From: Haloarcula limicola
Lineage (GTDB): Archaea > Halobacteriota > Halobacteria > Halobacteriales > Haloarculaceae
Reading direction: 5' to 3'
DNA length: 64,000 nt
Assembly: GCF_010119205.1 (NCBI RefSeq)
Contig: NZ_WRXM01000001.1
Coordinates: 434,001 to 498,000, forward strand
Shown here: piece by piece, positions 1-64,000 of the stretch
How the letters are laid out: the number at the start of each line of letters is the position of its first letter
Position numbering within the stretch: the stretch's first letter is position 1
Made by a program: the position numbers and the translations under genes
Notes under the pieces: model-generated
Told to the model about the DNA's origin: nothing
Database searches by the model: none
Seen by the model: the letters and a program-made list of their open reading frames with translations, nothing else

Positions 1-1
1 G

Positions 2-1684
2 CGCGAATCCGTCCTCCGGGTCAGCGACGTCCGACAGGGCGGCTACGACGGCTCCGGAGAGCTACTCACGGACCTCCGGACCATCGCCGAGAGCCTGCGC
101 GAGAACGAGGCGGAAGTCGTCGCCGAAGCCCACGTCGACCCGCTGATTCGGAAGGTCGACACCTTCGGCTTCGCGTTCGCCAGTCTCGACCTCCGGGACC
201 ATCGGAAGATGCACACCGACGCCATCGCCGAGGCCGTCGACCGACAGGGCATCGACTACGTCGGGATGGACGAGGACGAGCGCGTCGAGTTCCTCACCGA
301 GGCCGTTTTGCAGGACGACCCCATCGTCGACATGGAGGACACCGAGGGGCTCTCGGACGACTCCACCCGCGTCTTCCGCCGCTTCCGGAAGACCGCCGAC
401 TGGCAGAACGAGTTCGGCGTCGACGCCATCGACACCTACGCGATCAGCTGGTGCGAGGAGCCGAGCCACGTGCTCGAAGTCCTCTTCCTCGCCGATCAGG
501 TCGGCATCGTCGACCTGCCGGGCTACTGCGGGCTGGACATCGTCCCGCTGCTGGAATCGGAGTACGCCCTCTCCGGTGCCCGGCGCATCATGGGGACGCT
601 GTTCGACAACGAGGCCTACTCGAAGGCCCTCGACGCCCGCGAGGGCATCCAGGAGATCATGCTGGGATACTCGGACTCCAACAAGGAGAACGGCTTCCTG
701 GCCGCTAACTGGTCGCTGTACAACAACCAGAAGCGACTCGCCAACATCACCGACGACTACGACGTGGAGATGCGCCTGTTCCACGGCCGCGGCGGCTCTA
801 TCTCCCGCGGCGGCGGCCCGATGAACGACGCGATGCTCGCGCTGCCGAACGAGACGGTGACCGGCCAGATCAAATTCACCGAGCAGGGCGAGGCCATCGC
901 CGAGAAGTACGCCAACCACGACATCGCCGAGCGCAACTTAGAGCAGATGCTCAACGCGCAGGTTCGCTCCCGCCACAACTCGATGCACGAACCCGTCGAG
1001 GAGATCCCCGACGAGTGGGCCGAGGCCATGGAGACGGCCGCCGACGCCGCCCGCGAGGAGTATCAGGACCTGCTGGAGACGGACGGCTTCGTGGAGTACT
1101 TCGAACAGGCGACGCCCATCACCGTCATCGAGAACCTCAACATGGGCTCGCGGCCGGCCTCCCGCAGCGAGGACCGCAGCGTCGACGACCTGCGCGCCAT
1201 CCCGTGGGTGTTCTCGTGGACGCAGGCCCGCTGTATCATCCCGGGCTGGTACTCGATCGCCACCGGGCTGAACGCCTATCTCGACGACGGCGGCGACATC
1301 GAGACGCTCAAGGAGATGTACGAGGAGTGGCCGTTCTTCCGGACGAAGCTCGACAACGCCTCGCTGGCGCTCGCCCGCACGGACATGGACATCGCCCGCC
1401 AGTACGCCGACCTCGCCGACGACGACCTGCGCGAGCGCATCTTCCCGCGCATCGAGGAGGAGTACCGCGAGACGGTCGATCTCGCCCTCGAGATCGGCGG
1501 CCGCGAGGGTCTACTCTCGCGCGACTGGCTGGAGGAGAACCTCGAACGGCGGAACCCGTACGTGGACCCGCTGAACCTCCTGCAGGTCCGCCTGCTGGCG
1601 CAGTCACACCTCACCGAGACCGAGAAGCGGACGCTCCGCCTGACGGTGCAGGGGGTCGCGGCCGGCATGAAGAACACCGGATAA
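2..1684 (+). CDS. ppc: Phosphoenolpyruvate carboxylase, 3' part (5' end outside window)
   Basis: The open frame enters from the left edge and codes for about 560 residues of the C-terminal part of a bacterial-type PEP carboxylase, which adds bicarbonate to PEP to give oxaloacetate. Visible family motifs are TFGFAFASLDLRDH near the left edge, GYSDSNKENG (about nt 665-694), the catalytic loop FHGRGGSISRGGGP (about nt 779-820), QGEAIAEKYA, and IPWVFSWTQAR (about nt 1199-1230). The protein ends in MKNTG, close to the usual C-terminal NTG. Family members are about 880-900 residues, so roughly 330 N-terminal residues lie outside. An internal ATG at 209 is not the start, because strong homology continues upstream of it. 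Very confident. Confidence 0.96.
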   Translation, partial: RESVLRVSDVRQGGYDGSGELLTDLRTIAESLRENEAEVVAEAHVDPLIRKVDTFGFAFASLDLRDHRKMHTDAIAEAVDRQGIDYVGMDEDERVEFLTEAVLQDDPIVDMEDTEGLSDDSTRVFRRFRKTADWQNEFGVDAIDTYAISWCEEPSHVLEVLFLADQVGIVDLPGYCGLDIVPLLESEYALSGARRIMGTLFDNEAYSKALDAREGIQEIMLGYSDSNKENGFLAANWSLYNNQKRLANITDDYDVEMRLFHGRGGSISRGGGPMNDAMLALPNETVTGQIKFTEQGEAIAEKYANHDIAERNLEQMLNAQVRSRHNSMHEPVEEIPDEWAEAMETAADAAREEYQDLLETDGFVEYFEQATPITVIENLNMGSRPASRSEDRSVDDLRAIPWVFSWTQARCIIPGWYSIATGLNAYLDDGGDIETLKEMYEEWPFFRTKLDNASLALARTDMDIARQYADLADDDLRERIFPRIEEEYRETVDLALEIGGREGLLSRDWLEENLERRNPYVDPLNLLQVRLLAQSHLTETEKRTLRLTVQGVAAGMKNTG

Positions 1685-1777
1685 CGCCGGCTCCGACGCT
1701 CGTTCGGTGCGCCGCTCCGTTACAACGGGCGTAGTAGTCACCGAAGCCTTTACTTTCGAGCCCTGTGGAGGGCCGCT

Positions 1778-2227
1778 ATGGCACTAGAGAGGATTCTCCT
1801 CGCCGTCGGACCGAACGACAAGGACCGCATCGACGAACTCGCCGCGGCCGTCACGGACATCGCCGGTCCCGCGGGGGCCAGCGTCGTCATCGCCCACGTG
1901 TTCACCGACGACGAGTACGACAACGTCGTCGACCGACTGGAGTTCGCCTCCGCCAGCGAGGCCGACCCGAACGAGGTCGCCGACCGACACACGACCGTAC
2001 GAGAACTCGAAGATCGCTTCAACGACGCTGGCATCGACTACAGCGTCCGCGGTGCCGTCGGCAACCACGGCCAGCAGATCGTCGATCTCGCCGAGGAAGA
2101 GAACGCGAACCTCGTCGTCGTCGGCGGCCGCAAGCGCTCGCCGACGGGGAAGGCCGTCTTCGGCTCCACGGCACAGGAAGTCATGCTGAACGCGCCGTGT
2201 CCGGTCACGTTCGTCCGCGGCGAGTAA
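1778..2227 (+). CDS. Universal stress protein (UspA family)
   Basis: This 149-residue single-domain cytoplasmic protein has the UspA fold signature: a hydrophobic first strand (ERILLAVGP), a central VVIAHVF strand, and the C-terminal nucleotide-binding loop GGRKRSPTGKAVFGSTAQEV, which fits the G-2x-G-9x-G-S/T ATP-binding pattern. A TTTACTTT TATA-like box about 30 bp before the ATG suggests its own leaderless promoter just after ppc. The exact physiological role cannot be read from sequence. Two more UspA proteins lie in this window (30091-30528 and 37095-37520). Family assignment is firm. Confidence 0.92.
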   Translation: MALERILLAVGPNDKDRIDELAAAVTDIAGPAGASVVIAHVFTDDEYDNVVDRLEFASASEADPNEVADRHTTVRELEDRFNDAGIDYSVRGAVGNHGQQIVDLAEEENANLVVVGGRKRSPTGKAVFGSTAQEVMLNAPCPVTFVRGE

Positions 2228-2258
2228 TTCCCGAAAAAATCGTCTTCTCGCTTTCGCG

Positions 2259-3626
2259 CTAGGCCACCAGCGCCGACTCCAGCAGCTCCAGCGGATGCCG
2301 GATCTCGTAGCCGCTGCCGTGCTCCATCTGCATCGCACACGTCGGACACTCGGTCATGCCGGTCGTCCCCTCGGCGTCTTCCATGTGGTCGAACATCTCG
2401 TCGCCGATCTCCATGGACTTCTCGTACTTCTCCTCCTTCCAGCCGTAGGTGCCGGAGATGCCCGAACAGGACTCGCCGACGTCCTCGACGCCGACGCCCT
2501 CTAAGTCGCGGAACAGCTCGACGGCCTGTCGGTCCAGCCCCTGGTTGCGGGCGTGACAGGGGGCGTGGTAGGCGAACTCGCGGGCGAGGTCGCCGGAGAC
2601 GTCGGCCGACTCTACCTCACCGCGGAGGTCCTCGTGGATGCGGAGGTACTCGACGGCCTCGAAGGTGTTCGCGGCCACCTCCTCGATGCCGTCGATGTCG
2701 AACAGCTCGGGGTACTCCTGTCGGAGCGCCATCGAACAGGAGGTACACGAGGCGATGGCGTCGTAGCCCTCCTCGACGAGGTCGGCCATCGAGGAGACGT
2801 TGACCTCGGCGTGGCGGCGGGCGTCGTCCAGCATCCCGTTCGCGAACATCGGCGTCCCCGAACACTTCTGTTCGGGCGCGACGACCTCGTAGCCGAAGTG
2901 CTCGTAGACGCGGACCATCGCCTTGCCGACCTCGGGCGTGTTGTAATTCGAGTAACAGCCGTGGAAGTACGCCACCTTCTTCTCGGCGTCCGCGGGGTCG
3001 CCCAGCCGCTCGCGGGCGCGCCGGGCGTTCCGCCGCGAGGCGTCCGCGCCGCCGCGGTCGGCCCACCACTCGCGGAATGTCTGCTGTGCGAACTCGGGGA
3101 AGTCGCGCTCGCTGGTGATGCCCATCGTCTTCTCCATGACCCAGCGGGCGGGACCGAAGTTCATGGCGAAGTTCGCCACCTTCGGGGCCTTGCTCGCGAA
3201 CCACGCCGAGGTCCGGTAGTTGGCGAGGATCCGGTTGCGGACGTACTCCACGGAGAACTTGTCCATCTGCTCGCTGACGTACTCCCCGCGGGCGGTGTTG
3301 TGCATCTGCGAGAGCGGGACGCCCGACGGACAGGCGTTGTCACAGCGCATGCAGTTCGAGCAGTCCATCACCGAGTCGTCGATATCGTAGCCGTCGTCGG
3401 TCTGCTTGAGTCGCCACTGCTCGGGGCCCTGGAACTTCGGGCCGGGGAAGTCGTCGTCCACCTCCGCGACCGGGCAGTTCGTATCGCAGATCGAGCACTT
3501 GTAACAGGCGTCCGCGCCCGGCCGCAGGTCGAAGTCGTCGCTCTCGGGGAACACTTCGGTCGGCTCGAAGTCCTCGCCCGTGTTCGGTGCAACTGGGTCG
3601 AAGTCTGGGGATTCTGCGTCGCTCAT
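2259..3626 (-). CDS. glpC: Anaerobic glycerol-3-phosphate dehydrogenase subunit C (iron-sulfur/CCG subunit)
   Basis: This 455-residue protein is the membrane-anchoring, electron-transferring subunit that carries electrons from GlpAB toward quinone. Two 4Fe-4S motifs sit near the N-terminus (CYKCSICDTNCP about residue 41, CSNCMRCDNACP about residue 89). Two CCG-type domains follow. In both the usual CCG reads CSG (EQKCSGTPMF and ESCSGISGTYG), with partner CxxC motifs CTSC and CPTC, likely binding non-cubane clusters or haem. The start ATG overlaps the glpB stop by 4 nt (ATGA), so the two are translationally coupled. It is the last gene of the glpABC operon. Confidence 0.93.
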   Translation of the reverse strand: MSDAESPDFDPVAPNTGEDFEPTEVFPESDDFDLRPGADACYKCSICDTNCPVAEVDDDFPGPKFQGPEQWRLKQTDDGYDIDDSVMDCSNCMRCDNACPSGVPLSQMHNTARGEYVSEQMDKFSVEYVRNRILANYRTSAWFASKAPKVANFAMNFGPARWVMEKTMGITSERDFPEFAQQTFREWWADRGGADASRRNARRARERLGDPADAEKKVAYFHGCYSNYNTPEVGKAMVRVYEHFGYEVVAPEQKCSGTPMFANGMLDDARRHAEVNVSSMADLVEEGYDAIASCTSCSMALRQEYPELFDIDGIEEVAANTFEAVEYLRIHEDLRGEVESADVSGDLAREFAYHAPCHARNQGLDRQAVELFRDLEGVGVEDVGESCSGISGTYGWKEEKYEKSMEIGDEMFDHMEDAEGTTGMTECPTCAMQMEHGSGYEIRHPLELLESALVA

Positions 3627-4894
3627 CGTAGTTCCTCCACGGCGTTCGTGCCCGCCGCGTAGCCGGTCGCAATCGAGACGCCGCCGCCGGACTTCTCCGC
3701 CGCGAAGTCGTAGCCGCCCAGCACGCTCCCGGCGGCTCGGACGTTCTCGAACTCCACGTCGCCGTCGGCCGAGAGCGGCTGCATCCGCCCGTCCGTCTCG
3801 ACGCCGAACCCGGCGAAGGGGTGGTCGCCGAACACCTCGGTGTCGAACCAGTCGTAGCGGTCGGCCGGGTGGGGAACGTGACAGTCGAATATCGGTTCGC
3901 TGACGCCCTCGCGGTCGGATTCGATGCCCTTCCCGACGAGGCCGCCGGTAGCGAGGACGAACTGCTCGGCCGCGTAGGGGATCTCCGCGCCGTTCTTCTC
4001 GACGAAGACGCGCTCTACGTGCTCGTCGCCCTCGTAGGAGACGACCGGATTCCCGGTCTCGATGCTCGCACCGGCTTCGTCGAGAGCCGCGAAAAGCCGG
4101 TCTTCGAGGCGGAGACCGGGCAGCGACGGCGGTCCCATCGGCACCTCGAAGACGTCGACGCCCATCTGCTCGCTCAGCGCCGCCCGGATCGCGGCGGGGT
4201 GGTCGTCACCGAGGACCGCCGGGAAGCCGACGCGCTCCTCGTCCTCGATGAGCGGGTTCACTCGCTGGGCGAGCGCTTCGCGGGCCGGTCGCTTCCGGCC
4301 GCGGACCGCCACCTCGCTGTCGGTATCGAGCAGTTTCGCGTATCGCGTCACCTTCGCGTCGGCGCGCAGGTCGCCCGGGAACTGAATCGTCTCCCCGCGC
4401 ACGTCGAAGGGGACGCCCGCCGCTTCGAGGTGCGAGGCGACGTGAGGCGCGTCGAAATCGGTCATCGACTCGATGCCGACCAGCAGCGCGTCCCGGTCGT
4501 CGCTCGCCAGTCCCGCCGCCGCGCTCCGTGGGTATCGGGCGGTCGGTTTGACGGTCCCGCCGTGGGTCGGCAGGAGCGCGTTGGTGTCGGTGTGTCCCCC
4601 CTCGTAATCGGTCACGTCGTCGAACAGCGCCATCGCCTCGCGAACCGTCTCGACGCCGACGGTGCTGTAGGGATGCGAGTCCGGCAGGTCCGTCATCGCC
4701 GCGTACGGGTCGGTCAGCGGTCCCTCGCCGTCGGGCGTGTAGCCGAGCAGATCGACCAGCCCGGAGGCCTGCCGGAGCGTGCTCTGCTTGTAGGAGAGCA
4801 GGCGCACGTCCGCGCCCTCGCGGGCGGTGGCGAGCGCGCTCGTCAGTCCCGCGAGTCCGCCGCCGACGACCAGCACCTCCGACTCAATCGCCAT
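3623..4894 (-). CDS. glpB: Anaerobic glycerol-3-phosphate dehydrogenase subunit B
   Basis: This 423-residue flavoprotein subunit of the GlpABC complex has an N-terminal dinucleotide-binding fold ([20 protein letters not shown]) and the C-terminal flavin-contact motif [19 protein letters not shown] followed by GYAAG. In known GlpB this subunit binds flavin and passes electrons from GlpA to GlpC. It overlaps glpA by 11 nt at its start and glpC by 4 nt at its end, a tightly coupled operon. Length matches the bacterial and archaeal GlpB family (about 420). Confidence 0.93.
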
Positions 4895-6611
4895 TCCGTC
4901 CTCCGTCGGCGGCGACGTTCGCCGCGCCCGCGGCGTCGCCGTGGTCGACGCCCGTATCGAAGGCGGCGAAGTCGACCGGATCGCCTCCGGCTGGGTCGTG
5001 GTCGCGGTTCTGCGTCGTCGCGTGCAGGGCGTAGTTCAACATCGCTTGGGAGAGCTGCTGGCCCCACAGCGCGTGGCGCTGACCCTTCCAGCGCTCCTGG
5101 AGCAGTTCGTCCCACGCCCGTCGGACGACCCCCTCCTCGTACTCGGGGTGGAGCTCGCTCGCCATCCGGTGACAGCAGATGCCCCCCTGGCAGTTCCCCA
5201 TCGACGCGCGGGTGCGGATGCGGACGGCGTTCAGGTCCGACCCCGACTGCCCGATGGCGTCCTGAATCTCGGCGCGAGTGACGCCCTCGCACTCACAGAC
5301 GGTGGGATTCGGGCTGTCGGTCTTGAGCACCTCGTCGGCCCGCGAACCGAGGCGTTCGACGCTCCGGCGACCGATGGGCGAACGGAGACCGAACTCGTCC
5401 ATGTAGTCGCGCAAGACCGAGAAGTCCTCGCTGCCGGGCAGCGGCTCCTCGGCGGTGCGACAGTCGGCGTCGATGCCGAACTTCCCGCAGACGTGGTCGG
5501 ATATCTGCTCGCCCATCATCCGGTAGGTGGTGAACTTCCCGCCGACGATGCTGGTCATGCCCGGCAGGTCGTCGCGCTCGTCGTGGTCCAAGAGGAAGAA
5601 ATCGCGCGTGATGTCGGTCGGGTCCGTGCTGCCCACGTCCGGCGGTTCATACAGCGGCCGGACGCCCCAGAACGACCGGATAGTTCGGGCCTCTTCGAGC
5701 ATCGGAACGAGCTCCGACAGCGTCTCGATCATCAGGTCGACCTCCCACTGCTCTTCGGGGTAGTCCTCGGGGTCCTCGACCTCCTCGTCGGTGGTACCGA
5801 GGATGGCGGTCGTCTCGTGGGGGACGACGATGTCGGCGTCGCCCTTGGGCCGACAGCGGTTGATGACCGTATCGACCTGTCGGACGTTCATGATCGTCAT
5901 GACGCCCTTCGAGGGGCGGACCGCGATGTCGACGCCGGCCATGTCGCCGATTCGGCCGGCCCACGCGCCCGTCGCGTTGACGACGTAGTCGGCTCGAATC
6001 TCCTCTTTGCCGCCTTCCTTCCCGTGGACCCGCGTGCCCGGCCCGGAGGTGTGTTCGACTTCGAGGCCGACGACCTCGCCGCCCTCTACGAGGAGGTCCG
6101 TCACCTTCGAGTGGGTCTCGATGCGCGCGCCGTGTTCCTGTGCGCTGCCGGCGTTGGCCACGACCAGACGGAACGGATCGATGGCTCCGTCTGGGACCAC
6201 GATGGCCTTCTCGATGTCCTTCGCCAGATGCGGCTCCATCGAACGCGCCTCCTCGCGGGAGACGACTTTCGCCGGAATGCCACATTCCTCACAGCCCGAC
6301 AGTTTCTCCTGAAAGTACTCCTCGCTGTCCTCGGGTCGCTTGACGAACATCCCGCCGGTCATCTCCACGCAGTGACTGGCGATGTCACGGAGGACGCGGT
6401 TCTCCTCTATGCACTCGGTCGCGCTGGCCTGGTCCGAGACGGCGTAGCGACCGCCGCTGTGGAGGAGGCCGTGCATCCGCCCGGTCGTGCCGTGCGTGAG
6501 GTTGCCCTGCTCGACGAGCGTCACGTCGAGACCGCGCATGGCGAGGTCGCGGGCGATGCCCACGCCGGTCGAGCCGCCGCCGATGACGGCGATGTGTGGT
6601 GTCGATCCCAT
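4884..6611 (-). CDS. glpA: Anaerobic glycerol-3-phosphate dehydrogenase subunit A
   Basis: This 575-residue catalytic subunit oxidises sn-glycerol 3-phosphate to dihydroxyacetone phosphate. The FAD Rossmann motif [18 protein letters not shown] is at the N-terminus, followed by the DAO-family segment [17 protein letters not shown]. The C-terminal third carries a BFD-like [2Fe-2S] module ([12 protein letters not shown] ... [12 protein letters not shown]). A tail of about 60 residues rich in D, A and G follows. It is the first gene of glpABC. Its promoter region holds an AT-rich AAAATAAAG about 35-40 nt before the ATG. glpK is divergent upstream, so glycerol phosphorylation and G3P oxidation are encoded back to back. 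Confidence 0.95.
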
Positions 6612-7214
6612 CTGCTATAGTCGGCCTTCGATTCGCACGCACTTTATTTTACCGTTGAACCCCCTCCCTACAGTAAATTTCATCGGTAATCGTGACTATT
6701 TCGTCGTCGACGGTCGTGATAGAGAGGTGCGTTCACAGATATCACGAAAACGATCGGGATGACATGAAGCGGAGTCAGAGGACACGAAACGGCGCAGTAC
6801 GAGGCTATCTCGATTCGGAGCCGCTCGTCGACACGGGCGGAGATTCGTTACTACCGATTTCCTATCGCCGATAACTGACGGGGATCTTCATCGGTACCGC
6901 GATCCGCCGTAGACGCCGCTCACTCTCTTCGAACGTGCCGTTCGGAAAGTACGGTCCGATGTTCAGTGCTTGGAAGAAGCCAGCGTCTCTCGACTGCGTG
7001 AAATTACCGGGTCGCCCGCATAGACGTTCGGGACCCAATCGACGGTCGGACCGACGATTCGAAGGTCGACGACGAGCCGATCTCCGCCTGTAGTTCGCCT
7101 CTGGAGCCTGTGCCACGAGATATTACCTTCGTGAGTTACTACCTTCGCTCGGAAAGTGAGAAAACGACTGCTCGTCACGAATATTTTATGCGTAGCCGGC
7201 AGTTAGCAGTAATC

Positions 7215-7222
7215 TTTATAAT
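7215..7222 (+). promoter_or_regulatory. Predicted TATA box of glpK
   Basis: TTTATAAT lies about 72-79 bp before the glpK ATG. Transcription would begin near 7243-7248, giving an untranslated leader of about 45-50 nt. That is unusual in a window where many genes look leaderless. The predicted start falls on the left arm of the 7237-7265 inverted repeat. Confidence 0.55.
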
Positions 7223-7236
7223 GATTCACCATATTG

Positions 7237-7265
7237 TTTACCAGCAAGGCAAGGCCTCTGGTAAA
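7237..7265. promoter_or_regulatory. Inverted repeat, candidate operator of glpK
   Basis: The arms TTTACCAG (7237-7244) and CTGGTAAA (7258-7265) are perfect 8-bp inverted repeats with a 13-bp spacer, so arm centres are 21 bp apart, about two helical turns. That geometry suits a dimeric winged-helix repressor or activator. The site overlaps the expected transcription start. The bound protein is unknown. Confidence 0.5.
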
Positions 7266-7293
7266 TAAGGTCTGCCCGACGGAGTACACACGA

Positions 7294-8826
7294 ATGTCAG
7301 ACACGTACGTCGCGTCGATCGATCAGGGAACGACAGGCACGCGGTTCATGGTGTTCGACCACAGCGGACAGGTCGTCGCCAACGCCTACGAGAAACACGA
7401 GCAGATCTACCCCGAGCCCGGCTGGGTCGAACACGACCCCCTCGAAATCTGGGAGAATACGCAGGATGTCGTCCGGCAGGGACTCGAAGACGGCGGCATC
7501 GAGGCGAGCCAACTCGAAGCGCTGGGCATCACCAATCAGCGCGAGACCACCGTCGTCTGGGATAGAGAGACCGGCAAGCCCGTCCACAACGCCTTAGTCT
7601 GGCAGGATCGCCGGACCACCGACCGCGTCGAGGAACTGCAAGAGGCCGGAAAAGTCGACGAGATCCGAGAGAAGACGGGGTTAGAGGCGGACGCGTACTT
7701 CTCGGCGACGAAGACCGAGTGGATCCTCGATAACGCCGAACCGCTGAAGATGCAGAGCGCCCGCGGCGAGAGTCTCCGCGACCGCGCCGAGGCCGGCGAG
7801 CTCATGATGGGCACCATCGACGCCTGGCTCATCTACAACCTCACGGGCAACCACATCACCGACGTCACCAACGCCTCCCGGACGATGCTCTACGACATCC
7901 GGGAGATGGAGTGGGACGAGGACCTTCTCGAGGAGTTCGGCGTCGACGAATCGATGCTCCCCGAAGTACGACCCTCCTCGGACGAGGAGTACTACGGCCA
8001 CACCGACCCCGACGGCTTCCTCGGCGAGGAGATCCCCGTCGCCGGCGCGCTCGGCGACCAGCAGGCCGCGCTGTTCGGCCAGACCTGTTTCGACGAGGGC
8101 GACGCGAAGAACACCTACGGCACCGGGTCGTTCTACCTGATGAACACCGGTAACGAGGCCGTCGAGTCCGAGCACGGACTGCTGACGACGATCGGCTTCC
8201 AGATGTCCGGCGAGCCGGTCCAATATGCCCTCGAAGGGTCCATCTTCATCACGGGCGCGGCCATCGAGTGGCTCGAAGACGTGGACCTGATCAACAACGC
8301 CGCGCAGACGGCCGAACTCGCTCGTTCGGTCGACTCGACGGACGGCGTCTACATGGTCCCGGCCTTTACCGGTCTCGGTGCGCCGCACTGGGACGGACGC
8401 GCACGCGGGACGATAGTGGGGATGACTCGCGGGACCCGCAAGGAACACATCGTGCGGGCGACCCTGGAGTCCATCGCCTACCAGACCCGCGACGTCGCCG
8501 AGGCCATGGAGGCCGACTCCGGCGTCGAGATGACGTCGCTGCGCGTGGACGGCGGGGCGGTCAAGAACAACTTCCTCTGCCAGCTCCAGTCCGACATCAT
8601 CCAGACGGACATCGCCCGGCCCGAAGTCGACGAGACGACCGCGCTCGGATCGGCCTACGCCGCCGGGTTAGCCGTCGGCTACTGGGAGACCGTGGACGAA
8701 CTTCGGGACAACTGGCAGATCGACCGCGAGTTCAGCGCCGAGATGGACGCCGAGGAGGCCGACAGGATGTACGGGCGCTGGGACGACGCCGTCGAGCGCT
8801 CGCTCGACTGGGCACGGGAGGAGTGA
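7294..8826 (+). CDS. glpK: Glycerol kinase
   Basis: This 510-residue FGGY-family kinase phosphorylates glycerol with ATP to sn-glycerol 3-phosphate, the substrate of the divergent GlpABC. Motifs seen are the N-terminal phosphate-binding SIDQGTTGTRFMVFD, the GALGDQQAALFGQTC segment, the GTGSF loop, and the FGGY signature region APHWDGRARGTIVGMTRGT. The in-frame ATG at 7234 was rejected as the start: MSDTYVASIDQG at 7294 matches the family N-terminus, while the preceding 20 residues span the predicted promoter and operator. Four bases separate it from the membrane gene at 8830. Confidence 0.97.
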   Translation: MSDTYVASIDQGTTGTRFMVFDHSGQVVANAYEKHEQIYPEPGWVEHDPLEIWENTQDVVRQGLEDGGIEASQLEALGITNQRETTVVWDRETGKPVHNALVWQDRRTTDRVEELQEAGKVDEIREKTGLEADAYFSATKTEWILDNAEPLKMQSARGESLRDRAEAGELMMGTIDAWLIYNLTGNHITDVTNASRTMLYDIREMEWDEDLLEEFGVDESMLPEVRPSSDEEYYGHTDPDGFLGEEIPVAGALGDQQAALFGQTCFDEGDAKNTYGTGSFYLMNTGNEAVESEHGLLTTIGFQMSGEPVQYALEGSIFITGAAIEWLEDVDLINNAAQTAELARSVDSTDGVYMVPAFTGLGAPHWDGRARGTIVGMTRGTRKEHIVRATLESIAYQTRDVAEAMEADSGVEMTSLRVDGGAVKNNFLCQLQSDIIQTDIARPEVDETTALGSAYAAGLAVGYWETVDELRDNWQIDREFSAEMDAEEADRMYGRWDDAVERSLDWAREE

Positions 8827-8829
8827 CCG

Positions 8830-9933
8830 ATGTCTGGTGAGCTACTCCTCCAGATTCCGGTCATCGGCGTCGAGGTGTCGCGGTTCGTCGCCCTCCTGCT
8901 CGCCGCCTTCGCGGGCGGTGCGTTCGGGGCTGCGCTCGGCGCGCTCCCGGCGTTCTGTTTCACGGGGTTCATGGTCATCGCCGGCGAGGCGGTGAACATC
9001 CTCACGGCCGAACTGGGTTCGGTCGGTGATATCCCCGCCGGTGACATCGCCGTCGGCATCACCGGCAGCGTCGCGTTCGGACCGGTGTTCGGCCCGCACG
9101 TCGCCTTCGCCGGCGGCGCGGCCGCGGCCGCCTACGCCGCGAAGAACGACGGGATGCCCGACCCGGCGGACGGTGACTACCACCCCGCGAAGGACATCGC
9201 CTACGCGCTCGGGACCCGACCGGACATCCTCGCCGTCGGCGGCGCGTTCGGCATCTTCGGAATGCTCGTCGCGCGAATCTCCGGCGGACTCGCGCTCCCG
9301 TGGGACCCGATCGCGATGGGCGTCGTCCTCTCTGCCGTCGTCCACCGACTCGCCTTCGGGTATCCCCTCATCGGCAAGGTGCGCGGCAGCGGCGTCTTCG
9401 ACATGACGCCCTTCGAAGGCGGGAAGATGCGGATGGAGCAAGTCGAGGGCGAGGAGGTCGCGACCGACGGCGGATACGCCGCTCAGCGCCCCGCAGTCGA
9501 GCCGTGGCTCCCGCACCAGTATAAGTGGGCGGGCGTGCTCATGATAGGAAGCGTGACCGGCATCCTCGCCGGGTGGACCGCGATCATCACGAACAGCGCC
9601 TTCCTCGCGTTCGGTATCTCCGCGGCGCTGCTGACGTTCCTGAACCTCGGCGTCGAGAAGATCCCGGTGACACACCACATGACGCTCCCGGCCAGCACGG
9701 CCGCGCTAGCCGTCATGCCCCTCGGTATGGGCGAACCCGTGACGCTCGTCGTAGCCGCGGCGTTCGGCGTCATCGGCGCGCTCGCGGGCGAAGTCGTCCA
9801 GCGCACCTTCTACGCTCACTCCGACACCCACTTCGACCCGCCGGCGGCGGCGATCGTGGTCGCGACGTTCGTCATCGCGATCCTGGCGATAGTCGGCGTC
9901 TTCCCCACCTCCGTGTGGATTCCGCTGCCGTAA
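8830..9933 (+). CDS. Polytopic membrane protein, probable glycerol transporter/facilitator
   Basis: This 367-residue protein has about nine or ten hydrophobic segments, starting near residues 17-40, with many Gly/Ala helix pairs. A polar, probably cytoplasmic loop lies at about 185-225. GAGGAGTGACCG just before the ATG supplies a Shine-Dalgarno match, and it starts 4 nt after glpK, so the two are co-transcribed. It does not show MIP/aquaporin NPA motifs, so it is not GlpF. As I recall, haloarchaea keep a gene of this type beside glpK and it is assumed to handle glycerol uptake; that role is inference from position. Repeated GxxGAALG-like stretches hint at an internally duplicated fold. Confidence 0.7.
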   Translation: MSGELLLQIPVIGVEVSRFVALLLAAFAGGAFGAALGALPAFCFTGFMVIAGEAVNILTAELGSVGDIPAGDIAVGITGSVAFGPVFGPHVAFAGGAAAAAYAAKNDGMPDPADGDYHPAKDIAYALGTRPDILAVGGAFGIFGMLVARISGGLALPWDPIAMGVVLSAVVHRLAFGYPLIGKVRGSGVFDMTPFEGGKMRMEQVEGEEVATDGGYAAQRPAVEPWLPHQYKWAGVLMIGSVTGILAGWTAIITNSAFLAFGISAALLTFLNLGVEKIPVTHHMTLPASTAALAVMPLGMGEPVTLVVAAAFGVIGALAGEVVQRTFYAHSDTHFDPPAAAIVVATFVIAILAIVGVFPTSVWIPLP

Positions 9934-9995
9934 GCGGTTCGTACGGCTTTTAACTCACTACTTCGGACTAGCGGTACTCACGACTCAGCCAATCT

Positions 9996-11171
9996 ATGGA
10001 CATCGAAGCGAGGATCAAGCGACGACAGCGCCGAAACGGGCACCCGCGTCTGATACGGGACTACGAGTCCCTCTCGCCCGTCGCACACATCGACGAACCG
10101 GCCGACCGCGGCCCGGTCCTCGAGCGCCTGCTCGACCACCTCGACCCGGTCTTCGACGGGAACCTCCCGCCGAACGCGTACGTGTACGGTCCCGCCGGAT
10201 CGGGAAAGTCCGCCGTCGTCACGGCGCTGTTCTCCCACCTCGACCGCCTGCCGTCGGAAACGCGCGCGGTCATTCAGACCAGCACGCGCGCACAGACGCC
10301 GACGTCGCCGGCGTTCGTCTACGTCGACGCCCGACGGACCGCAAGCGAGTTCGCGTTCTACCACGCGGTGCTGGACGCCCTCGTCGACGAATCGGTGCCC
10401 GAACACGGTATCGGGACCGACAGGCTCCGCAGTCGGCTCGACGACCGGCTGGCCGGGTCGCGGGCCGGGGTGGTGATCGCGGTGGACCACGTCGGCGAAC
10501 CCCGGAGCATCGACGAGGGGGACCTCGTCGACCGCCTCGCCGGCCTGCCGAGTAACGTCAGCTGGCTGGCTATCGGCCGGGACGACCCCGAGGCGACAGG
10601 CCTCACCGGCTACACGGCGGCGTCGATACACGTCGACCGCTATCAGCGACAGATGCTGGTCGACGTCCTGATGACGCGGGCGTCGCTCGGCCTCGCACAG
10701 CAGGCCCTCGACCACGGCCTCGCCCGGTCGATCGCCGAGTGGGCCGAGGGCGACGCCCACGACGCCCTCACGGTGTTGTTCGTCGCGACCGACCACGCGA
10801 GCGAGGCCGGACGCGCGCGGCTCACCGAAGCGGACGTCGAGCGGGCGATCGACGAGATGCCCCGGCCCTGTATCTCACTGGGCATCGTCCTCGGGCTTCC
10901 GGCGAACAGACAGGCGGTACTGCGGGCGCTCGTCGACGTCAGTCCGGAAGACCGGTCCTCGGTGACGGCGACCACCGCCGCAATCAGCGAGTCGTCGTCG
11001 GTAGACCTCTCGGAGGGCACCGTCAAACGGTTCCTCTACGAGATGGCCGAGGCGGGCGTCGTCGAGCGGGTCCAATCGGAGGCGCGACACGAGCAGGGCC
11101 GACCGCCCAGTCGGGTCGTCCCCCGGTTCCCGCCGACGGCGTTTCGCCGGCTGTACGACCTTCGACAGTGA
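9996..11171 (+). CDS. Orc1/Cdc6-like AAA+ ATPase with C-terminal winged helix
   Basis: This 391-residue protein has the archaeal Orc1/Cdc6 layout: an N-terminal basic stretch, a Walker A loop YGPAGSGKSAV (about residues 64-74), a Walker B strand GVVIAVDHVGE (about 158-168), and a C-terminal winged-helix part (about 285-391, including a segment ending VKRFLYEMAEAGVVERV). The Walker B glutamate is replaced: DH instead of DE. No ORB-like repeats or AT-rich origin are visible in the 62-bp gap upstream. It is therefore more likely a divergent paralogue than the initiator of a local origin. It sits between the glycerol and glucokinase genes, with no evident functional link. Confidence 0.72.
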   Translation: MDIEARIKRRQRRNGHPRLIRDYESLSPVAHIDEPADRGPVLERLLDHLDPVFDGNLPPNAYVYGPAGSGKSAVVTALFSHLDRLPSETRAVIQTSTRAQTPTSPAFVYVDARRTASEFAFYHAVLDALVDESVPEHGIGTDRLRSRLDDRLAGSRAGVVIAVDHVGEPRSIDEGDLVDRLAGLPSNVSWLAIGRDDPEATGLTGYTAASIHVDRYQRQMLVDVLMTRASLGLAQQALDHGLARSIAEWAEGDAHDALTVLFVATDHASEAGRARLTEADVERAIDEMPRPCISLGIVLGLPANRQAVLRALVDVSPEDRSSVTATTAAISESSSVDLSEGTVKRFLYEMAEAGVVERVQSEARHEQGRPPSRVVPRFPPTAFRRLYDLRQ

Positions 11172-11172
11172 G

Positions 11173-12144
11173 CTAGACGCCCTTCGCCGGGTCGCCGGTC
11201 CCGGCGGTGAGCGCCGACGCGAGCGCCCCGCGGACGCCGACGTCGTCGCCGAGGTTGGTCAGCTGGATGTCGGGGATGTTCGACATCACCATGTCGTCTA
11301 AGCGGTTCCGGATGGGGTCTAACACCTGCTCGGGATTGTTCATCGCGACGGCACCGCCGACGTAGATGACCAGCGGCGCGTAGGAGTGGACCATGTTGGC
11401 GACGCCAATGGCGTTCCAGTGACAGACCTGCTCTAAGACGTGCGAGGCGAAGTCGTCCTCGCCGGCGTACTCGAAGACGTCGGCGGCGCTGAACCCCTCG
11501 GTGTCGAGGGGGAGCGCCGTCTCGACGGGGTCCTCGCGGTGGAGACGCGTGGCGTAGCGGGGGATGTTCTCGCCCGAGCAGTACGCCTCCCAGTGCCCGT
11601 CGTGGCCGCAGCCACAGGTCATGAACCCGTGCGGGTCGATGGTGAGGTGGCCGACCTCGCCGGCGTTGCCGTCCCACCCGCTGAGGACGTTGCCGTCGAC
11701 GACGACGCCCGCGCCGACGCCCGAGGAGATAGTCAGGTAGATCATGTCGTCGGGGTTGCGGTCGGCGTAGAAGCGCTCGCCGATAGCGCCCGCGTTGGCG
11801 TCGTTGTGGAGATACACCTTGGACGTGCCGAGCAGGTTCTCGACGGGACCGGTGAGCGGGATGCGGTCGATGGTGTCGGGGAGGTTCGCCGGGTTCTCGA
11901 CGATGCCCTCCGCGAGGTCGAGCGGGCCGAACGAGCCGATCCCGGCCGCGACGACGTCGGTGGGCTCGATGTCGGCCGCCGCACAGGCCTCGCGCAGCGC
12001 GTCGAGGACCGCCTCGGTGACGGCGATCCCGTTCGGTCCGCGCGGCGTTTCCGTCTTGTACGACGATATCGGCGTTCCGGACTCGTCGCCGATGATGGCC
12101 CGGATGTGCGTCGCACCGAGGTCGACCCCAGCGTATGTGCCCAT
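11173..12144 (-). CDS. glk: ROK-family glucokinase
   Basis: This 323-residue sugar kinase has the ATP-binding motif GVDLGATHIRA at the N-terminus, the ROK substrate segment GNAGEVGHLTIDP, and the zinc-binding ROK signature CGCGHDGHWEAYCSG. ROK kinases of this type phosphorylate glucose with ATP, though exact sugar specificity is inferred. The ATG at 12144 is chosen because MGTYAGVDLGA is the family N-terminus; the longer open frame upstream runs antisense inside pyk. An AATTAAG TATA-like element lies in the 56-bp gap about 30 bp upstream, suggesting a leaderless promoter. Confidence 0.88.
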   Translation of the reverse strand: MGTYAGVDLGATHIRAIIGDESGTPISSYKTETPRGPNGIAVTEAVLDALREACAAADIEPTDVVAAGIGSFGPLDLAEGIVENPANLPDTIDRIPLTGPVENLLGTSKVYLHNDANAGAIGERFYADRNPDDMIYLTISSGVGAGVVVDGNVLSGWDGNAGEVGHLTIDPHGFMTCGCGHDGHWEAYCSGENIPRYATRLHREDPVETALPLDTEGFSAADVFEYAGEDDFASHVLEQVCHWNAIGVANMVHSYAPLVIYVGGAVAMNNPEQVLDPIRNRLDDMVMSNIPDIQLTNLGDDVGVRGALASALTAGTGDPAKGV

Positions 12145-12200
12145 GTTGCTGGGGAAGTCGCTCTTGCGGTACTTAATTGCACATATTCGTCCCGCCCGTG

Positions 12201-13961
12201 CTATCGCGCGTCGTCCAGGCGTTCTCGACCGACGGCTTCCTCGTAGACGACGCCGCGTTCGGCGTCGAGGGTGATGACCGCGCCGTCCTCGACGTCGGCG
12301 GGGAGGCGGGCGTCGGATACCATCGGGATGGAGAGCTCCCGAGCGACGATGGCGGCGTAGCTCGTGATCCCCTCGTGGGCGTCGACGACGCCGCCGACGC
12401 GGCTCGTATCGCCCGTGAACTCCCCGTCGAACCCCTCGGGGATCGAGAGGATCGCGCCGTCGGGGGCGTCCGTGAGGTCGCCGTCCTCGACGTGATACAC
12501 CGGGCCGGTCACCAGGCCGGAGACGACCGACCGGCCGCTGACCAGCGTCTCGGCGGCGACGTGGACCTTCAGCATGTTCGCCGTGTTCATCCCGTCCAGT
12601 TCCGTCATCATCCCCGAGAGGACGACGACCGTGTCGCCGCCCTCGGCGGCCTCGGTGTCGAGGGCCGCCTGCACGGAGGTCTGGATGATGGCGTCGGCAC
12701 CCTCGTTGGTGTATTTCGTCGTCACCGGCGTGATGCCCCACGAGAGCGCGAGTTTGCGCCGCACCCGCTCGTTGGGCGTCGAGGCGACGATCGGGATCGA
12801 CGGGCGGTACTTCGCGGCCTTGAGCGCGGTGTAACCGGACTCGGAGGCGGCGACGACCGCGGACGCGCCGATGTCACGGGCGAGGAAGCGGGCCGACCGG
12901 GCCAGCGCGTCGGTCCGCGTCTCACCGGCGGTCGGGACGCGCTGTTCGCGCGACTCGGCGTACTCGTCGCTCTCCTCGACGTCGCGGACGATGCGGTCCA
13001 TCGTCTCGACCACGCGCGCGGGGTGGTCGCCGATGGCCGTCTCGCCCGAGAGCATCACGGCGTCCGTCCCGTCGAGGACGGCGTTGGCCACGTCGGAGGC
13101 CTCCGCGCGGGTCGGTCGCCGGGAGTGGACCATCGAGTCCAGCATCTCTGTGGCGGTGATGACCGGGACCCCCGCCTGGTGGCACTTGCGGATGATGCGC
13201 TTCTGGATGATGGGGACGTCTTCGAGGGGGCACTCGACGCCGAGGTCGCCGCGAGCGACCATGACGCCGTAGGCGGCCTCGATGATCGAATCGAGGTTCT
13301 CGACGGCTCCCGAGCGCTCGATCTTCGCGATGATGGGGATGTCGATGCCGCGTTCCTCCATCGCCTGGCTGATCTCGTAGATGTCCTCGCCGTCGCGGAC
13401 GAACGAGGCGGCAACGAAGTCCGGTTCCTTCTCGGCGGCCACGTCGAGTTCCCGCTCGTCGTTCTTGGTGATGGTCGGCAGGTCCAGTTCGACGCCGGGG
13501 ACGTTGACGCCCTTCCGCGCGCCGAGTTCGCCGCCGTTCTCGACGTGTGCGAAGACCGCGTCGCCCTCGACGCGCTCGACGGTGGTCTCGATGCGGCCGT
13601 CGTCTAAGAGGACGCGGTCGCCGGGTTCGACGTTGGTGATCGACTGCGAGAGGCCGATCTCCTCGGGGGTCGCCTCGTCGCCGACGACGAAGCGGACCGT
13701 CGTCTCCTCGACGAGTTCGATGGGCTCTCGGACCGGCGCGGTCCGGACCTCCGGGCCGGGCATGTCCAGCATCGCCGCGACGGGCGAGTCGACGGCGTCG
13801 TCGACCTCGCGGATGCGGTCGATCATCTCCCGGCGGTGCTCGGGGGACCCGTGGCTGGCGTTGAGCCGGGCGACGGACATTCCGGCCTCGGCGAGCGACG
13901 CTATCTCGTCGACGGATTCGCTCGCGGGACCCAACGTACAGACGATTTTCGCGTTACGCAT
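12201..13961 (-). CDS. pyk: Pyruvate kinase with C-terminal PEP-utilizer-like domain
   Basis: This 586-residue enzyme makes pyruvate and ATP from PEP and ADP. The catalytic barrel is intact: [10 protein letters not shown] at the start, RLNASHG, the active-site lysine segment [14 protein letters not shown], and [11 protein letters not shown]. After the usual allosteric domain there is an extra domain of about 100 residues resembling the phosphohistidine domain of PEP synthases ([16 protein letters not shown]). The histidine expected at TSHAA is tyrosine here, so this domain probably does not carry phosphate. The ATG at 13961 ([12 protein letters not shown]) is preferred over a GTG four codons upstream. 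Confidence 0.95.
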
Positions 13962-14079
13962 CGGTACAGTCACCCGAGAAAAACGGCAGTGAGCGTGCGT
14001 TTCGGTGGTTCATAGGAGTTGCTAGCGAGGGAGGGGATAAGAAGGTTGGCGGATAGCGAAGAACTTCTTCGCTATCGAG

Positions 14080-15039
14080 TTACCGGGAGATAGCGCGCGT
14101 GTCGCCCGCGATGACTTCCCGGACCTCGTCCGGCGAGACGACGGCGATGTCGCCGGGGACCGAGCGCTTGAGCGCCGCCGTCGCCGCGCCCCACTCGAGC
14201 GCGTCGGGGACGGACTCGCCCGCGAGGTACTGCGAGAGGAAGCCGCCGACGAAGGAATCGCCCGTCCCGACGGGATAGGCGTTCGACGCCTCGTAAGTCG
14301 GCTGCTCGTAGACGTTCCCGTCCGCGACGGCGAGGGCGCCCTCCGCGCCGCGGGTGACGAGCGTCACGTCGAAGCCGTAGTCGTCGGCCAGCCCGCGAGC
14401 GACCGCCTCGGCATCGCCGTGGCGCTCCAAGACGAGTTCAGCGTCCCGACGGGCGACGACGAGGACGTCCACGTCGGGAAAGAGATCAGTGAGGACGGCC
14501 TTCGCCTCTTCGGGCTCCCAGAGCTTCGACCGGTAGTTCAGGTCGAAACTCGTCACGGTGTCCGCGTTCCCCGCCAGCGAGAGGAGGTCGGCGGTGGTGG
14601 ATTCGAGCGTCTCCGAGAGCGCGGGCGTGATACCGGTCGTGTGGAAGCCGGTGGCAGCCTCTATCGTCTCGGTCGGTAGTTCGGCCGTTCGCGCGGTGGT
14701 CACGCTCGCGTTCGCGCGGTCGTAAATCACTTCGTTACCCCGCGGCGGCCGGCCCTGTTCGAGGTAGTACGTCCCCTGTCTGCTCTCCTCGGAGTCGTCC
14801 CACGAGATATCGGTCGTGACGCCGTGGTTGCGGAGTTCCCCGACGACGCGCCGGCCGACCGGCGAATCCGGGAGCTTCGAGGTCCAGACGGCGTCGAGGC
14901 CCAGTCGCTGTGCGGCGACGGCGACGTTCGACTCGGCCCCGGCCGCCCGGACGTTGTACTGATCGGCGGTCTCTAACCGTTCCTCGTCCGGCGGCGAGAG
15001 CCGGAGCATCGTTTCGCCGAACGTGACCAGGTCTGTCAT
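14080..15039 (-). CDS. kdgK: 2-keto-3-deoxygluconate kinase (PfkB family)
   Basis: This 319-residue PfkB-family kinase phosphorylates 2-keto-3-deoxygluconate to KDPG, a step of the haloarchaeal semiphosphorylative Entner-Doudoroff pathway. It shows the N-terminal [12 protein letters not shown] and [16 protein letters not shown] motifs and the C-terminal catalytic loop [13 protein letters not shown] with its Asp base. KDG rather than fructose specificity is inferred from family resemblance and from pyk and glk next door. A TATAAAT element on the minus strand at about 15064-15070 lies some 27 bp before the ATG, pointing to a leaderless mRNA. Confidence 0.88.
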
Positions 15040-15061
15040 ATGCCTCTCTCGTAGTCGGCCC

Positions 15062-15071
15062 GGTATAAATC
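15062..15071 (-). promoter_or_regulatory. Predicted TATA box of kdgK
   Basis: On the minus strand the sequence GATTTATACC lies 23-32 bp before the kdgK ATG at 15039. This is the normal archaeal distance for transcription starting at or next to the start codon. Confidence 0.5.
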
Positions 15072-15201
15072 CACGAGAGACGACTGCCCGCTCGCTTCCG
15101 GTGTAACTGTGCCGTAATATCTACACCAATACCTCCTAATTTGGTCTCTAACTATTGATATTCTCCAAAGGCTTTTGTACCACTATTTTACACAAGTGTC
15201 T

Positions 15202-16563
15202 ATGGGTCGTAGGCAAGTGAGTGGCGGGAAGCCCCTTTCTCGAAGGCGATTTATCCGAGCGGCGGGGGTGTCCGGCGTCGCCGGGCTGGCCGGCTGTGGC
15301 GGAGGCAACGGCGGCGGTGGCGGCACACCCACCGCAGAGCGCATCGGTAACTACCCCGTGACCGGGGAGACCGTCGCGTTCGGCTTCAACGTCGCGCGGT
15401 CGGGACCGTTCTCGACGACCGGCGAGGAGGAACTCCGCGGGCATCGCCTCGCGGTGAAACACATCAACGAGGGAGGGGGGTGGGTCGATACGCAGTACTC
15501 CGGCCAACTGACCGGCGACGGGTTGCTCGGCAAGACCGTCGAGCCGGTGGTCGGCGACACGGAGAGCGACCCCGACACCGCTCGCGCCTCCGCGAATTCG
15601 ATGATAGAGAACGACGACGTCATCATGCTCTCGGGGGGGTCCACCAGCGACACCGGTCTCGCGCACCAACGACTGGCCGCCGAGAAGGAGGTCATCTTCA
15701 TGGCGACGATGACGCACATCGATACGCTGACCGGGGCCTCCTGCAACCGGTTCACGTTCCGCGAGCTGTTCAACGGCTACATGACGGCGAGGGCGCTGAA
15801 GCCCGTTCTCGTCGACGAGTACGGCGAAGACGTCGACTTCTTCCAGATATACTCACAGGACGACTGGGGGAGCGCCCAGAGGGACCTGATGAAGCGGTCG
15901 CTGACGGACGCCGGCTGGACGCCCGTGGGAACGCTGAGCGCTCAACTCGGCACGCGGGACTTCAGCCAGTACGTCTCCGACATCGAGAACGCGAGCGAGG
16001 ACGTACTGATCCTCAACCTCCGCGGTCTCGACGCCGCGAACGCCGTGCGAGCGATCCGCGAGGCGTTCCCCGAGGAGAATATCGTGATTCCGCTGTACAC
16101 GCGAGCCGTCGCACAGACCGCGGGCGGAGCGATCGAGGGCGTCATCGGAACCATCGAGTGGGACCCCTCCATCGAGACGCCCCTCTCGGAGGAGTTCCGG
16201 TCGGCGTTCAGCAGCGAGTACAGCGGCGGAACGGGGTCGGCGTCGTCGTCGATCCCGTCGGGGCCGGCTCACGTCGCGTACACGCAGACGTTACAGTACG
16301 CCTACGCGGCCCAGAAGGCGGGGACGTTCGACCCGAACGCGGTCATCTCCGCGCTGGAGGGACTGGAGTACGGGGCCGGAATCGGGTCGGAGACGCTACG
16401 GGCGTGCGACCACCAGTCCATGCGACCGGTGCCGGTCGTCCGCGGACGGCCCGGCGACCAGCAGGCGTTCGGACGGTACTACAATCTGATAAACACGACG
16501 CGGGACGCGATGTACCCGTGTAGCGAAGGCCCGGCGGCGGAGTGTTCGCTGGACGGTAACTGA
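15202..16563 (+). CDS. Secreted lipoprotein, type-1 periplasmic binding protein (Leu/Ile/Val type)
   Basis: This 453-residue protein begins with a twin-arginine signal (SRRRFIRAAG) and a lipobox (GLAGC), followed by a Gly-rich linker, so it is probably exported folded by Tat and lipid-anchored outside the cell. The rest is a Peripla_BP_6 fold (FGFNVARSGPFSTTGEEELRG, then DDVIMLSGGSTSDTG). It lies 2 nt before a transducer gene rather than next to permease or ATPase genes. This suggests it is a sensory binding protein, comparable in arrangement to BasB/BasT or CosB/CosT of Halobacterium. The ATG at 15202 is chosen because the upstream in-frame ATG only adds nine residues before the signal peptide. 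Confidence 0.82.
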   Translation: MGRRQVSGGKPLSRRRFIRAAGVSGVAGLAGCGGGNGGGGGTPTAERIGNYPVTGETVAFGFNVARSGPFSTTGEEELRGHRLAVKHINEGGGWVDTQYSGQLTGDGLLGKTVEPVVGDTESDPDTARASANSMIENDDVIMLSGGSTSDTGLAHQRLAAEKEVIFMATMTHIDTLTGASCNRFTFRELFNGYMTARALKPVLVDEYGEDVDFFQIYSQDDWGSAQRDLMKRSLTDAGWTPVGTLSAQLGTRDFSQYVSDIENASEDVLILNLRGLDAANAVRAIREAFPEENIVIPLYTRAVAQTAGGAIEGVIGTIEWDPSIETPLSEEFRSAFSSEYSGGTGSASSSIPSGPAHVAYTQTLQYAYAAQKAGTFDPNAVISALEGLEYGAGIGSETLRACDHQSMRPVPVVRGRPGDQQAFGRYYNLINTTRDAMYPCSEGPAAECSLDGN

Positions 16564-16565
16564 CT

Positions 16566-18476
16566 ATGAGCTCACAGGACACGACTTCGGCAGGGGAATC
16601 GGGAATCGACGACACCAACGGCGGCCTCGTGGCGACGGTCGTCCCGGACGCGATTCGTCGGAACTTCGCACTGAAGTTCGCTATCGTGCTGATGGTCATG
16701 GCGCTGTCGGTGGGCGCGATCGGGCTGTTCGCCACGGGACAGATTCAGACCTACACCGAGACGCAGGTGACCGACGAGTACCAGGGGATCGCTCAACAGG
16801 AGGGCGACATCATCGAGCAGTGGTTCGAACGAAACCGCCTGTCCGCACAGTTCGTCTCCTCTAGCGGCGTCTGGGCCGCCGACGACACTGAGGATCTCCG
16901 GGCGGAGCTCCGGAACCGGGAGGCGGGGCTGTCGGCCGACGTGGCGGACGTCCACCTCGTGGAACGCCGTATCACCGGGACGTCTATCGTCGCCAGCACG
17001 TCGCTGAGCGCCGGCACGAACGTCTCGGACGTGCGTCGCGGCTGGACCGACGGGCCGGAGTTCGACCGCGCGGGCGAAGTTGTCAACTCCGACGTCTACC
17101 GGACCCAGACCGGTCCGGTCGTCGGGTTCATGAGTCCCGTCGACGCGACGCAGAACCGCTACATCGTCATCGAGTACTCGCTTTCGGGGATCACCGAGTC
17201 CCTCCGAGGGTCCGAACGGGCGGCGGGCGGGTTCACGCAGGTGGTCAACGCGTCTAGCGTCGTGATGTTCGACGAGCCGACGGGCGAGAACAGCGCCATC
17301 GGCGAGGACACGCTGCGGCCGTACGCCGAGAGCGACGGCGCGCTCCAGCCGATTCGCGCGGCCAACGAGTTGCGCGGTGGCGACCGAGAGGCCGGTGTCG
17401 TCGCCGCCATGCCGGCCGGTTCCGTCCTCGACGAGCGGTACACCGTCGGTTACTCGCCGATAGCGGGGACCGACTGGGTCGTGCTCGTCCACGCGCCGTA
17501 CTCGGCCGTCTTCGGATTCGTCGAGAACGTCCAGCTGTACGGCCTCGTCGGCACGGCGCTGATGGTACTGCTCATCGGCGGCGTCGGGGCCGCGCTGGGG
17601 TACAACACGGCGACGTCGATCGACCGCCTCACGCGCAAGACCGAGCAGATGCGTCAGGGGAACTTAGACGTGGACATCTCCACCAATCGCATCGACAACG
17701 TCGGTCGGCTCTACGCCGGGTTCGGTGACATGCGTGACGCGCTCAAACAGCAGATAGACGACGCCGAACGCGCCCGGAAGGAGGCCGAGGTGTCCCGCGC
17801 CGAGGCGATGGAGATGAACAACTACCTCCAGGAGAAAGCCGAGGAGTTCTCCGACGTGATGGAGGCCGCCGCCGCCGGCACCCTCACCGAGCGGATGGAC
17901 ACCGACGGCGAGAACGAGTCGATGGACCGCATCGCGGGCGAGTTCAACGGGATGATCGCCGAACTGGAGAAGACGCTCGGCCAGCTCAAGAGCTTCGCCG
18001 ACGAAGTCGCGGAGTCCGGTGACGTGGTGCTCACGAGCGCCGAGTCGGTTCGGGACGCGTCCGAACAGGTCGCGGCGTCCGTCCAGATGATCTCCGACGA
18101 CGCCTACGACCAGAAGGAGCGCCTGCAGGCCGTCTCCGAGGACCTCGATCACCTCGTCGAGACCCTGGAGCGGGTCGAAGCGGAGAACCCCGACGTCGAC
18201 CTGGGGAGTTCCGTCGAGCAGTTCCGGACGATGGCGACCTCGCTACAGGCGGCCGCGGACACCAGCGAAGACATGATGGCCGAATCCGAGAACGTCGCCG
18301 GGGCCGCAGAGGAGCAAGCCGCCGAACTCAACGAAGTCTCCGCTCGCGCCGAACAGCTCAAGCGCTACGCCCAGCCGCTGGGCGACATCCTGAACCGCTT
18401 CGAGACAGAGGCCGAACACGAGTTCGTCTTCTCCGGCGGTCCCTCGCAGGGGCTGGCCGAGAACGACGACCGGTAA
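16566..18476 (+). CDS. Membrane transducer with extracellular sensor, HAMP and atypical coiled-coil output
   Basis: This 636-residue protein has a first transmembrane helix at about residues 36-57, a large extracellular sensor of about 255 residues (dCache-like by its length and alpha-beta alternation), a second helix at about 320-342, a HAMP domain, and a long methyl-accepting-type coiled coil with AAGTLTERMDTDGENESM-like repeats. The highly conserved hairpin tip that contacts CheA and CheW (around EQTNLLALNAAIEAARAG in normal transducers) is not found. The ascending and descending helices are joined by an Asp/Pro-containing stretch (EAENPDVDLGSS). It is co-transcribed with the binding protein just upstream, probably its ligand partner. 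Confidence 0.8.
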   Translation: MSSQDTTSAGESGIDDTNGGLVATVVPDAIRRNFALKFAIVLMVMALSVGAIGLFATGQIQTYTETQVTDEYQGIAQQEGDIIEQWFERNRLSAQFVSSSGVWAADDTEDLRAELRNREAGLSADVADVHLVERRITGTSIVASTSLSAGTNVSDVRRGWTDGPEFDRAGEVVNSDVYRTQTGPVVGFMSPVDATQNRYIVIEYSLSGITESLRGSERAAGGFTQVVNASSVVMFDEPTGENSAIGEDTLRPYAESDGALQPIRAANELRGGDREAGVVAAMPAGSVLDERYTVGYSPIAGTDWVVLVHAPYSAVFGFVENVQLYGLVGTALMVLLIGGVGAALGYNTATSIDRLTRKTEQMRQGNLDVDISTNRIDNVGRLYAGFGDMRDALKQQIDDAERARKEAEVSRAEAMEMNNYLQEKAEEFSDVMEAAAAGTLTERMDTDGENESMDRIAGEFNGMIAELEKTLGQLKSFADEVAESGDVVLTSAESVRDASEQVAASVQMISDDAYDQKERLQAVSEDLDHLVETLERVEAENPDVDLGSSVEQFRTMATSLQAAADTSEDMMAESENVAGAAEEQAAELNEVSARAEQLKRYAQPLGDILNRFETEAEHEFVFSGGPSQGLAENDDR

Positions 18477-18551
18477 CCACTCGCCGCGCGATCTGATTTT
18501 CCGCTTTTCCGCTCCGGAACCGATTTCCCACGGCCCCGAGTAGCTTCGGCG

Positions 18552-19028
18552 ATGCCCACCGACGATACGGGCGACCCGACCCCCGAGGACTACGTCGAGT
18601 ATTGCCAGACGCAAGCCGCCCTCCTCGCCGGCCGGATCGAGACGATGCGCGAGGACGTCGACGAACTGCTGGCGGACGTCGAGGCCGAGACCGCAGCGGT
18701 TCGCGAGGAACTCGACCGAGCGCAGACCGAATCGCCGACCGGCCCGGCCTCGCCCGACGCCGGCCGCGACCCCGAGGCAGACGTCGAGGCCATCGAGGCG
18801 AAACAGGAGACCATCCGGGAGAAACAGGCCGCCATGGAGACGTATCGCGACCTCGCCGACGGCTACGCCGACCTCGCGGAGCGGCTGTTAGACGACGAGT
18901 TCGACGCGAGCGAGGCGCTCGTCGAAGTCGTCCGCTTCGAGACTGAACGCGACGCCCCCGCGTGCTTCGACCGGACGACGCTCGCCGAAACAGTCGCCGA
19001 CGCCGCCGAAGACGAGCAGAGCGAGTGA
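18552..19028 (+). CDS. Small acidic coiled-coil protein, function unknown
   Basis: This 158-residue protein has no signal or membrane segment. Two predicted coiled coils, about residues 18-60 (LLAGRIETMREDVDELL) and 78-115 (EAIEAKQETIREKQAAME), flank a Pro/Ser linker. The composition is typical of halophile cytoplasmic proteins. It begins 75 bp after the transducer on the same strand and might be co-transcribed with it. No family can be named from sequence. Confidence 0.68.
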   Translation: MPTDDTGDPTPEDYVEYCQTQAALLAGRIETMREDVDELLADVEAETAAVREELDRAQTESPTGPASPDAGRDPEADVEAIEAKQETIREKQAAMETYRDLADGYADLAERLLDDEFDASEALVEVVRFETERDAPACFDRTTLAETVADAAEDEQSE

Positions 19029-19213
19029 TTGCGCGACGAGACCCGTTCTTCGCGACAGCCTCCTCTTTCCGTCTCTGTCAGGAGCAGGAATTCGTGGCAG
19101 TTTTAGTATAGCACTATACGATTTACGAGTTCGTAGCGCGACAGACCAGTGTGATCAATTCTAGTTGCTATTCTATCACTATTGCAGTCTCGATGGAAAA
19201 GAACAGCCGCTGA

Positions 19214-19336
19214 CTACGACTCGAAGGTATAGCCGATCAGGTACTTGACGAGATAGAAAGAGCCGACGAGCCCGACCAGCATCGCGACGAGGACGATGAC
19301 GATCATGTAGAGGCGGACGAGAGCGGGGTCAGCCAT
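19214..19336 (-). CDS. 40-residue single-span membrane peptide
   Basis: A short reading frame runs from ATG at 19336 (MADPALVRLYMIVIVLVAML) to TAG at 19214. The centre is one uninterrupted hydrophobic helix with Gly-Leu-Val-Gly-Ser packing residues, preceded by a short acidic head and followed by KYLIGYTFES. Codon third positions are strongly G/C, unlike the low-GC DNA just outside. Small proteins of this kind are easily missed. Function unknown; it could stabilise a membrane complex. Confidence 0.62.
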   Translation of the reverse strand: MADPALVRLYMIVIVLVAMLVGLVGSFYLVKYLIGYTFES

Positions 19337-20701
19337 CGATACCGTCCCTCCCCGCCGCGGTCGTTTCCGGAGCTGCCGAGTGCATACATCGCGCTATCGC
19401 TCGGAGACGGGAAGCGATTTCGGATTGCGCACCCCGCAGCGATTCGAGACCACGAACTCGCGCGAGCATGACGGTGTCCCCCTCGTAATCGAAGACCTAC
19501 GGCCACAACTGCTACTCTCGCTACAGGCTGGAAGTCACCGTTCGGCGCTCGAAGCTGTATTCGACTCTCGGAGACGCCACTACCCGGTCGGGGACTGATC
19601 ACGTGTCTCGATGGGAGGCACGAGGATAGCCGGGCAGTACCGAACCGTATCCCTTGTGGGAAATAATCGTCTGTGGATGGCATCCCGCTCCGTGTATTCC
19701 CGATCGCGACTGAGAACCAGTAGTGTCGGTGGTAGCGTAGACGACGGTGTATCGAGACCCAGCGCAGGGATTCGACTCCCGGTATACGGCGACGAATGCA
19801 GAGCGAATACTGGGAACGCGAATACGATCAGGCGGATAGGCGCTGCAGCGTCCCACAGCATCGGGTCGTTACGATGGGATCCCCTGAAACCGCGGGTGAG
19901 GTGCTATCTCTCGGGCGATAAGAGGCCGTCTCGTCGGATTCGTTACGGACTTCCGCCGCCGGCAGTGTTGCGTCGCCGCTTGGGTCCAACGCCCCGTAGC
20001 GACGTGGTTTCGAGTTCGTTCTATGCTCGGCGCGGCTAGCAGCTATCAGTTACCGCTCTATCTACGGTTTCGCTTACGGCTCACTCCCGACAGCGGGAGG
20101 CTAAAACCGGGTAGTTGAGCGATCGGGGTCTCACCCCTCTCACAGTTCAGAGGGAGAATGAGACTGGCGGGTCTCCCCGGGAGCTTAGATAGAGGCCCCG
20201 CTACTCGTATTGAACACCACTGTCTCGTGAACCACTCGATTACGGTGAGCGAGTGTTCATCGGAACTATCCACACGAATGTCGTCGACAGCCCCTTCTGT
20301 CAATACCTCGCCATCGAGAGATAGAAACCGATTCTCACCCAAGATCCGACCGCTAATCGAGCGTCTCTACAGTCCACTGTGAGGTGCCCTCTAAACAACA
20401 GTCGAGCCATCTCACTCCTTCCATCGGAGCACGACCGGTCGGGTTTCAGGGGGGAGAAGGAACTCGAGCTGTGACGGAAGCGCGACGAACCGATACAGAT
20501 CGACTCGACTTCGAACGGAGCTGCCAATATTTAGATGCGTAAGTATGGGCACATCAAAATCCCTGCCTTCCCGGCGTGCACACTTTTATTTGTGTATATG
20601 AGTACAGAATGCCGGCTATCGAAGTACTAGACTCCCAAATAAGTGTGTTTATCCGTACGAATGGGATTAGATTGAAGTGGACACGCAGAGAGGGGGAGGA
20701 T
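19337..20701. other. Gene-poor, lower-GC stretch
   Basis: About 1.36 kb with no convincing protein gene. Open frames are short, lack Shine-Dalgarno or leaderless promoters, and do not show the Asp/Glu-rich composition of real genes nearby. G+C appears clearly lower by eye than in the flanks. The only recognisable content is the structured segment at 20043-20203, read here as the end of a decayed transposon. The stretch lies directly upstream of the DUF5805 and recombinase pair and may be the scar of past integration. Confidence 0.6.
20043..20203 (+). mobile_element. Probable IS200/IS605 (IS1341-type) right-end relic with omega-RNA-like fold
   Basis: Stacked inverted repeats on the plus strand form an RNA-like fold: CTCCCG/CGGGAG at 20084-20089 and 20094-20099 with loop ACAG; GTCTCA/TGAGAC at 20128-20133 and 20159-20164 enclosing CCCTCT/AGAGGG at 20135-20140 and 20149-20154; and GCGGG/CCCGC at 20167-20171 and 20197-20201. 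A short frame ending in RQREAKTG and a stop at 20112-20114 runs into it, which looks to me like the last codons of a haloarchaeal tnpB. No other tnpB or tnpA sequence is present. The fold is seen directly; the IS assignment comes from memory of such ends and is moderate. Confidence 0.45.
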
Positions 20702-21124
20702 ATGGCAGTAGACGGTGATGGAGACGAACGGACCTCCGTTCGGACGTACGTGCCGGCCTACCAGAAGGAACTGTGGCGCGAACACGCCGACGAACTCGAC
20801 ATGAGCCAGAGCGAGTTCGTCCGAACGATGGTGCAGGCGGGCCGTAGCGGTTTCGAGCCCGCCGAATCGGGATCGACTGATGGGACCAGCGAACCGTCCA
20901 CGGCCGAGGAACCCACTTCTCCGAACGCAACCCCTGGGGTTGACGGGTTGAAAGACCGTGTCCAGGCTGTTCTCGCTGACGGCGACCCACACGACTGGGA
21001 CGAACTGCTCGCGGAGCTCACCGACGACATCGAGGAGCGTCTCGACCGGACGCTCCAGGAACTCCAGTCGTCGGGCCGGGTTCGATACAGCGGCCGCCAC
21101 GGGGGGTACGTCCTGGACGAATGA
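20702..21124 (+). CDS. DUF5805-like small DNA-binding-type protein
   Basis: This 140-residue protein starts at ATG 20702, right after a strong Shine-Dalgarno (GGGGGAGGAT). The upstream ATG was rejected because the added segment is basic, Ile-rich and unlike haloarchaeal proteins. The N-terminal 50 residues (TSVRTYVPAYQKELWREHAD, then MSQSEFVRTMVQAG) look like a ribbon-helix-helix-type element. A Ser/Pro linker follows, and the C-terminal 60 residues look like a winged helix (LQELQSSGRVRYSGRHGGYV). Its stop overlaps the recombinase start by 4 nt, so the two are coupled. It probably binds DNA and helps or regulates the recombinase. Confidence 0.75.
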   Translation: MAVDGDGDERTSVRTYVPAYQKELWREHADELDMSQSEFVRTMVQAGRSGFEPAESGSTDGTSEPSTAEEPTSPNATPGVDGLKDRVQAVLADGDPHDWDELLAELTDDIEERLDRTLQELQSSGRVRYSGRHGGYVLDE

Positions 21125-22161
21125 GCTCTGATGCCGCCGACGCTACGGACGAAGAAGACCCGATCGCATATTTCCTCGACGACATTACCTATCACGGAAA
21201 GAGCGACCGAACGCGGGCGTTCTACGAGCGAGTGCTGCGGGACTTCGAGGCGTTTCTCACCGAGGGCAGTCGACCGGTCCCGGTCGCAGAGGCGTCACAC
21301 CGGGACTGCATGGCGTACGTCCACGGGCTCCGCGGCGAGAAGAGCGAGAGCACGATCGCCACGTACGCCTCGTATCTCCACCGCTTCTTCGCCTACATGA
21401 TACAGGTCGGAACGTTCGAATCGAACCCGATGGCGCTGGTCGTCAAGGAGATGGACGAATCGATCAACACGGACCCGACGCGCCGCGAGATCGGCGTCGC
21501 ACCGATGCGAGAGTTCGTCGCAACTGTTCGCCATCCGCTCGAACGCGCCGTCGTCGTCACGCTGCTCAAGACGGGGATGCGCGTCGGCGAACTGTGTAAC
21601 TTGGACGTTCGGGATGTCCACCTCGAGACTCCTGGACCACGCCCCGACGTGCCCGTTCGCGCCGGGCTGGACGGTCGCCCCGACTCGCTGTACGTCTCCG
21701 CGTCGCCGTCTCGCGGGCAGGTCTCTAACGGCGAGGAACGGACCGCCTCGAACAAGCGCAAACGGGATACGACGATACCGATAGACGGCGAACTCGCCCG
21801 CGTCCTGCGGTACTGGCTGGCGATTCGGCCGGATACGCGCTCCTCGGCGACGCCGCTGTTCGTCTCTACGAGCGGCGAGTGGGGAGCGCGCCTCACACCC
21901 GATATGGTGCATCACCTCGTCGAGACCCACGCCCGCGACCGGGGCTGGTATCGAGACGGCGGCGGTGCCGAGGAGAACGTCACGCCGCATTACTTTCGAC
22001 ACTTCTTCACTACGCACCTGCGCGACCGCACCGGCGACCGCGGGGTCGTGAAGTACCTCCGGGGTGACGTCGCACAGGACGTCATCGACACGTACACGCA
22101 CGACTGGGGTGACCGGGTTCGGGACGTCTACGAGGCGAATATCTACTCGTTGCGGGTATAG
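21121..22161 (+). CDS. Tyrosine recombinase (XerC/D-type integrase)
   Basis: This 346-residue protein has an N-terminal SAM-like core-binding domain (residues about 25-110) and a catalytic domain with Arg154 (TGMRVGELCNL), His290 and Arg293 (HYFRHFFTTH), and the nucleophile Tyr325 (VIDTYTHDW). The usual LGH box before the tyrosine reads RGD, so the second histidine position is Asp. The catalytic domain has an insertion with a KRKRDTTIPI segment that likely contacts DNA. It is coupled to the DUF5805 gene. I could not find a tRNA or flanking direct repeats that would mark attachment sites, so it may be a resident chromosomal recombinase rather than part of a recent element. Confidence 0.9.
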   Translation: MSSDAADATDEEDPIAYFLDDITYHGKSDRTRAFYERVLRDFEAFLTEGSRPVPVAEASHRDCMAYVHGLRGEKSESTIATYASYLHRFFAYMIQVGTFESNPMALVVKEMDESINTDPTRREIGVAPMREFVATVRHPLERAVVVTLLKTGMRVGELCNLDVRDVHLETPGPRPDVPVRAGLDGRPDSLYVSASPSRGQVSNGEERTASNKRKRDTTIPIDGELARVLRYWLAIRPDTRSSATPLFVSTSGEWGARLTPDMVHHLVETHARDRGWYRDGGGAEENVTPHYFRHFFTTHLRDRTGDRGVVKYLRGDVAQDVIDTYTHDWGDRVRDVYEANIYSLRV

Positions 22162-22635
22162 CGCCGAATTCTGTCGTTCTCATTCCGACTGTGGTCTGGC
22201 TCGTAGAGGACTCATGAATGCTATGTCGCTATATAGAATCGAGCGGCAAACCTCTCGAACCGTACTGAACGCGCTTTCGGGAGAGATGAAAATATCAATA
22301 GTACGCGCGTTATCTGACTGCAGTCTCTCCAAATGTGACGAGAAAGCGCAGCGACCCCCCATTCTGTGAGATGGAACCGAGAACGTTCGTAGGTGACGAA
22401 CGGCTCTCTGGTACCGTCGAAGAAGCGACTTCGTGTACTCTCAGAGAACAGACTGGCCTGAGTTCCGTACTCTCGAAAAGCGGGTCGTACTTCGGAACGG
22501 TCTTTACCGAGGTCGGGTTACTCGTTCGGCGATGCCGAACGGGTATACGTCGCGTTTATCCGAAGCACCCCGTGGCAGATTGTTCGAGGAGCGACCGCCG
22601 TCCGCAAGTTGTCTATCGACGACGTACGACGGTCG
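22162..22635. other. Intergenic stretch with a hairpin, no gene seen
   Basis: These 474 bp lie between the recombinase and the aldolase, which converge. No supported reading frame was found. The stretch has lower G+C and one perfect hairpin (CGTTCGGC-GAT-GCCGAACG, 22523-22541). It marks the left border of the catabolic island. Confidence 0.6.
22523..22541. terminator. Perfect 8-bp hairpin between converging genes
   Basis: CGTTCGGC (22523-22530) and GCCGAACG (22534-22541) pair perfectly around a 3-nt loop. The site lies downstream of both converging genes, which fits a bidirectional terminator or an RNA-stabilising stem. There is no T-run next to it, so a terminator role is only a guess. Confidence 0.3.
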
Positions 22636-23412
22636 TCACTCGGTCGAGGCAGCGGCCTCTTCGTATTCGTCGATCGCCGTTTCGATCCCATCCATCAGCA
22701 ACGAGACGTCCTTTCCGGCGATGAGGAAGTCGAACCCCTGTGCGACCCGCTTGGGTATGTCCCGGACGTCGACGGTGAGCGTGCCGACGGGGACGTCGGC
22801 GGCGTTGCCCGCACGGACGACGGCTTCGATGGCGCGGTCGAACTCCTCGGAGTGCCACTCCCCGAAGAGATCGAGGGCCGCCGAGAGGTCCGCGGGACCG
22901 ACGAACAGCGCGTCGATGCCGTCCACGCGTGCGATTTCCGCGACGTTGTCGAGGCCCTGCTGCGTCTCTATCTGCGCGACGGTCAGGATAGAGCCGTTGG
23001 CCGTCCGGACGTATTCCTCGAAGTTGCGGCCGTAGCCGGTCGCGCGACTCCCGGCGATACCGCGAATCCCGTCGGGGGGATAGCGGAGCGCCCGGACGAG
23101 GGCGCGGGCCTCTTCGACCGTGTCGATCATCGGAACCATGACCCCGGCGACGCCGATATCGACGATCCGTTTCAGCCTGACCGGGTCGTTCCACGGAACG
23201 CGAACCACCGTCTCGGTGTCGCCCCCGGCGGCGTCCACGCCGCGGGCCATCCCCTCGACGGTCTCTGGGCACATCGCCGTGTGTTCCATGTCGACGAGGA
23301 CGAAGTCCACGTCGAGTCCGGCGGCCGCTTCCGCCACGGTCGGATGCCCGATGGAGAGCCACGTTCCGAGCGGCTGATCGAACGCTTCGATGGCGCGCTT
23401 GATACCTGCCAT
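22636..23412 (-). CDS. HpcH/HpaI-family aldolase
   Basis: This 258-residue class II aldolase of the HpcH/HpaI family cleaves or forms 2-keto-3-deoxy acids to pyruvate plus an aldehyde. Signs are the DFVLVDMEHTAM segment, the GIRGIAGSRATGYGR loop that binds the keto acid, the metal ligand Glu in QIETQQGLDNV, and the metal ligand Asp in FVGPADLSAAL. Length (about 250-260) is normal. It is the minus-strand left border of the island and is divergent from the Gfo/Idh/MocA gene, so a shared control region is likely. The true aldehyde product is unknown; a sugar-acid derivative is the best guess from the neighbours. Confidence 0.87.
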   Translation of the reverse strand: MAGIKRAIEAFDQPLGTWLSIGHPTVAEAAAGLDVDFVLVDMEHTAMCPETVEGMARGVDAAGGDTETVVRVPWNDPVRLKRIVDIGVAGVMVPMIDTVEEARALVRALRYPPDGIRGIAGSRATGYGRNFEEYVRTANGSILTVAQIETQQGLDNVAEIARVDGIDALFVGPADLSAALDLFGEWHSEEFDRAIEAVVRAGNAADVPVGTLTVDVRDIPKRVAQGFDFLIAGKDVSLLMDGIETAIDEYEEAAASTE

Positions 23413-23731
23413 ATCACGTCCTCGAGGCGAGCGATGCGGCTGGACCTGATGCCACCGGCGAGCCCGTACAGTGCATGTTATTATCTACCATTGCAATTTG
23501 GGATGGGGCTACAAAAGCGTTGAGGGTCGGTCGCGAACAGAGCGGCTCCCGCCGCTGTCGCGCACCGTCGTAAAGAGCGTCGCGAGAGCGGCGTCGCGCG
23601 GACTAGGTTTTTGCCGTCGGGCGTCGCAGTGCGAGTCGTATGACCAGACCGATCTCCGGTAGGAGCGCCGGGTTTCGACGGACGAACGAAACGAAGACGA
23701 CCGCGCCGAGTGCGGACGGAAGGCGGTACCG
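23413..23731. other. Divergent promoter region with a possible 31-codon leader frame
   Basis: This 319-bp gap serves the aldolase (minus) and the oxidoreductase (plus). A TTATTATC element near 23474-23481 could serve the minus gene as a TATA box. A small frame, ATG 23641 to TGA 23735, would encode 31 basic residues and overlap the next start as ATGA. That geometry suits a translational coupler, but the peptide is Arg/Thr-rich and unlike halophile proteins, so I do not call it a gene. Confidence 0.45.
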
Positions 23732-24829
23732 ATGACGTACGACGTCGGCTTCGTCGGGTACGGGCTGATGGGGAAGGCCCACGCGAACGCGTTGGCTCGC
23801 CTGCCGATGTTCTTCCCGGACGCGCCGGCGACGAACCGGCGGATCATCGCCGGTCGCGACGAAGACGCGCTGGCCCGGGCGGCGGAGCGGTACGGGTTCG
23901 ACCGGACGACGACGGAGTGGCGAGACGTCATCGACGAGGTGGACGTCCTCTACAACCTTACGCCGAACGACCTCCACCCCGAGCCGTCGATCGCGGCGCT
24001 CGAAGCGGGCGTCCACGTCCTCTGTGAGAAGCCGCTGGCGTCGACGCTCGACGCGGCCGAGGAGATGGTCGCTGCCGCAGCGAACTCGGCCGCGCAGGCC
24101 GCCTGTGCCTTTAACTATCGGTACGTGCCCGCGGTGACACTGATGAAACGGCTGGTCGAAGAGGGCGCACTCGGCGAGATTCGACATTTCCGCGGGACGT
24201 ACTTACAGGATTTTCAGGCCGACCCGGAGGATTCGTGGATCTGGCGCAACGACGCCGACGTGGCGGGCTACGGCCGCGTCGGAGACGTCGGCGCGCACAC
24301 GATCGACCTCGCCCGGTGGCTCGTCGGCGACGTCGAGCGAGTGGCCGGGACGCTCTCTCGGTTCGTCGAGGAGCGGCCCCATCCCGACGACGGGACGCCG
24401 ACGCCGGTGACGACGGACGACGCCTACGGCGCGCTCCTGCGGTTCGAGTCCGGCGCGCAGGGCGTTATCGAGGGGTCTCGCGTGGCGACCGGCCACAAGA
24501 ACACCAACGCGATCGAGATAATTGGCACCGACGGGGCGGTCAGATACGACGTCGAGCGGTTCAACGAGCTCGAACTCCGCGGTGCGGACGACCGGGGGTT
24601 CCAGCGGATCAGCGTCACGGAGCCGTCGGACCCCTACATGGACGCGTGGTGGCCGGCGGGTCACGGCATCGGGTGGGAACACTCGTTCGTCCACGAGAAC
24701 TACGAGTTCCTCACCGCCGTCGATGCCGGTGAGGGTTACGAGCCGGGCTTCGCCGACGCCTACGCCGTCCAGACGGTCGTGGACGCTATCGTCGAGAGCC
24801 ACGAGAACGGTTCGTGGACGACGGTCTGA
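23732..24829 (+). CDS. Gfo/Idh/MocA-family oxidoreductase (sugar or cyclitol dehydrogenase)
   Basis: This 365-residue NAD(P)-dependent dehydrogenase has an N-terminal Rossmann motif (VGFVGYGLMGKAHANAL), the family-typical HVLCEKPLA with its active-site lysine, and the C-terminal alpha/beta domain with GRVGDVGAHTIDLARWL, where Asp and His form the catalytic site. Family members oxidise ring hydroxyls of inositols, aldoses or sugar acids; the substrate cannot be read here. It sits just upstream of the ABC sugar importer on the same strand, separated by a promoter (24891-24898), and is the likely first oxidation step of the island. Confidence 0.85.
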   Translation: MTYDVGFVGYGLMGKAHANALARLPMFFPDAPATNRRIIAGRDEDALARAAERYGFDRTTTEWRDVIDEVDVLYNLTPNDLHPEPSIAALEAGVHVLCEKPLASTLDAAEEMVAAAANSAAQAACAFNYRYVPAVTLMKRLVEEGALGEIRHFRGTYLQDFQADPEDSWIWRNDADVAGYGRVGDVGAHTIDLARWLVGDVERVAGTLSRFVEERPHPDDGTPTPVTTDDAYGALLRFESGAQGVIEGSRVATGHKNTNAIEIIGTDGAVRYDVERFNELELRGADDRGFQRISVTEPSDPYMDAWWPAGHGIGWEHSFVHENYEFLTAVDAGEGYEPGFADAYAVQTVVDAIVESHENGSWTTV

Positions 24830-24890
24830 GTTACTGACGCGACGGTCGACGGACATTTCGCGTATCTACGACGATCTTTTGAGAAAGATA

Positions 24891-24898
24891 TTTATATC
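24891..24898 (+). promoter_or_regulatory. Predicted TATA box of the ABC importer operon
   Basis: TTTATATC lies 17-24 bp before the ATG at 24915, so transcription should begin at or very near that codon. This supports a leaderless mRNA and the choice of start, and separates the importer operon from the dehydrogenase upstream. Confidence 0.6.
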
Positions 24899-24914
24899 GC
24901 GTGAGCGAACAATC

Positions 24915-26207
24915 ATGCGTGTTAGACCCATGGTAAGCGATAGCCATTGTGACGGACGCGTCTCGCGGCGAAAGTATATCACCGCAGTCGGAATCGGCGC
25001 CACAGTCGGCCTTGCCGGCTGTGGCGGCGACGGTGGTGATGGCAGCGACGGCGGTGACGGCGGCGGTGGAACCGCGACGGGCGACGGCGGCGCTACCACC
25101 GGCGGCGAGACCTCGACCACGGGTAGCGGCGGCGGAGAGTCCTACCGATTCGGGTTCTCCATCAAGAACATGAACAACCCGTGGCTGCAGGTATTCCGCA
25201 AGATCGGGGAGGTGTACGCGCAGGAACTGGGCCACGAGATCCAGGTCACACAGGCCGGCGGGCAGGCCCAGCGACAGATTCAGAACGTCAGGAGCATGCT
25301 GAACAGCGGCATCGACGGCCTCCTCATCAGTCCGTACTCCTCGGACGCCGCCGTCGGCGTCATCGAACGCGCCGCCGAACAGGGTGTGCCGGTGTACACG
25401 GCCAACTCCTCGGCCCCGACCGACGCCATCGAACTGTTCACCGGATTCGGGAGTTTCAACGCCGGCTACCGCGCCGGCCAGCTGATGGTAGAGGCGCTGA
25501 ACGACACCTACGGCGGGAGCCGTGTCGTCGACCTCGTGGGCGACCAAGCCGACCAGTCGGCCGTCCGGCGGAGCGAGGGGTTCCGGCAGGCCATCAGCGA
25601 GGCCGACGGCGTCGAGATCGTCCAGGTCATCTACAACAAGGGTTGGAGCCAACAGGCGGCGACCCAGAACCTGAGCGCGTTCTTAGAGAGCGACAGCGAC
25701 ATCGACGGCATCTACGCCGTCTGGGGCGGCGGCGCGCTCGCTGCGGTCAACGTCTTGGACCAGATGGGGATGCTCACCACGATGGACGACACGGAGAACT
25801 ACATCCCGATCATGAACATCGACGGGTTCCCGGGCGTCCTCGACAACATCAGGGAGGGGTACATCCACACGACGCTCCAGCAGCCGATGCCGTTCTACGC
25901 GCCCATCTCGATGGAGTACATGATCCACCAACTGGACACGGGCGAGGCCGCTATCCCGCAACCCGACAGCGAGGTGACGGCCGCGGACTCCGCGAACCTC
26001 CCCAACGAGGTGGCCGTCCAGAACATCGAGTACAACGGCGTTCAGCCGCTGTCGAACAGTTACTGGTCGCCGGGGACGGTCACGCAGTGGTCCTCGGGCG
26101 ACACGAACTACTACCCGTGGCTGCAGCCGAAGACCGTCGCCATCACGCAGGAGAACGTCGACGCGGAGTACCTCTGGGGCAACTACGCGAGTGACCTCCT
26201 CGGCTAA
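24915..26207 (+). CDS. ABC transporter substrate-binding lipoprotein (ribose/inositol type)
   Basis: This 430-residue protein has a twin-arginine signal (SRRKYITAVG) and lipobox (GLAGC), then a Gly/Thr/Ser linker of about 50 residues. The mature domain is Peripla_BP_4 (YRFGFSIKNMNNPWLQVF; GIDGLLISPYSSDAAVGVIE; SDIDGIYAVWGGGALAAVN), the class that binds ribose, galactose, xylose or inositol. The ATG at 24915 fits the TATA box 24 bp upstream; a second ATG five codons later is also possible. Permease and ATPase genes follow on the same strand, so this is the extracellular receptor of an importer. Confidence 0.88.
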   Translation: MRVRPMVSDSHCDGRVSRRKYITAVGIGATVGLAGCGGDGGDGSDGGDGGGGTATGDGGATTGGETSTTGSGGGESYRFGFSIKNMNNPWLQVFRKIGEVYAQELGHEIQVTQAGGQAQRQIQNVRSMLNSGIDGLLISPYSSDAAVGVIERAAEQGVPVYTANSSAPTDAIELFTGFGSFNAGYRAGQLMVEALNDTYGGSRVVDLVGDQADQSAVRRSEGFRQAISEADGVEIVQVIYNKGWSQQAATQNLSAFLESDSDIDGIYAVWGGGALAAVNVLDQMGMLTTMDDTENYIPIMNIDGFPGVLDNIREGYIHTTLQQPMPFYAPISMEYMIHQLDTGEAAIPQPDSEVTAADSANLPNEVAVQNIEYNGVQPLSNSYWSPGTVTQWSSGDTNYYPWLQPKTVAITQENVDAEYLWGNYASDLLG

Positions 26208-26231
26208 CGAACCCGGAAAGTACGCATTCAC

Positions 26232-27293
26232 ATGAGCATTCGAGACCTCGACTGGAGCGAGTGGTTGGACCGGACGAGCGGCGAGGGAACGAAGTGGCTC
26301 CTCTGGGGCCTCGACAACATGATCTGGCCCATCGTGGTCGTCACGTTCGCCATCTTCGCCGTCCTGATGCCGCAGGTGTTCACCTCGGCGAGCAACATCC
26401 AGTTCATGCTGTATTCGAGCGCGGGGCTGGGAGCGCTCGTGCTCGCGGAGTCGCTGTGCCTACTCAGCGGGAACTTCGACCTCTCTATCGGCTCTATCGC
26501 GGGCTTCTCCTCGATGGTGACGGCGCTGTTCTTGAACACGTGGTTCCCGGGGACGCCGGGGCTCGTCGGCGTCGTCCTAATCCTCTTCATCGGCGGCGCG
26601 ATCGGGCTCGTCAACGGCGTCTCCATCGGCTATTTCGGCATCAACCCGTTCCTGCAGACGCTCGCCTTCTTCATCATCTTCCGCGGGGCCGTCTTCCTGC
26701 TCTCGACGATAACCGTCGCGCCCCTTCCGGAGTCGTATCTGTTCGTCGGCGGCGCGCTCATCGGTGACCTACCGGGCCTCGGCGGCGCGGACTCGCTGTG
26801 GATATTCGGCGGGATCCCGATAGCGGTGCCGCTGATAATCGCGCTCTACGCCGGCGTCTGGTTCGTCATGAACTACCGGCGCATCGGCCTCGCCATCATG
26901 GCGGTCGGCGGCGACGAGAACGCCGCAGAGGAGGCCGGCATCCCGCGCGAGCGCGTCCTGCTCATCGTCTTCACCGCCTCGGGCGTCCTGAGCGGGCTCG
27001 CGGGCCTGCTGTACACCGGCTACCTGAGCGCGGCCCCGCCGGGTCTCGCCGAAGGCGACCTGTTCCCGGCGTTCGCGGGCGCGGTCATCGGCGGCATCAG
27101 CCTCGACGGGGGCCGCGGCGACATCAAGAACGCCTTCGGCGGGATGTTCCTCCTGACGATGATTCAGGTCGGACTGGTGCAGGTCGGCGTCGGCGGCGAC
27201 GCCATCCAGTTCATAAACGGCCTCGTCCTGCTGGTCGCCATCTACCTTTACACGACCGAGTCGAAGATCCGCCGTCGCCTGCTCTCCACCTGA
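26232..27293 (+). CDS. ABC transporter permease (RbsC type, BPD_transp_2)
   Basis: This 353-residue integral membrane protein has about nine or ten helices starting at residue 30. The RbsC-like segment LCLLSGNFDLSIGSIAGFSS and the coupling-loop region MAVGGDENAAEEAGIPRERV, which contacts the ATPase, are clear. It begins 24 nt after the binding protein stop. Carbohydrate permeases of this class usually work as homodimers, so a single permease gene is enough. Confidence 0.9.
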   Translation: MSIRDLDWSEWLDRTSGEGTKWLLWGLDNMIWPIVVVTFAIFAVLMPQVFTSASNIQFMLYSSAGLGALVLAESLCLLSGNFDLSIGSIAGFSSMVTALFLNTWFPGTPGLVGVVLILFIGGAIGLVNGVSIGYFGINPFLQTLAFFIIFRGAVFLLSTITVAPLPESYLFVGGALIGDLPGLGGADSLWIFGGIPIAVPLIIALYAGVWFVMNYRRIGLAIMAVGGDENAAEEAGIPRERVLLIVFTASGVLSGLAGLLYTGYLSAAPPGLAEGDLFPAFAGAVIGGISLDGGRGDIKNAFGGMFLLTMIQVGLVQVGVGGDAIQFINGLVLLVAIYLYTTESKIRRRLLST

Positions 27294-27371
27294 ACGGTCG
27301 CTTTTCGGCCCCGGAATGATGCTTGCCAACACCCCACAACCTATAAGAGCGCAGTTGCCGAATCTCTCGCC

Positions 27372-29180
27372 ATGGTTCGCCTGAACGGCAGTGAAATCAT
27401 CGCCGAGTACCTGGAGCGAGAGGGCGTCGAGTACATCGTCGGCATTCCGGGCCACGGGAGCACGCTGATGATCGACGCGTTCAACGACTCGTCGGTGGAC
27501 GTGGTCCAACCGCGTCACGAGCAGGGAGCGGCACACCTCGCGGACGGCTACGCCCGTGTGAGCGGCGATCCGCTGGTCGTGTTCACCTCAATTGGTCCGG
27601 GTGCGACGAACACGGTGACGGGCGTTGCGACTGCGTTCGTCGACTCGGTGCCGATGGTCGTCCTCACCGGCGGCCCGCAGACCCACGAGTACGGACAGGG
27701 CATCCTCCAGGAGATAGAGCGCAAACGCCCCGGCGACTTCCCGAACGTGATGGAACCCATCACGAAACAGACGTTCCAGGTCCACGACGTCGAACAGTTG
27801 CCCCGGACGCTTCGCCGGGCGTTTCAGGAGGCGGTGACGGGACGGCCCGCGCCGGTCCACGTCGAAATCCCGATGGACGTACAGGCCGCCGTCGCCGACG
27901 TGGACATCCCGGACCCGACGCGCTCGCGGGCGCAGTATCGGCCGGCCGGCGACCCGCGAGCGGTCTCCGAGGGGACGGAGCTGCTGATTGACGCCGAGCG
28001 CCCGGTCATCGTCGCGGGCGGCGGCGCGATGCTCGCCGAGGCGTGGGACGAGGTGCGCGAACTCGCGGAGTTCCTGCAAGCGCCGGTCAGCCCGACGTTT
28101 CAGGGGAAGGGCATCGTCCCCGAGGACCACGACCTGTTCGTCGGCTACGCGGGCGCGTGGGGGACGACGGCCGGCAACGAGCTCTGCAGCAGCGCCGACG
28201 TGATCCTCGCGCTGGGCTGTCGGTTCTCCGACCTCCACACGTCGTCGTTCGACCCCGGCGTGAGCTTCGAGATCCCGCCGACGAAGCTCGTCCACGTCGA
28301 CGTCGACAGCCACGAGATCGGAAAGAACTACCCCGTCGAGGTCGGCGTGCAGGGCGACGCCAAAGTCGTCGCCCGCCAGCTCCGCGACGAGCTGGAAGAG
28401 CGCACCGACCCCGTCGGCACCGAGGACAACGAGTACTACGAGGAAGTACAGCGCCGCTGGGAGGACTGGGAAGAGCGCATCGAGGAGCGCCATACCGACG
28501 ACTCGGTACCGCTGAGCATGGCCCGCGTGCTGGGCGGCCTGCGCGAAGTCCTCGACCGCGACGCGATCGTCACGTCGGGTGCGGGCCACCCGCAGGACAT
28601 CACGAACCCCGAGTTCCCGGTGTACGAACCGCGCTCGAACATCTCCGCGGGCGGGTTCTCGACGATGGGCTTCTCGCTGCCCGCGTCGATGGGCGCGAAG
28701 CTCGCCGCGCCGGACAGACAGGTCGTCTCGGTTCAGGGCGACGGGAGCTTCCTGCACTGCAATCAGGAGCTCATCGCCGCGGTGCAGGAGGACATCGACG
28801 TGAACGTCCTCGTGCTCAACAACCACGCGTGGCTCTCGATCCGGAACCTGCAGGTCACCCAGTCCGGCTGGGACCGCGTCATTGCGACGGAGTTCGACGA
28901 AGAGCACGACTACGACGCCGTCGGGATGGCCGAGTCGATGGGCGTCGAGTTCGCCGAGCGCGTCTTCGAGGCCGACGACCTCGATTCGGCGCTCGAAGCG
29001 ATGGTCGAACACGACGGTCCGGCGCTGGTCGAGGCCGTCGTCGAGCGCGATTCGACGGAGACGGGCGGCATCATGACCGGCGCGTGGCACCTCCCGGGGC
29101 TCGGCGAGGGCTACGAGGCCGGAGAGCGCCCCGGCGAGGAGAGCGCCGAAGCGGAGGAAGAGGCCGCCGGCGACGACTGA
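27372..29180 (+). CDS. Thiamine-diphosphate-dependent enzyme (acetolactate synthase/IolD-like)
   Basis: This 602-residue protein has the three domains of the acetolactate synthase superfamily. The Pyr domain keeps the catalytic Glu (PRHEQGAAHLADGYAR, about residue 50), so it is not glyoxylate carboligase. A central domain follows (VIVAGGGAML), then the PP domain with GDGSFLHCNQEL and the NN pair of the ThDP motif (LVLNNHAWLSIRNLQ). The SIRNLQ stretch recalls CINNLQ of IolD, the trihydroxycyclohexanedione hydrolase. The last 25 residues are an acidic tail. It is placed between the permease and ATPase genes, so it probably acts on the imported compound. Exact reaction unknown. Confidence 0.78.
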   Translation: MVRLNGSEIIAEYLEREGVEYIVGIPGHGSTLMIDAFNDSSVDVVQPRHEQGAAHLADGYARVSGDPLVVFTSIGPGATNTVTGVATAFVDSVPMVVLTGGPQTHEYGQGILQEIERKRPGDFPNVMEPITKQTFQVHDVEQLPRTLRRAFQEAVTGRPAPVHVEIPMDVQAAVADVDIPDPTRSRAQYRPAGDPRAVSEGTELLIDAERPVIVAGGGAMLAEAWDEVRELAEFLQAPVSPTFQGKGIVPEDHDLFVGYAGAWGTTAGNELCSSADVILALGCRFSDLHTSSFDPGVSFEIPPTKLVHVDVDSHEIGKNYPVEVGVQGDAKVVARQLRDELEERTDPVGTEDNEYYEEVQRRWEDWEERIEERHTDDSVPLSMARVLGGLREVLDRDAIVTSGAGHPQDITNPEFPVYEPRSNISAGGFSTMGFSLPASMGAKLAAPDRQVVSVQGDGSFLHCNQELIAAVQEDIDVNVLVLNNHAWLSIRNLQVTQSGWDRVIATEFDEEHDYDAVGMAESMGVEFAERVFEADDLDSALEAMVEHDGPALVEAVVERDSTETGGIMTGAWHLPGLGEGYEAGERPGEESAEAEEEAAGDD

Positions 29181-29264
29181 TTCGCCGCTCCGGAGCGGCC
29201 TGTCTAGCGGGCCGAGACCGCGCTGCGGGAAACGCTTATGTGACCGAACGGTGTAACGATTCTC

Positions 29265-30062
29265 ATGGTTGACGGTAGCACGGATAACCTCGTGGAGATG
29301 CGCGGCATCGAGAAGCACTTCGGCCGCGTCGTCGCGCTGAACGGCGTCGACCTGGAAGTACGGGAGGGCGAGATAATGGGGCTGCTCGGCGACAACGGGT
29401 CGGGGAAGTCCACGCTCATCAAGACCCTCGTGGGCGTCCACCAGCCGGACGCCGGCGAGGTGTACATCCGCGGCGAACGGGTCCGCATCTCGAACCCGAA
29501 GGAGGCCCGCAAATACGGCATCTCGACGGTGTATCAGGACCTCGCGCTCGTGGATACGCTCTCGGTCTCGGCGAACCTGTTCCTCGCTCGCAACCCGATG
29601 AAGAAGTTCGCCGGCGTCTCCGTCGTCGACTGGGACACGATGAACGAGCAGTCAGAGGAGATCATCCGCAGTCGGCTGAACCTCGAGATCGACCCGACGG
29701 CCCGCGTCGAGTTCCTCTCGGGCGGCGAGCGACAGGCCATCGCCATCGCCCGGTCGCTCGTCACCGACCCCGACCTCGTCATCATGGACGAGCCGACCTC
29801 CGCGCTGTCGGCCGACTCGGCGCGGCGGGTGCGCGAGCTCGTCCGGACGCTCAACGACGAGGGCATCACCGTCCTCCTCATCACGCACAACATGGACGAG
29901 GTGTTCGGACTCACCGACCGCGTCACCATCCTCGACAGTGGCGACCTCGTCGGCACGGTCGACACCGACGCGGTGACCAAAGAGGACATCGTCCAGATGA
30001 TGGTCTCCGGGGAGATGCCCGCCGATCTGCGGACGGCCTCTGACACCGAGGCGCAGGCGTAG
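29265..30062 (+). CDS. ABC transporter ATP-binding protein (single-domain RbsA type)
   Basis: This 265-residue ATPase has Walker A (LLGDNGSGKSTLIK), Q-loop (VYQDLALVDTLS), signature (LSGGERQAIAIARSL), Walker B (LVIMDEPTSAL) and switch histidine (LLITHNMDEV). Bacterial RbsA/XylG carry two such modules; this has one, so it should act as a homodimer. It lies on the same strand as the binding protein and permease but after the ThDP enzyme gene, with an 84-bp gap. Transport function is firm; the substrate is not. Confidence 0.92.
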   Translation: MVDGSTDNLVEMRGIEKHFGRVVALNGVDLEVREGEIMGLLGDNGSGKSTLIKTLVGVHQPDAGEVYIRGERVRISNPKEARKYGISTVYQDLALVDTLSVSANLFLARNPMKKFAGVSVVDWDTMNEQSEEIIRSRLNLEIDPTARVEFLSGGERQAIAIARSLVTDPDLVIMDEPTSALSADSARRVRELVRTLNDEGITVLLITHNMDEVFGLTDRVTILDSGDLVGTVDTDAVTKEDIVQMMVSGEMPADLRTASDTEAQA

Positions 30063-30090
30063 TCATTACCGCTCTATCTGATGTCTCACT

Positions 30091-30528
30091 TCACTCCATC
30101 ACGAGCGTCACCGGCACGTCGACGCTCAGGAGGACTTCCTGTGCTGTATCGCCGAAGACTGCCTTGCCCGTCGGCGACCGCCGACGGCCGGTGAGGAAGA
30201 CGTGCGTGCAGTCGAACTCCTCGACGGCGGCGACGATCCGCTGGGCCGTCTCGCCGAACGCGCCCTCGACGGCGAAGTCCACGTCGTCAGCGAGCAGTTC
30301 TCTGCCGAGGTCGCCGGCGAACTCCTCCGCGCCCTCGATACCGGACCGATAGTTGTGATCGATCCCGGTGAGTTCGCGCATCCGCTCGCGGACGGCGCTG
30401 CCGTCAAACGTATCGGTGACGTGAAACAGGAGCAACTGCGCGCCCGACCCGCGGGCGAAGTCGCTGGCGACGTCCAGTAACTCTCTGACGCGCGGTTCCG
30501 GTTCTACGACGACGAGTGCACGCGGCAT
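30091..30528 (-). CDS. Universal stress protein (UspA family)
   Basis: This 145-residue UspA protein has an N-terminal ALVVVEPEPRVRELL and a C-terminal nucleotide loop TGRRRSPTGKAVFGDTAQEVL. The loop resembles that of the protein at 1778-2227, but the final G-S/T step reads GDT. The start is at ATG 30528; the longer in-frame extension is unlikely because it crosses the promoter region. It is convergent with the ABC ATPase gene and lies inside the catabolic island, so it may respond to the same growth condition. Confidence 0.88.
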   Translation of the reverse strand: MPRALVVVEPEPRVRELLDVASDFARGSGAQLLLFHVTDTFDGSAVRERMRELTGIDHNYRSGIEGAEEFAGDLGRELLADDVDFAVEGAFGETAQRIVAAVEEFDCTHVFLTGRRRSPTGKAVFGDTAQEVLLSVDVPVTLVME

Positions 30529-30570
30529 ACGGTAGCTGATGACATAGACGGACAAAAAACGATAGGGCCG

Positions 30571-31641
30571 TCAGGGCGAGACGAGCACCTTGACGTGGCC
30601 GTTCTCCGGGTCGCCGATGGCCTCGAACCCCTCCTCGACGATGTCGTCCAGGTCGATGGTCGCCGAGACGAACGCGTCGGTGTCGACCTCGTCGGCCGCG
30701 AGCGACCGGATGACGGCGTCGAACTCGGAGCGGAACGACAGCGGCGGGTACGCGTAGGTCTGGCTCCCGAGCACCGTCCGCTCGGTGGTGACGATCTCCT
30801 TGAGGTCCGTCGAGGTCTCCTCCTCGAAGACGGCACCCACGGTGACGGTGCCGCCCCGGCGCGTACTCTTTACGGCCGCGTTGAACGAGGGGTCGACGCC
30901 GGCGTACTCGAAGGCGGCGTCGACGCCGCCCGGTGTCTCCGCTTTGATGCGCTCTACGGGGTCCGTCGAGAGCGGGTCTATCGTCACGTCCGCGCCCAAC
31001 TCGGCCGCCTTCTCCCGGCGGACCGCCTGCGGTTCGGAGACGAACAGACGCTTGATACCCGCCGACTGCGCCGCGTGAACGACCGTGAGGCCGATCGGGC
31101 CGGCCCCGAAGACGGCGGCGGTGTCGCCGGGACTGATGTCCGCTCGGCGAACCGCGTGGAGGCCCACGGCGAGCGGCTCGACCAGCGCCCCGTCTCGCAG
31201 CGATACCTCGGCGGGCAGTTCGTGGACCTGCTGTTCCGGGACGACGGCGTTCTCGGCGAAGCCTCCCGTGTCCGTCTGGAGGCCGATGGCCGCGGCGTTC
31301 TCACAGAGGTTGTACCGCCCCTCCTCGCAGTAGTAACACTCGCCGCAGGGGATGTTCGGCTCGACGACGACGCGGTCGCCGACCGAGAGGCGCGATACGT
31401 CTGCCCCCACCTCCGCGATTCTCCCGGTGAACTCGTGGCCGAGCGTCAGCGGGAGCGTCTTCCCGGTCCGGGGATGGGGCTCGTCCGGGACGAAGATCGG
31501 GCCGCCGAGGTACTCGTGGAGGTCCGTCCCGCAGATACCGCACCACGCGACGTCGATGCGAACGTCCGAAGGGCCGACCTCGTCCGCCGGTACGTCTTCG
31601 ATGCGAACGTCTTCCGGTCCGTGGTACACTGCTGCTTTCAT
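30571..31641 (-). CDS. Zinc-dependent alcohol/polyol dehydrogenase (MDR superfamily)
   Basis: This 356-residue enzyme has the catalytic-zinc motif CGICGTDLHEY, GHEFTGRIAEVG, the structural-zinc cysteines in CGECYYCEEGRYNLC, and the NAD(P)-binding GAGPIGLTVVHAA. The closest family look is (R,R)-butanediol or sorbitol dehydrogenase. It oxidises a secondary alcohol to a ketone; the in vivo substrate is unknown. The start at ATG 31641 (MKAAVYHGPEDVR) is the family N-terminus; the longer open frame upstream runs into the divergent gene. It is divergent from the TIM-barrel gene at 31870, with a 228-bp shared control region. Confidence 0.88.
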   Translation of the reverse strand: MKAAVYHGPEDVRIEDVPADEVGPSDVRIDVAWCGICGTDLHEYLGGPIFVPDEPHPRTGKTLPLTLGHEFTGRIAEVGADVSRLSVGDRVVVEPNIPCGECYYCEEGRYNLCENAAAIGLQTDTGGFAENAVVPEQQVHELPAEVSLRDGALVEPLAVGLHAVRRADISPGDTAAVFGAGPIGLTVVHAAQSAGIKRLFVSEPQAVRREKAAELGADVTIDPLSTDPVERIKAETPGGVDAAFEYAGVDPSFNAAVKSTRRGGTVTVGAVFEEETSTDLKEIVTTERTVLGSQTYAYPPLSFRSEFDAVIRSLAADEVDTDAFVSATIDLDDIVEEGFEAIGDPENGHVKVLVSP

Positions 31642-31869
31642 GGTTGGAATCGGAAACGATCGGCTGGTGACCGAGCGTATCGACGCGTTCGTCGCCCCGT
31701 CGCATAAGGTTTCGGCCGCCCGAGAAGCCGAATTCACAAACGGGGCAAACGCTATTGAGTGGGGACGCCAATCGCCGTCCGTGATGTCACAACGTAGCGA
31801 CCGAAGCGGCAGGCGTACCTCCCGACGACTACCCAGGAGATTCCACGAATCGAACCGGAGGCGAGACTG

Positions 31870-32628
31870 ATGCCGGCGCTGTCGGTCTGTCTGGAGATGC
31901 TGTACACCGACCGAGCCTTCATCAACCGCTTCGAACCCGTCGCCGACCTCGGGGTCGACGCCGTCGAGTTCTGGACGTGGCGGGACAAGGACCTCGATGC
32001 CGTCGAACGAGAATTGGACGCACACGGTCTCGACCTCGTCGGGATGGTGGGCACGGAGGGACCGCTGACCGACCCCGAACGCGTCGACGAGACGGTGGCC
32101 GAGATCGAGCGGTCGGTCGAGGTCGCAGCGGACCTCGGCTGTCCGACGCTGTTCGTCCTCACGGGCGACGAACGGGACGATATCCCCAGAGAGCGACAGC
32201 GCGAACTCGTCGTCGAGGGACTGACGGCCGCTGCGCCCGCGGCGAAGGCGGCCGGCGTCACGCTGGTCCTCGAACCGCTGAACACCGCCGTCGACCATCC
32301 GGGGTACTTCCTCGAAGCGGCGGCGGAGGGGTTCGATATCGTCCGGACCGTCGATAGCCCGGCGGTGGAACTCCTCTACGACGTGTATCATCAGCAGGTG
32401 ACCGAGGGGAACATCATCGAGACGGTGACAGAAAACGTCGAGGAGGTCGGGCACATCCACGTCGCCGACGTTCCCGGTCGGTGCGAACCCGGGACCGGCG
32501 AACTCAACTATCCGAATATCGTCGAAGCCATCGACGACGCCGGGTACGAGGACTACTTCGGCTTCGAGTTCCGGGCGGAAGAGGACTCGGACGAGGCCGT
32601 TCGGGCGGGACTCTCGCTAGGGAAATGA
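31870..32628 (+). CDS. Hydroxypyruvate isomerase-like TIM-barrel protein (Hyi/OtnI, AP-endonuclease-2 fold)
   Basis: This 252-residue protein starts at an ATG after a clear Shine-Dalgarno (GGAGGCGA). Metal and catalytic residues of the Hyi/OtnI group are visible: Glu in LVLEPLNTAVDHPGYFL, Asp in LLYDVYHQQ, His in GHIHVADVPGRCEPG followed by GELNYP, and Glu near the end in FGFEF. Members isomerise 2-oxo/aldehyde pairs such as hydroxypyruvate and tartronate semialdehyde or 2-oxo-tetronate. Related barrels are inosose dehydratase (IolE) and epimerase (IolO), but the HVADVPGR motif favours Hyi. It is the last gene of the catabolic island. Confidence 0.82.
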   Translation: MPALSVCLEMLYTDRAFINRFEPVADLGVDAVEFWTWRDKDLDAVERELDAHGLDLVGMVGTEGPLTDPERVDETVAEIERSVEVAADLGCPTLFVLTGDERDDIPRERQRELVVEGLTAAAPAAKAAGVTLVLEPLNTAVDHPGYFLEAAAEGFDIVRTVDSPAVELLYDVYHQQVTEGNIIETVTENVEEVGHIHVADVPGRCEPGTGELNYPNIVEAIDDAGYEDYFGFEFRAEEDSDEAVRAGLSLGK

Positions 32629-33218
32629 TCTCGTTCGCCGGAGGACCGTCGAACGAAGTTCCGGTCGCTCGGCCGTCCACTCCCTTCGAACGGCGTCTAC
32701 GGGATACTGCTCTCGAAGGCATCTCTGAAAGAGGTTCGGCCCTCGCGAACAAGTATTGGTACCAGGGAACATGGATTCGACACTGCTCCCGGGGTTCATC
32801 GCGTTCGGAGTGACGGGCCGTCCAGCGGATTACAGCGAAGCGCACGCCCCGGATAGACCGCTGAGACGGTCGTCGCCGCGTTCGAGTCTGCCGAACAGCC
32901 GTCGCGACGCGACGGAGAGCGGGGTCGGACCGTCTCCGTATCGTTCTGAGACCGACGTTGATCGGACACTCGATTGGATGCGGCGAAGAGTAACACTATC
33001 GATGAGGGTACCGATTGCCAGCCGCCCCTGCTCGCCGAACCGGTAGCGTCCCGGGTCGAGCGCCAGAATAATAATGTACGTACTTTTGTTATTTAGTTGC
33101 GATCGAAAACGACGCTATGTTCGTTGTGGGGTTGCTCTCAGTGGCGAATCCCGTTGAGACAGCCAATGATGCGTAGGATGTAAGAAGATTTATTACACTA
33201 CAGAGTCTTGCCATCGAT
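32629..33218. other. Intergenic stretch, right border of the catabolic island
   Basis: In these 590 bp I find no gene. The right end has an AT-rich block with the palindrome GTACGTAC near 33076 and the promoter of the SMC-like gene (TTTATTAC, 33189-33196). Base composition is mixed, lower in G+C toward the right. Confidence 0.6.
33189..33196 (+). promoter_or_regulatory. Predicted TATA box of the SMC-like/rdfA operon
   Basis: TTTATTAC lies 23-30 bp before the ATG at 33219, the standard archaeal spacing for a transcript beginning at the start codon. Confidence 0.55.
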
Positions 33219-35186
33219 ATGTCTACATCAGAGGAACTCGCAGAAAATGCCAGATTTGCCGTCGAGAATATCGGTGGCATCGACGAGGCCGAACTCTCCG
33301 TCTCGAGCGGTGTGACGGTCCTCTCGGGGAAGAACGCCACCAACAGGACGTCCTTCCTGCAGTCGATCATGGCCGCGATGGGGAGCCGCCAGGCGACGCT
33401 CAAGGGCGACGCGGACGAGGGGAGCGTCGAGATGGAGTTCCGGGGCGAGACGTATAAGCGAACGCTCACTCGGGCCGGCGACAGCCTCCAGTTCTCGGGC
33501 GAGGGCTACCTCGACGACTCCGACGTCGCGGACCTGTTCGCGTTCCTCTTAGAGACCAACGAAGCGCGCCAGTCGGTCGCCCGCAGCGACGACCTCCGGG
33601 ACATGATCATGCGCCCGGTCGACACCGAGGCGATCAAACGCGAGATCGAGGAGCTAGAGGAGGAGAAAGGCGAGATAAACGAGGAACTGGCCACCATCGA
33701 GTCCCGACAGCGCGACCTCCCCGACCTCGAACAGCGCCGGAACTCCCTGCGCGAACAGATCGAGGAGAAGCGCGAGGAACTCGCCGCAAAGGAAGAGGAG
33801 ATCGACGAGAGCAGTCGGGACGTTCAGGAGAGTCGACGGGAACAGGAGAAGCTCGAAGAGAAGCTCGACGAACTCCGTTCGACCCGGTCGGACCTCGAAT
33901 CGCTGCGGCAGCAGATAGAGTCTCAGGAAGCGAGCGTCACCTCGCTCAACCAGGAACAGAGCGAGCTCGAAGACGAGTTCGAGGACCTCCCGGACGCGCC
34001 GATGGGCGATAAGGACCACCTCGAGAGCGAGATCGACCGGCTCCGGGAGCGACGGCAGGAACTCAACAGCGACATCTCGGATCTGCAGAGCCTCATCCAG
34101 TACAACGAGGAGCGGATCGAGTCGGGCGACTACGACGTCCTCGATACCCTCGAAGGCGACGGCGGCGAAACCGCGGACGGCGGTGCCCTGACCGAGCAGC
34201 TGCTCGACGACGGTGACGAGGACCAGGTCGTCTGCTGGACGTGTGGCTCCACCGTCGAGCAGGAACAGATCGAGTCGACCATCGACCGCCTGCAGGACCT
34301 CAGAGAGGAGAAGCTCTCGGAGCTCTCGTCGGTGAAAGACGACCTCGAAGAGCTGAAGAGTGACCAGCGCGAGGCCGAGCAGAAACAGCAGCGACGCGAG
34401 CAACTCCAGCGGAAGATCGACGACATCGAGGACGAACTCGATCAGCGCACCGAGCAGATCGATTCGCTGAAAGAGCAGCGAGACGAGCAGAAGTCCGAAG
34501 TCGAAGACCTGGAGACGGCCGTCGAGGACCTCGAATCCGAGGACTTCGAGGACATCCTCACGCTCCACAAGGAGGCCAACCAGCTCGAGTTCGAGATCGA
34601 CAGCCTCGAATCCGACCTGGACGACGTCAGCGAGGAGATCGAGGAGATCGAGGGTCGGGTCGACGACGCCGACGACCTGCGCGAGGAGCGCGACGCCCTC
34701 ATGGACGAACTCACCGACAAGCGGACGAAGGTCGGACAGATCGAGGAAGACGCCGTCGAGGCGTTCAACGAACACATGGAGGCCGTCCTCGATATCCTCG
34801 GCTACGAGAACCTCGAACGGGTCTGGATCGAACGGCTCGAACGGACGGTTCGAGAGGGCCGTCGGAAGGTCGAGAAGAGCGCCTTCGAGCTTCACATCGT
34901 CAGAAGCACCGAGAACGGCGCGGCCTACGAGGACACGGTCGACCACCTCAGCGAGAGCGAGCGCGAGGTCGTCGGCCTCATCTTCGCGCTGGCGGGCTAC
35001 CTCGTCCACGACCTCCACGAGACGGTGCCGTTCATGCTGCTGGACTCGCTCGAAGCGATCGACTCGGACCGCATCGCCGCGCTGGTCGATTACTTCGCCG
35101 ACTACGCCGACTTCCTCGTCATCGCGCTCCTCGAAGAGGACGCGCAGGCGCTCGACAGCGACTACGAGCGCGTCACCACCATCTGA
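33219..35186 (+). CDS. Archaea-specific SMC-related protein (Sph type), degenerate ATPase motifs
   Basis: This 655-residue Rad50/SMC-like protein has N- and C-terminal globular parts joined by about 430 residues of coiled coil with a zinc-hook-like CWTCGS at about residues 338-343. The P-loop reads SGKNATNRTS (about 36-45), so Arg replaces the usual Lys. The ABC signature is LSESER (about 576). The Walker B strand reads PFMLLDSLEAID, with Ser in place of the catalytic Glu. It may bind but probably does not hydrolyse ATP efficiently. It is followed 45 bp later by rdfA; as I recall, a similar pair in Haloferax volcanii affects rod versus disk cell shape. Confidence 0.85.
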   Translation: MSTSEELAENARFAVENIGGIDEAELSVSSGVTVLSGKNATNRTSFLQSIMAAMGSRQATLKGDADEGSVEMEFRGETYKRTLTRAGDSLQFSGEGYLDDSDVADLFAFLLETNEARQSVARSDDLRDMIMRPVDTEAIKREIEELEEEKGEINEELATIESRQRDLPDLEQRRNSLREQIEEKREELAAKEEEIDESSRDVQESRREQEKLEEKLDELRSTRSDLESLRQQIESQEASVTSLNQEQSELEDEFEDLPDAPMGDKDHLESEIDRLRERRQELNSDISDLQSLIQYNEERIESGDYDVLDTLEGDGGETADGGALTEQLLDDGDEDQVVCWTCGSTVEQEQIESTIDRLQDLREEKLSELSSVKDDLEELKSDQREAEQKQQRREQLQRKIDDIEDELDQRTEQIDSLKEQRDEQKSEVEDLETAVEDLESEDFEDILTLHKEANQLEFEIDSLESDLDDVSEEIEEIEGRVDDADDLREERDALMDELTDKRTKVGQIEEDAVEAFNEHMEAVLDILGYENLERVWIERLERTVREGRRKVEKSAFELHIVRSTENGAAYEDTVDHLSESEREVVGLIFALAGYLVHDLHETVPFMLLDSLEAIDSDRIAALVDYFADYADFLVIALLEEDAQALDSDYERVTTI

Positions 35187-35231
35187 GCACAGCAGCCTTT
35201 TTAAGTGCCAGTTGCGAAGGGAAGGTAAGAG

Positions 35232-35858
35232 ATGTCAGAGACGACCGACGACCGGCCGCCGAGCAAAGTCGCGCGACTCATCGACGAGTACGAACTCGAC
35301 GGGCTCGGGGCGGACCTGGAGACGCGATGGACGGGCGAGGGCGTCGAGCGGATGAGCCTCCGCGACCTCGCCGACTACTTCAACAAGCAGCTGCTGGAAC
35401 AGGCGCTTCGAGACGCGGGGATGAGCACGCTCGATACGGACGTCGACAGCACCTACGTCAACCTCACGGACGACGAGGTGAGCACCGGCGTCCGGACCGA
35501 CACGCGGAACCGCCTCGAACAGAACGGCGTGGACGTGGACGCGGTGGAGACGGACTTCGTCACGTATCAGGCGATCCGCTCGTACCTCAAGGAGTGGCGC
35601 GGCGCGGAGTACGACCACCCCTCCGACGAGGAGAAGCGAGCGAACGACCGCGAGAGCATCCAGCGGCTGCTCACCCGGACGCTCTCGGTGACCGAGGACC
35701 GCATCGAGAAACTGCGTGACACGGAGCGGATCGCCGTCGAGGACTTCGAGGTGTTCGTGGAGGCACAGGTGCTCTGCCAGCGCTGCGGGACCCAGTACTC
35801 CGCGACGGAGTTCATCGAGAACGGCGGCTGTGACTGCCTGCTCGACGACGCCGAGTGA
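35232..35858 (+). CDS. rdfA: Rod-determining factor RdfA-like protein
   Basis: This 208-residue protein has an N-terminal part (SKVARLIDEYELDGLGADLE) ending in a conserved RMSLRDLADYFNKQLLEQAL, a helical middle, and a zinc-ribbon-like C-terminus (CQRCGT, then CDC). A Shine-Dalgarno (GGAAGGT) precedes the ATG, which lies 45 bp after the SMC-like gene. The call rests on family resemblance and on pairing with the SMC-like gene; RdfA is described as needed for rod-shaped cells in Haloferax volcanii. The middle may be a partner-binding helix set for the SMC-like protein. Name moderately sure, operon sure. Confidence 0.75.
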   Translation: MSETTDDRPPSKVARLIDEYELDGLGADLETRWTGEGVERMSLRDLADYFNKQLLEQALRDAGMSTLDTDVDSTYVNLTDDEVSTGVRTDTRNRLEQNGVDVDAVETDFVTYQAIRSYLKEWRGAEYDHPSDEEKRANDRESIQRLLTRTLSVTEDRIEKLRDTERIAVEDFEVFVEAQVLCQRCGTQYSATEFIENGGCDCLLDDAE

Positions 35859-36130
35859 GCGTCGCCGCTCCGTAGGACGCCCCTACTCGGAGCGAGGGGC
35901 GTGATCTGTGAGGTGATATTCCGTTCGAGCGACCGGTTCGCGGGCGAAATCGAAGCGTCGAGCGTCCCTCGACGGGCCGAAAGCAGACGGCGGGCTAGGA
36001 CCTCGCTACGGCGGCGTGGGCGGCGAATACTAAATACCGTCTCCGCAGTGTGCAGACGTATCATGATACTCCATGACACGAATCCGGCCCCGGCGAAGCG
36101 AGACAGGGACGCGCACCGGAGGGCGGACCC

Positions 36131-36382
36131 GTGAGTACCGACCGGCCCGCGTCGGCGAGTGCCGGAGGGACGCGACAGCAGGAGTTGCGGAGCGTCTTCG
36201 TCGAGGTGACCGGGACCGAGGAGTTCGTGACCGAGCAGGAACAGGAGACGAGCGGGACGCGCGACGTCACGGCGGGCGGCGCGGCGTCGGCCGAGACGCT
36301 CTCGGAGTACGTCTCCGCGATGGTGCGGGCGGACGGCCTCGCCGAGACGTACGACGACCCCGAGAGCGAGTCGGGTGACTGA
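36131..36382 (+). CDS. Conserved-looking small hypothetical protein (83 aa)
   Basis: The frame starts with GTG at 36131, supported by GGAGGGCGG about 8 nt upstream; no ATG is available in frame. It encodes 83 residues, strongly acidic, with an amphipathic ELRSVFVEVTGTEEFVTEQE in the middle and AETLSEYVSAMVRADGLAE near the end. There is no signal, membrane helix or Cys pair. Composition and third-position G/C match real halophile genes. Function unknown. Confidence 0.62.
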   Translation: MSTDRPASASAGGTRQQELRSVFVEVTGTEEFVTEQEQETSGTRDVTAGGAASAETLSEYVSAMVRADGLAETYDDPESESGD

Positions 36383-36453
36383 CCTCGAACGCGGTCAGCG
36401 CGGCGGTAATCAGTCGTTACCGCCGCCGTCTTTCGATAACAGGCATACCTTTG

Positions 36454-36999
36454 TTACCGCATGCGGTCGGAATCAGGGGGAGATTCTCCCGATAGCAGGC
36501 GGCCGTGGCGGTCGATCTCGCCGTCGCGGATGCGCGTGCTACTGATGCGGTGGCCGTCCTCGGCGACGACGAACGGCGAGGTGTGGATCTCGAGGGGGCG
36601 GAACCCGCGGTCGATCCGCTCGTCGTTCAGGTCGTGGGCGCGCCGATGCGCCTTCCCCTCCGGAGCGACGACGAGGGCGTCGGCGTTCTCGCGGCTCACT
36701 GCGGGTCCGTACGCGTCGGTAAGCTTCGATATCTCGTAGGTCGCCGTGTAGGCCCCGCTGACGCGTTCGAGCGTCTGTTCCAGCGCGTCCCGCCGGGCGT
36801 CGAACGGACCGAGCAGTTCGGCGTGCGAGGGGTCGCTTCGGGTCTCCGTCGCCAGGTCGGTCGAGGTCAGACCGACGACGACGTGGCCGTCGCCGTCCCC
36901 GTCGTGCGAGGCGGTCTGGAACGCGCTGTGCAGGAGGGCGCGGTGCCCGTCGTGGAGGGGCGTGAACGTTCCCCCGAGGATGGCCATGCGGTCGTTCAT
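36454..36999 (-). CDS. coaD: Phosphopantetheine adenylyltransferase (archaeal type)
   Basis: This 181-residue nucleotidyltransferase transfers AMP from ATP to 4'-phosphopantetheine in CoA synthesis. It has the family motif GGTFTPLHDGHRALL at the N-terminus and the C-terminal ISSTRIRDGEID in place of the bacterial ISSTxVR. The central loop EGKAHRRAHDLNDERIDRG is typical of the archaeal version. It is a single gene, convergent with the small gene at 36131. The acidic insert near residue 33 (HDGDGDGH) is probably a surface loop. Confidence 0.9.
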   Translation of the reverse strand: MNDRMAILGGTFTPLHDGHRALLHSAFQTASHDGDGDGHVVVGLTSTDLATETRSDPSHAELLGPFDARRDALEQTLERVSGAYTATYEISKLTDAYGPAVSRENADALVVAPEGKAHRRAHDLNDERIDRGFRPLEIHTSPFVVAEDGHRISSTRIRDGEIDRHGRLLSGESPPDSDRMR

Positions 37000-37094
37000 G
37001 CAGGGTCGTCGCGGGGGACGCTCCTATAGTTGTGGGACTCCGCAACCGCGGGGTAGTGACAAAAACTTAACTACTGATGCGTGGTACTCCAGGT

Positions 37095-37520
37095 ATGGAG
37101 CACATCCTGTTAGCGACGGACGGGAGCGAGTACGCTCGCGCGGCCGCGAAACACGCGATCGACCGCGCCAAGGAGACGGGCGCGACGCTGCACGTCCTCT
37201 GTGTCGTCGACGAGCGGCGGTTCAACGAACCGGCGCTGAGTTCGGCGGAGCTGTCGACGATATACGCCGAGGACCACGCCAACATGTGCGTCGCCGAAGT
37301 CTCGGAGATGGCGGCGGGCAGCGGCGTCCGCGTCGAGGGGGACTCCCGCCACGGCCTGCCCCACGAGGTCATCGTCGAGTACGCCGCGGACGTCGGGGCC
37401 GAGACTATCGTCGTCGGCGAGCACGGCAGTCACGACACGCACTTCTCCGGCGTCGGCCGGAAGGTCCGGGAACTGGCCGACTGCAAAGTGGTCGTCGTCG
37501 GCGCACCGGCCCGAGCCTGA
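37095..37520 (+). CDS. Universal stress protein (UspA family)
   Basis: This 141-residue UspA protein starts MEHILLATDGSEYARAAAKH, the clearest UspA N-terminus in the window. The C-terminal loop reads VVGEHGSHDTHFSGVGRKVREL, so the ATP-binding G-2x-G-9x-G-S/T pattern is only partly kept (GVGRK). The ATG at 37095 is chosen over one six codons upstream because the family begins there. It lies just before the CapA-like gene on the same strand and may be co-transcribed. Confidence 0.9.
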   Translation: MEHILLATDGSEYARAAAKHAIDRAKETGATLHVLCVVDERRFNEPALSSAELSTIYAEDHANMCVAEVSEMAAGSGVRVEGDSRHGLPHEVIVEYAADVGAETIVVGEHGSHDTHFSGVGRKVRELADCKVVVVGAPARA

Positions 37521-37537
37521 GCGGCGACGAGACGGCG

Positions 37538-38554
37538 GTGAATCCAGTGAACACACCGACGGCGATCAGACTCGGACTGGCCGGCGACGTGATGCTGGGC
37601 CGGCTCGTGGACGAACGGCAGCGACACCGGCGGGTGACGGCGGTCTGGGGCGACCTCCGGGAGCGTCTCGTCGCGCTCGACGGCCTGTTCGTCAACCTCG
37701 AATGCTGTCTCTCGACGCGGGGCCGGCCGTGGCGGCGGACCGACCGCGCCTTTCACTTCCGAGCGAGCCCCAGATGGGCGGTTCCGGCGCTCGAAGCCGC
37801 CGGAGTCGACTGCTGTGCGCTCGCGAACAACCACGTCCTCGACTTCGAGGAACCGGCGCTGCTGGACACGCTCGACGCGCTCGACGAGGCGGGTATCGCT
37901 CACGCCGGAGCCGGTCGGGTTCGTTCGGAAGCGTTTCGGCCGGCGGAGGTGGCCGTCGCCGACCTCGACGTGGCCGTCGTCTCGCTGACCGACAACACCC
38001 CCGAGTACGCGGCGACTGACGCCTCGCCGGGGACCGCGCACGTCGAGACCGACCCGACCGACGCGGCCGTCCGACGGACGGTCGGCGAGACACTCGATCG
38101 GGCGCGCGAGCGCGACCCGGACCTGCTCGTCGCCTCCCTGCACTGGGGGCCGAACATGCGGACGGAGCCGCCGGAGCCGTTCCGCGAGTTCGCGCACTGG
38201 CTGGTCGACGCGGGCGTCGACGTCGTCCACGGCCACAGTGCCCACGTCTTCCAGGGCGTCGAGGTGTACGACGGTTCGCTCGTCTGCTACGACACGGGCG
38301 ACTTCGTCGACGACTACGCGGTGGACGAGCGGCTCCGGAACGACCGGAGTTTCCTCTTCGAACTGTCGGTGACGCCCGGCGGACGCGTCACGGCGCTCCG
38401 ACTGGTGCCGACGGAGATCGCCGACTTCGCCGTGCACGCGGCGAGCGAGACGGCCGCCGCGTGGAGCCGCGACCGGATGCGCCGCCTCTCGGAGCCGTTC
38501 GGGACGACGTTCGAACGCGACGGCGACCACCTCGTGCTCTCGGTGGCAGCGTGA
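37538..38554 (+). CDS. CapA-family protein (PgsA/CapA metallophosphoesterase-like fold)
   Basis: The 335-338 residues hold the CapA signature: GLAGDVMLGR at the start, LFVNLECCLSTRG, ALANNHVLDF, and HWGPNMRTEPPEPFREFAH with the GHSAHVFQGVEVYDG metal-binding region. CapA domains are linked to poly-gamma-glutamate capsules in bacteria, but many archaeal members have unknown roles. No signal peptide is seen, so it is probably cytoplasmic here. No ATG is available; GTG at 37538 or 37547 are the only sensible starts. It is followed at once by yjbQ. Confidence 0.8.
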   Translation: MNPVNTPTAIRLGLAGDVMLGRLVDERQRHRRVTAVWGDLRERLVALDGLFVNLECCLSTRGRPWRRTDRAFHFRASPRWAVPALEAAGVDCCALANNHVLDFEEPALLDTLDALDEAGIAHAGAGRVRSEAFRPAEVAVADLDVAVVSLTDNTPEYAATDASPGTAHVETDPTDAAVRRTVGETLDRARERDPDLLVASLHWGPNMRTEPPEPFREFAHWLVDAGVDVVHGHSAHVFQGVEVYDGSLVCYDTGDFVDDYAVDERLRNDRSFLFELSVTPGGRVTALRLVPTEIADFAVHAASETAAAWSRDRMRRLSEPFGTTFERDGDHLVLSVAA

Positions 38555-38592
38555 GCCGCACTTTCATCACGCCGGCCGGCGTCCCCGCGAAC

Positions 38593-38988
38593 ATGCGAAT
38601 CGAGATCGACACGGACGAGCGGGTCACCGTCGAGGATATCACCTCGAAAATAACCGAGGCCGTCCCGGACGGCGTCGAGCGAGGCGTCTGTACAGTGTTC
38701 GTGCGACACACGACCGCCGGTATCTGCGTCAACGAGCACGAGCGGCGATTGCTCGACGACGTCGAACGGGCGCTGGACCGACTCGCGCCCAGCGAGGAGG
38801 GGTACGCTCACGACCGGATCGACGACAACGCCGACGCTCACCTCCGGGCGATGTTACTCGGGTCGAGCGCCTCGGTTCCCGTCGCGGACGGCGACCTCGA
38901 CCTCGGGACGTGGCAGTCCGTCCTCTTCGTGGAGTGTGACGGCCCGCAGACTCGCACGCTGGACGTGACGACGACGCCCGTCCCGTAG
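38593..38988 (+). CDS. YjbQ-family protein (secondary thiamine-phosphate synthase fold)
   Basis: This 131-residue protein has the family core: EIDTDERVTVEDITSKI, VFVRHTTAGICVNEHE with conserved His and Glu, and a C-terminal GTWQSVLFVECDGPQTR. Members show weak thiamine-phosphate synthase activity, but the true role is unsettled. The ATG at 38593 is favoured; a GTG at 38551, overlapping the CapA stop, would add 14 residues. Coupling to CapA is therefore possible. Confidence 0.85.
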   Translation: MRIEIDTDERVTVEDITSKITEAVPDGVERGVCTVFVRHTTAGICVNEHERRLLDDVERALDRLAPSEEGYAHDRIDDNADAHLRAMLLGSSASVPVADGDLDLGTWQSVLFVECDGPQTRTLDVTTTPVP

Positions 38989-39065
38989 CCGGACGTTACA
39001 GCCCGCGTCCGGGCCGGTATGACAGACATGTCCTTATCGCTCCAGTGCCTATCGCCTCGGAGTAG

Positions 39066-40277
39066 ATGACAGACCTAGTGCTCCCGTTCGACGACCCGGT
39101 CGCCGCGGAGCCGTCGGTGAGCGGCGGGAAGGGAGCGACGCTCGCGCGGCTGCGCGCGCTCGGCTTCCCCGTTCCCGACGGCGTCGTCGTGACGACGGCG
39201 ACGTACCGACTGCTCGCGGACGCGCCCGAGATCACCGACCGGCTCGACGACCTCGACGCGGCCGTCGCGCGAGGCGACGACGAGGCGCGGTCGGCCGCCG
39301 CCGCGTCGCTCCGAGACCTGCTGCGCGAGCGACCGCTTCCGGCGGGAGCCGTGGACGGCCTCGAACGGCACCTCCTCGACGGACCGTCCGCGGTGCGATC
39401 CTCTGCGACCGCGGAGGACCTCCCCGGAGCCTCCTTCGCGGGCCAGTACGACTCGTTTCTCGGCGTCGAGGGCGTCGACGCTGTGACGACGGCGGTGCGG
39501 GACTGCATGGCCAGCCTGTTCACCGACCGGGCGGTCGCCTACCGCGCCCGGAACGACATCGCCGCCGCGGACGCGGCGATGGCCGTCGTCGTCCAGCGCT
39601 TCGTGGAACCGGACGTCTCGGGCATCCTCTTCACCGCCGACCCGGTGAACGGGAGCCGCACCGTCTCCGTCGTCGAGGCCGGACCGGGCCGCGGCGACCG
39701 ACAGGTCTCGGGCCGGTCGACGGCGGATTCGATACGCGTCGGTGAGGACGGGACCGTCCTCGACTATCGGATCGGTCCGTCCCGGGAGGGGCCGGTACTC
39801 TCGGACGAACTCCGCGCGGCGCTGGACGACCCCCGGACGCTCACCGGCGTCGACTTCGCCGCCCGCCGTCGGGAGTTCGAGCGACACGAGCGACTCACCG
39901 CGCCCAGTATCCTCACGAGCGACGGCGAGCACCCGACGCCGACAACTAAGGCGACGACGGGACGGCTGCTCGGGACGGGTGCCGCACCCGGCGTCGCCGA
40001 GGGCGTGGTCCGCGTCGTCACGGACCCGAGCGAGACGCGGCTATCGAGGGGCGAGGTCCTCGTCGCGCCCTACACCGACCCCGGGTGGACGCCGCTGTTC
40101 CCGAACGCCGCCGCCGTCGTGACGGAGGTCGGCGGGCGGCTCACCCACGGGTCGCTCGTCGCCCGCGAGTACGGCATCCCCGCGGTGGTCGCCGTCGAAG
40201 ACGCGACGACGCGACTACGGAGCGGCGACCGGGTCAGGGTCGACGGCACCCGCGGCGTCGTCGAGCGGTTGGAGTGA
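39066..40277 (+). CDS. Compact PEP-synthase-like protein (PEP/pyruvate-binding plus phosphohistidine domain)
   Basis: This 403-residue protein has an N-terminal PPDK_N-like part (SGGKGATLARLRALGFPVPDG, RSSATAEDLPGASFAGQYDS, VQRFVEPDVSGILFTADPVNG) and a C-terminal phosphohistidine domain (TEVGGRLTHGSLVAREYGIP, His about residue 361). Compared with PEP synthase (about 760) or rifampin phosphotransferase (about 870) it lacks the end of the ATP-grasp half and a substrate domain; the two parts are joined by only about 90 residues. The family could phosphorylate a small substrate with ATP, but this short form may be regulatory or work with a partner. It stands alone, 77 bp after yjbQ. Confidence 0.78.
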   Translation: MTDLVLPFDDPVAAEPSVSGGKGATLARLRALGFPVPDGVVVTTATYRLLADAPEITDRLDDLDAAVARGDDEARSAAAASLRDLLRERPLPAGAVDGLERHLLDGPSAVRSSATAEDLPGASFAGQYDSFLGVEGVDAVTTAVRDCMASLFTDRAVAYRARNDIAAADAAMAVVVQRFVEPDVSGILFTADPVNGSRTVSVVEAGPGRGDRQVSGRSTADSIRVGEDGTVLDYRIGPSREGPVLSDELRAALDDPRTLTGVDFAARRREFERHERLTAPSILTSDGEHPTPTTKATTGRLLGTGAAPGVAEGVVRVVTDPSETRLSRGEVLVAPYTDPGWTPLFPNAAAVVTEVGGRLTHGSLVAREYGIPAVVAVEDATTRLRSGDRVRVDGTRGVVERLE

Positions 40278-40288
40278 GCCGGCGGCGT

Positions 40289-40660
40289 TCACTCCACGTC
40301 GATTCGCTTGCGCCTCCGCAGTTTCGGTAACGTCACGCGGAGAACGCCGGCGTCGTAGGAGGCCGAGACCCGCTTCTCCGCCACCGGTTCGGGTAACTCG
40401 ACGACCCGACTTCGACCGGCCGGGCCGCGCTCTCGCCTGAGGTAGGTGCCGCTCGCCCGGTCCCCGTTCGGGTCGGCGACGATCTGGAGACGGTGCTTCC
40501 GAACGCTGATGTCGAGGTCCTGTTTCCGGAGACCCGGGAGTTCCGCGGAGACGACGAACTCGTCTCCCCTGTCGACGATGTCGACGGGAAACGGAATCCG
40601 TCGGTCGGGCAATTCGCGCTGTCCCTGCCGCCGTGGGTTCGATCGCCGTCTCGGAGACAT
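40289..40660 (-). CDS. Small heat shock protein Hsp20
   Basis: This 123-residue alpha-crystallin-domain chaperone has the core PFPVDIVDRGDEFVVSAELP, then GLRKQDLDISVRKHRLQIVA, with the end motif YDAGVLRVTLPKL, close to the usual GVLTVxLPK. The N-terminal arm is basic (SPRRRSNPRRQGQR), and so is the tail (RRRKRIDVE), unusual in a halophile and likely to contact acidic clients or nucleic acid. The ATG at 40660 is taken; an upstream in-frame ATG adds ten residues and is not needed. Confidence 0.87.
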   Translation of the reverse strand: MSPRRRSNPRRQGQRELPDRRIPFPVDIVDRGDEFVVSAELPGLRKQDLDISVRKHRLQIVADPNGDRASGTYLRRERGPAGRSRVVELPEPVAEKRVSASYDAGVLRVTLPKLRRRKRIDVE

Positions 40661-41186
40661 GGTAGTATCGAACTGACGATTCAGCAACACTTAAAGGTAC
40701 GTCCCGACTGGAGTACGATATCGGGTCGAAACCGCGCTACGGTGTGAAACTGGTCCCGTGCTGCCACCGGGAGCTACCACCATCAGTACGGTTAGCGTTC
40801 ACGTTTATACTAGAAGTTACTCGTTTACTCAACGAAGGTAGTGACTCACCGTGTGATTCGCCACCTTACTGCGCCGTGGCGGGCAGTAACCCGTGTATGC
40901 TCATAATGGACCGTCCACAACGTGGGGCTGTCGCGTCCAGTGTCGAGGCCCTCACTGGTCCTGTCCTCGGACTGCGTCGCGGCACGGAACGCGTTGGGAC
41001 GGAGCGACGCATCCGGACCACCCCCAGCGTGACGCCCCAGGATAACGTGCCGACCTCGGCTCAGGCGGGAACGGCGGGGCGAGCGTCAGACCGGACATCA
41101 CCCGCGTCCAGTTCGGCGAGCCGAACTGGACGCGGCGTCGCTTCTGTAACCGATGCGCATCTCTCTCGCCGAGCGGCGGCCGGGTC
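40661..41186. other. Intergenic stretch with a 16-bp palindrome
   Basis: The 526 bp between hsp20 and the small acidic gene hold no convincing gene: frames are Arg/Ser-rich, not acidic. A near-perfect hairpin of 16-bp arms (CCGCGTCCAGTTCGGC / GCCGAACTGGACGCGG, 41102-41135) is the only clear structure. G+C is intermediate. Confidence 0.6.
41102..41135. repeat. 16-bp inverted repeat with a two-base loop
   Basis: Arms 41102-41117 and 41120-41135 are exact reverse complements, separated by GA only. The site lies 52 bp after the stop of the minus-strand gene at 41187. It could form a cruciform or a terminator-like stem, or be the remnant of an IS end. Pairing is certain; the role is unknown. Confidence 0.6.
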
Positions 41187-41351
41187 TCACTCGTCGTCGG
41201 CCAGTTCCGCCTCGGCGTCCCGCTCCTCGCGCTCTCCGCGTCGCTCCTCGGCGTCCTCGCGTTCTTCGAGTTCCGCCTCCAGCTCTTCCTCGCGCTGTCG
41301 TTCGTCCTCGCGCAGGCCCTTCTCGTCGCGGCCCTCTTTGGTGTCTCCCAT
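41187..41351 (-). CDS. 54-residue highly charged small protein
   Basis: The protein starts MGDTKEGRDEKGLREDERQR and continues as one long charged helix of Glu, Arg and Ala to the stop. It has no hydrophobic core and is probably a disordered or single-helix protein. A longer in-frame start 16 codons upstream was rejected because that segment is unlike the rest. I recall similar short MGDTK-type proteins in other haloarchaea, but cannot check. Function unknown. Confidence 0.68.
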   Translation of the reverse strand: MGDTKEGRDEKGLREDERQREEELEAELEEREDAEERRGEREERDAEAELADDE

Positions 41352-41430
41352 ACTGGTGATAGATCGGTGCAGAGCGACATAATACTGTCCAATTGACACC
41401 TGCGAGACGACAGAATCGCGAGCGCCCGCC

Positions 41431-41602
41431 GTGATCGCCCGGGGGCACGCTCCCTCGAAAGTCCGGTCTGTCGCGACCGGACGACGACCGAGAGGTGATC
41501 GGCCTGGTCCGAACGCACGCGGACGAGAAACACGACATGGACGTCTCGGAGGGAGACGTCCGAGACGGCTGGGAGGAAGTCGAAGCGGCGGCCGACGACT
41601 GA
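41431..41602 (+). pseudogene. Degenerate DUF1059-like gene
   Basis: The 3' half (about 41496-41602) reads VIGLVRTHADEKHDMDVSEG and ends VEAAADD plus stop, matching the C-terminal half of small DUF1059 proteins. The 5' part (about 41454-41480) reads SKVRSVATG in a different frame, and the cysteine-bearing segment normally found between them is absent. No usable ATG precedes it. The simplest reading is a decayed gene with an internal deletion and a frameshift, although a sequencing error at one position cannot be excluded. Confidence 0.5.
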
Positions 41603-41626
41603 CCCCTTCGGGCGACCGGTCGGCGC

Positions 41627-43090
41627 TCAGTCGTGGCGGTGATGACCGTGGCTCCCGTGCGTGAACCGCCCGGCGAAGGCGCGCTGGACCACTTCCGGCA
41701 GCGCCGGGTGGACGTGGACGGACTCGCGGACGTCGGCGACGGTCCCCGTTCCGGCCTTCATCGCCACGACGACCTCCTGAATCAGCGCTGAGGCGTCCGG
41801 GCCGACGATGTGCGTCCCGAGGATCTCGCCGTCGGGCGCGACGAGTACCTTCACGAGACCCTCGGCGTGCATCGCGTTCCCGCGAGCGGTGTCCTCGTAG
41901 CGGTAGGTCGAAGTCGCGTACTCCCTGCCGGCCGCGACCAGGTCCGACTCGCGCGCCCCGACGCCGGCGACTTCCGGCGATGCGAACACGGCGAAGGGCA
42001 TGGCGGTGTAGTCTACCGGCTGGCGCTCCGAGCCGAACAGGTTGCGGATCACGGCGCGGGCCTCGTGGTTGGCGCTGTGTTTCAGGAGGTACTCCCCGAC
42101 GATGTCGCCGAGCGCCCAGACGCCGTCGGCGGTCGTCCGCAGGTACTCGTCGGTCTCGACGAACCCCGCGTCGTCGACGGCGACGCCCGCCGCGTCGAGG
42201 TTCAGCGCGTCCGTGTTCGGCCGCCGTCCGGCGGCGATCAGGAGGGCGTCTCCCGTCGCCGTGACCGGGTCCGCGTCGTCGTCGATCCCGCCCGACTCGC
42301 CGTCCGCTGCGTCCTCGCCCTCGCCGTACGTGTACGGGCGCGCGGTCAGCGTCACCGTCCCGTCGTCGCCTTCGGCGACGGCCGTGACCGCGTGGCCGGT
42401 GTGGACGGTGAAGCGGTCGGCGTACCGGTCGGTGAACAGTTCGGCCACTTCTCCGTCCGCCTCGGGGAGCAAGTGCGGACGGCGGCCGACGATAGTCACG
42501 TCGCTGCCGAACGTCCCGAAAAAGTGCGCTAACTCCGCGGCGATGTAGCCGCCGCCGACGACGACGAGGTGCTCGGGCGGCGTCTCCAGTCTGAGCGCTT
42601 CCGTGCTCGTCAGGTACTCGACGTCGTCGATGCCGTCTACGTCCGGAATCGTCGGGCGCGTCCCGGCGGCTATCAGGACGTTCTCCGCCTCGATTCGGGT
42701 GCCGGCGTCGTTTCCGCCGGTAATCTCGATAGTTCGCTCGTCGACGAAGCGCCCCTCACCCTCGAACAGCGTGTGGTTCGGCGACTCGCGCAGTCCGTGA
42801 CGAATCGCCTCGGCCTCTCCGGCCACCTCTTCGGTCACCTCGCGGACGATAGTTCCGAAATCGACGTCCCGTACTTCGACGTCGACGTGGAACTCCCCGG
42901 CCCGTCGCACCGTCTCCAGGACGTCGGCGTGATACAGCAGCAGTTTCGAGGGGATACAGCCGCGGTTGAGACACGTCCCGCCGAGTGGCCCCTTCTCGAC
43001 GACGGCGACGGACTGGCCCCGGCTCGCCGCGACGCTCGCCACGCTGAGCCCGGACCCGGATCCGACGACCGCGAAATCGTACGACTCCAT
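41627..43090 (-). CDS. FAD-dependent pyridine nucleotide-disulfide oxidoreductase (dihydrolipoyl dehydrogenase/mycothione reductase-like)
   Basis: This 487-residue flavoenzyme has FAD motif FAVVGSGSGLSVASVAASRG, redox cysteines in CLNRGCIPSK (about residues 40-49), NAD(P)-binding VVVGGGYIAAELAHFFGTFG, the second FAD motif TTADGVWALGDIVG, and the dimerisation domain with HVHPALPEVVQ. Substrate candidates are lipoyl groups, or a low-molecular-weight disulfide such as bis-gamma-glutamylcystine, the haloarchaeal counterpart of glutathione disulfide. No 2-oxoacid dehydrogenase genes lie nearby, which favours thiol reduction. A histidine-rich tail (HGSHGHHRHD) ends the protein and could bind metal. 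Confidence 0.85.
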   Translation of the reverse strand: MESYDFAVVGSGSGLSVASVAASRGQSVAVVEKGPLGGTCLNRGCIPSKLLLYHADVLETVRRAGEFHVDVEVRDVDFGTIVREVTEEVAGEAEAIRHGLRESPNHTLFEGEGRFVDERTIEITGGNDAGTRIEAENVLIAAGTRPTIPDVDGIDDVEYLTSTEALRLETPPEHLVVVGGGYIAAELAHFFGTFGSDVTIVGRRPHLLPEADGEVAELFTDRYADRFTVHTGHAVTAVAEGDDGTVTLTARPYTYGEGEDAADGESGGIDDDADPVTATGDALLIAAGRRPNTDALNLDAAGVAVDDAGFVETDEYLRTTADGVWALGDIVGEYLLKHSANHEARAVIRNLFGSERQPVDYTAMPFAVFASPEVAGVGARESDLVAAGREYATSTYRYEDTARGNAMHAEGLVKVLVAPDGEILGTHIVGPDASALIQEVVVAMKAGTGTVADVRESVHVHPALPEVVQRAFAGRFTHGSHGHHRHD

Positions 43091-43332
43091 GTCGAACTGT
43101 TGTATCGCTCGCGTAATGAATCTCCGTGCAGCGGGCCGGAGCCGGTCATCGGTACCGAGCCGGGGCCGACTGAGGGCTGCCCGCTCGGAGAGTATGACCG
43201 CCCTAGGCGCCCGACCGTCGTCATTTTCGGCGATACCGCTCGCCCGAGATGACTGACCGAAGGCCGGCCTACCCGAACGCCGTCGGCGATTCTCAGCGCA
43301 TAACTACGCTCTCGGACCGCGTCCCTGTTCGC

Positions 43333-44745
43333 ATGTCTCAGGAACCGTCAGACAGCCCGGCGGAACTGCCGGACGTGCAGGTCGCGCCGCTTCGAGAGCG
43401 CGTACGGGGCGAAATAATCACTCCGAACCATCCCGCGTACGACGAGACCAGAGCCATCTGGAACGCGATGATAGACCGGCGACCGGCGCTCATCGCCCGA
43501 TGTACCGGGACGGCAGACGTGGTCGCCTGCGTCGATTTCGCGCGGGAGAACGACCTCGAGATATCCGTCCGCGGCGGCGGCCACAACGTCGCGGGGAAGT
43601 CGGTCACGGAGGGCGGGCTACTGATAGACCTCTCGCCGATGGACGGCGTCCGCGTCGACCGGGACGCGCGGACCGTCCGGGCGGGCGGCGGCGCGGAACT
43701 GGGCGACGTCGACCACGAGACGCAGGTGTTCGGTCTCGCCACGGCGCTCGGGGCCGTCTCACAGACCGGAATCGCGGGACTGACGCTCAACGGCGGCTAC
43801 GGCCACCTCTCTCGGGAGTACGGCCTCGCGGCGGATAACCTGGTGTCGGCGGACGTGGTGACCGCGGACGGCGAGGTGCTGACCGTCAGCGAGAACGGCC
43901 ACGAGGACCTGTTCTGGGCGATCCGCGGCGGTGGGGGCAACTTCGGCGTCGTCACGTCCTTCGAGTACGAACTCCACGAGGTCGGTCCGGAGGTGTACGC
44001 CTTCTTCGTCTGGTTCCACGGCGACGACGCCGAGACCGTCTTCGACGCTTTCCGCGAGTGGGCCGACGACGCCCCTCGGAACGCCGGCGCGTTGCCGTTC
44101 CTCGCACACATCCCCGAACTCGACGAGTTCCCGGAACCGTCGTGGGGCGAGCCGGCGATCGCCCTGCTCGGCTCGTTCCGCGGCGAGATCGGCGATGCCG
44201 AGGACGTCTACGCGCCGCTGCGCGAGGCCGCGACGCCCATCGCCGACCTCAGCGGACCGATACCCTACGAGACGCTCCAGTCGATGCTCGACGAGGACTA
44301 CCCCGACGGGCTACGCTACTACTGGAAGTCCGTCTTCCTCACCGACCTCACCGACGAGGTGGTGGACATCGCCATCCGCTACAACGAGTCGGCCCCCTCG
44401 CACCTCTCGACGGTCGACGTCTGGCACCTCGGCGGTGCCGTCGCCGACGTGCCGCGGGACGCGACGGCGTTCTGGCACCGCGACAAGCCGTTCATGCTCA
44501 CCGTCGAAGCCAACTGGGAGGACGAGAGCGGGGACGACGCGAACGTCGAGTGGGCGCGCGACCTCTTCGACGAGGTCGCGTCGCTCGACGTCGCGTCCGG
44601 TCGGTACGGCAACTTCCCCGGATTCGCCGAGGACCCGACGACGATGCTGTACGGCGACAACTACGACCGACTGGTCGAGGTCAAGACGAAGTACGACCCG
44701 GAGAACGTCTTCCACCTGAACCAGAATATCGAACCGCGGACGTAG
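43333..44745 (+). CDS. FAD-linked oxidoreductase, berberine-bridge-enzyme-like
   Basis: This 470-residue protein has an FAD-binding-4 domain (SVRGGGHNVAGKSVTEGG, where the His is the usual covalent FAD anchor) and the C-terminal BBE segment (YGDNYDRLVEVKTKYDP, then ENVFHLNQNI). Members oxidise sugars, alcohols or small aromatics with O2 or another acceptor. The second covalent anchor, usually Cys in a GxCxxVG-like turn, is not seen (GGYGHLSREYGLAADN). The ATG at 43333 is taken because the upstream ATG adds a poorly coding segment. Single gene, divergent from the flavin reductase at 43090. Confidence 0.83.
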   Translation: MSQEPSDSPAELPDVQVAPLRERVRGEIITPNHPAYDETRAIWNAMIDRRPALIARCTGTADVVACVDFARENDLEISVRGGGHNVAGKSVTEGGLLIDLSPMDGVRVDRDARTVRAGGGAELGDVDHETQVFGLATALGAVSQTGIAGLTLNGGYGHLSREYGLAADNLVSADVVTADGEVLTVSENGHEDLFWAIRGGGGNFGVVTSFEYELHEVGPEVYAFFVWFHGDDAETVFDAFREWADDAPRNAGALPFLAHIPELDEFPEPSWGEPAIALLGSFRGEIGDAEDVYAPLREAATPIADLSGPIPYETLQSMLDEDYPDGLRYYWKSVFLTDLTDEVVDIAIRYNESAPSHLSTVDVWHLGGAVADVPRDATAFWHRDKPFMLTVEANWEDESGDDANVEWARDLFDEVASLDVASGRYGNFPGFAEDPTTMLYGDNYDRLVEVKTKYDPENVFHLNQNIEPRT

Positions 44746-45227
44746 AGCGGTTCCGTCGGGAAGAGAGCGATACGTAACGGCGGTATACCGCGGAGTTAAA
44801 CGCCCTTTTCGCGCGCTAACGATGACTTCGATGCGGATTTTAGCCTGGTGTAAGCCAGTCCTACCGCCAGATAGCGCCCGTTTCGTCTGACAGTCGGCCG
44901 AGCGACGTGAACTATCTGAACAATCGTGAACGTTGGCGAAAACGGAGTGAGTCGAATCCCGAAGGGAGCGCGCCGTCGTGATCTGATACCCGACCCCTGG
45001 GACTTGCTTGGATCGGGCCACGAACTCGACGCGGTCGGTCGAGACTGTCGTCGTTCTCGACTCGACGGCTCCGCTGCTCGCGTCGCCGTGCGCTCGTCGC
45101 TGAGCGGCCGATTCGGCACACACCGCTCTCGTAGTCGGTGACAGTCGCTACGGCGGCCGCTGCTGTGGTCGCCGGCGAAAGTGAAGAAGCGGTGGAGACG
45201 GTCGGGACAGCGCCGGTCGCGCCGCAG
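44746..45227. other. Intergenic stretch, nothing recognised
   Basis: In 482 bp between converging genes I see no tRNA, repeat or supported gene. Short frames on both strands lack start signals and halophile composition. Confidence 0.6.
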
Positions 45228-45854
45228 TCAGTCGTCGGTACGGGACTCGGCCAGCCAGTGGCAGGCCGAACAGAAGGTGAACGTCCCGACGACGAGGCCG
45301 ACGAGCGCCATCAACACGCCGCCCGTGAGTCCGGCGGCCACCGAGAGAGTCAGTACGGCGAGACCGATGCCCGAGATGGCGGCGTAGTAGCGGTGCCAGG
45401 GGACGGCGGCCGCGTCGCTCGGCGTGTCGAGGTACTCCGTCAGGTGGTCGGCCGCGGGCGCGAGCGCGACGTGACCCCTGTCCTGATTGAAGTCGACGAC
45501 GCCCATGTCGTCCATCTTCGGGAGGTGACACTGATACAGCCCGACGTAGACGCGCTTTCGCTCGCTGGACGTCAGCGCGTCCGTGGTAGTGTCGTTCTCG
45601 ATCGCCGCGACGTGCTCGGCCAGCTCTCCCAGCGAGACCCGTTCGTCCGGGTCCGCCTCGCGGAGGTAGTGCAGCACTTCGCGGCGACGGCTGTTCTTCA
45701 GGATCTCGAATATCAGGTCGAGCGAGAGCGAACTCTGCTCGGCCTCCTCCGCCTCGACGTCGGCCGGCACCCCCTGCTCGGCCTCCATCGACTGACCTTG
45801 GCGTCCTGGTTCCTCGATGCTCGTTCCGGTGGTGGGTTGGTCCTGTGTGCTCAT
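45228..45854 (-). CDS. DUF7344 winged-helix protein with C-terminal membrane helices
   Basis: This 208-residue protein has an acidic Glu/Ser leader (about residues 1-40), then the DUF7344 winged-helix core (LDLIFEILKNSRRREVLHYL, SERKRVYVGLYQCHLPKM, MGVVDFNQDRGHVALAP), and two hydrophobic helices near the end (about 155-195). This layout is common in haloarchaea and suggests a membrane-held DNA-binding or sensing protein. It precedes the nucleotide-sugar genes on the same strand, reading away from them. ATG 45854 is chosen because the longer frame starts in the promoter region. Confidence 0.8.
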   Translation of the reverse strand: MSTQDQPTTGTSIEEPGRQGQSMEAEQGVPADVEAEEAEQSSLSLDLIFEILKNSRRREVLHYLREADPDERVSLGELAEHVAAIENDTTTDALTSSERKRVYVGLYQCHLPKMDDMGVVDFNQDRGHVALAPAADHLTEYLDTPSDAAAVPWHRYYAAISGIGLAVLTLSVAAGLTGGVLMALVGLVVGTFTFCSACHWLAESRTDD

Positions 45855-46099
45855 GGATAGCCCTCGACGGCGTGGTTTCGGACGGCGTTTCGGGAACCGC
45901 GTCGGGAAGGTCTCGACCGCACCCCCGTGGGTCGTGACCAGTGGTACCGTCCGAACCCAAGCGCGTGTCAAATCAGTCACGCGATTAGCACTTAATACTT
46001 TGTTATGAAAACATTCTTACACATAAGGCGGGCGCTACGAACTCGTTCGCGCGTTCGTCACCGAGACGCGCGTTAACAGGTCAAAATCGAACGGCGCGC

Positions 46100-47470
46100 T
46101 CATCGCGTGCCGCTACCGACCGTGTACGTAGGCAATGACTCACCGTCGAGGGCCGCTCGCGTATCGACCGCGACCGCGTCCTCGAACGCGCCGTAGTCGA
46201 CGCGTTCGTACTCCTCGTGGGCCGTCACGAGGACGACGGCGTCGAAGCGCACGGCAGCGTCCTCGATGTCGCCGTGGTCGAGCGGCGTCGCCTCGAACTC
46301 CGGGACACTCGACACGTCCACGACCGGGTCGGTGGCCCATACTGACGCGCCGAGTTTCGAGAGCCTGTCCGCGATCGGGCGGGCCGGCGTCTTTCGCGTC
46401 TCGTCGACGCCCGCGCGGTAGGCGACGCCAAGTAGCAACACGTCCGCGTCCGCCACGTCGACATCCCGGTCGTCGAGGCACCTGACGACGGCGTTGGCGA
46501 CGAACGTCGACATGGCGTCGTTAACGGACCTGCTCGTCTCGATAAGCGGCAACTGGATGTCGACCTGCGAGGTGAGGAAGTGCGGGTACAGCGGGATGCA
46601 GTGGCCGCCGACGCCCGGACCGGGGTCGTGGATCTCACAGAACGGCTGGGTGTTGGCCACCTCGATGGCCCGGTTGACGTCCACGTCCAAGGGGTCGGTC
46701 ACGCGCGCGAGTTCGTTGGCGAGCGCGATGTTCACGTCGCGGTAGATCCCCTCGAACACCTTCACGCACTCGGCGGTGGTCGCGTCGCCGACGCGGATGA
46801 CCTCGTTGCTCGTCACCTCCTCGTAGAGCAGGCCCGCGACGCGCTCGCTCTCGTCGTCGACGCCGCCGACGACCTTCGGGTAGGCACCGCGGATGTCCCG
46901 TAGCGCGCGCCCGCTCGCGGTCCGCTCCGGGCAGAACGCGACGCCGAACGACGACGGGTCCAGCCCGCTCCGCTCCGCCAGACGCGGCGTGACCACGTCG
47001 CGGGTCGTCCCCGGCGGCACCGTCGACTCGACGACGACGAGGTCGCCCGAGTCGAGCCCCTCGCCGACGGCGTCGACGGCTGCGAGCAGCGCCGAGAGGT
47101 CCGGCTCGTTCGTCTCGTCCAGCAGCGTCGGGACGATGAGGACGTGCATCCGCGCCGCCTCGGCGGCCGCGGCGGGGTCGGCGCTCGCGGTCAGCGACCC
47201 GTCGGCCGCCGTCTCGGCGACGAGCTCGGAGAGCCCGGGTTCGCCGCCGACGGGGGACTCGCCCGCTTCGACCGCGTCGACCACCTCGGGGTCGATATCG
47301 ACGCCGGTGACGTTCCCCGTCACGTCGGCGAGGACGGCCGCGAGCGGCAGCCCCATCTTCCCGAGCCCGTAGACGGCGACCGGGATCTCGCCGTCGGCGA
47401 ACGCCTCCTGGATCGCCAGCCCACCGGTCTCTGCGGCGTAGAGCGCCCCCTCAGGTCGTGCTGCCGTCAC
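46100..47470 (-). CDS. Nucleotide-sugar 6-dehydrogenase (WecC/WbpA type)
   Basis: This 456-residue enzyme oxidises a UDP-HexNAc C6-OH to the uronate. The Rossmann motif AVYGLGKMGLPLAAVLAD is followed by VVVESTVPPGTTRDVV, FCPERTASGRAL, and the catalytic cysteine segment GVGGHCIPLYPHFL. Motifs are those of UDP-ManNAc/UDP-GlcNAc dehydrogenases. A GTG start at 47470 overlaps the upstream oxidoreductase gene by 20 nt. The first gene of this run is the aminotransferase at 49552, so all three are one operon. Confidence 0.88.
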   Translation of the reverse strand: MTAARPEGALYAAETGGLAIQEAFADGEIPVAVYGLGKMGLPLAAVLADVTGNVTGVDIDPEVVDAVEAGESPVGGEPGLSELVAETAADGSLTASADPAAAAEAARMHVLIVPTLLDETNEPDLSALLAAVDAVGEGLDSGDLVVVESTVPPGTTRDVVTPRLAERSGLDPSSFGVAFCPERTASGRALRDIRGAYPKVVGGVDDESERVAGLLYEEVTSNEVIRVGDATTAECVKVFEGIYRDVNIALANELARVTDPLDVDVNRAIEVANTQPFCEIHDPGPGVGGHCIPLYPHFLTSQVDIQLPLIETSRSVNDAMSTFVANAVVRCLDDRDVDVADADVLLLGVAYRAGVDETRKTPARPIADRLSKLGASVWATDPVVDVSSVPEFEATPLDHGDIEDAAVRFDAVVLVTAHEEYERVDYGAFEDAVAVDTRAALDGESLPTYTVGSGTR

Positions 47471-48452
47471 TGACGCTCACCTCCCTGTGTTCGAGCCCGT
47501 GAGCGGACGCGAGGTCGCTTATCTCGTTGGCTATCGAGAGCGCGCGGAGGCCGTCGTCGCCGGTGATGCGCGGGGTCTCCCCCTCGCGAACGCAGTCGAC
47601 GAACGAGCGCAGTTCCCGCTTGAGCGGTTCGTCGCTCTCGACGGCCGGGCGCTCGATGATGCTCTCCTGGCTGTACCTGACGTCGCCGTCCTTCGTGTGG
47701 TAGGACGGGTCCGAGTGGCGGTAGATGCGCATCGATTGGTCCATGAAGTCGACGTCGACGTGACACTCCCGGGCGGTCACCGAGAGGTCGCGTATCCGTT
47801 CCTGCGTGACGCGACTGGCGGTCAGCGAGCAGACGGTGCCGCCCGCGAACTCGATCTGCGCGTCGGCGTAGTCGCCGTTGCACGCGCCGAGGGCGCTGAC
47901 GCCCGCCACGTCGTCGTCGAACAGCGAGCAGACGACGTCGATGTCGTGTATCATCAGGTCGATGACCACGTCGTCCTCGACGTCGCGCGAGACCGGCGGG
48001 CCGAGACGGCGGGCCGAGGCGGCGATCGGTTCGACGTCGGCGAGGACGTCCTTGAGGACGTCCACGACCGGGTTGAACCGCTCGACGTGACCGACTTGCA
48101 ACTGGACGCCGACGTCGTCGGCGTGGCGGATGAGTTCGCGGCCGTGCTGCGGGTTGCTGACGAAGGGCTTCTCGATGAGGACGGCGGTGCCCGCCTCGAT
48201 GGCCTTCGAGGCGACGTGATAGTGGAACCGCGTCGGGACGGCGATGGAGACGAGGTCGACCACGTCCAGGAGGTCGTCCGCGTCCGCGACGCCGGTCCCG
48301 TACTCGGCGGCGACTTCGGCGGCCGCCGCGTCGTTCGCGTCGGCGACGCCGGCGAGCTCGACGCCGGGGAGTTCGTTGTACACGCGCGCGTGGTGCTTTC
48401 CCATGCTCCCGACGCCGATAACGCCGGCGGCGAGCGGATTTCTCGTGTTCAT
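47451..48452 (-). CDS. Gfo/Idh/MocA oxidoreductase (WlbA-like UDP-sugar 3-dehydrogenase candidate)
   Basis: This 333-residue protein has the Rossmann motif AGVIGVGSMGKHHARVY, the lysine motif IEKPFVSNP and the catalytic DLMIHDIDVV. In WlbA-type pathways such an enzyme oxidises C3 of a UDP-GlcNAc uronate, making a ketone that an aminotransferase then converts to an amine. It sits between the 6-dehydrogenase and the aminotransferase, overlapping both genes, which supports that role. A second pair of this kind occurs at 52555-54656. Confidence 0.83.
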   Translation of the reverse strand: MNTRNPLAAGVIGVGSMGKHHARVYNELPGVELAGVADANDAAAAEVAAEYGTGVADADDLLDVVDLVSIAVPTRFHYHVASKAIEAGTAVLIEKPFVSNPQHGRELIRHADDVGVQLQVGHVERFNPVVDVLKDVLADVEPIAASARRLGPPVSRDVEDDVVIDLMIHDIDVVCSLFDDDVAGVSALGACNGDYADAQIEFAGGTVCSLTASRVTQERIRDLSVTARECHVDVDFMDQSMRIYRHSDPSYHTKDGDVRYSQESIIERPAVESDEPLKRELRSFVDCVREGETPRITGDDGLRALSIANEISDLASAHGLEHREVSVSDGSTT

Positions 48453-49552
48453 GCTTCGTACTCCGTGAGCGCGACTGTGATCCGCCGGACGTCGTCCGCC
48501 GAGAGCGACGGATGGACCGGCAGCGAGAGGACTTCCTCCGCCGCGCGTTCCGCCACCGGGAGCGACGCGTCGACGTCGTCGTAGGCCGGTTCCTCGTGTA
48601 TCGGGGTCGGGTAGTACACCGCGGGGCTGATGCCGTAGTCTCGGAGGTGAGACCGCAGCGCTTCGCGGTCGTCACAGCGGACGGTGTACTGGTGGTAGGC
48701 GTGCCGACAGCCGTCGGGTTCGACCGGCCCGACGACGTCGGTCTCGGTCAGCGCGTCGTCGTACGCCGCGGCGTGCTCTCGCCGAGCGTCGACGTAGTCG
48801 TCGAGCTTCTCCAACTGCACGCGCCCGACGGCGGCGCAGATGTCCGTCATCCGGAAGTTGTGGCCGACGACGGCGTGGTTCCCCTCGTCGTCGCGGCCGT
48901 GGTCGATGTAGCTCCGCAGCCGGTCGGCGAGCACGTCGTCGTCCGTGACGACCATCCCGCCCTCGCCCGTCGTCATGTTCTTCGTCGGATAGAAACTGAA
49001 GCAGGCGACGTCGCCCAGGCTGCCGACCGGGCGGCCCCGATACGCCGCGCCGTGGGCCTGTGCGGCGTCCTCGACGAGGGCCGCGTCGTATCGGTCGGCG
49101 AGCTCGCGCAACTCCGCCATCGGGGCGGGACAGCCGTAGAGGTGGACGGCGACGATGGCGTCGATGTCGCCGTGGGATTCTGCGGTCGCCTCGACCGCTT
49201 CGGGATCCAGGTTGTACGTCGTCGGGTCGATGTCGGCGAAGACCGGCGTCGCGCCGACGTGACGCACGGCGTTGGCCGTGGCGACGAACGAGAACGGGGT
49301 CGTGAGGACGGTGTCGCCCGCGCCGAGCTCCAGCGCTTCGAGGGCGGCGTGGAGGGCGGTCGTTCCGTTGCTGGTCGGAACGCCGTGTGCAACTGTGCAG
49401 TAATCCGCGAATTCCTCGCCGAACGCGGCCACCTCGTCGCCGCCGCTGAGGTGGCCGGAGCGCAACACGTCGTGGATGCGACGCAGCTCCGTCTCGCCGA
49501 CGTCCGGCGATGCGATGGCGATGTCGGGTTCGAGCGGCCGGGTGTCGCTCAT
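48449..49552 (-). CDS. DegT/DnrJ/EryC1/StrS-family aminotransferase (amino sugar)
   Basis: This 367-residue PLP enzyme aminates a nucleotide-keto-sugar. The Schiff-base lysine is in CFSFYPTKNMTTGEGGMVVT, with the cofactor Asp in LVEDAAQAHGA and the substrate part HNFRMTDICAAVGRVQLEK. It overlaps the oxidoreductase gene by 4 nt, so it likely aminates the keto sugar that enzyme makes. The promoter region upstream contains ATAACAATG on the minus strand at 49645-49653. Confidence 0.88.
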   Translation of the reverse strand: MSDTRPLEPDIAIASPDVGETELRRIHDVLRSGHLSGGDEVAAFGEEFADYCTVAHGVPTSNGTTALHAALEALELGAGDTVLTTPFSFVATANAVRHVGATPVFADIDPTTYNLDPEAVEATAESHGDIDAIVAVHLYGCPAPMAELRELADRYDAALVEDAAQAHGAAYRGRPVGSLGDVACFSFYPTKNMTTGEGGMVVTDDDVLADRLRSYIDHGRDDEGNHAVVGHNFRMTDICAAVGRVQLEKLDDYVDARREHAAAYDDALTETDVVGPVEPDGCRHAYHQYTVRCDDREALRSHLRDYGISPAVYYPTPIHEEPAYDDVDASLPVAERAAEEVLSLPVHPSLSADDVRRITVALTEYEA

Positions 49553-49880
49553 CCCGCCTCACCACCGCGCGGGGAGTCGGGCCGACGCTGTCCCGTCGGC
49601 TTCAGTTGTGCAACTATCACGGTTTGGGGCAAGCAAAGTATAGCCATTGTTATGGGCGTCCTGTGTCTCGAAGGTGTAGATTTCGCCCTCCCCGGGGGTA
49701 CTTGCACCGTCGTCGGAACGCTCCTACAACTACGTTGGTATTGTGTCGTTTCTCCCGGGGGACCGTCTCGCGCCCGAGGGATATGTAATACGTAACAAAG
49801 GGTGGCCCATGTGATTGTCACTCAACAGTGGCTTCAGGACACGGACACCTCCGCGCACGCCGACGCGTCCGGAGGGGACG
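49553..49880. other. Divergent regulatory region
   Basis: The 328 bp separate the aminotransferase operon (minus) from a DUF7344 gene (plus). It contains the ATAACAATG element for the minus operon and, for the plus gene, an AT-rich TATGTAATACGTAACAAAG block near 49782-49800 and the strong Shine-Dalgarno GGAGGGG at 49871-49877. No gene was found inside. Confidence 0.6.
49645..49653 (-). promoter_or_regulatory. ATAACAATG element, operon head 1
   Basis: On the minus strand this reads CCCATAACAATGGCTATAC, about 93-101 bp before the aminotransferase ATG at 49552. The same 9-mer is found before genes at 52555 and 60005. Confidence 0.4.
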
Positions 49881-50414
49881 ATGACAGCGCCGGTCGCCCG
49901 CGATACGGTGTTCGAGGTGTTGAGCAACAACCGGCGGCGGTTCATCATCTCGACGCTCCGGCAGCGCGACGACCCCGTGGAACTGACCACGCTCGCCAGA
50001 GAGATCGGCGCGCACGAGGCGGACATCGACCCGTCGGCGGTCGATTCGGCCGAGCAGAAGCGAGTCTACGTCTCGCTGTACCAGACGCACATCCCGAAAC
50101 TGGAGAGCGCCGGGTTCGTCCGATACGACGAGGAGACGCGCACCGTCGCCGCGACGCCGACCGTGGCCGAAGTGGATCGGTACCTCGGTCCGGTGCAGTC
50201 GGCGCTCCCGTGGTCGCGGCTCAACGGCGCGCTCTCGCTGGTCGTCGGCGGACTGTTTCTCGGGACGCTGTTCGAGATCTCGGTGCTGACCGGCGTTTCT
50301 CCGCTGTTGCTGGCGAGTGCGATCGTCGTCGTATTGCTCGTCGTCGCCGTGGCACAGCTCGTCGATCACCGGCGGTGTCAGCGCGCCCGCCCGCTCGAAC
50401 TCAGGGATCCGTGA
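49881..50414 (+). CDS. DUF7344 winged-helix protein with two membrane helices
   Basis: This 177-residue protein starts at ATG 49881 after the Shine-Dalgarno GGAGGGG; an upstream in-frame start was rejected for lack of such a site. The DUF7344 core is clear (ARDTVFEVLSNNRRRFIIST, AEQKRVYVSLYQTHIPKLES, AGFVRYDEETRTVAA). Two hydrophobic helices follow (about residues 113-133 and 137-157), with a basic end. The layout matches the protein at 45228-45854. It is probably a membrane-bound regulator of the nearby sugar operons. Confidence 0.8.
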   Translation: MTAPVARDTVFEVLSNNRRRFIISTLRQRDDPVELTTLAREIGAHEADIDPSAVDSAEQKRVYVSLYQTHIPKLESAGFVRYDEETRTVAATPTVAEVDRYLGPVQSALPWSRLNGALSLVVGGLFLGTLFEISVLTGVSPLLLASAIVVVLLVVAVAQLVDHRRCQRARPLELRDP

Positions 50415-50545
50415 AACTGCAACGATGTTCCACACTAAAACCTCAAGACGGCGTATCGACCAACGACCGAAATGGTTATCGACAGCTCCCGGCAAACGAC
50501 AGACGCGCCCTCGCCGCGCGGCGGGGACCCACAGAGGGTGGACAG

Positions 50546-50827
50546 ATGAGTGACTCAGATCCGTGGGACGACGTCAGCTACGTCATCAGCTCGCGCTATC
50601 GCGTCGAGACGCTCAAACGACTCGCCGAGGGGCCGGCTACCCCCTCGCTCATCGCCGAGGAGACCGGGTTGAGCATCGCACACGTCTCGCGGGCCTTACA
50701 GGAGCTCAAAGAGGGAGACCTCGTCACGTTGCTGGTCTCTGAGGACCGACGAAAGGGCCGCGTCTACGGGATTACCGATCCGGGACAGGAAGTCTGGAAC
50801 ACCATCGAAGCGGAGAACATGCTGTAG
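50546..50827 (+). CDS. Small winged-helix transcription regulator (93 aa)
   Basis: The protein is a compact winged helix: VSYVISSRYRVETLKRLAEG, LIAEETGLSIAHVSRALQEL and wing LVTLLVSEDRRKGRVYGIT. It looks like haloarchaeal MarR/ArsR-type single-domain regulators, with the last helix probably for dimerisation. The ATG at 50546 is preceded by GAGGGTGGACAG, a weak Shine-Dalgarno. It lies 131 bp after the DUF7344 gene on the same strand. No ligand site can be seen. Confidence 0.82.
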   Translation: MSDSDPWDDVSYVISSRYRVETLKRLAEGPATPSLIAEETGLSIAHVSRALQELKEGDLVTLLVSEDRRKGRVYGITDPGQEVWNTIEAENML

Positions 50828-50831
50828 GTCG

Positions 50832-50975
50832 CTATTCGGCCGTCGACGCGTCGTCCGGTTCGCGCTCGTCAAGCGCCCCCTCGGGGAGGAGTTGTTCCGG
50901 CCGTCTGCGGTGTTTCGGAGTCTGCGCGAACTCCGTGATGCGTCGCCACTCGTCCGACGTGAGGTGACCACTCAT
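50832..50975 (-). CDS. 47-residue small acidic protein
   Basis: A frame from ATG 50975 to TAG 50832 encodes 47 residues beginning MSGHLTSDEWRRITEFAQTP, with a Pro/Arg middle and a very acidic end. The start of the type LTxxEWxRIxEFAxTP resembles small haloarchaeal proteins I have seen, but I cannot check. Third positions are strongly G/C. It lies 5 bp after the stop of the convergent regulator gene. Function unknown. Confidence 0.6.
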   Translation of the reverse strand: MSGHLTSDEWRRITEFAQTPKHRRRPEQLLPEGALDEREPDDASTAE

Positions 50976-51054
50976 ACAACCCTGTAGTGAGTAGTCGACG
51001 CTCTTCGTAATTTGGGGGTTACGGCGAGAAACGTCCGCCTAGCGGACAGGTGGG

Positions 51055-51303
51055 CTACTCGCGAGCGACGGTGACTTCGGTCGACGAGACGGTGATCGCG
51101 TGGCCCTCGTGCGTGAACGTGAGTTCGAAATCCGCGTCGCTTCCCCGGAAGAACGCGTTCAGCGCGTCGGTGTTTATCGAGTCGGACAGCGGCGCGATAT
51201 CCATCGGATCCTCGTTCCGGACCGCCGCGAGTTCGAGCGCGACGACCGTCGCTACCGACTGCTCCGGCCCGATAGACCGACTGCTTGTGGTCCCTGCTCC
51301 CAT
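51055..51303 (-). CDS. HalOD1 output-domain protein, stand-alone
   Basis: This 82-residue protein consists only of a HalOD1 domain: SVATVVALELAAVRNEDPMD, IAPLSDSINTDALNAFF and a closing strand pair ELTFTHEGHAITVSSTEVTV. HalOD1 is usually the output part of haloarchaeal response regulators, here without receiver domain. A start at 51315 (four residues longer) is equally possible. It lies between regulators in the glycan cluster. Function unknown. Confidence 0.78.
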   Translation of the reverse strand: MGAGTTSSRSIGPEQSVATVVALELAAVRNEDPMDIAPLSDSINTDALNAFFRGSDADFELTFTHEGHAITVSSTEVTVARE

Positions 51304-51459
51304 GCAAATCTCCATACGAAATCTCTTCCGGAGCGGGGATATATATTTTTCGAAGCCGTCGTAAACTCAATCATCGATATCGCACCATCGGTACGACTTG
51401 ATTACTGTCGGCCGAACGACGGAAGCGATGACCGGCGAGCGGTCTAACACGTCGACGGC

Positions 51460-52383
<924 letters not shown>

Positions 52384-52520
52384 CTTCTCGGGTCCCACTC
52401 CCCTTCGGCGGTAAGTTATGCGGTGACGAACCCGTCGTTGGGACCGCCTACGGTGCGTCGGCTCGCCTCGCGCCCGCGAACCGGCGGCTCGAACGCGGGA
52501 CACGCGCGCGAACGCGGAGT

Positions 52521-52529
52521 ATAACAATG
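52521..52529 (+). promoter_or_regulatory. ATAACAATG element, operon head 2
   Basis: AGTATAACAATGGGTATC lies about 26-34 bp before the aminotransferase ATG at 52555, where a TATA box would be expected. It is the second copy of the 9-mer. Confidence 0.45.
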
Positions 52530-52554
52530 GGTATCTCTCGACAACCCGAGTCCG

Positions 52555-53655
52555 ATGACGGAGCAAGTCCCGTTCACAGACGTCTACGTCGACGATACCA
52601 TCGTCGAGAGGGTGGTGGAGACGGTCGAATCGCGGCGGTACGTCAAAGGACCGCGCGTCGAGGAACTCGAAGCGCAGTTCGCCGAGACCTGCGGCGTCGA
52701 CCACGCGGTCGGCGTCAGCAGCGGTACCGCCGCGCTGTACCTGACTATGAAAGCCGCCGGCATCGGTCCCGGCGACGACGTGCTGGTACCCGCCCACACG
52801 TTCTTCGCGACGGTCAGTCCCGTCGTCGAACTGGGCGCGAACCCGGTGTTCGTCGACGTCGACCCGCAGACGTACACGATGAGCGGGACCGACCTCGCCG
52901 AGAAGGCCGAGGACGCCGAGAGCCCCGAAGCCGTCGTCCCGGTCCACCTCTACGGCCAGCCGGCGGCGATGGACGCGATTCACGGCGTCTCCGACGCGCA
53001 CGACCTGACCGTGATCGAGGACTCCTGTCAGGCCCACGGCGCGACCTACCGCGGGGACCCCACGGGGAGCCTCGGGGACGCGGGGTGTTTCAGCTTCTAC
53101 CCCTCGAAGAACATGACCGTCGCCGGGGACGGCGGCATCCTAGTCACGGACGACGCGGACCTCGCGCGCACGGCCCGCGAGCTGCGCAACCACGGCCGCG
53201 ACGGCGAGGGCAACCACGTCCGCGTCGGCCTGAACCACCGAATGAACGAGACGAGCGCCGCCGCCGGCATCGAACAGCTGTCGCACTTGGCCGACTGGAA
53301 CGCGGAACGCGCGGCCGCCGCGGAGCGCTACAACGAGCGTCTCGACGACGTCGACGCCGTGGAACTGCCGATGCAGATGGACGACGCGACGCACGTCTAT
53401 CACCTGTACGTCGTGCAAGTCCCCGACCGGGATGGCTTGCGCACGCACCTCGACGCGAAGGGCATCCAGACGGGCGTCCACTACGACCCGCCGGTGCATC
53501 AGACACCCGCGATGCGGGACGCACTCGACGAGATTCCGTCGCTGCCCGTGACCGAGGAACTCAGTAAGCGCATCGTCTCGCTCCCGATGCACCCCCGCAT
53601 CACCGACGAGGAGATCGACCGCGTGGCGAGCGAGATACGGGGGTACCACGAATGA
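52555..53655 (+). CDS. DegT/DnrJ/EryC1/StrS-family aminotransferase (second copy)
   Basis: This 366-residue PLP aminotransferase has the Schiff-base lysine in CFSFYPSKNMTVAGDGGILV, the cofactor Asp in VIEDSCQAHGA, and the substrate part VGLNHRMNETSAAAGIEQL. It differs clearly from the one at 48449 outside these motifs, so it probably aminates a different nucleotide-keto-sugar. It is coupled to the next oxidoreductase gene through a 4-nt overlap. Confidence 0.9.
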   Translation: MTEQVPFTDVYVDDTIVERVVETVESRRYVKGPRVEELEAQFAETCGVDHAVGVSSGTAALYLTMKAAGIGPGDDVLVPAHTFFATVSPVVELGANPVFVDVDPQTYTMSGTDLAEKAEDAESPEAVVPVHLYGQPAAMDAIHGVSDAHDLTVIEDSCQAHGATYRGDPTGSLGDAGCFSFYPSKNMTVAGDGGILVTDDADLARTARELRNHGRDGEGNHVRVGLNHRMNETSAAAGIEQLSHLADWNAERAAAAERYNERLDDVDAVELPMQMDDATHVYHLYVVQVPDRDGLRTHLDAKGIQTGVHYDPPVHQTPAMRDALDEIPSLPVTEELSKRIVSLPMHPRITDEEIDRVASEIRGYHE

Positions 53656-54656
53656 GGTACGGCGTCGTCGGCACGGGCTACTGGGGGAAGAACCACGTCA
53701 GAGTCGCCAAGGAACTGCTTGACGACGGACAACTGGACGAGGTGGTCATCTGCGACGTCGACGAGAGTCGCGTCGAGTCGCTGGCCGACACCTACGACCT
53801 GCCGTACGTCACCGACGTCGACGACTTAGACGTCGACGCCGCGACGGTCGCGACGCCCTCGACGACACATCCGGCCATCGGCGACGCGATGCTGAACCGC
53901 GGCATCGACCTCCTCGTCGAGAAGCCGCTGGCGCTGACCAGCGAGGAGGCGTGGGAACTCGTCACGACCGCCGAGGACAACGACTGCACGCTCGGCGTGG
54001 GCCACATCTTCCGCTACCACCCGGCGCTGCGGGCGCTGAAACGCCGAATCGACCGCGGCGAGCTCGGCCGCATCAAGTACCTCCAGACCCGCCGCTTCTC
54101 GTTCCGCGTCCCGCGGACGACGACGGGCGTGGTCTACTCGCTGGCGGTCCACGACGTTGATATCTACGACTATCTGCTGGACAGTCGGCCCGACACCGTC
54201 CACGGCCAACTGGACTCGTTCGTCCGCGAGGGGATCACCGAGACGGCGACGATAACGCTCGGCTACGGCGACACCACGGGCGTCGTCAACTCCTCGTGGC
54301 AGATCCCGGTGTTCGATAAGACCCGCGACCTCGTCGTCGTCGGGTCGAACCGCTCGGCGTACATCGACTACTTAGAGAACACGAAGCTCGAACTGTTCGA
54401 CGCCGAGGTGTTCTCGGACCCGCACGACGGGCTGAAATCCCGCAGCGACGGGTCGATCACCCATACGGCCGAGGAGCGCGAACCCCTGAAGTTCGAGGTC
54501 GAATCCTTCATCGAGGCCAGCGAGAACGGGACCCAGCCGCCCGCGAGCGGCGCGGTCGGAGCCCGCGCCGTCGAGACGCTCGAACACGTCGAGCGCTCCG
54601 ACGCGGAGAACGTCGTGGTGGACGTCGAGCAGCCGCCGATGGTCCAACGGCCCTGA
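53652..54656 (+). CDS. Gfo/Idh/MocA oxidoreductase (second nucleotide-sugar dehydrogenase)
   Basis: This 334-residue protein has the Rossmann motif YGVVGTGYWGKNHVRVAKEL, the lysine motif VEKPLALTSEE and the catalytic YSLAVHDVDIYDYLL. The GYWGKNH form is that of WlbA/UDP-GlcNAcA 3-dehydrogenases more than the copy at 47451. Working with the upstream aminotransferase it would make an amino sugar. It is the last gene of this two-gene run; a regulator pair is convergent downstream. Confidence 0.86.
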   Translation: MRYGVVGTGYWGKNHVRVAKELLDDGQLDEVVICDVDESRVESLADTYDLPYVTDVDDLDVDAATVATPSTTHPAIGDAMLNRGIDLLVEKPLALTSEEAWELVTTAEDNDCTLGVGHIFRYHPALRALKRRIDRGELGRIKYLQTRRFSFRVPRTTTGVVYSLAVHDVDIYDYLLDSRPDTVHGQLDSFVREGITETATITLGYGDTTGVVNSSWQIPVFDKTRDLVVVGSNRSAYIDYLENTKLELFDAEVFSDPHDGLKSRSDGSITHTAEEREPLKFEVESFIEASENGTQPPASGAVGARAVETLEHVERSDAENVVVDVEQPPMVQRP

Positions 54657-54740
54657 GATTCTGACGACGCCGTCGAACGATGCGGCCGCGTTTTCGCCTG
54701 CCAGTCGGCGCAGATTGCAGAGCCGGTTGCGGTCGGGCGG

Positions 54741-55082
54741 TTACTCGTACACTTGTATCCACCCGTCACTCCGAACTTTGACGAGATACTGGTCGAATTC
54801 AAATTCGATGGTTCCTGTACTGCGGCGAGATTCCCCGTTCACGTCTGGTCCAAAGAAGCTCTCTTGAATCGCGGGTGCGTCCACCGCGTTGTACAGGATC
54901 GGGGATTTGAGTTCCGTCCGATCAACCCCTTTGGCGTCGGCGATCGCAGTAACGAGTGCAGTCGTCAGGTCCGCGTCGGCGTCTGGGTCGAAGTGATACT
55001 GAGCGGCCTGGCTCCACGAATTCTCGCGACCGAGCGTCGGGTCATCCTCGCTCTCGAGGCCGTCGTCAGGACTCTTGGTCAT
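54741..55082 (-). CDS. HalOD1 output-domain protein
   Basis: This 113-residue protein has an acidic leader (residues 1-25) followed by a HalOD1 domain (DLTTALVTAIADAKGVDRTE, ILYNAVDAPAIQESFFGP, IEFEFDQYLVKVRSDGWIQV). There is no receiver domain. ATG 55082 (MTKSPDDG) lies inside the end of the DUF7344 gene; the 17-nt overlap shows they are coupled. G+C is lower than in the sugar genes around it. Confidence 0.77.
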   Translation of the reverse strand: MTKSPDDGLESEDDPTLGRENSWSQAAQYHFDPDADADLTTALVTAIADAKGVDRTELKSPILYNAVDAPAIQESFFGPDVNGESRRSTGTIEFEFDQYLVKVRSDGWIQVYE

Positions 55083-55533
55083 CCATCTCCCCCCGCGCGT
55101 GCGTTTCCTGTTTGCTATCGAGGTGTGCGCCCATTCCGTTGAGCGCGTGCAAGACTTGCTCGGCGTTTTCATCGGTCGAAATTCGCTCGCGGTCCTCGTC
55201 GAACGTGAGCACCTCCTCGGCGACCAATTTCGGAACGTGTGCGTGATAGAGCGAGACGTAGACGTCGTCCCGCTGGTCGTCCGTGACGGCACCTTCCGGA
55301 ATCTTGTTCTCCCACGCGGCTATTTTCACTGCCAGGTCGGTCAACGACCACTCTGTCTCTTCCATGAGCGTGTAGCAGAGATACCGACGGCGCGGATGAG
55401 CCAGCGCCGAATAGACGTAATCGAGTTCCAGCATCTCGGGTGAAACCGTTTGCTCCTCGGGTAGCCCGGTGAGTGACCTCCGAAGTGTGTCTTCCGTCCT
55501 CGCTTGGTCCTCCTCGGTCATCGTGTGGGACAC
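55066..55533 (-). CDS. DUF7344 winged-helix protein, soluble
   Basis: This 155-residue protein has a DUF7344 winged helix (LELDYVYSALAHPRRRYLCY, DDQRDDVYVSLYHAHVPKLV, AEEVLTFDEDRERIST). Unlike the two at 45228 and 49881 it has no membrane helices; instead the HalOD1 gene overlaps its 3' end. Together they look like a two-protein switch. ATG 55533 is taken; another ATG lies four codons downstream. Base composition is lower in G+C than its neighbours, possibly acquired separately. Confidence 0.8.
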   Translation of the reverse strand: MSHTMTEEDQARTEDTLRRSLTGLPEEQTVSPEMLELDYVYSALAHPRRRYLCYTLMEETEWSLTDLAVKIAAWENKIPEGAVTDDQRDDVYVSLYHAHVPKLVAEEVLTFDEDRERISTDENAEQVLHALNGMGAHLDSKQETHARGEMDDQES

Positions 55534-55716
55534 GTTACTCTTACGAGGAAAAAAAAGAATCGTTGACTCACATCTTCACACCCGTACTCGCTGATGCACA
55601 ACCCTCACCGACGCTATTTCACGCCGAAGTAGCCACGCTGCGCCGTAGCACGAACGCCGGGAAGACACCCCGGGAGGCGGCGAAAAAAGCGGGCGGTAGT
55701 GAACTGCTCGGTCCGC

Positions 55717-56574
55717 TCAGTCCTGCGCGAGCGGCGTCGACTCCTCGGGCGCGTCGACCTCGAAGTCGGGGACCGGCGCGTCCTCGAAGAGGTCCTCGTA
55801 GGACGTGGCGGTCAGCTGGACGCGGTGGCCGCCGAGCGTCGTGTACGCCGGCTGGAACGGCGGGAAGTCGAGCGCACGGATCTTGTCGTACACTTCCAGT
55901 TGCGTGTCATCGTCGGTCGCCGCCAGTCGCTCGACCGGGATCTCCTTCTCGCCGTCGAGGCTCTGTTTGGTGTAGAAGTAGCGCTCGCCGTCGAACTCGG
56001 ACTGCGGGGTCGCAAGCTCGCGGACGCGCTTCTCCCGCATCAACGGGAGCTGTTCGCGGAACAGCTCGACGGACTTCTCGGTGACGCGGTCGTACAGGGT
56101 GCGAGCGGTATCGGTCTCGCGGATGGGGACGAACGCGCGGGCGACGATATCGCCGGCGTCGACCTCCGGAGCCATGACGTGGAACGTGGTGCCGTACTTC
56201 CAGTGGTCGTCTTCGCGGGCGTTCAGGATGGCGTGGCTGAAGACGTTGCTTCCCCGGTAGCGCGGTAGCTCCGCCTGGTGGAGGTTCAGCGGCGCGACGT
56301 TCGGATGACCGAGCAGTTCCTCGCCGAGGATGTTCGGGTAGTAGACCGAGAGCAGGTAGTCGATGTCGAGGTCGAGCACGTCCCGCTCGTCCTCGCGCGT
56401 GACGACGGCGTGCCCGAGTGACTCGGCGGTGTCGTACAGACAGCCGTCCCACCAGGTGTCCTCGTCGGGACCGTAAGTGACGACCAGTTCCACGTCGAAG
56501 GCGCCGTCGTCGGTGAGCAGTTCGAGGCATCGTTCGCCGAGGGGGTGACTCCCCATGAACGCGACTGATGGCAT
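55717..56574 (-). CDS. Sugar N-formyltransferase-like (formyl_trans family)
   Basis: This 285-residue enzyme has the formyltransferase fold with the N-H-D triad region: NLHQAELPRYRGSNVFSHAI (Asn, His) and HVMAPEVDAGDIV (Asp), as in ArnA, VioF and QdtF, which transfer a formyl group from N10-formyl-THF to an amino sugar. Genes for two amino-sugar pathways lie next to it, so a formamido sugar in the surface glycan is likely. ATG 56574 is taken because the segment upstream is basic and unlike the family. Confidence 0.82.
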   Translation of the reverse strand: MPSVAFMGSHPLGERCLELLTDDGAFDVELVVTYGPDEDTWWDGCLYDTAESLGHAVVTREDERDVLDLDIDYLLSVYYPNILGEELLGHPNVAPLNLHQAELPRYRGSNVFSHAILNAREDDHWKYGTTFHVMAPEVDAGDIVARAFVPIRETDTARTLYDRVTEKSVELFREQLPLMREKRVRELATPQSEFDGERYFYTKQSLDGEKEIPVERLAATDDDTQLEVYDKIRALDFPPFQPAYTTLGGHRVQLTATSYEDLFEDAPVPDFEVDAPEESTPLAQD

Positions 56575-56667
56575 GGCCGGTTCTAGTCGCAAGACCGGTG
56601 TAGTTATGGAGTCCCTGTGGCGACAGTCGTCGCCGATCACGCCGACCGCCCACTCAGCTCTCGGCTC

Positions 56668-58137
56668 TCAGCTCATGAAGGCGAGGACGGCGCGGGGCTT
56701 GAGCAGGCCGCTGGCAACGGACAGTCCGGCCCAGACGCCGCCGCCGACGACGATAGCCCCCGCGAGCGTGAGGAGGCCGGTGACGTGGGGCATCACCGTC
56801 ATCACGGCACCGGCCATGACGGCGGCGATGGCGAGGACGCGCGCGAGGTGGCTGCCGATCGCCGTCGCGTCGAAGGGGAGCTCGCGGTGGATGTAGTAGA
56901 CGTTGACCAGCGTGTAGGCGCCGTACGTTATCACCGTCGCGATCCCGGCCCCGAGCGCGCCGAGCGGGGGGATGAGGAGGACGTTCAGACCGACGTTACA
57001 GGCGGCGCTGACGCCTCTGGCGACCGCTCGGACGCGAGCCAACCCGAGATAGTCGAGAGCCGAGCCGGTTATCTTGTGGACCGCCCGAACGACGACGAAG
57101 AGGCCGTAGAGTCGGATCAGCGGCACCGCGCCGAGGTAGTCGGAACCGACGACGTACCGGACGGTCGGTTCGGCGACGACGGCGAGGCCGAACGCCGCGG
57201 GCACGTACAGCAGGAGGACGTTCCGGAGCGACGAGGCGTAGATGTCGCCCGCTCGATCGCGGTTCTCGGCGGCGGACTGCTCGCCCAGCGTCGGCGTGAT
57301 AGTGAATCCGAGCGACTGCGCGGGCGCGATACAGAGATCGGCTATCTGGCGGGCGAGCGTGTAGAAACCCACGGCCGCCGGCGTCGCCAGCACGCCGACG
57401 AGGACGGTGTCCATCTTGCTGTCGACGACGACGCTCGCTCGCGTCGCCGCCGTCGGGACGCTGTACCGGAGCAGCCGGTTTCGGAGGTCGGGCTCTATCG
57501 ACCCGTCGGTCGGCAGCGTCCGGTAGAACCGGACGTACAGGAGACCGAGTCCGACGGCGACGGTGACGAAGAAGCCGACGACGTAGCCGATCATCGCCCC
57601 GGCGATGCCGTGACCGAGCGCGACCAGCCCGGCGGCGGTCAGCAGTCGCACGACGCTGTTGATGCTGGTCAGAACGGCGCTGTAGGTGACGCGGTTGAAC
57701 GCCTGAAAGGCCGACTTCAGGTAGCCGAAGAGGGAGCGGCCGACGACGTAGAGGCCGCCGATCGCCAGCAGCGGCGCGGCCTCCGGTCGGCCGAGCAGCG
57801 ACGCGATGAGGTCGCTGGCCACCGTGAAGACCAGCGCGACGGCGACGGCGATGCCGGTGATGACGGCGAGCGACGATCGGAGTATGTAGCGGACCTGCGT
57901 CGCGTCCCGCTCCACGTACTCGTTGACGTAGCGGGCCGTCGCCTTCGGGACGCCGAGCGTACCGAACAGCTCCGCGACGCCGACGACGGAGATGGCGAAG
58001 TAGAGCAGGCCGTACTGGCCGGGGTCGAGGAGGTACCGCGTCAGAACGAGCAGGAGCGCCCCGTTCGCGAGCGCGTGAACGACGCGCGCCGCGAGCGTCG
58101 CCTTGAATCCCGCGGCGATGCGCTCCTGGATGCTCAT
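56668..58137 (-). CDS. Polysaccharide flippase (Wzx/MATE-like)
   Basis: This 489-residue integral membrane protein has 12-14 helices and the polysaccharide_synt motif near the start (RIAAGFKATLAARVVHALAN, then LTRYLLDPGQYGLLYFAISV). Flippases of this family move lipid-linked oligosaccharides to the outer face for transfer onto S-layer or other proteins. It is coupled by a 4-nt overlap to the large membrane protein upstream. A gap of 93 bp follows before the formyltransferase. Confidence 0.9.
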   Translation of the reverse strand: MSIQERIAAGFKATLAARVVHALANGALLLVLTRYLLDPGQYGLLYFAISVVGVAELFGTLGVPKATARYVNEYVERDATQVRYILRSSLAVITGIAVAVALVFTVASDLIASLLGRPEAAPLLAIGGLYVVGRSLFGYLKSAFQAFNRVTYSAVLTSINSVVRLLTAAGLVALGHGIAGAMIGYVVGFFVTVAVGLGLLYVRFYRTLPTDGSIEPDLRNRLLRYSVPTAATRASVVVDSKMDTVLVGVLATPAAVGFYTLARQIADLCIAPAQSLGFTITPTLGEQSAAENRDRAGDIYASSLRNVLLLYVPAAFGLAVVAEPTVRYVVGSDYLGAVPLIRLYGLFVVVRAVHKITGSALDYLGLARVRAVARGVSAACNVGLNVLLIPPLGALGAGIATVITYGAYTLVNVYYIHRELPFDATAIGSHLARVLAIAAVMAGAVMTVMPHVTGLLTLAGAIVVGGGVWAGLSVASGLLKPRAVLAFMS

Positions 58138-60005
58138 CGCAGGCAGTCCTCGCCCCTGACGAAGTAGAGGCGGTAGTCGCCGTTGGACTGGACGCGGTAG
58201 ACGTCGGGGTTCTGCCGGAAGTTCCGGAAGTCCTCGGCGGAGTAGCGGAACCCGTCGTAGAGCCCGATCTCCTTCTCGTAATCGCGGGAGGTCAGCGGGA
58301 CGTATCGGCAGTGCGAGTAGTGTGTCGTCGTGTTCGTCCCGAAGACGGAGAAGGGTATCTTATCTTCCTTGCCGGGGAAGTGCTCGCCGGACGGGGTGTA
58401 ATCGGAGTAGGTCGTCCCGTAGTAGGCGTCGACGTAGCGGCGCGGCCCGCCGCGCGGGCCGGCGAACCAAACCGACGGATCGCGGTTCTCGAAGGTGGTG
58501 ACGTGGCCCTCCATGTACGTCTCGGGGACGTGGTCGGAGGTCTTGTACATGTGCGGCGATTGGTGGAGTATCAGCGCCTGCGGGATCAACAGCAGGACCA
58601 GCACCACGGCGACGGCGGCCCGCCAGTTGTCAGAGGAGAGGGAGAGGCCGAACGGAACGCCGTCGGAGACCGCCACTGCCGTCAGGACGGTCACGAACAC
58701 CATCATGAACCCGAGGTAGCGGAACGGCTGGCGGGTGACGCTCGTGACGAAGAAGATACCGAACAGCATGAACACGGGGATGAACCCGAAGGTGACGTAC
58801 CGCAAGAGCGCGTTGCGGTCGGGATAGCGGTCGTCGAGGCGGCCGGAGAGCGCCGCCAGCATCACCAGCCCGGCGACGACCGAGAGGACGGCGCTGACGA
58901 GGAATATCTTGGCGAAGAGGACGCCGATACCGCTGCCGATCGCGTCGAGCGAGCTCGCCGAGGTGGATATCTCGTCGGCCGGGTTCGCCCCGTACAACAG
59001 GCCGTTGACGACGGTGCCCATCGTCCCCGTCGCCCGGTCGAATCGAGGCGTCCACAGCGCGAAGAACAGTCCGACGACGACGGCCTGGGGCGCGAGCGAG
59101 CGATGGCTCGTGTACCGCGTCCCCGCCTGGCCGTAGGTGGTGGAGAGCGACGCTCGGTTCCTGCGCTCGTCCCAGATCTCGTAGAGGCCGGCGAGTACCT
59201 GCAACCCGAACCCGGCGGCGATGACGAACAGCACGTTCGACCCGGACTGCGGGTGAATGAGGATGGCGCTGATGCCCGCGAGGATCAACAGGAGGCCGAG
59301 GGGCGTCAGGACCCGTCGGCCCCCGACGGAGAGCAGCGAACTGTCGTCGCCGAGATATCGGAGCACCAAATACAGCGCGAAGGGCGTGAAGAAGATGGCG
59401 GCGCTCGTCGGATACGGGAAGATGTAGGTGTGGATGTTGTTGATGGGCAGGAACAGGAGCGCGAAGAAGACGCCGACGGCGAGCGCGTTCGACCGGGCGG
59501 CGAGCCGCGCCACGCACAGGCCCGTAAACAGGATGTACAGCGCGACGAAGAAGACCATCACGAGCTGGAGCGTCCGGCGCGGTGCGAGCCCGGTCACCGA
59601 CGTCAACACGACGGAGGTGCTGTGGATCCCCGGATAGAGGAAGTTCACGGGGTTCATCGTCCCCTCGGCGATCATCCGCGTCCAGCCGAGATAGGAGAGG
59701 GCGTCGCCGAGGCCGTAGTAGTAGTAGTCCCGTATCGTCGGCAGCGCGGCCATCGAGATGCCGACGAGCGTCCCGAGCAAGAGCGCGAGGCGGTTGCGGA
59801 GCGTGCCCGTCGGCGCGTTCAGGCCGACGAGGACGGCCGTGACGAACGCGACGGCGACGCCCGCCCAGAACGCGATCGGCGTCGCCCTGTATATCGATAT
59901 CTCGTACCCGGTCGGCTGTTTCTGTGCGGCGAACCACACGCCGATCGTGTACGCGAGGAAGCCGACGAGGAGGACGGCGACGTGACGGCGTCTATTCGAT
60001 GACAT
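58134..60005 (-). CDS. Large polytopic membrane protein, probable glycan synthesis (GT-C-like)
   Basis: This 623-residue protein has about 12 helices (residues 8-490) and a C-terminal soluble domain of about 130 residues that is Tyr- and Asp-rich and likely exposed. Loop TIRDYYYYGLGDALSYLGWT after the second or third helix resembles the acidic loops of GT-C transferases, and HSTSVVLTSVTGL follows it. It could be a lipid-linked-sugar glycosyltransferase or a polymerase. First gene of a run ending with the flippase or formyltransferase. The ATAACAATG element lies 36-44 bp before its ATG. Confidence 0.72.
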   Translation of the reverse strand: MSSNRRRHVAVLLVGFLAYTIGVWFAAQKQPTGYEISIYRATPIAFWAGVAVAFVTAVLVGLNAPTGTLRNRLALLLGTLVGISMAALPTIRDYYYYGLGDALSYLGWTRMIAEGTMNPVNFLYPGIHSTSVVLTSVTGLAPRRTLQLVMVFFVALYILFTGLCVARLAARSNALAVGVFFALLFLPINNIHTYIFPYPTSAAIFFTPFALYLVLRYLGDDSSLLSVGGRRVLTPLGLLLILAGISAILIHPQSGSNVLFVIAAGFGLQVLAGLYEIWDERRNRASLSTTYGQAGTRYTSHRSLAPQAVVVGLFFALWTPRFDRATGTMGTVVNGLLYGANPADEISTSASSLDAIGSGIGVLFAKIFLVSAVLSVVAGLVMLAALSGRLDDRYPDRNALLRYVTFGFIPVFMLFGIFFVTSVTRQPFRYLGFMMVFVTVLTAVAVSDGVPFGLSLSSDNWRAAVAVVLVLLLIPQALILHQSPHMYKTSDHVPETYMEGHVTTFENRDPSVWFAGPRGGPRRYVDAYYGTTYSDYTPSGEHFPGKEDKIPFSVFGTNTTTHYSHCRYVPLTSRDYEKEIGLYDGFRYSAEDFRNFRQNPDVYRVQSNGDYRLYFVRGEDCLR

Positions 60006-60040
60006 TTCGGCTATCTGACCCCTGCTGTGAAGTGTTCGGG

Positions 60041-60049
60041 CATTGTTAT
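60041..60049 (-). promoter_or_regulatory. ATAACAATG element, operon head 3
   Basis: On the minus strand ACCATAACAATGCCCGAAC lies 36-44 bp before the ATG at 60005, upstream of the large membrane protein gene. It is the third copy of the 9-mer. Confidence 0.42.
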
Positions 60050-60083
60050 GGTCTGGTTGTGCGTGGTATGGGTCGCTTTCCGT

Positions 60084-61034
60084 TCAGTCCTCCAGCACTT
60101 TCTCGTAGACGGCGACGATGCGCTCGCCCATCCGTTCGAGGGCGATGTCGGCGGCGTACTCGCGGCCGGTCGAGCGCTCGCCGCGTTCGAGTATCTCCGT
60201 GAGGCCGGCGACGAGGTCGTGGTCGTCGTCGCTGACCGTCGAGGGCTCGACCGGGTCGAGCCGGGTCCGGACGTCGCCGACGTCGGTCGAGACGACGGGG
60301 AGGTTGCAGGCCATCGCCTCCTTGACCGTGTTGGGCGACCCCTCGCGGCGGGAGGTCATGATCATCGCGTCGGCGGCGTTGAGGTAGTACGGCATCCGGT
60401 CGTGCGGGACGCCGGTCGCCGTCTCGAGCGTGACCGACTCGTCGACGCGGTCGCTCGCGCGCTCGACGATGCGCTTCGCCCGCGGGTGGTTCTTCACGTC
60501 CCGCTTCGGCGGGTACGGGAACAGGACGATGCGTTCGTCCCGCGGCCAGCCGAGCGCTTCGCGCGCCTCGGCCCGCTCGATGGGGCGGAACACCGAGAGG
60601 TCGACGCCGTGCGGGATGACGAGACAGTCGCCGTCGTACTCCGCCGCCATCCCCTCGGACATGACGATGACCTCGTCACAGAAGCGCGCGAACCGCTTGG
60701 TGACCGGGCCGTACTTGCCCATGAGGTCCGATCCCCACAGCGAGAGGACGACGGGCAATCGCGGCTGGGCGACGGCCATCGGCGCGGTCAGGCCGTAGTT
60801 GGCGTGGATGAGGTCGTAGCTGTCCAGCGAGTTCGCAAGCACCGACGGGTAGAAGCGGGCGTACTCCAGTATCGACCGCTCGCCGTCCTCCTCGGCGTCG
60901 ATGGACTCGGAGCGGTTCCGACCGGGGACCGACAGCGTCGTCAGCTCGACGCCGCGGCGTTCGAGTTCCTCGACCTGCGCGCGGAAGAACTGCGCTTCCT
61001 CGTTGGTCACGAGGTTGAGGACGCGCAACGGCAT
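60084..61034 (-). CDS. Glycosyltransferase family 4
   Basis: This 316-residue GT-B enzyme has a Rossmann-like acceptor domain (LRVLNLVTNEEAQFFRAQVE) and donor domain with CLVIPHGVDLSVF, KNHPRAKRIVE and TSRREGSPNTVKEAMACNLP, where the two Glu spaced by seven bind the nucleotide-sugar. The start ATG overlaps the stop of the FemAB-like gene by 1 nt (TGATG). It belongs to the same run as the genes to the right (minus strand 64000-60084). Confidence 0.9.
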   Translation of the reverse strand: MPLRVLNLVTNEEAQFFRAQVEELERRGVELTTLSVPGRNRSESIDAEEDGERSILEYARFYPSVLANSLDSYDLIHANYGLTAPMAVAQPRLPVVLSLWGSDLMGKYGPVTKRFARFCDEVIVMSEGMAAEYDGDCLVIPHGVDLSVFRPIERAEAREALGWPRDERIVLFPYPPKRDVKNHPRAKRIVERASDRVDESVTLETATGVPHDRMPYYLNAADAMIMTSRREGSPNTVKEAMACNLPVVSTDVGDVRTRLDPVEPSTVSDDDHDLVAGLTEILERGERSTGREYAADIALERMGERIVAVYEKVLED

Positions 61035-62038
61035 CACCTCGTCACCGCCATGAACGCCGACTTCGCGATGTTCATCGCCGCGCTGTCCGTCTCGATCGTG
61101 TAGTAGGGAACCAGCTCGCCGGCGAACTTGCCCTTGTAATCACAGAGCCGTCGGGTGTTCGCGCCCATCAGGTCGTACTCGGTGACGCCCTCGAAGGTCG
61201 GGTCGGCCAGGATGTCCTTGATGACGCGCCAGTGGATGAGGCTGTTGACGACGATGCCGTCGTGGTCGGTCTTCGCGCCGCCCTGCCAGAAGTACGCCGT
61301 GTCCGGGCCGTAGAGGACGGTCACGCCCGAGAGGAACTCGCCGTCGGCCGACCGAGCGACGTAGGTGCGCGCGTCGTCGCCGAGTTCGGTGACGAGGTCG
61401 CGGACGTAGGGCCACGACAGCGAGAAGCCGCGGTTCTGGTCGGCGTAGCGGTCCCGCGTCGTCCGATAGATGTCCTCGGCGGCGTCCAGCCCCTCGACGG
61501 AGACGGTGACGTCGCTCTCTCGACCCCGGCGGATGTCGCGCCGGAGGCTCTTCGAGAAGGATTCGAGGACCGTCTCGGCGTCGGTCTCGGCGAGGTCGAC
61601 CACGTACGTGAACTGCGTCGTGAGGTCGAAGTCGGCCCACTGGAACGGGCGCGGGTCGCCGTACTGTCGCGGCGTCAGGAGTCGGACCAGCGACAGCGGC
61701 CCCATCGCGCCGATCTCTTCCAGCACCGACTCGACGAACTTCTTGTTCACGCGCTCTCGCTTGCGCTGTTTCGGGCTGGTCGGCATCACGATCGGGCCGA
61801 GGCGGGGGATGTTCATGCCCGGCGGCGGGGACATGAGCGTCCGGCCGACGGTTCTGGTCGTCTCGACGACGGGGAGTAAGCCGACCGGTTGGTCGCCCTT
61901 GAACCCGCCGAAGAGGACGAGATCGCCGTCGGCGTAGCGCTCGACGACGGAGAGCGCCGCCGGTCTGTGAAACACCTCGTAGCCAGTGTTCGGTAGCGCG
62001 TCCCCCCACTCGGAGAGCGTCAGTCGTTCGACTCGCAT
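61034..62038 (-). CDS. FemAB/GNAT-type aminoacyl or acyl transferase
   Basis: This 334-residue protein has a double GNAT-like fold. The visible FemAB-type segment is FSKSLRRDIRRGRESDVTVS, and it keeps YADQNRGFSLSWPYVRDLV and a late EYDLMGANTRRLCDYKGKFA. Members attach amino acids or acyl groups to amino sugars or peptides. Next to amino-sugar genes it may decorate a glycan amine. Length and motif order fit the FemAB-like/GNAT family found in exopolysaccharide clusters. Confidence 0.78.
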   Translation of the reverse strand: MRVERLTLSEWGDALPNTGYEVFHRPAALSVVERYADGDLVLFGGFKGDQPVGLLPVVETTRTVGRTLMSPPPGMNIPRLGPIVMPTSPKQRKRERVNKKFVESVLEEIGAMGPLSLVRLLTPRQYGDPRPFQWADFDLTTQFTYVVDLAETDAETVLESFSKSLRRDIRRGRESDVTVSVEGLDAAEDIYRTTRDRYADQNRGFSLSWPYVRDLVTELGDDARTYVARSADGEFLSGVTVLYGPDTAYFWQGGAKTDHDGIVVNSLIHWRVIKDILADPTFEGVTEYDLMGANTRRLCDYKGKFAGELVPYYTIETDSAAMNIAKSAFMAVTR

Positions 62039-62074
62039 GTTGCTCGACTCCGAGTCGCTATGGAAGGGTATTGG

Positions 62075-63031
62075 TTATCGGGTTCCTACGCGGTCGTTGT
62101 ACAGGTCTCCGGGCGACCCGACCCACGCGCCGCGGTCGAGCGCGGTCCGCACGAGGCGGCGGTAGAGGCGGTCGAATCCGGGGTGGTCCGAACTGAAGTA
62201 GCGCGGGTGCCACAGCACCGTCATCACCGCGTCGTTCTCCTGGGCCTCCGAAAGCAGCGACTTACAGGCGGCCCACGCTTCCTCGAAGGAGTCGCTCGGG
62301 TCCGGGAGCGCCGCCTCCATCGCCGTCAGCGGGAAGACGACGAACTCGTCGTCGAACGGTCTGAACGGTTCGTAGCCGTCGGTGAACCCGTACTCGGTGG
62401 GACTGCCGAGCGTCGTGTCGTATCGGAGCCCGAGATCGCGGTAGTGCTCCCACGTCTCGGGTTCCTCCAGACGGAGATAGTGTTGTCGCCCCCCCAGTAC
62501 CGACTCGCCGAGGACGGTTTCGAGGTGGTCCTTCTCGGCGGCCAGCCGCTCCCGGTCGTCGACCGACTCGTAGGAGCCGTGGAGACCGACTTCCCAGCCG
62601 CCGTCGCGGAGTTTCGAGAGCAGGCCGCGGATGCGCTCGTCCTCGATGTCGTACCGGCCCGCGTACAGTTGCCAGCCCTCCATCGTCAGCCACTCGGCCG
62701 GCGAGCGGTCGGTGAACAGCGACTGCTCGTCCAGGATGTAGAAGGCCGAACGGACCCCCTCACCGCGCTCGAAGTCGAGCAGGTCGTCGAACGTCCAGTA
62801 GGGCGTCCGCCACGGCGCGAGGTCCAAGAGGTGGCTCGGATCCTGTCGAGTGAGCGCGTAGAAGACGGACTGATAGGTCTTGAACGGCCGGTCCACGTCG
62901 TGGGTGAGACAGAGCGCGAACTCGTGGTCGTCGGGGATCCAATCGACGTCGTCGTCACTTTCGGATACGTCGCGGTCGCTCGCCGTCTCGGCACGCCCGT
63001 TCGCCGTCGCGTCGGGCCTGCTCGCCGTCAT
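62075..63031 (-). CDS. Polysaccharide deacetylase-like protein
   Basis: This 318-residue NodB-fold protein has CLTHDVDRPFKT (motif 1 Asp pair), a GWEVGLHGSYES segment (motif 2 with HGS), and a late VLWHPRYFSSDHPG. It probably removes acetyl groups from hexosamine polymers or acts on a similar amide. ATG 63031 overlaps the upstream DUF354 stop by 4 nt (ATGA). The N-terminal 30 residues are disordered and acidic. Gap to the next gene is only 36 bp. Confidence 0.83.
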   Translation of the reverse strand: MTASRPDATANGRAETASDRDVSESDDDVDWIPDDHEFALCLTHDVDRPFKTYQSVFYALTRQDPSHLLDLAPWRTPYWTFDDLLDFERGEGVRSAFYILDEQSLFTDRSPAEWLTMEGWQLYAGRYDIEDERIRGLLSKLRDGGWEVGLHGSYESVDDRERLAAEKDHLETVLGESVLGGRQHYLRLEEPETWEHYRDLGLRYDTTLGSPTEYGFTDGYEPFRPFDDEFVVFPLTAMEAALPDPSDSFEEAWAACKSLLSEAQENDAVMTVLWHPRYFSSDHPGFDRLYRRLVRTALDRGAWVGSPGDLYNDRVGTR

Positions 63032-64000
63032 TCTGCGGCACCCAGCGCCTCTTCGAGGACCACGTCGGTCACGTCGACGCGGGTCTCCAGGAGCCGCTCC
63101 CGTCGGCCCTCCCACTGGGCCGCCGTTTCGGGGTCCTCGACCAGTTCCTTCAGTTTCGCAACCGCGTCGCCCTCCTCCCGGAAGTTGAAGACGAGGCCGT
63201 AATCTTCGAGTTCGCCGAACATCGAGACGTCGTCGTCGCCGACGAAGGAGTTCGAGCGGATCGACGGCGTCCCGAGCAGTCCGGCCTCCATCGCCATCGT
63301 CTGGGAGTCGCCGACGTAGCCGTCGGCGTAGTACAGCAGGTCGTGGATCGTCTCGGGCGGGACCGGGAGCCGGTACGCCTCGAAGGCCTCGGGGAGCTCG
63401 GACTCGCTGGTGATGTACACCTCGCCGTGACTGGAGAGGTACTCGACGAGCTCGCGCTTGGCCTCGCGGCTGAACCCGGAGTTGCCGACGTCGTGGTGGG
63501 CCTCCCAGGAGACGAACCGCAGGACGTAGTACGGTTCGTCCACGGTGACGCCATGCTCGCGCAGCCGCTCGGGGTCGGGGTCGAACCGGTCGGGATGGAG
63601 GTACGCCAGTTCGTGGTAGCCGTCGTAGCGGCGGTGTTTCCGGCCGAAGCCCATCTCGAAGTTGGCGGGCGTGCAGATCCGGGCGGTAAAGGGGACGGTC
63701 AGGCGTTCGAGCGTCCGCGTCTCGACCTCGTCGTCGGTGAAGGTGACGCTCGGCGTCCCCGTCAGGCGCGCGGCCTGTGCCGCGACGGGACTCAGGTGAC
63801 TGACGACCACGTCCGAGCCGAACTCGCGGATGGCCCGCATCAGTTTGAGCTCGCGCAGCGCCCACTCCAAGACGAGCCCCGGCGTCGAGTCGGCCTGTCG
63901 TGAGAGCACCCGGTAGTCGATGTCGTAGGCGTCGAGTAACTCCGTCGTCACCTCCTTCTCGCGGGCCGTCACCAGCGTCTCGTGGCCCGCGTCCTCCAGG
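63028..64000 (-). CDS. DUF354 glycosyltransferase-like protein, 5' end outside window
   Basis: The frame is open to the right edge and encodes at least 323 residues; the first ones read LEDAGHETLVTAREKEVTTE, typical of the start of DUF354 proteins about 15 residues from their N-terminus. DUF354 has a GT-B fold like UDP-GlcNAc 2-epimerase (SHLSPVAAQAARLTGTPSVT and DGYVGDSQTMAMEAGLLGTP). The internal ATG at 63972 is not the true start, because the family continues upstream of it. It is co-transcribed with the deacetylase. Confidence 0.85.
   Translation of the reverse strand, partial: LEDAGHETLVTAREKEVTTELLDAYDIDYRVLSRQADSTPGLVLEWALRELKLMRAIREFGSDVVVSHLSPVAAQAARLTGTPSVTFTDDEVETRTLERLTVPFTARICTPANFEMGFGRKHRRYDGYHELAYLHPDRFDPDPERLREHGVTVDEPYYVLRFVSWEAHHDVGNSGFSREAKRELVEYLSSHGEVYITSESELPEAFEAYRLPVPPETIHDLLYYADGYVGDSQTMAMEAGLLGTPSIRSNSFVGDDDVSMFGELEDYGLVFNFREEGDAVAKLKELVEDPETAAQWEGRRERLLETRVDVTDVVLEEALGAAE

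Follow-up and report, generated by a model that had tools for sequence, protein, structure and literature searches.

The stretch of Haloarcula limicola DNA analyzed here (64,000 nucleotides, hereafter the window) contains two forward-strand open reading frames (ORFs) of 655 and 208 amino acids, separated by 45 bp. The product of the first matches the NCBIfam profile NF045487 (ASRP, archaea-specific SMC-related protein) at 672.5 bits (cut-off 300; profile positions 1-593 of 593), and that of the second matches the Pfam family PF21811 (RdfA, rod-determining factor A) at 262 bits (cut-off 27). Both ORFs lie where the original prediction had placed them, and the two profiles bear out its assignment of an SMC-like protein next to RdfA. 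The window belongs to a chromosome-sized contig, and its pair is a chromosomal representative of the haloarchaeal Sph-RdfA module, in itself an ordinary member of the haloarchaeal ASRP-RdfA set. A possible TATA box upstream of the Sph gene would suit a leaderless transcript. The features are listed below, with conservation in Sph counted over 87 aligned rows of the main haloarchaeal clade, one of which is a contaminating canonical SMC fragment.

33189..33195, + strand: possible archaeal TATA box TTTATTA, about 24-30 nt 5′ of the ATG, proposed from sequence only
33219..35186, + strand: Sph/ASRP gene, encoding a zinc-hook SMC-like protein with an AlphaFold head model
33327..33353, + strand: degenerate Walker A GKNATNRTS, residues 37-45, with N42 for Gly (83/87 rows) and R43 for Lys (84/87)
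34233..34244, + strand: zinc-hook CWTC (C339, C342), both Cys kept in 86/86 aligned rows
34947..34961, + strand: ABC signature LSESE, residues 577-581, with Ser578 and Glu581 invariant
35031..35054, + strand: degenerate Walker B around LLDSLE, with D609 kept (87/87) and S610 for the catalytic Glu (83/87)
35232..35858, + strand: rdfA gene
35775..35831, + strand: putative zinc-binding motif CxxC...CDC of RdfA, residues 182-200, with C182, C185 and C200 near-invariant in 23 RdfA proteins, some of them from methanogens

In the window genome, ASRP is present in three copies and RdfA in two, alongside ASRP remnants. The second ASRP (G000:C6:13250-15115, L082) is, in a tree of the heads, the paralogue closest to the window gene, and no RdfA lies within roughly 3 kb of it. 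Two short ASRP fragments at different positions (G000:C3:151829-152257, L105) apparently represent a gene remnant. Haloarchaeal plasmids often carry ASRP genes (116 plasmid records matched), and the nearest named plasmid matches to the window Sph are mostly from Haloarcula, at 64-67% identity. One plasmid ASRP (CP002989.1) is labelled "Kinetochore-Ndc80 complex, subunit Spc25", probably a misannotation of its coiled coil. No relative of the window query was found among the viral contigs searched. Membership in a defense system (Lamassu LmuB, Wadjet JetC) was not supported, the best PADLOC score being 52 bits and mostly due to coiled coil, with no PADLOC match for RdfA.

Examined as a candidate active SMC/Rad50 ATPase, the window Sph has the head fold and lacks the Walker A Lys, the Walker B Glu and the H-loop His. 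The first two departures had been predicted, as Arg for Lys in the P-loop (NATNRTS) and Ser for Glu in Walker B (LLDSLEAID), and both were confirmed, as Arg43 (codon AGG, 33345-33347) and Ser610. Asn42 in place of Gly, the LSESE signature and Leu638, the residue aligned at the H-loop, are departures beyond that prediction. The coiled coil and hook cysteines are retained as had been proposed: the AlphaFold model of Sph (mean pLDDT 87) comprises a Rad50/SMC head, a two-part coiled coil and a hook, and its head aligns with Rad50/SMC heads at VIA-align Z scores of 20-22. Normal GSGKS, LSGGE and DE motifs are present in the genome's canonical SMC and Rad50, which speaks against a fault in the aligner or the genome, and sequence error as the cause of the altered motifs was ruled out by the presence of identical residues in independent genomes. 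Judging from its sequence, Sph is likely hydrolysis-dead.

ASRPs and their neighboring genes were collected from sets of genomes sampled at the level of class and phylum; L061-L063 were left out as Rad50-like. Not one of 97 distinct haloarchaeal ASRPs has Lys and Glu together; their Walker A/Walker B residue pairs are Arg/Ser in 83, Lys/Gly in eight, Lys/Ala in three and Lys/Arg in three. Two clades can be distinguished, the main Sph clade (NATNRTS, Asp-Ser) and a second one (NWQGKSS, LSEGE, Asp-Gly or Asp-Arg), and three divergent main-clade proteins carry Lys (NASNK[TS]) but have Ala for Glu. In a tree from which the three trait columns had been withheld, and in which some outgroup branches are long and deep placement is rough, haloarchaeal ASRPs form a single clade (100/99) that contains the main clade (99/94), and their sister group consists of Methanosarcinia ASRPs (98/89), every one with Lys and Glu. 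By parsimony, Glu was lost at or close to the haloarchaeal stem, and the Lys-to-Arg change belongs to the main clade. An apparent G/R/E "intermediate" in the alignment (L002) was discarded as a canonical SMC fragment. The ASRPs of one Methanosarcinia family (f40; L196, L197, L199, L203) have the Walker A Lys and Asp-Asp at Walker B, and are preceded by another conserved gene of about 200 amino acids ("SSDITSTTIEDHT...") in the place of RdfA.

The site in Sph is tightly conserved in its altered form. Asn39 and Ala40 join Asp609, Ser578 and Glu581 as invariant residues of the main-clade alignment, 86/87 rows have Thr or Ser at position 44, Glu612, two positions past Ser610, is kept in 86/87, the D-loop Asp615 is at or near invariance, and positions flanking the dead ATPase site rank among the best conserved in the protein. 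Measured against the nearest relative, dN/dS is 0.049 for Sph and 0.043 for RdfA. Conservation together with strong selection indicates that the site is kept up in altered form. It had been allowed that intact motifs in related proteins would mark the window copy as simply defective; intact relatives do exist, yet clade-wide substitutions under strong purifying selection contradict this and show that the window Sph is not a broken copy. Remnants of another ASRP in the same genome (C3:151829-152257) and the apparent frameshift in one strain's orthologue (L167 vs L171) give the idea of a decaying copy some precedent, but the window frame is open and full length, and with conservation, dN/dS and the distribution of the substitutions all against it, decay is hardly credible and was ruled out. 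In L167 the P-loop and hook lie in different frames, whereas its same-genus orthologue L171 is open, a difference due to either a frameshift or an assembly error.

We next turn to RdfA. Its model (pLDDT 93.7) consists largely of helices, one of them 32 residues long (132-163), and carries a cluster of Cys at the C terminus. A structure search with this model returned no PDB match to the fold above noise, and a faint resemblance to a sigma-factor helix-turn-helix, spanning some 45 residues at Z 3.3-3.8, was judged not credible. Of 70 haloarchaeal ASRP genes, 62 have RdfA no more than 1.5 kb away, upstream or downstream and on either strand (four orientations), and adjacency had been published for 42/50 SMC-like genes (PMC10869688). 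A comparison of lists for 292 Halobacteria genomes found both families in 254, RdfA only in four, neither in 34 and ASRP only in none. The RdfA genes without a detected ASRP are L151-L154 (G285, G111, G072, G165), with two tandem copies in G072. The distance matrices of adjacent Sph/RdfA pairs correlate at r = 0.93; when partners are swapped among same-genome paralogues, the correlation drops to a mean of 0.43 (maximum 0.76), and none of 1000 such shuffles reaches the observed value. Sph and RdfA thus show cognate co-inheritance, as expected of a complex and equally of linked genes.

The partnership extends beyond haloarchaea. An RdfA-like gene adjoins ASRP in all examined Methanosarcinaceae ASRP loci of this type, for example in Methanosalsum natronophilum and Methanosarcina UBA10923, and also in Methanoperedens. 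Pfam's model detected the gene in three genomes (1e-8 to 1e-4), and searches with iterated profiles recovered it in the others. No recognizable RdfA was found beside L055 (the second ASRP in one of these genomes), the other Halobacteriota ASRPs or the f40 ASRPs. RdfA-paired ASRPs of Methanosarcinaceae and Methanoperedens keep GK[TS] and DE, so the family-wide change that the original prediction had proposed to look for is clade-wide in haloarchaea and does not extend to all archaea. Since relatives with intact Lys and Glu also adjoin an RdfA-like gene, pairing with RdfA predates the ATPase loss: the Sph-RdfA pair is older than haloarchaea, and the loss is younger than the pair.

Seven Methanosarcinaceae/Methanoperedens loci contain, beside ASRP-RdfA, a third gene, whose product has some 160-200 amino acids and apparently two winged-helix domains:

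L051, 5656-6141: apparent tandem winged-helix gene
L052, 1922-2443: apparent tandem winged-helix gene
L054, 1623-2147: apparent tandem winged-helix gene
L119, 5532-6101: apparent tandem winged-helix gene
L120, 5530-6081: apparent tandem winged-helix gene
L121, 2777-3307: apparent tandem winged-helix gene
L123, 4914-5510: apparent tandem winged-helix gene

ScpB is not among the Pfam matches listed for this gene, and a profile search of the examined haloarchaeal flanks (about 3 kb) found no homologue. The layout of the three genes is suggestive of SMC-kleisin-KITE operons. A speculative scenario, which we regard as doubtful, is that an ancestral three-subunit ATPase of ASRP, RdfA and the tandem winged-helix protein, arranged in the manner of SMC-kleisin-KITE, remained intact in Methanosarcinaceae and lost its ATPase and third subunit toward haloarchaea, leaving a hydrolysis-dead cell-shape clamp. 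If true, an SMC-type motor became a cytoskeletal or signaling scaffold.

Having established which residues are lost and which are kept, we considered how Sph might work. Our preferred reading, which we hold with about even confidence, is a hydrolysis-dead SMC/Rad50-type clamp in which bound nucleotide or RdfA determines the state. Sph would presumably dimerize through its zinc hook. Haloarchaeal Sph has other residues in place of the P-loop Lys and the catalytic Glu, on which ATP cleavage depends, while it retains Thr44 and Asp609, the expected contacts for Mg and nucleotide, as well as Ser578, Glu581 and the D-loop Asp615, through which the heads would be joined. Sph would thus probably bind ATP, or another nucleotide, without hydrolyzing it. 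The heads would then remain engaged, or be switched by RdfA and turnover, and a putative Sph-RdfA complex would form a static clamp or scaffold of the kind required for rods in the Haloferax homologue. ATP binding, the lack of hydrolysis, a physical Sph-RdfA complex and the locking mechanism are all steps that we infer. Three precedents, together with the pattern of lost and kept residues, favor this reading: Walker A Lys-to-Arg mutants are "often, but not always" ATP-binding yet non-hydrolyzing (PMC6254361), the natural SMC-like protein SMCL-1, without the catalytic Glu, is predicted to be ATP-binding and non-hydrolyzing or inactive (PMC5373644), and MRN in the ATP-bound state signals without hydrolysis (PMC3642328). 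The loss of ATP-burning residues in all sampled haloarchaeal relatives and their retention in methanogens suggest that Sph probably serves as a lock or scaffold and not as a motor. The scaffold proposed in the original prediction hence fits clade-wide substitutions under purifying selection, with the mechanism itself, the suggested nucleotide sensing included, a matter of inference.

Several points count against the clamp. The Gly-to-Asn change alongside Lys-to-Arg in the P-loop may abolish nucleotide binding altogether, and in Msh2 Lys-to-Arg impaired ATP binding (PMC6254361). A static scaffold leaves the gene-conversion defect of all four sph deletions unexplained (PMC11276520), and Lys is back in the three main-clade copies described above, though with Ala for Glu. 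Somewhat less probable than the clamp, and on balance unlikely, is a head that is a relic fold, with nucleotide binding lost and Sph acting through its coiled coil, much like an intermediate-filament protein, for which RdfA would be the adaptor. Such a relic would account for the two P-loop changes, Glu-to-Ser and the H-loop without His, and a cytoskeletal role has been proposed for Sph3 (PMC10869688); near-invariant Asp609, Thr/Ser44, Ser578/Glu581 and Asp615 would, however, be needless at a site free of ligand and interface. We consider it quite improbable that Sph is instead a slow but active ATPase with an unconventional site, in which Arg43 stands in for Lys and the base is a different acidic residue, for example Glu612. 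Catalytic residues of P-loop proteins are able to relocate, and the near-complete retention of Glu612 in the main clade is in keeping with this, but at the aligned site Gly or Ser is found in the second haloarchaeal clade, and SMCL-1 is a case in which a natural SMC-like protein without the catalytic Glu is predicted inactive (PMC5373644). The hydrolysis-dead clamp therefore remains preferred over both.

In Haloferax volcanii, deletion of sph3 or rdfA abolishes rods and both genes are required for normal motility (PMC10869688); for RdfA, the requirement in rod formation is known for HVO_2174 only (PMC10869688). Cells without sph2 are mostly rods, a double deletion of sph2 and sph4 cannot be obtained, and loss of any one of the four sph genes lowers survival in a gene-conversion assay (PMC11276520). 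The last finding argues that the Sph module is not solely about shape. The predicted link to cell shape is accordingly supported by the published sph3 and rdfA deletions (PMC10869688, PMC11276520), and shape may be neither the only nor the original role of Sph-RdfA. Another study has Sph3 promoting plates or disks (PMC13286277), in conflict with the loss of rods upon sph3 deletion (PMC10869688, PMC11276520). Archaellin was found in 35/38 genomes without ASRP vs 197/254 with it, opposite to a positive link (Fisher p = 0.05, kinship ignored). With no enrichment in genomes that have the pair, archaellin lends no support to a general motile-rod role.

Both families, their adjacency and the Haloferax rod phenotype have been published. 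In the open full-text literature searched, we found no biochemical work on any Sph, and neither the clade-wide loss of ATPase residues in haloarchaeal Sph nor the ATPase-intact methanogen ASRP-RdfA pair with a third winged-helix gene. In the usual account of SMC function, ATP drives head engagement and release. An SMC-like clade that has the architecture, the hook and the nucleotide contacts but no hydrolysis residues, and is needed for shape, would represent a natural separation-of-function experiment, and the loci of methanogens, in which the same partner accompanies an intact ATPase, provide an ancestral comparison by which the effect of RdfA on an SMC head becomes testable.

Among known systems, the closest is Sph3-RdfA of H. 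volcanii (HVO_2175-HVO_2174; PMC10869688), in which the same two families are adjacent; the window pair is its homologue, although the Sph counterpart may be Sph3 or Sph1/2/4, and the accessible portion of that publication does not discuss ATPase motifs. With the ASRP family, which includes Sulfolobus coalescin ClsN and haloarchaeal Sph (PMC9389158), the window Sph shares the profile, zinc hook, coiled coil and head; Walker A and B were reported as present in ASRPs (PMC9389158), whereas we find haloarchaeal members without the catalytic Lys and/or Glu. With Rad50/SMC ATPases (Rad50-Mre11, SMC-kleisin-KITE), Sph shares the head fold (Z about 22) and a Rad50-like zinc hook. Unlike them, it is half the length of SMC, has lost key hydrolysis residues and has no Mre11-like neighbor, and RdfA matches no known fold. 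Like Sph, Caenorhabditis elegans SMCL-1 (PMC5373644) is a natural SMC-like protein without the catalytic Glu, but SMCL-1 keeps Walker A, has no hinge or coils and binds condensin SMCs, whereas Sph keeps its coil and hook and has a partner of its own.
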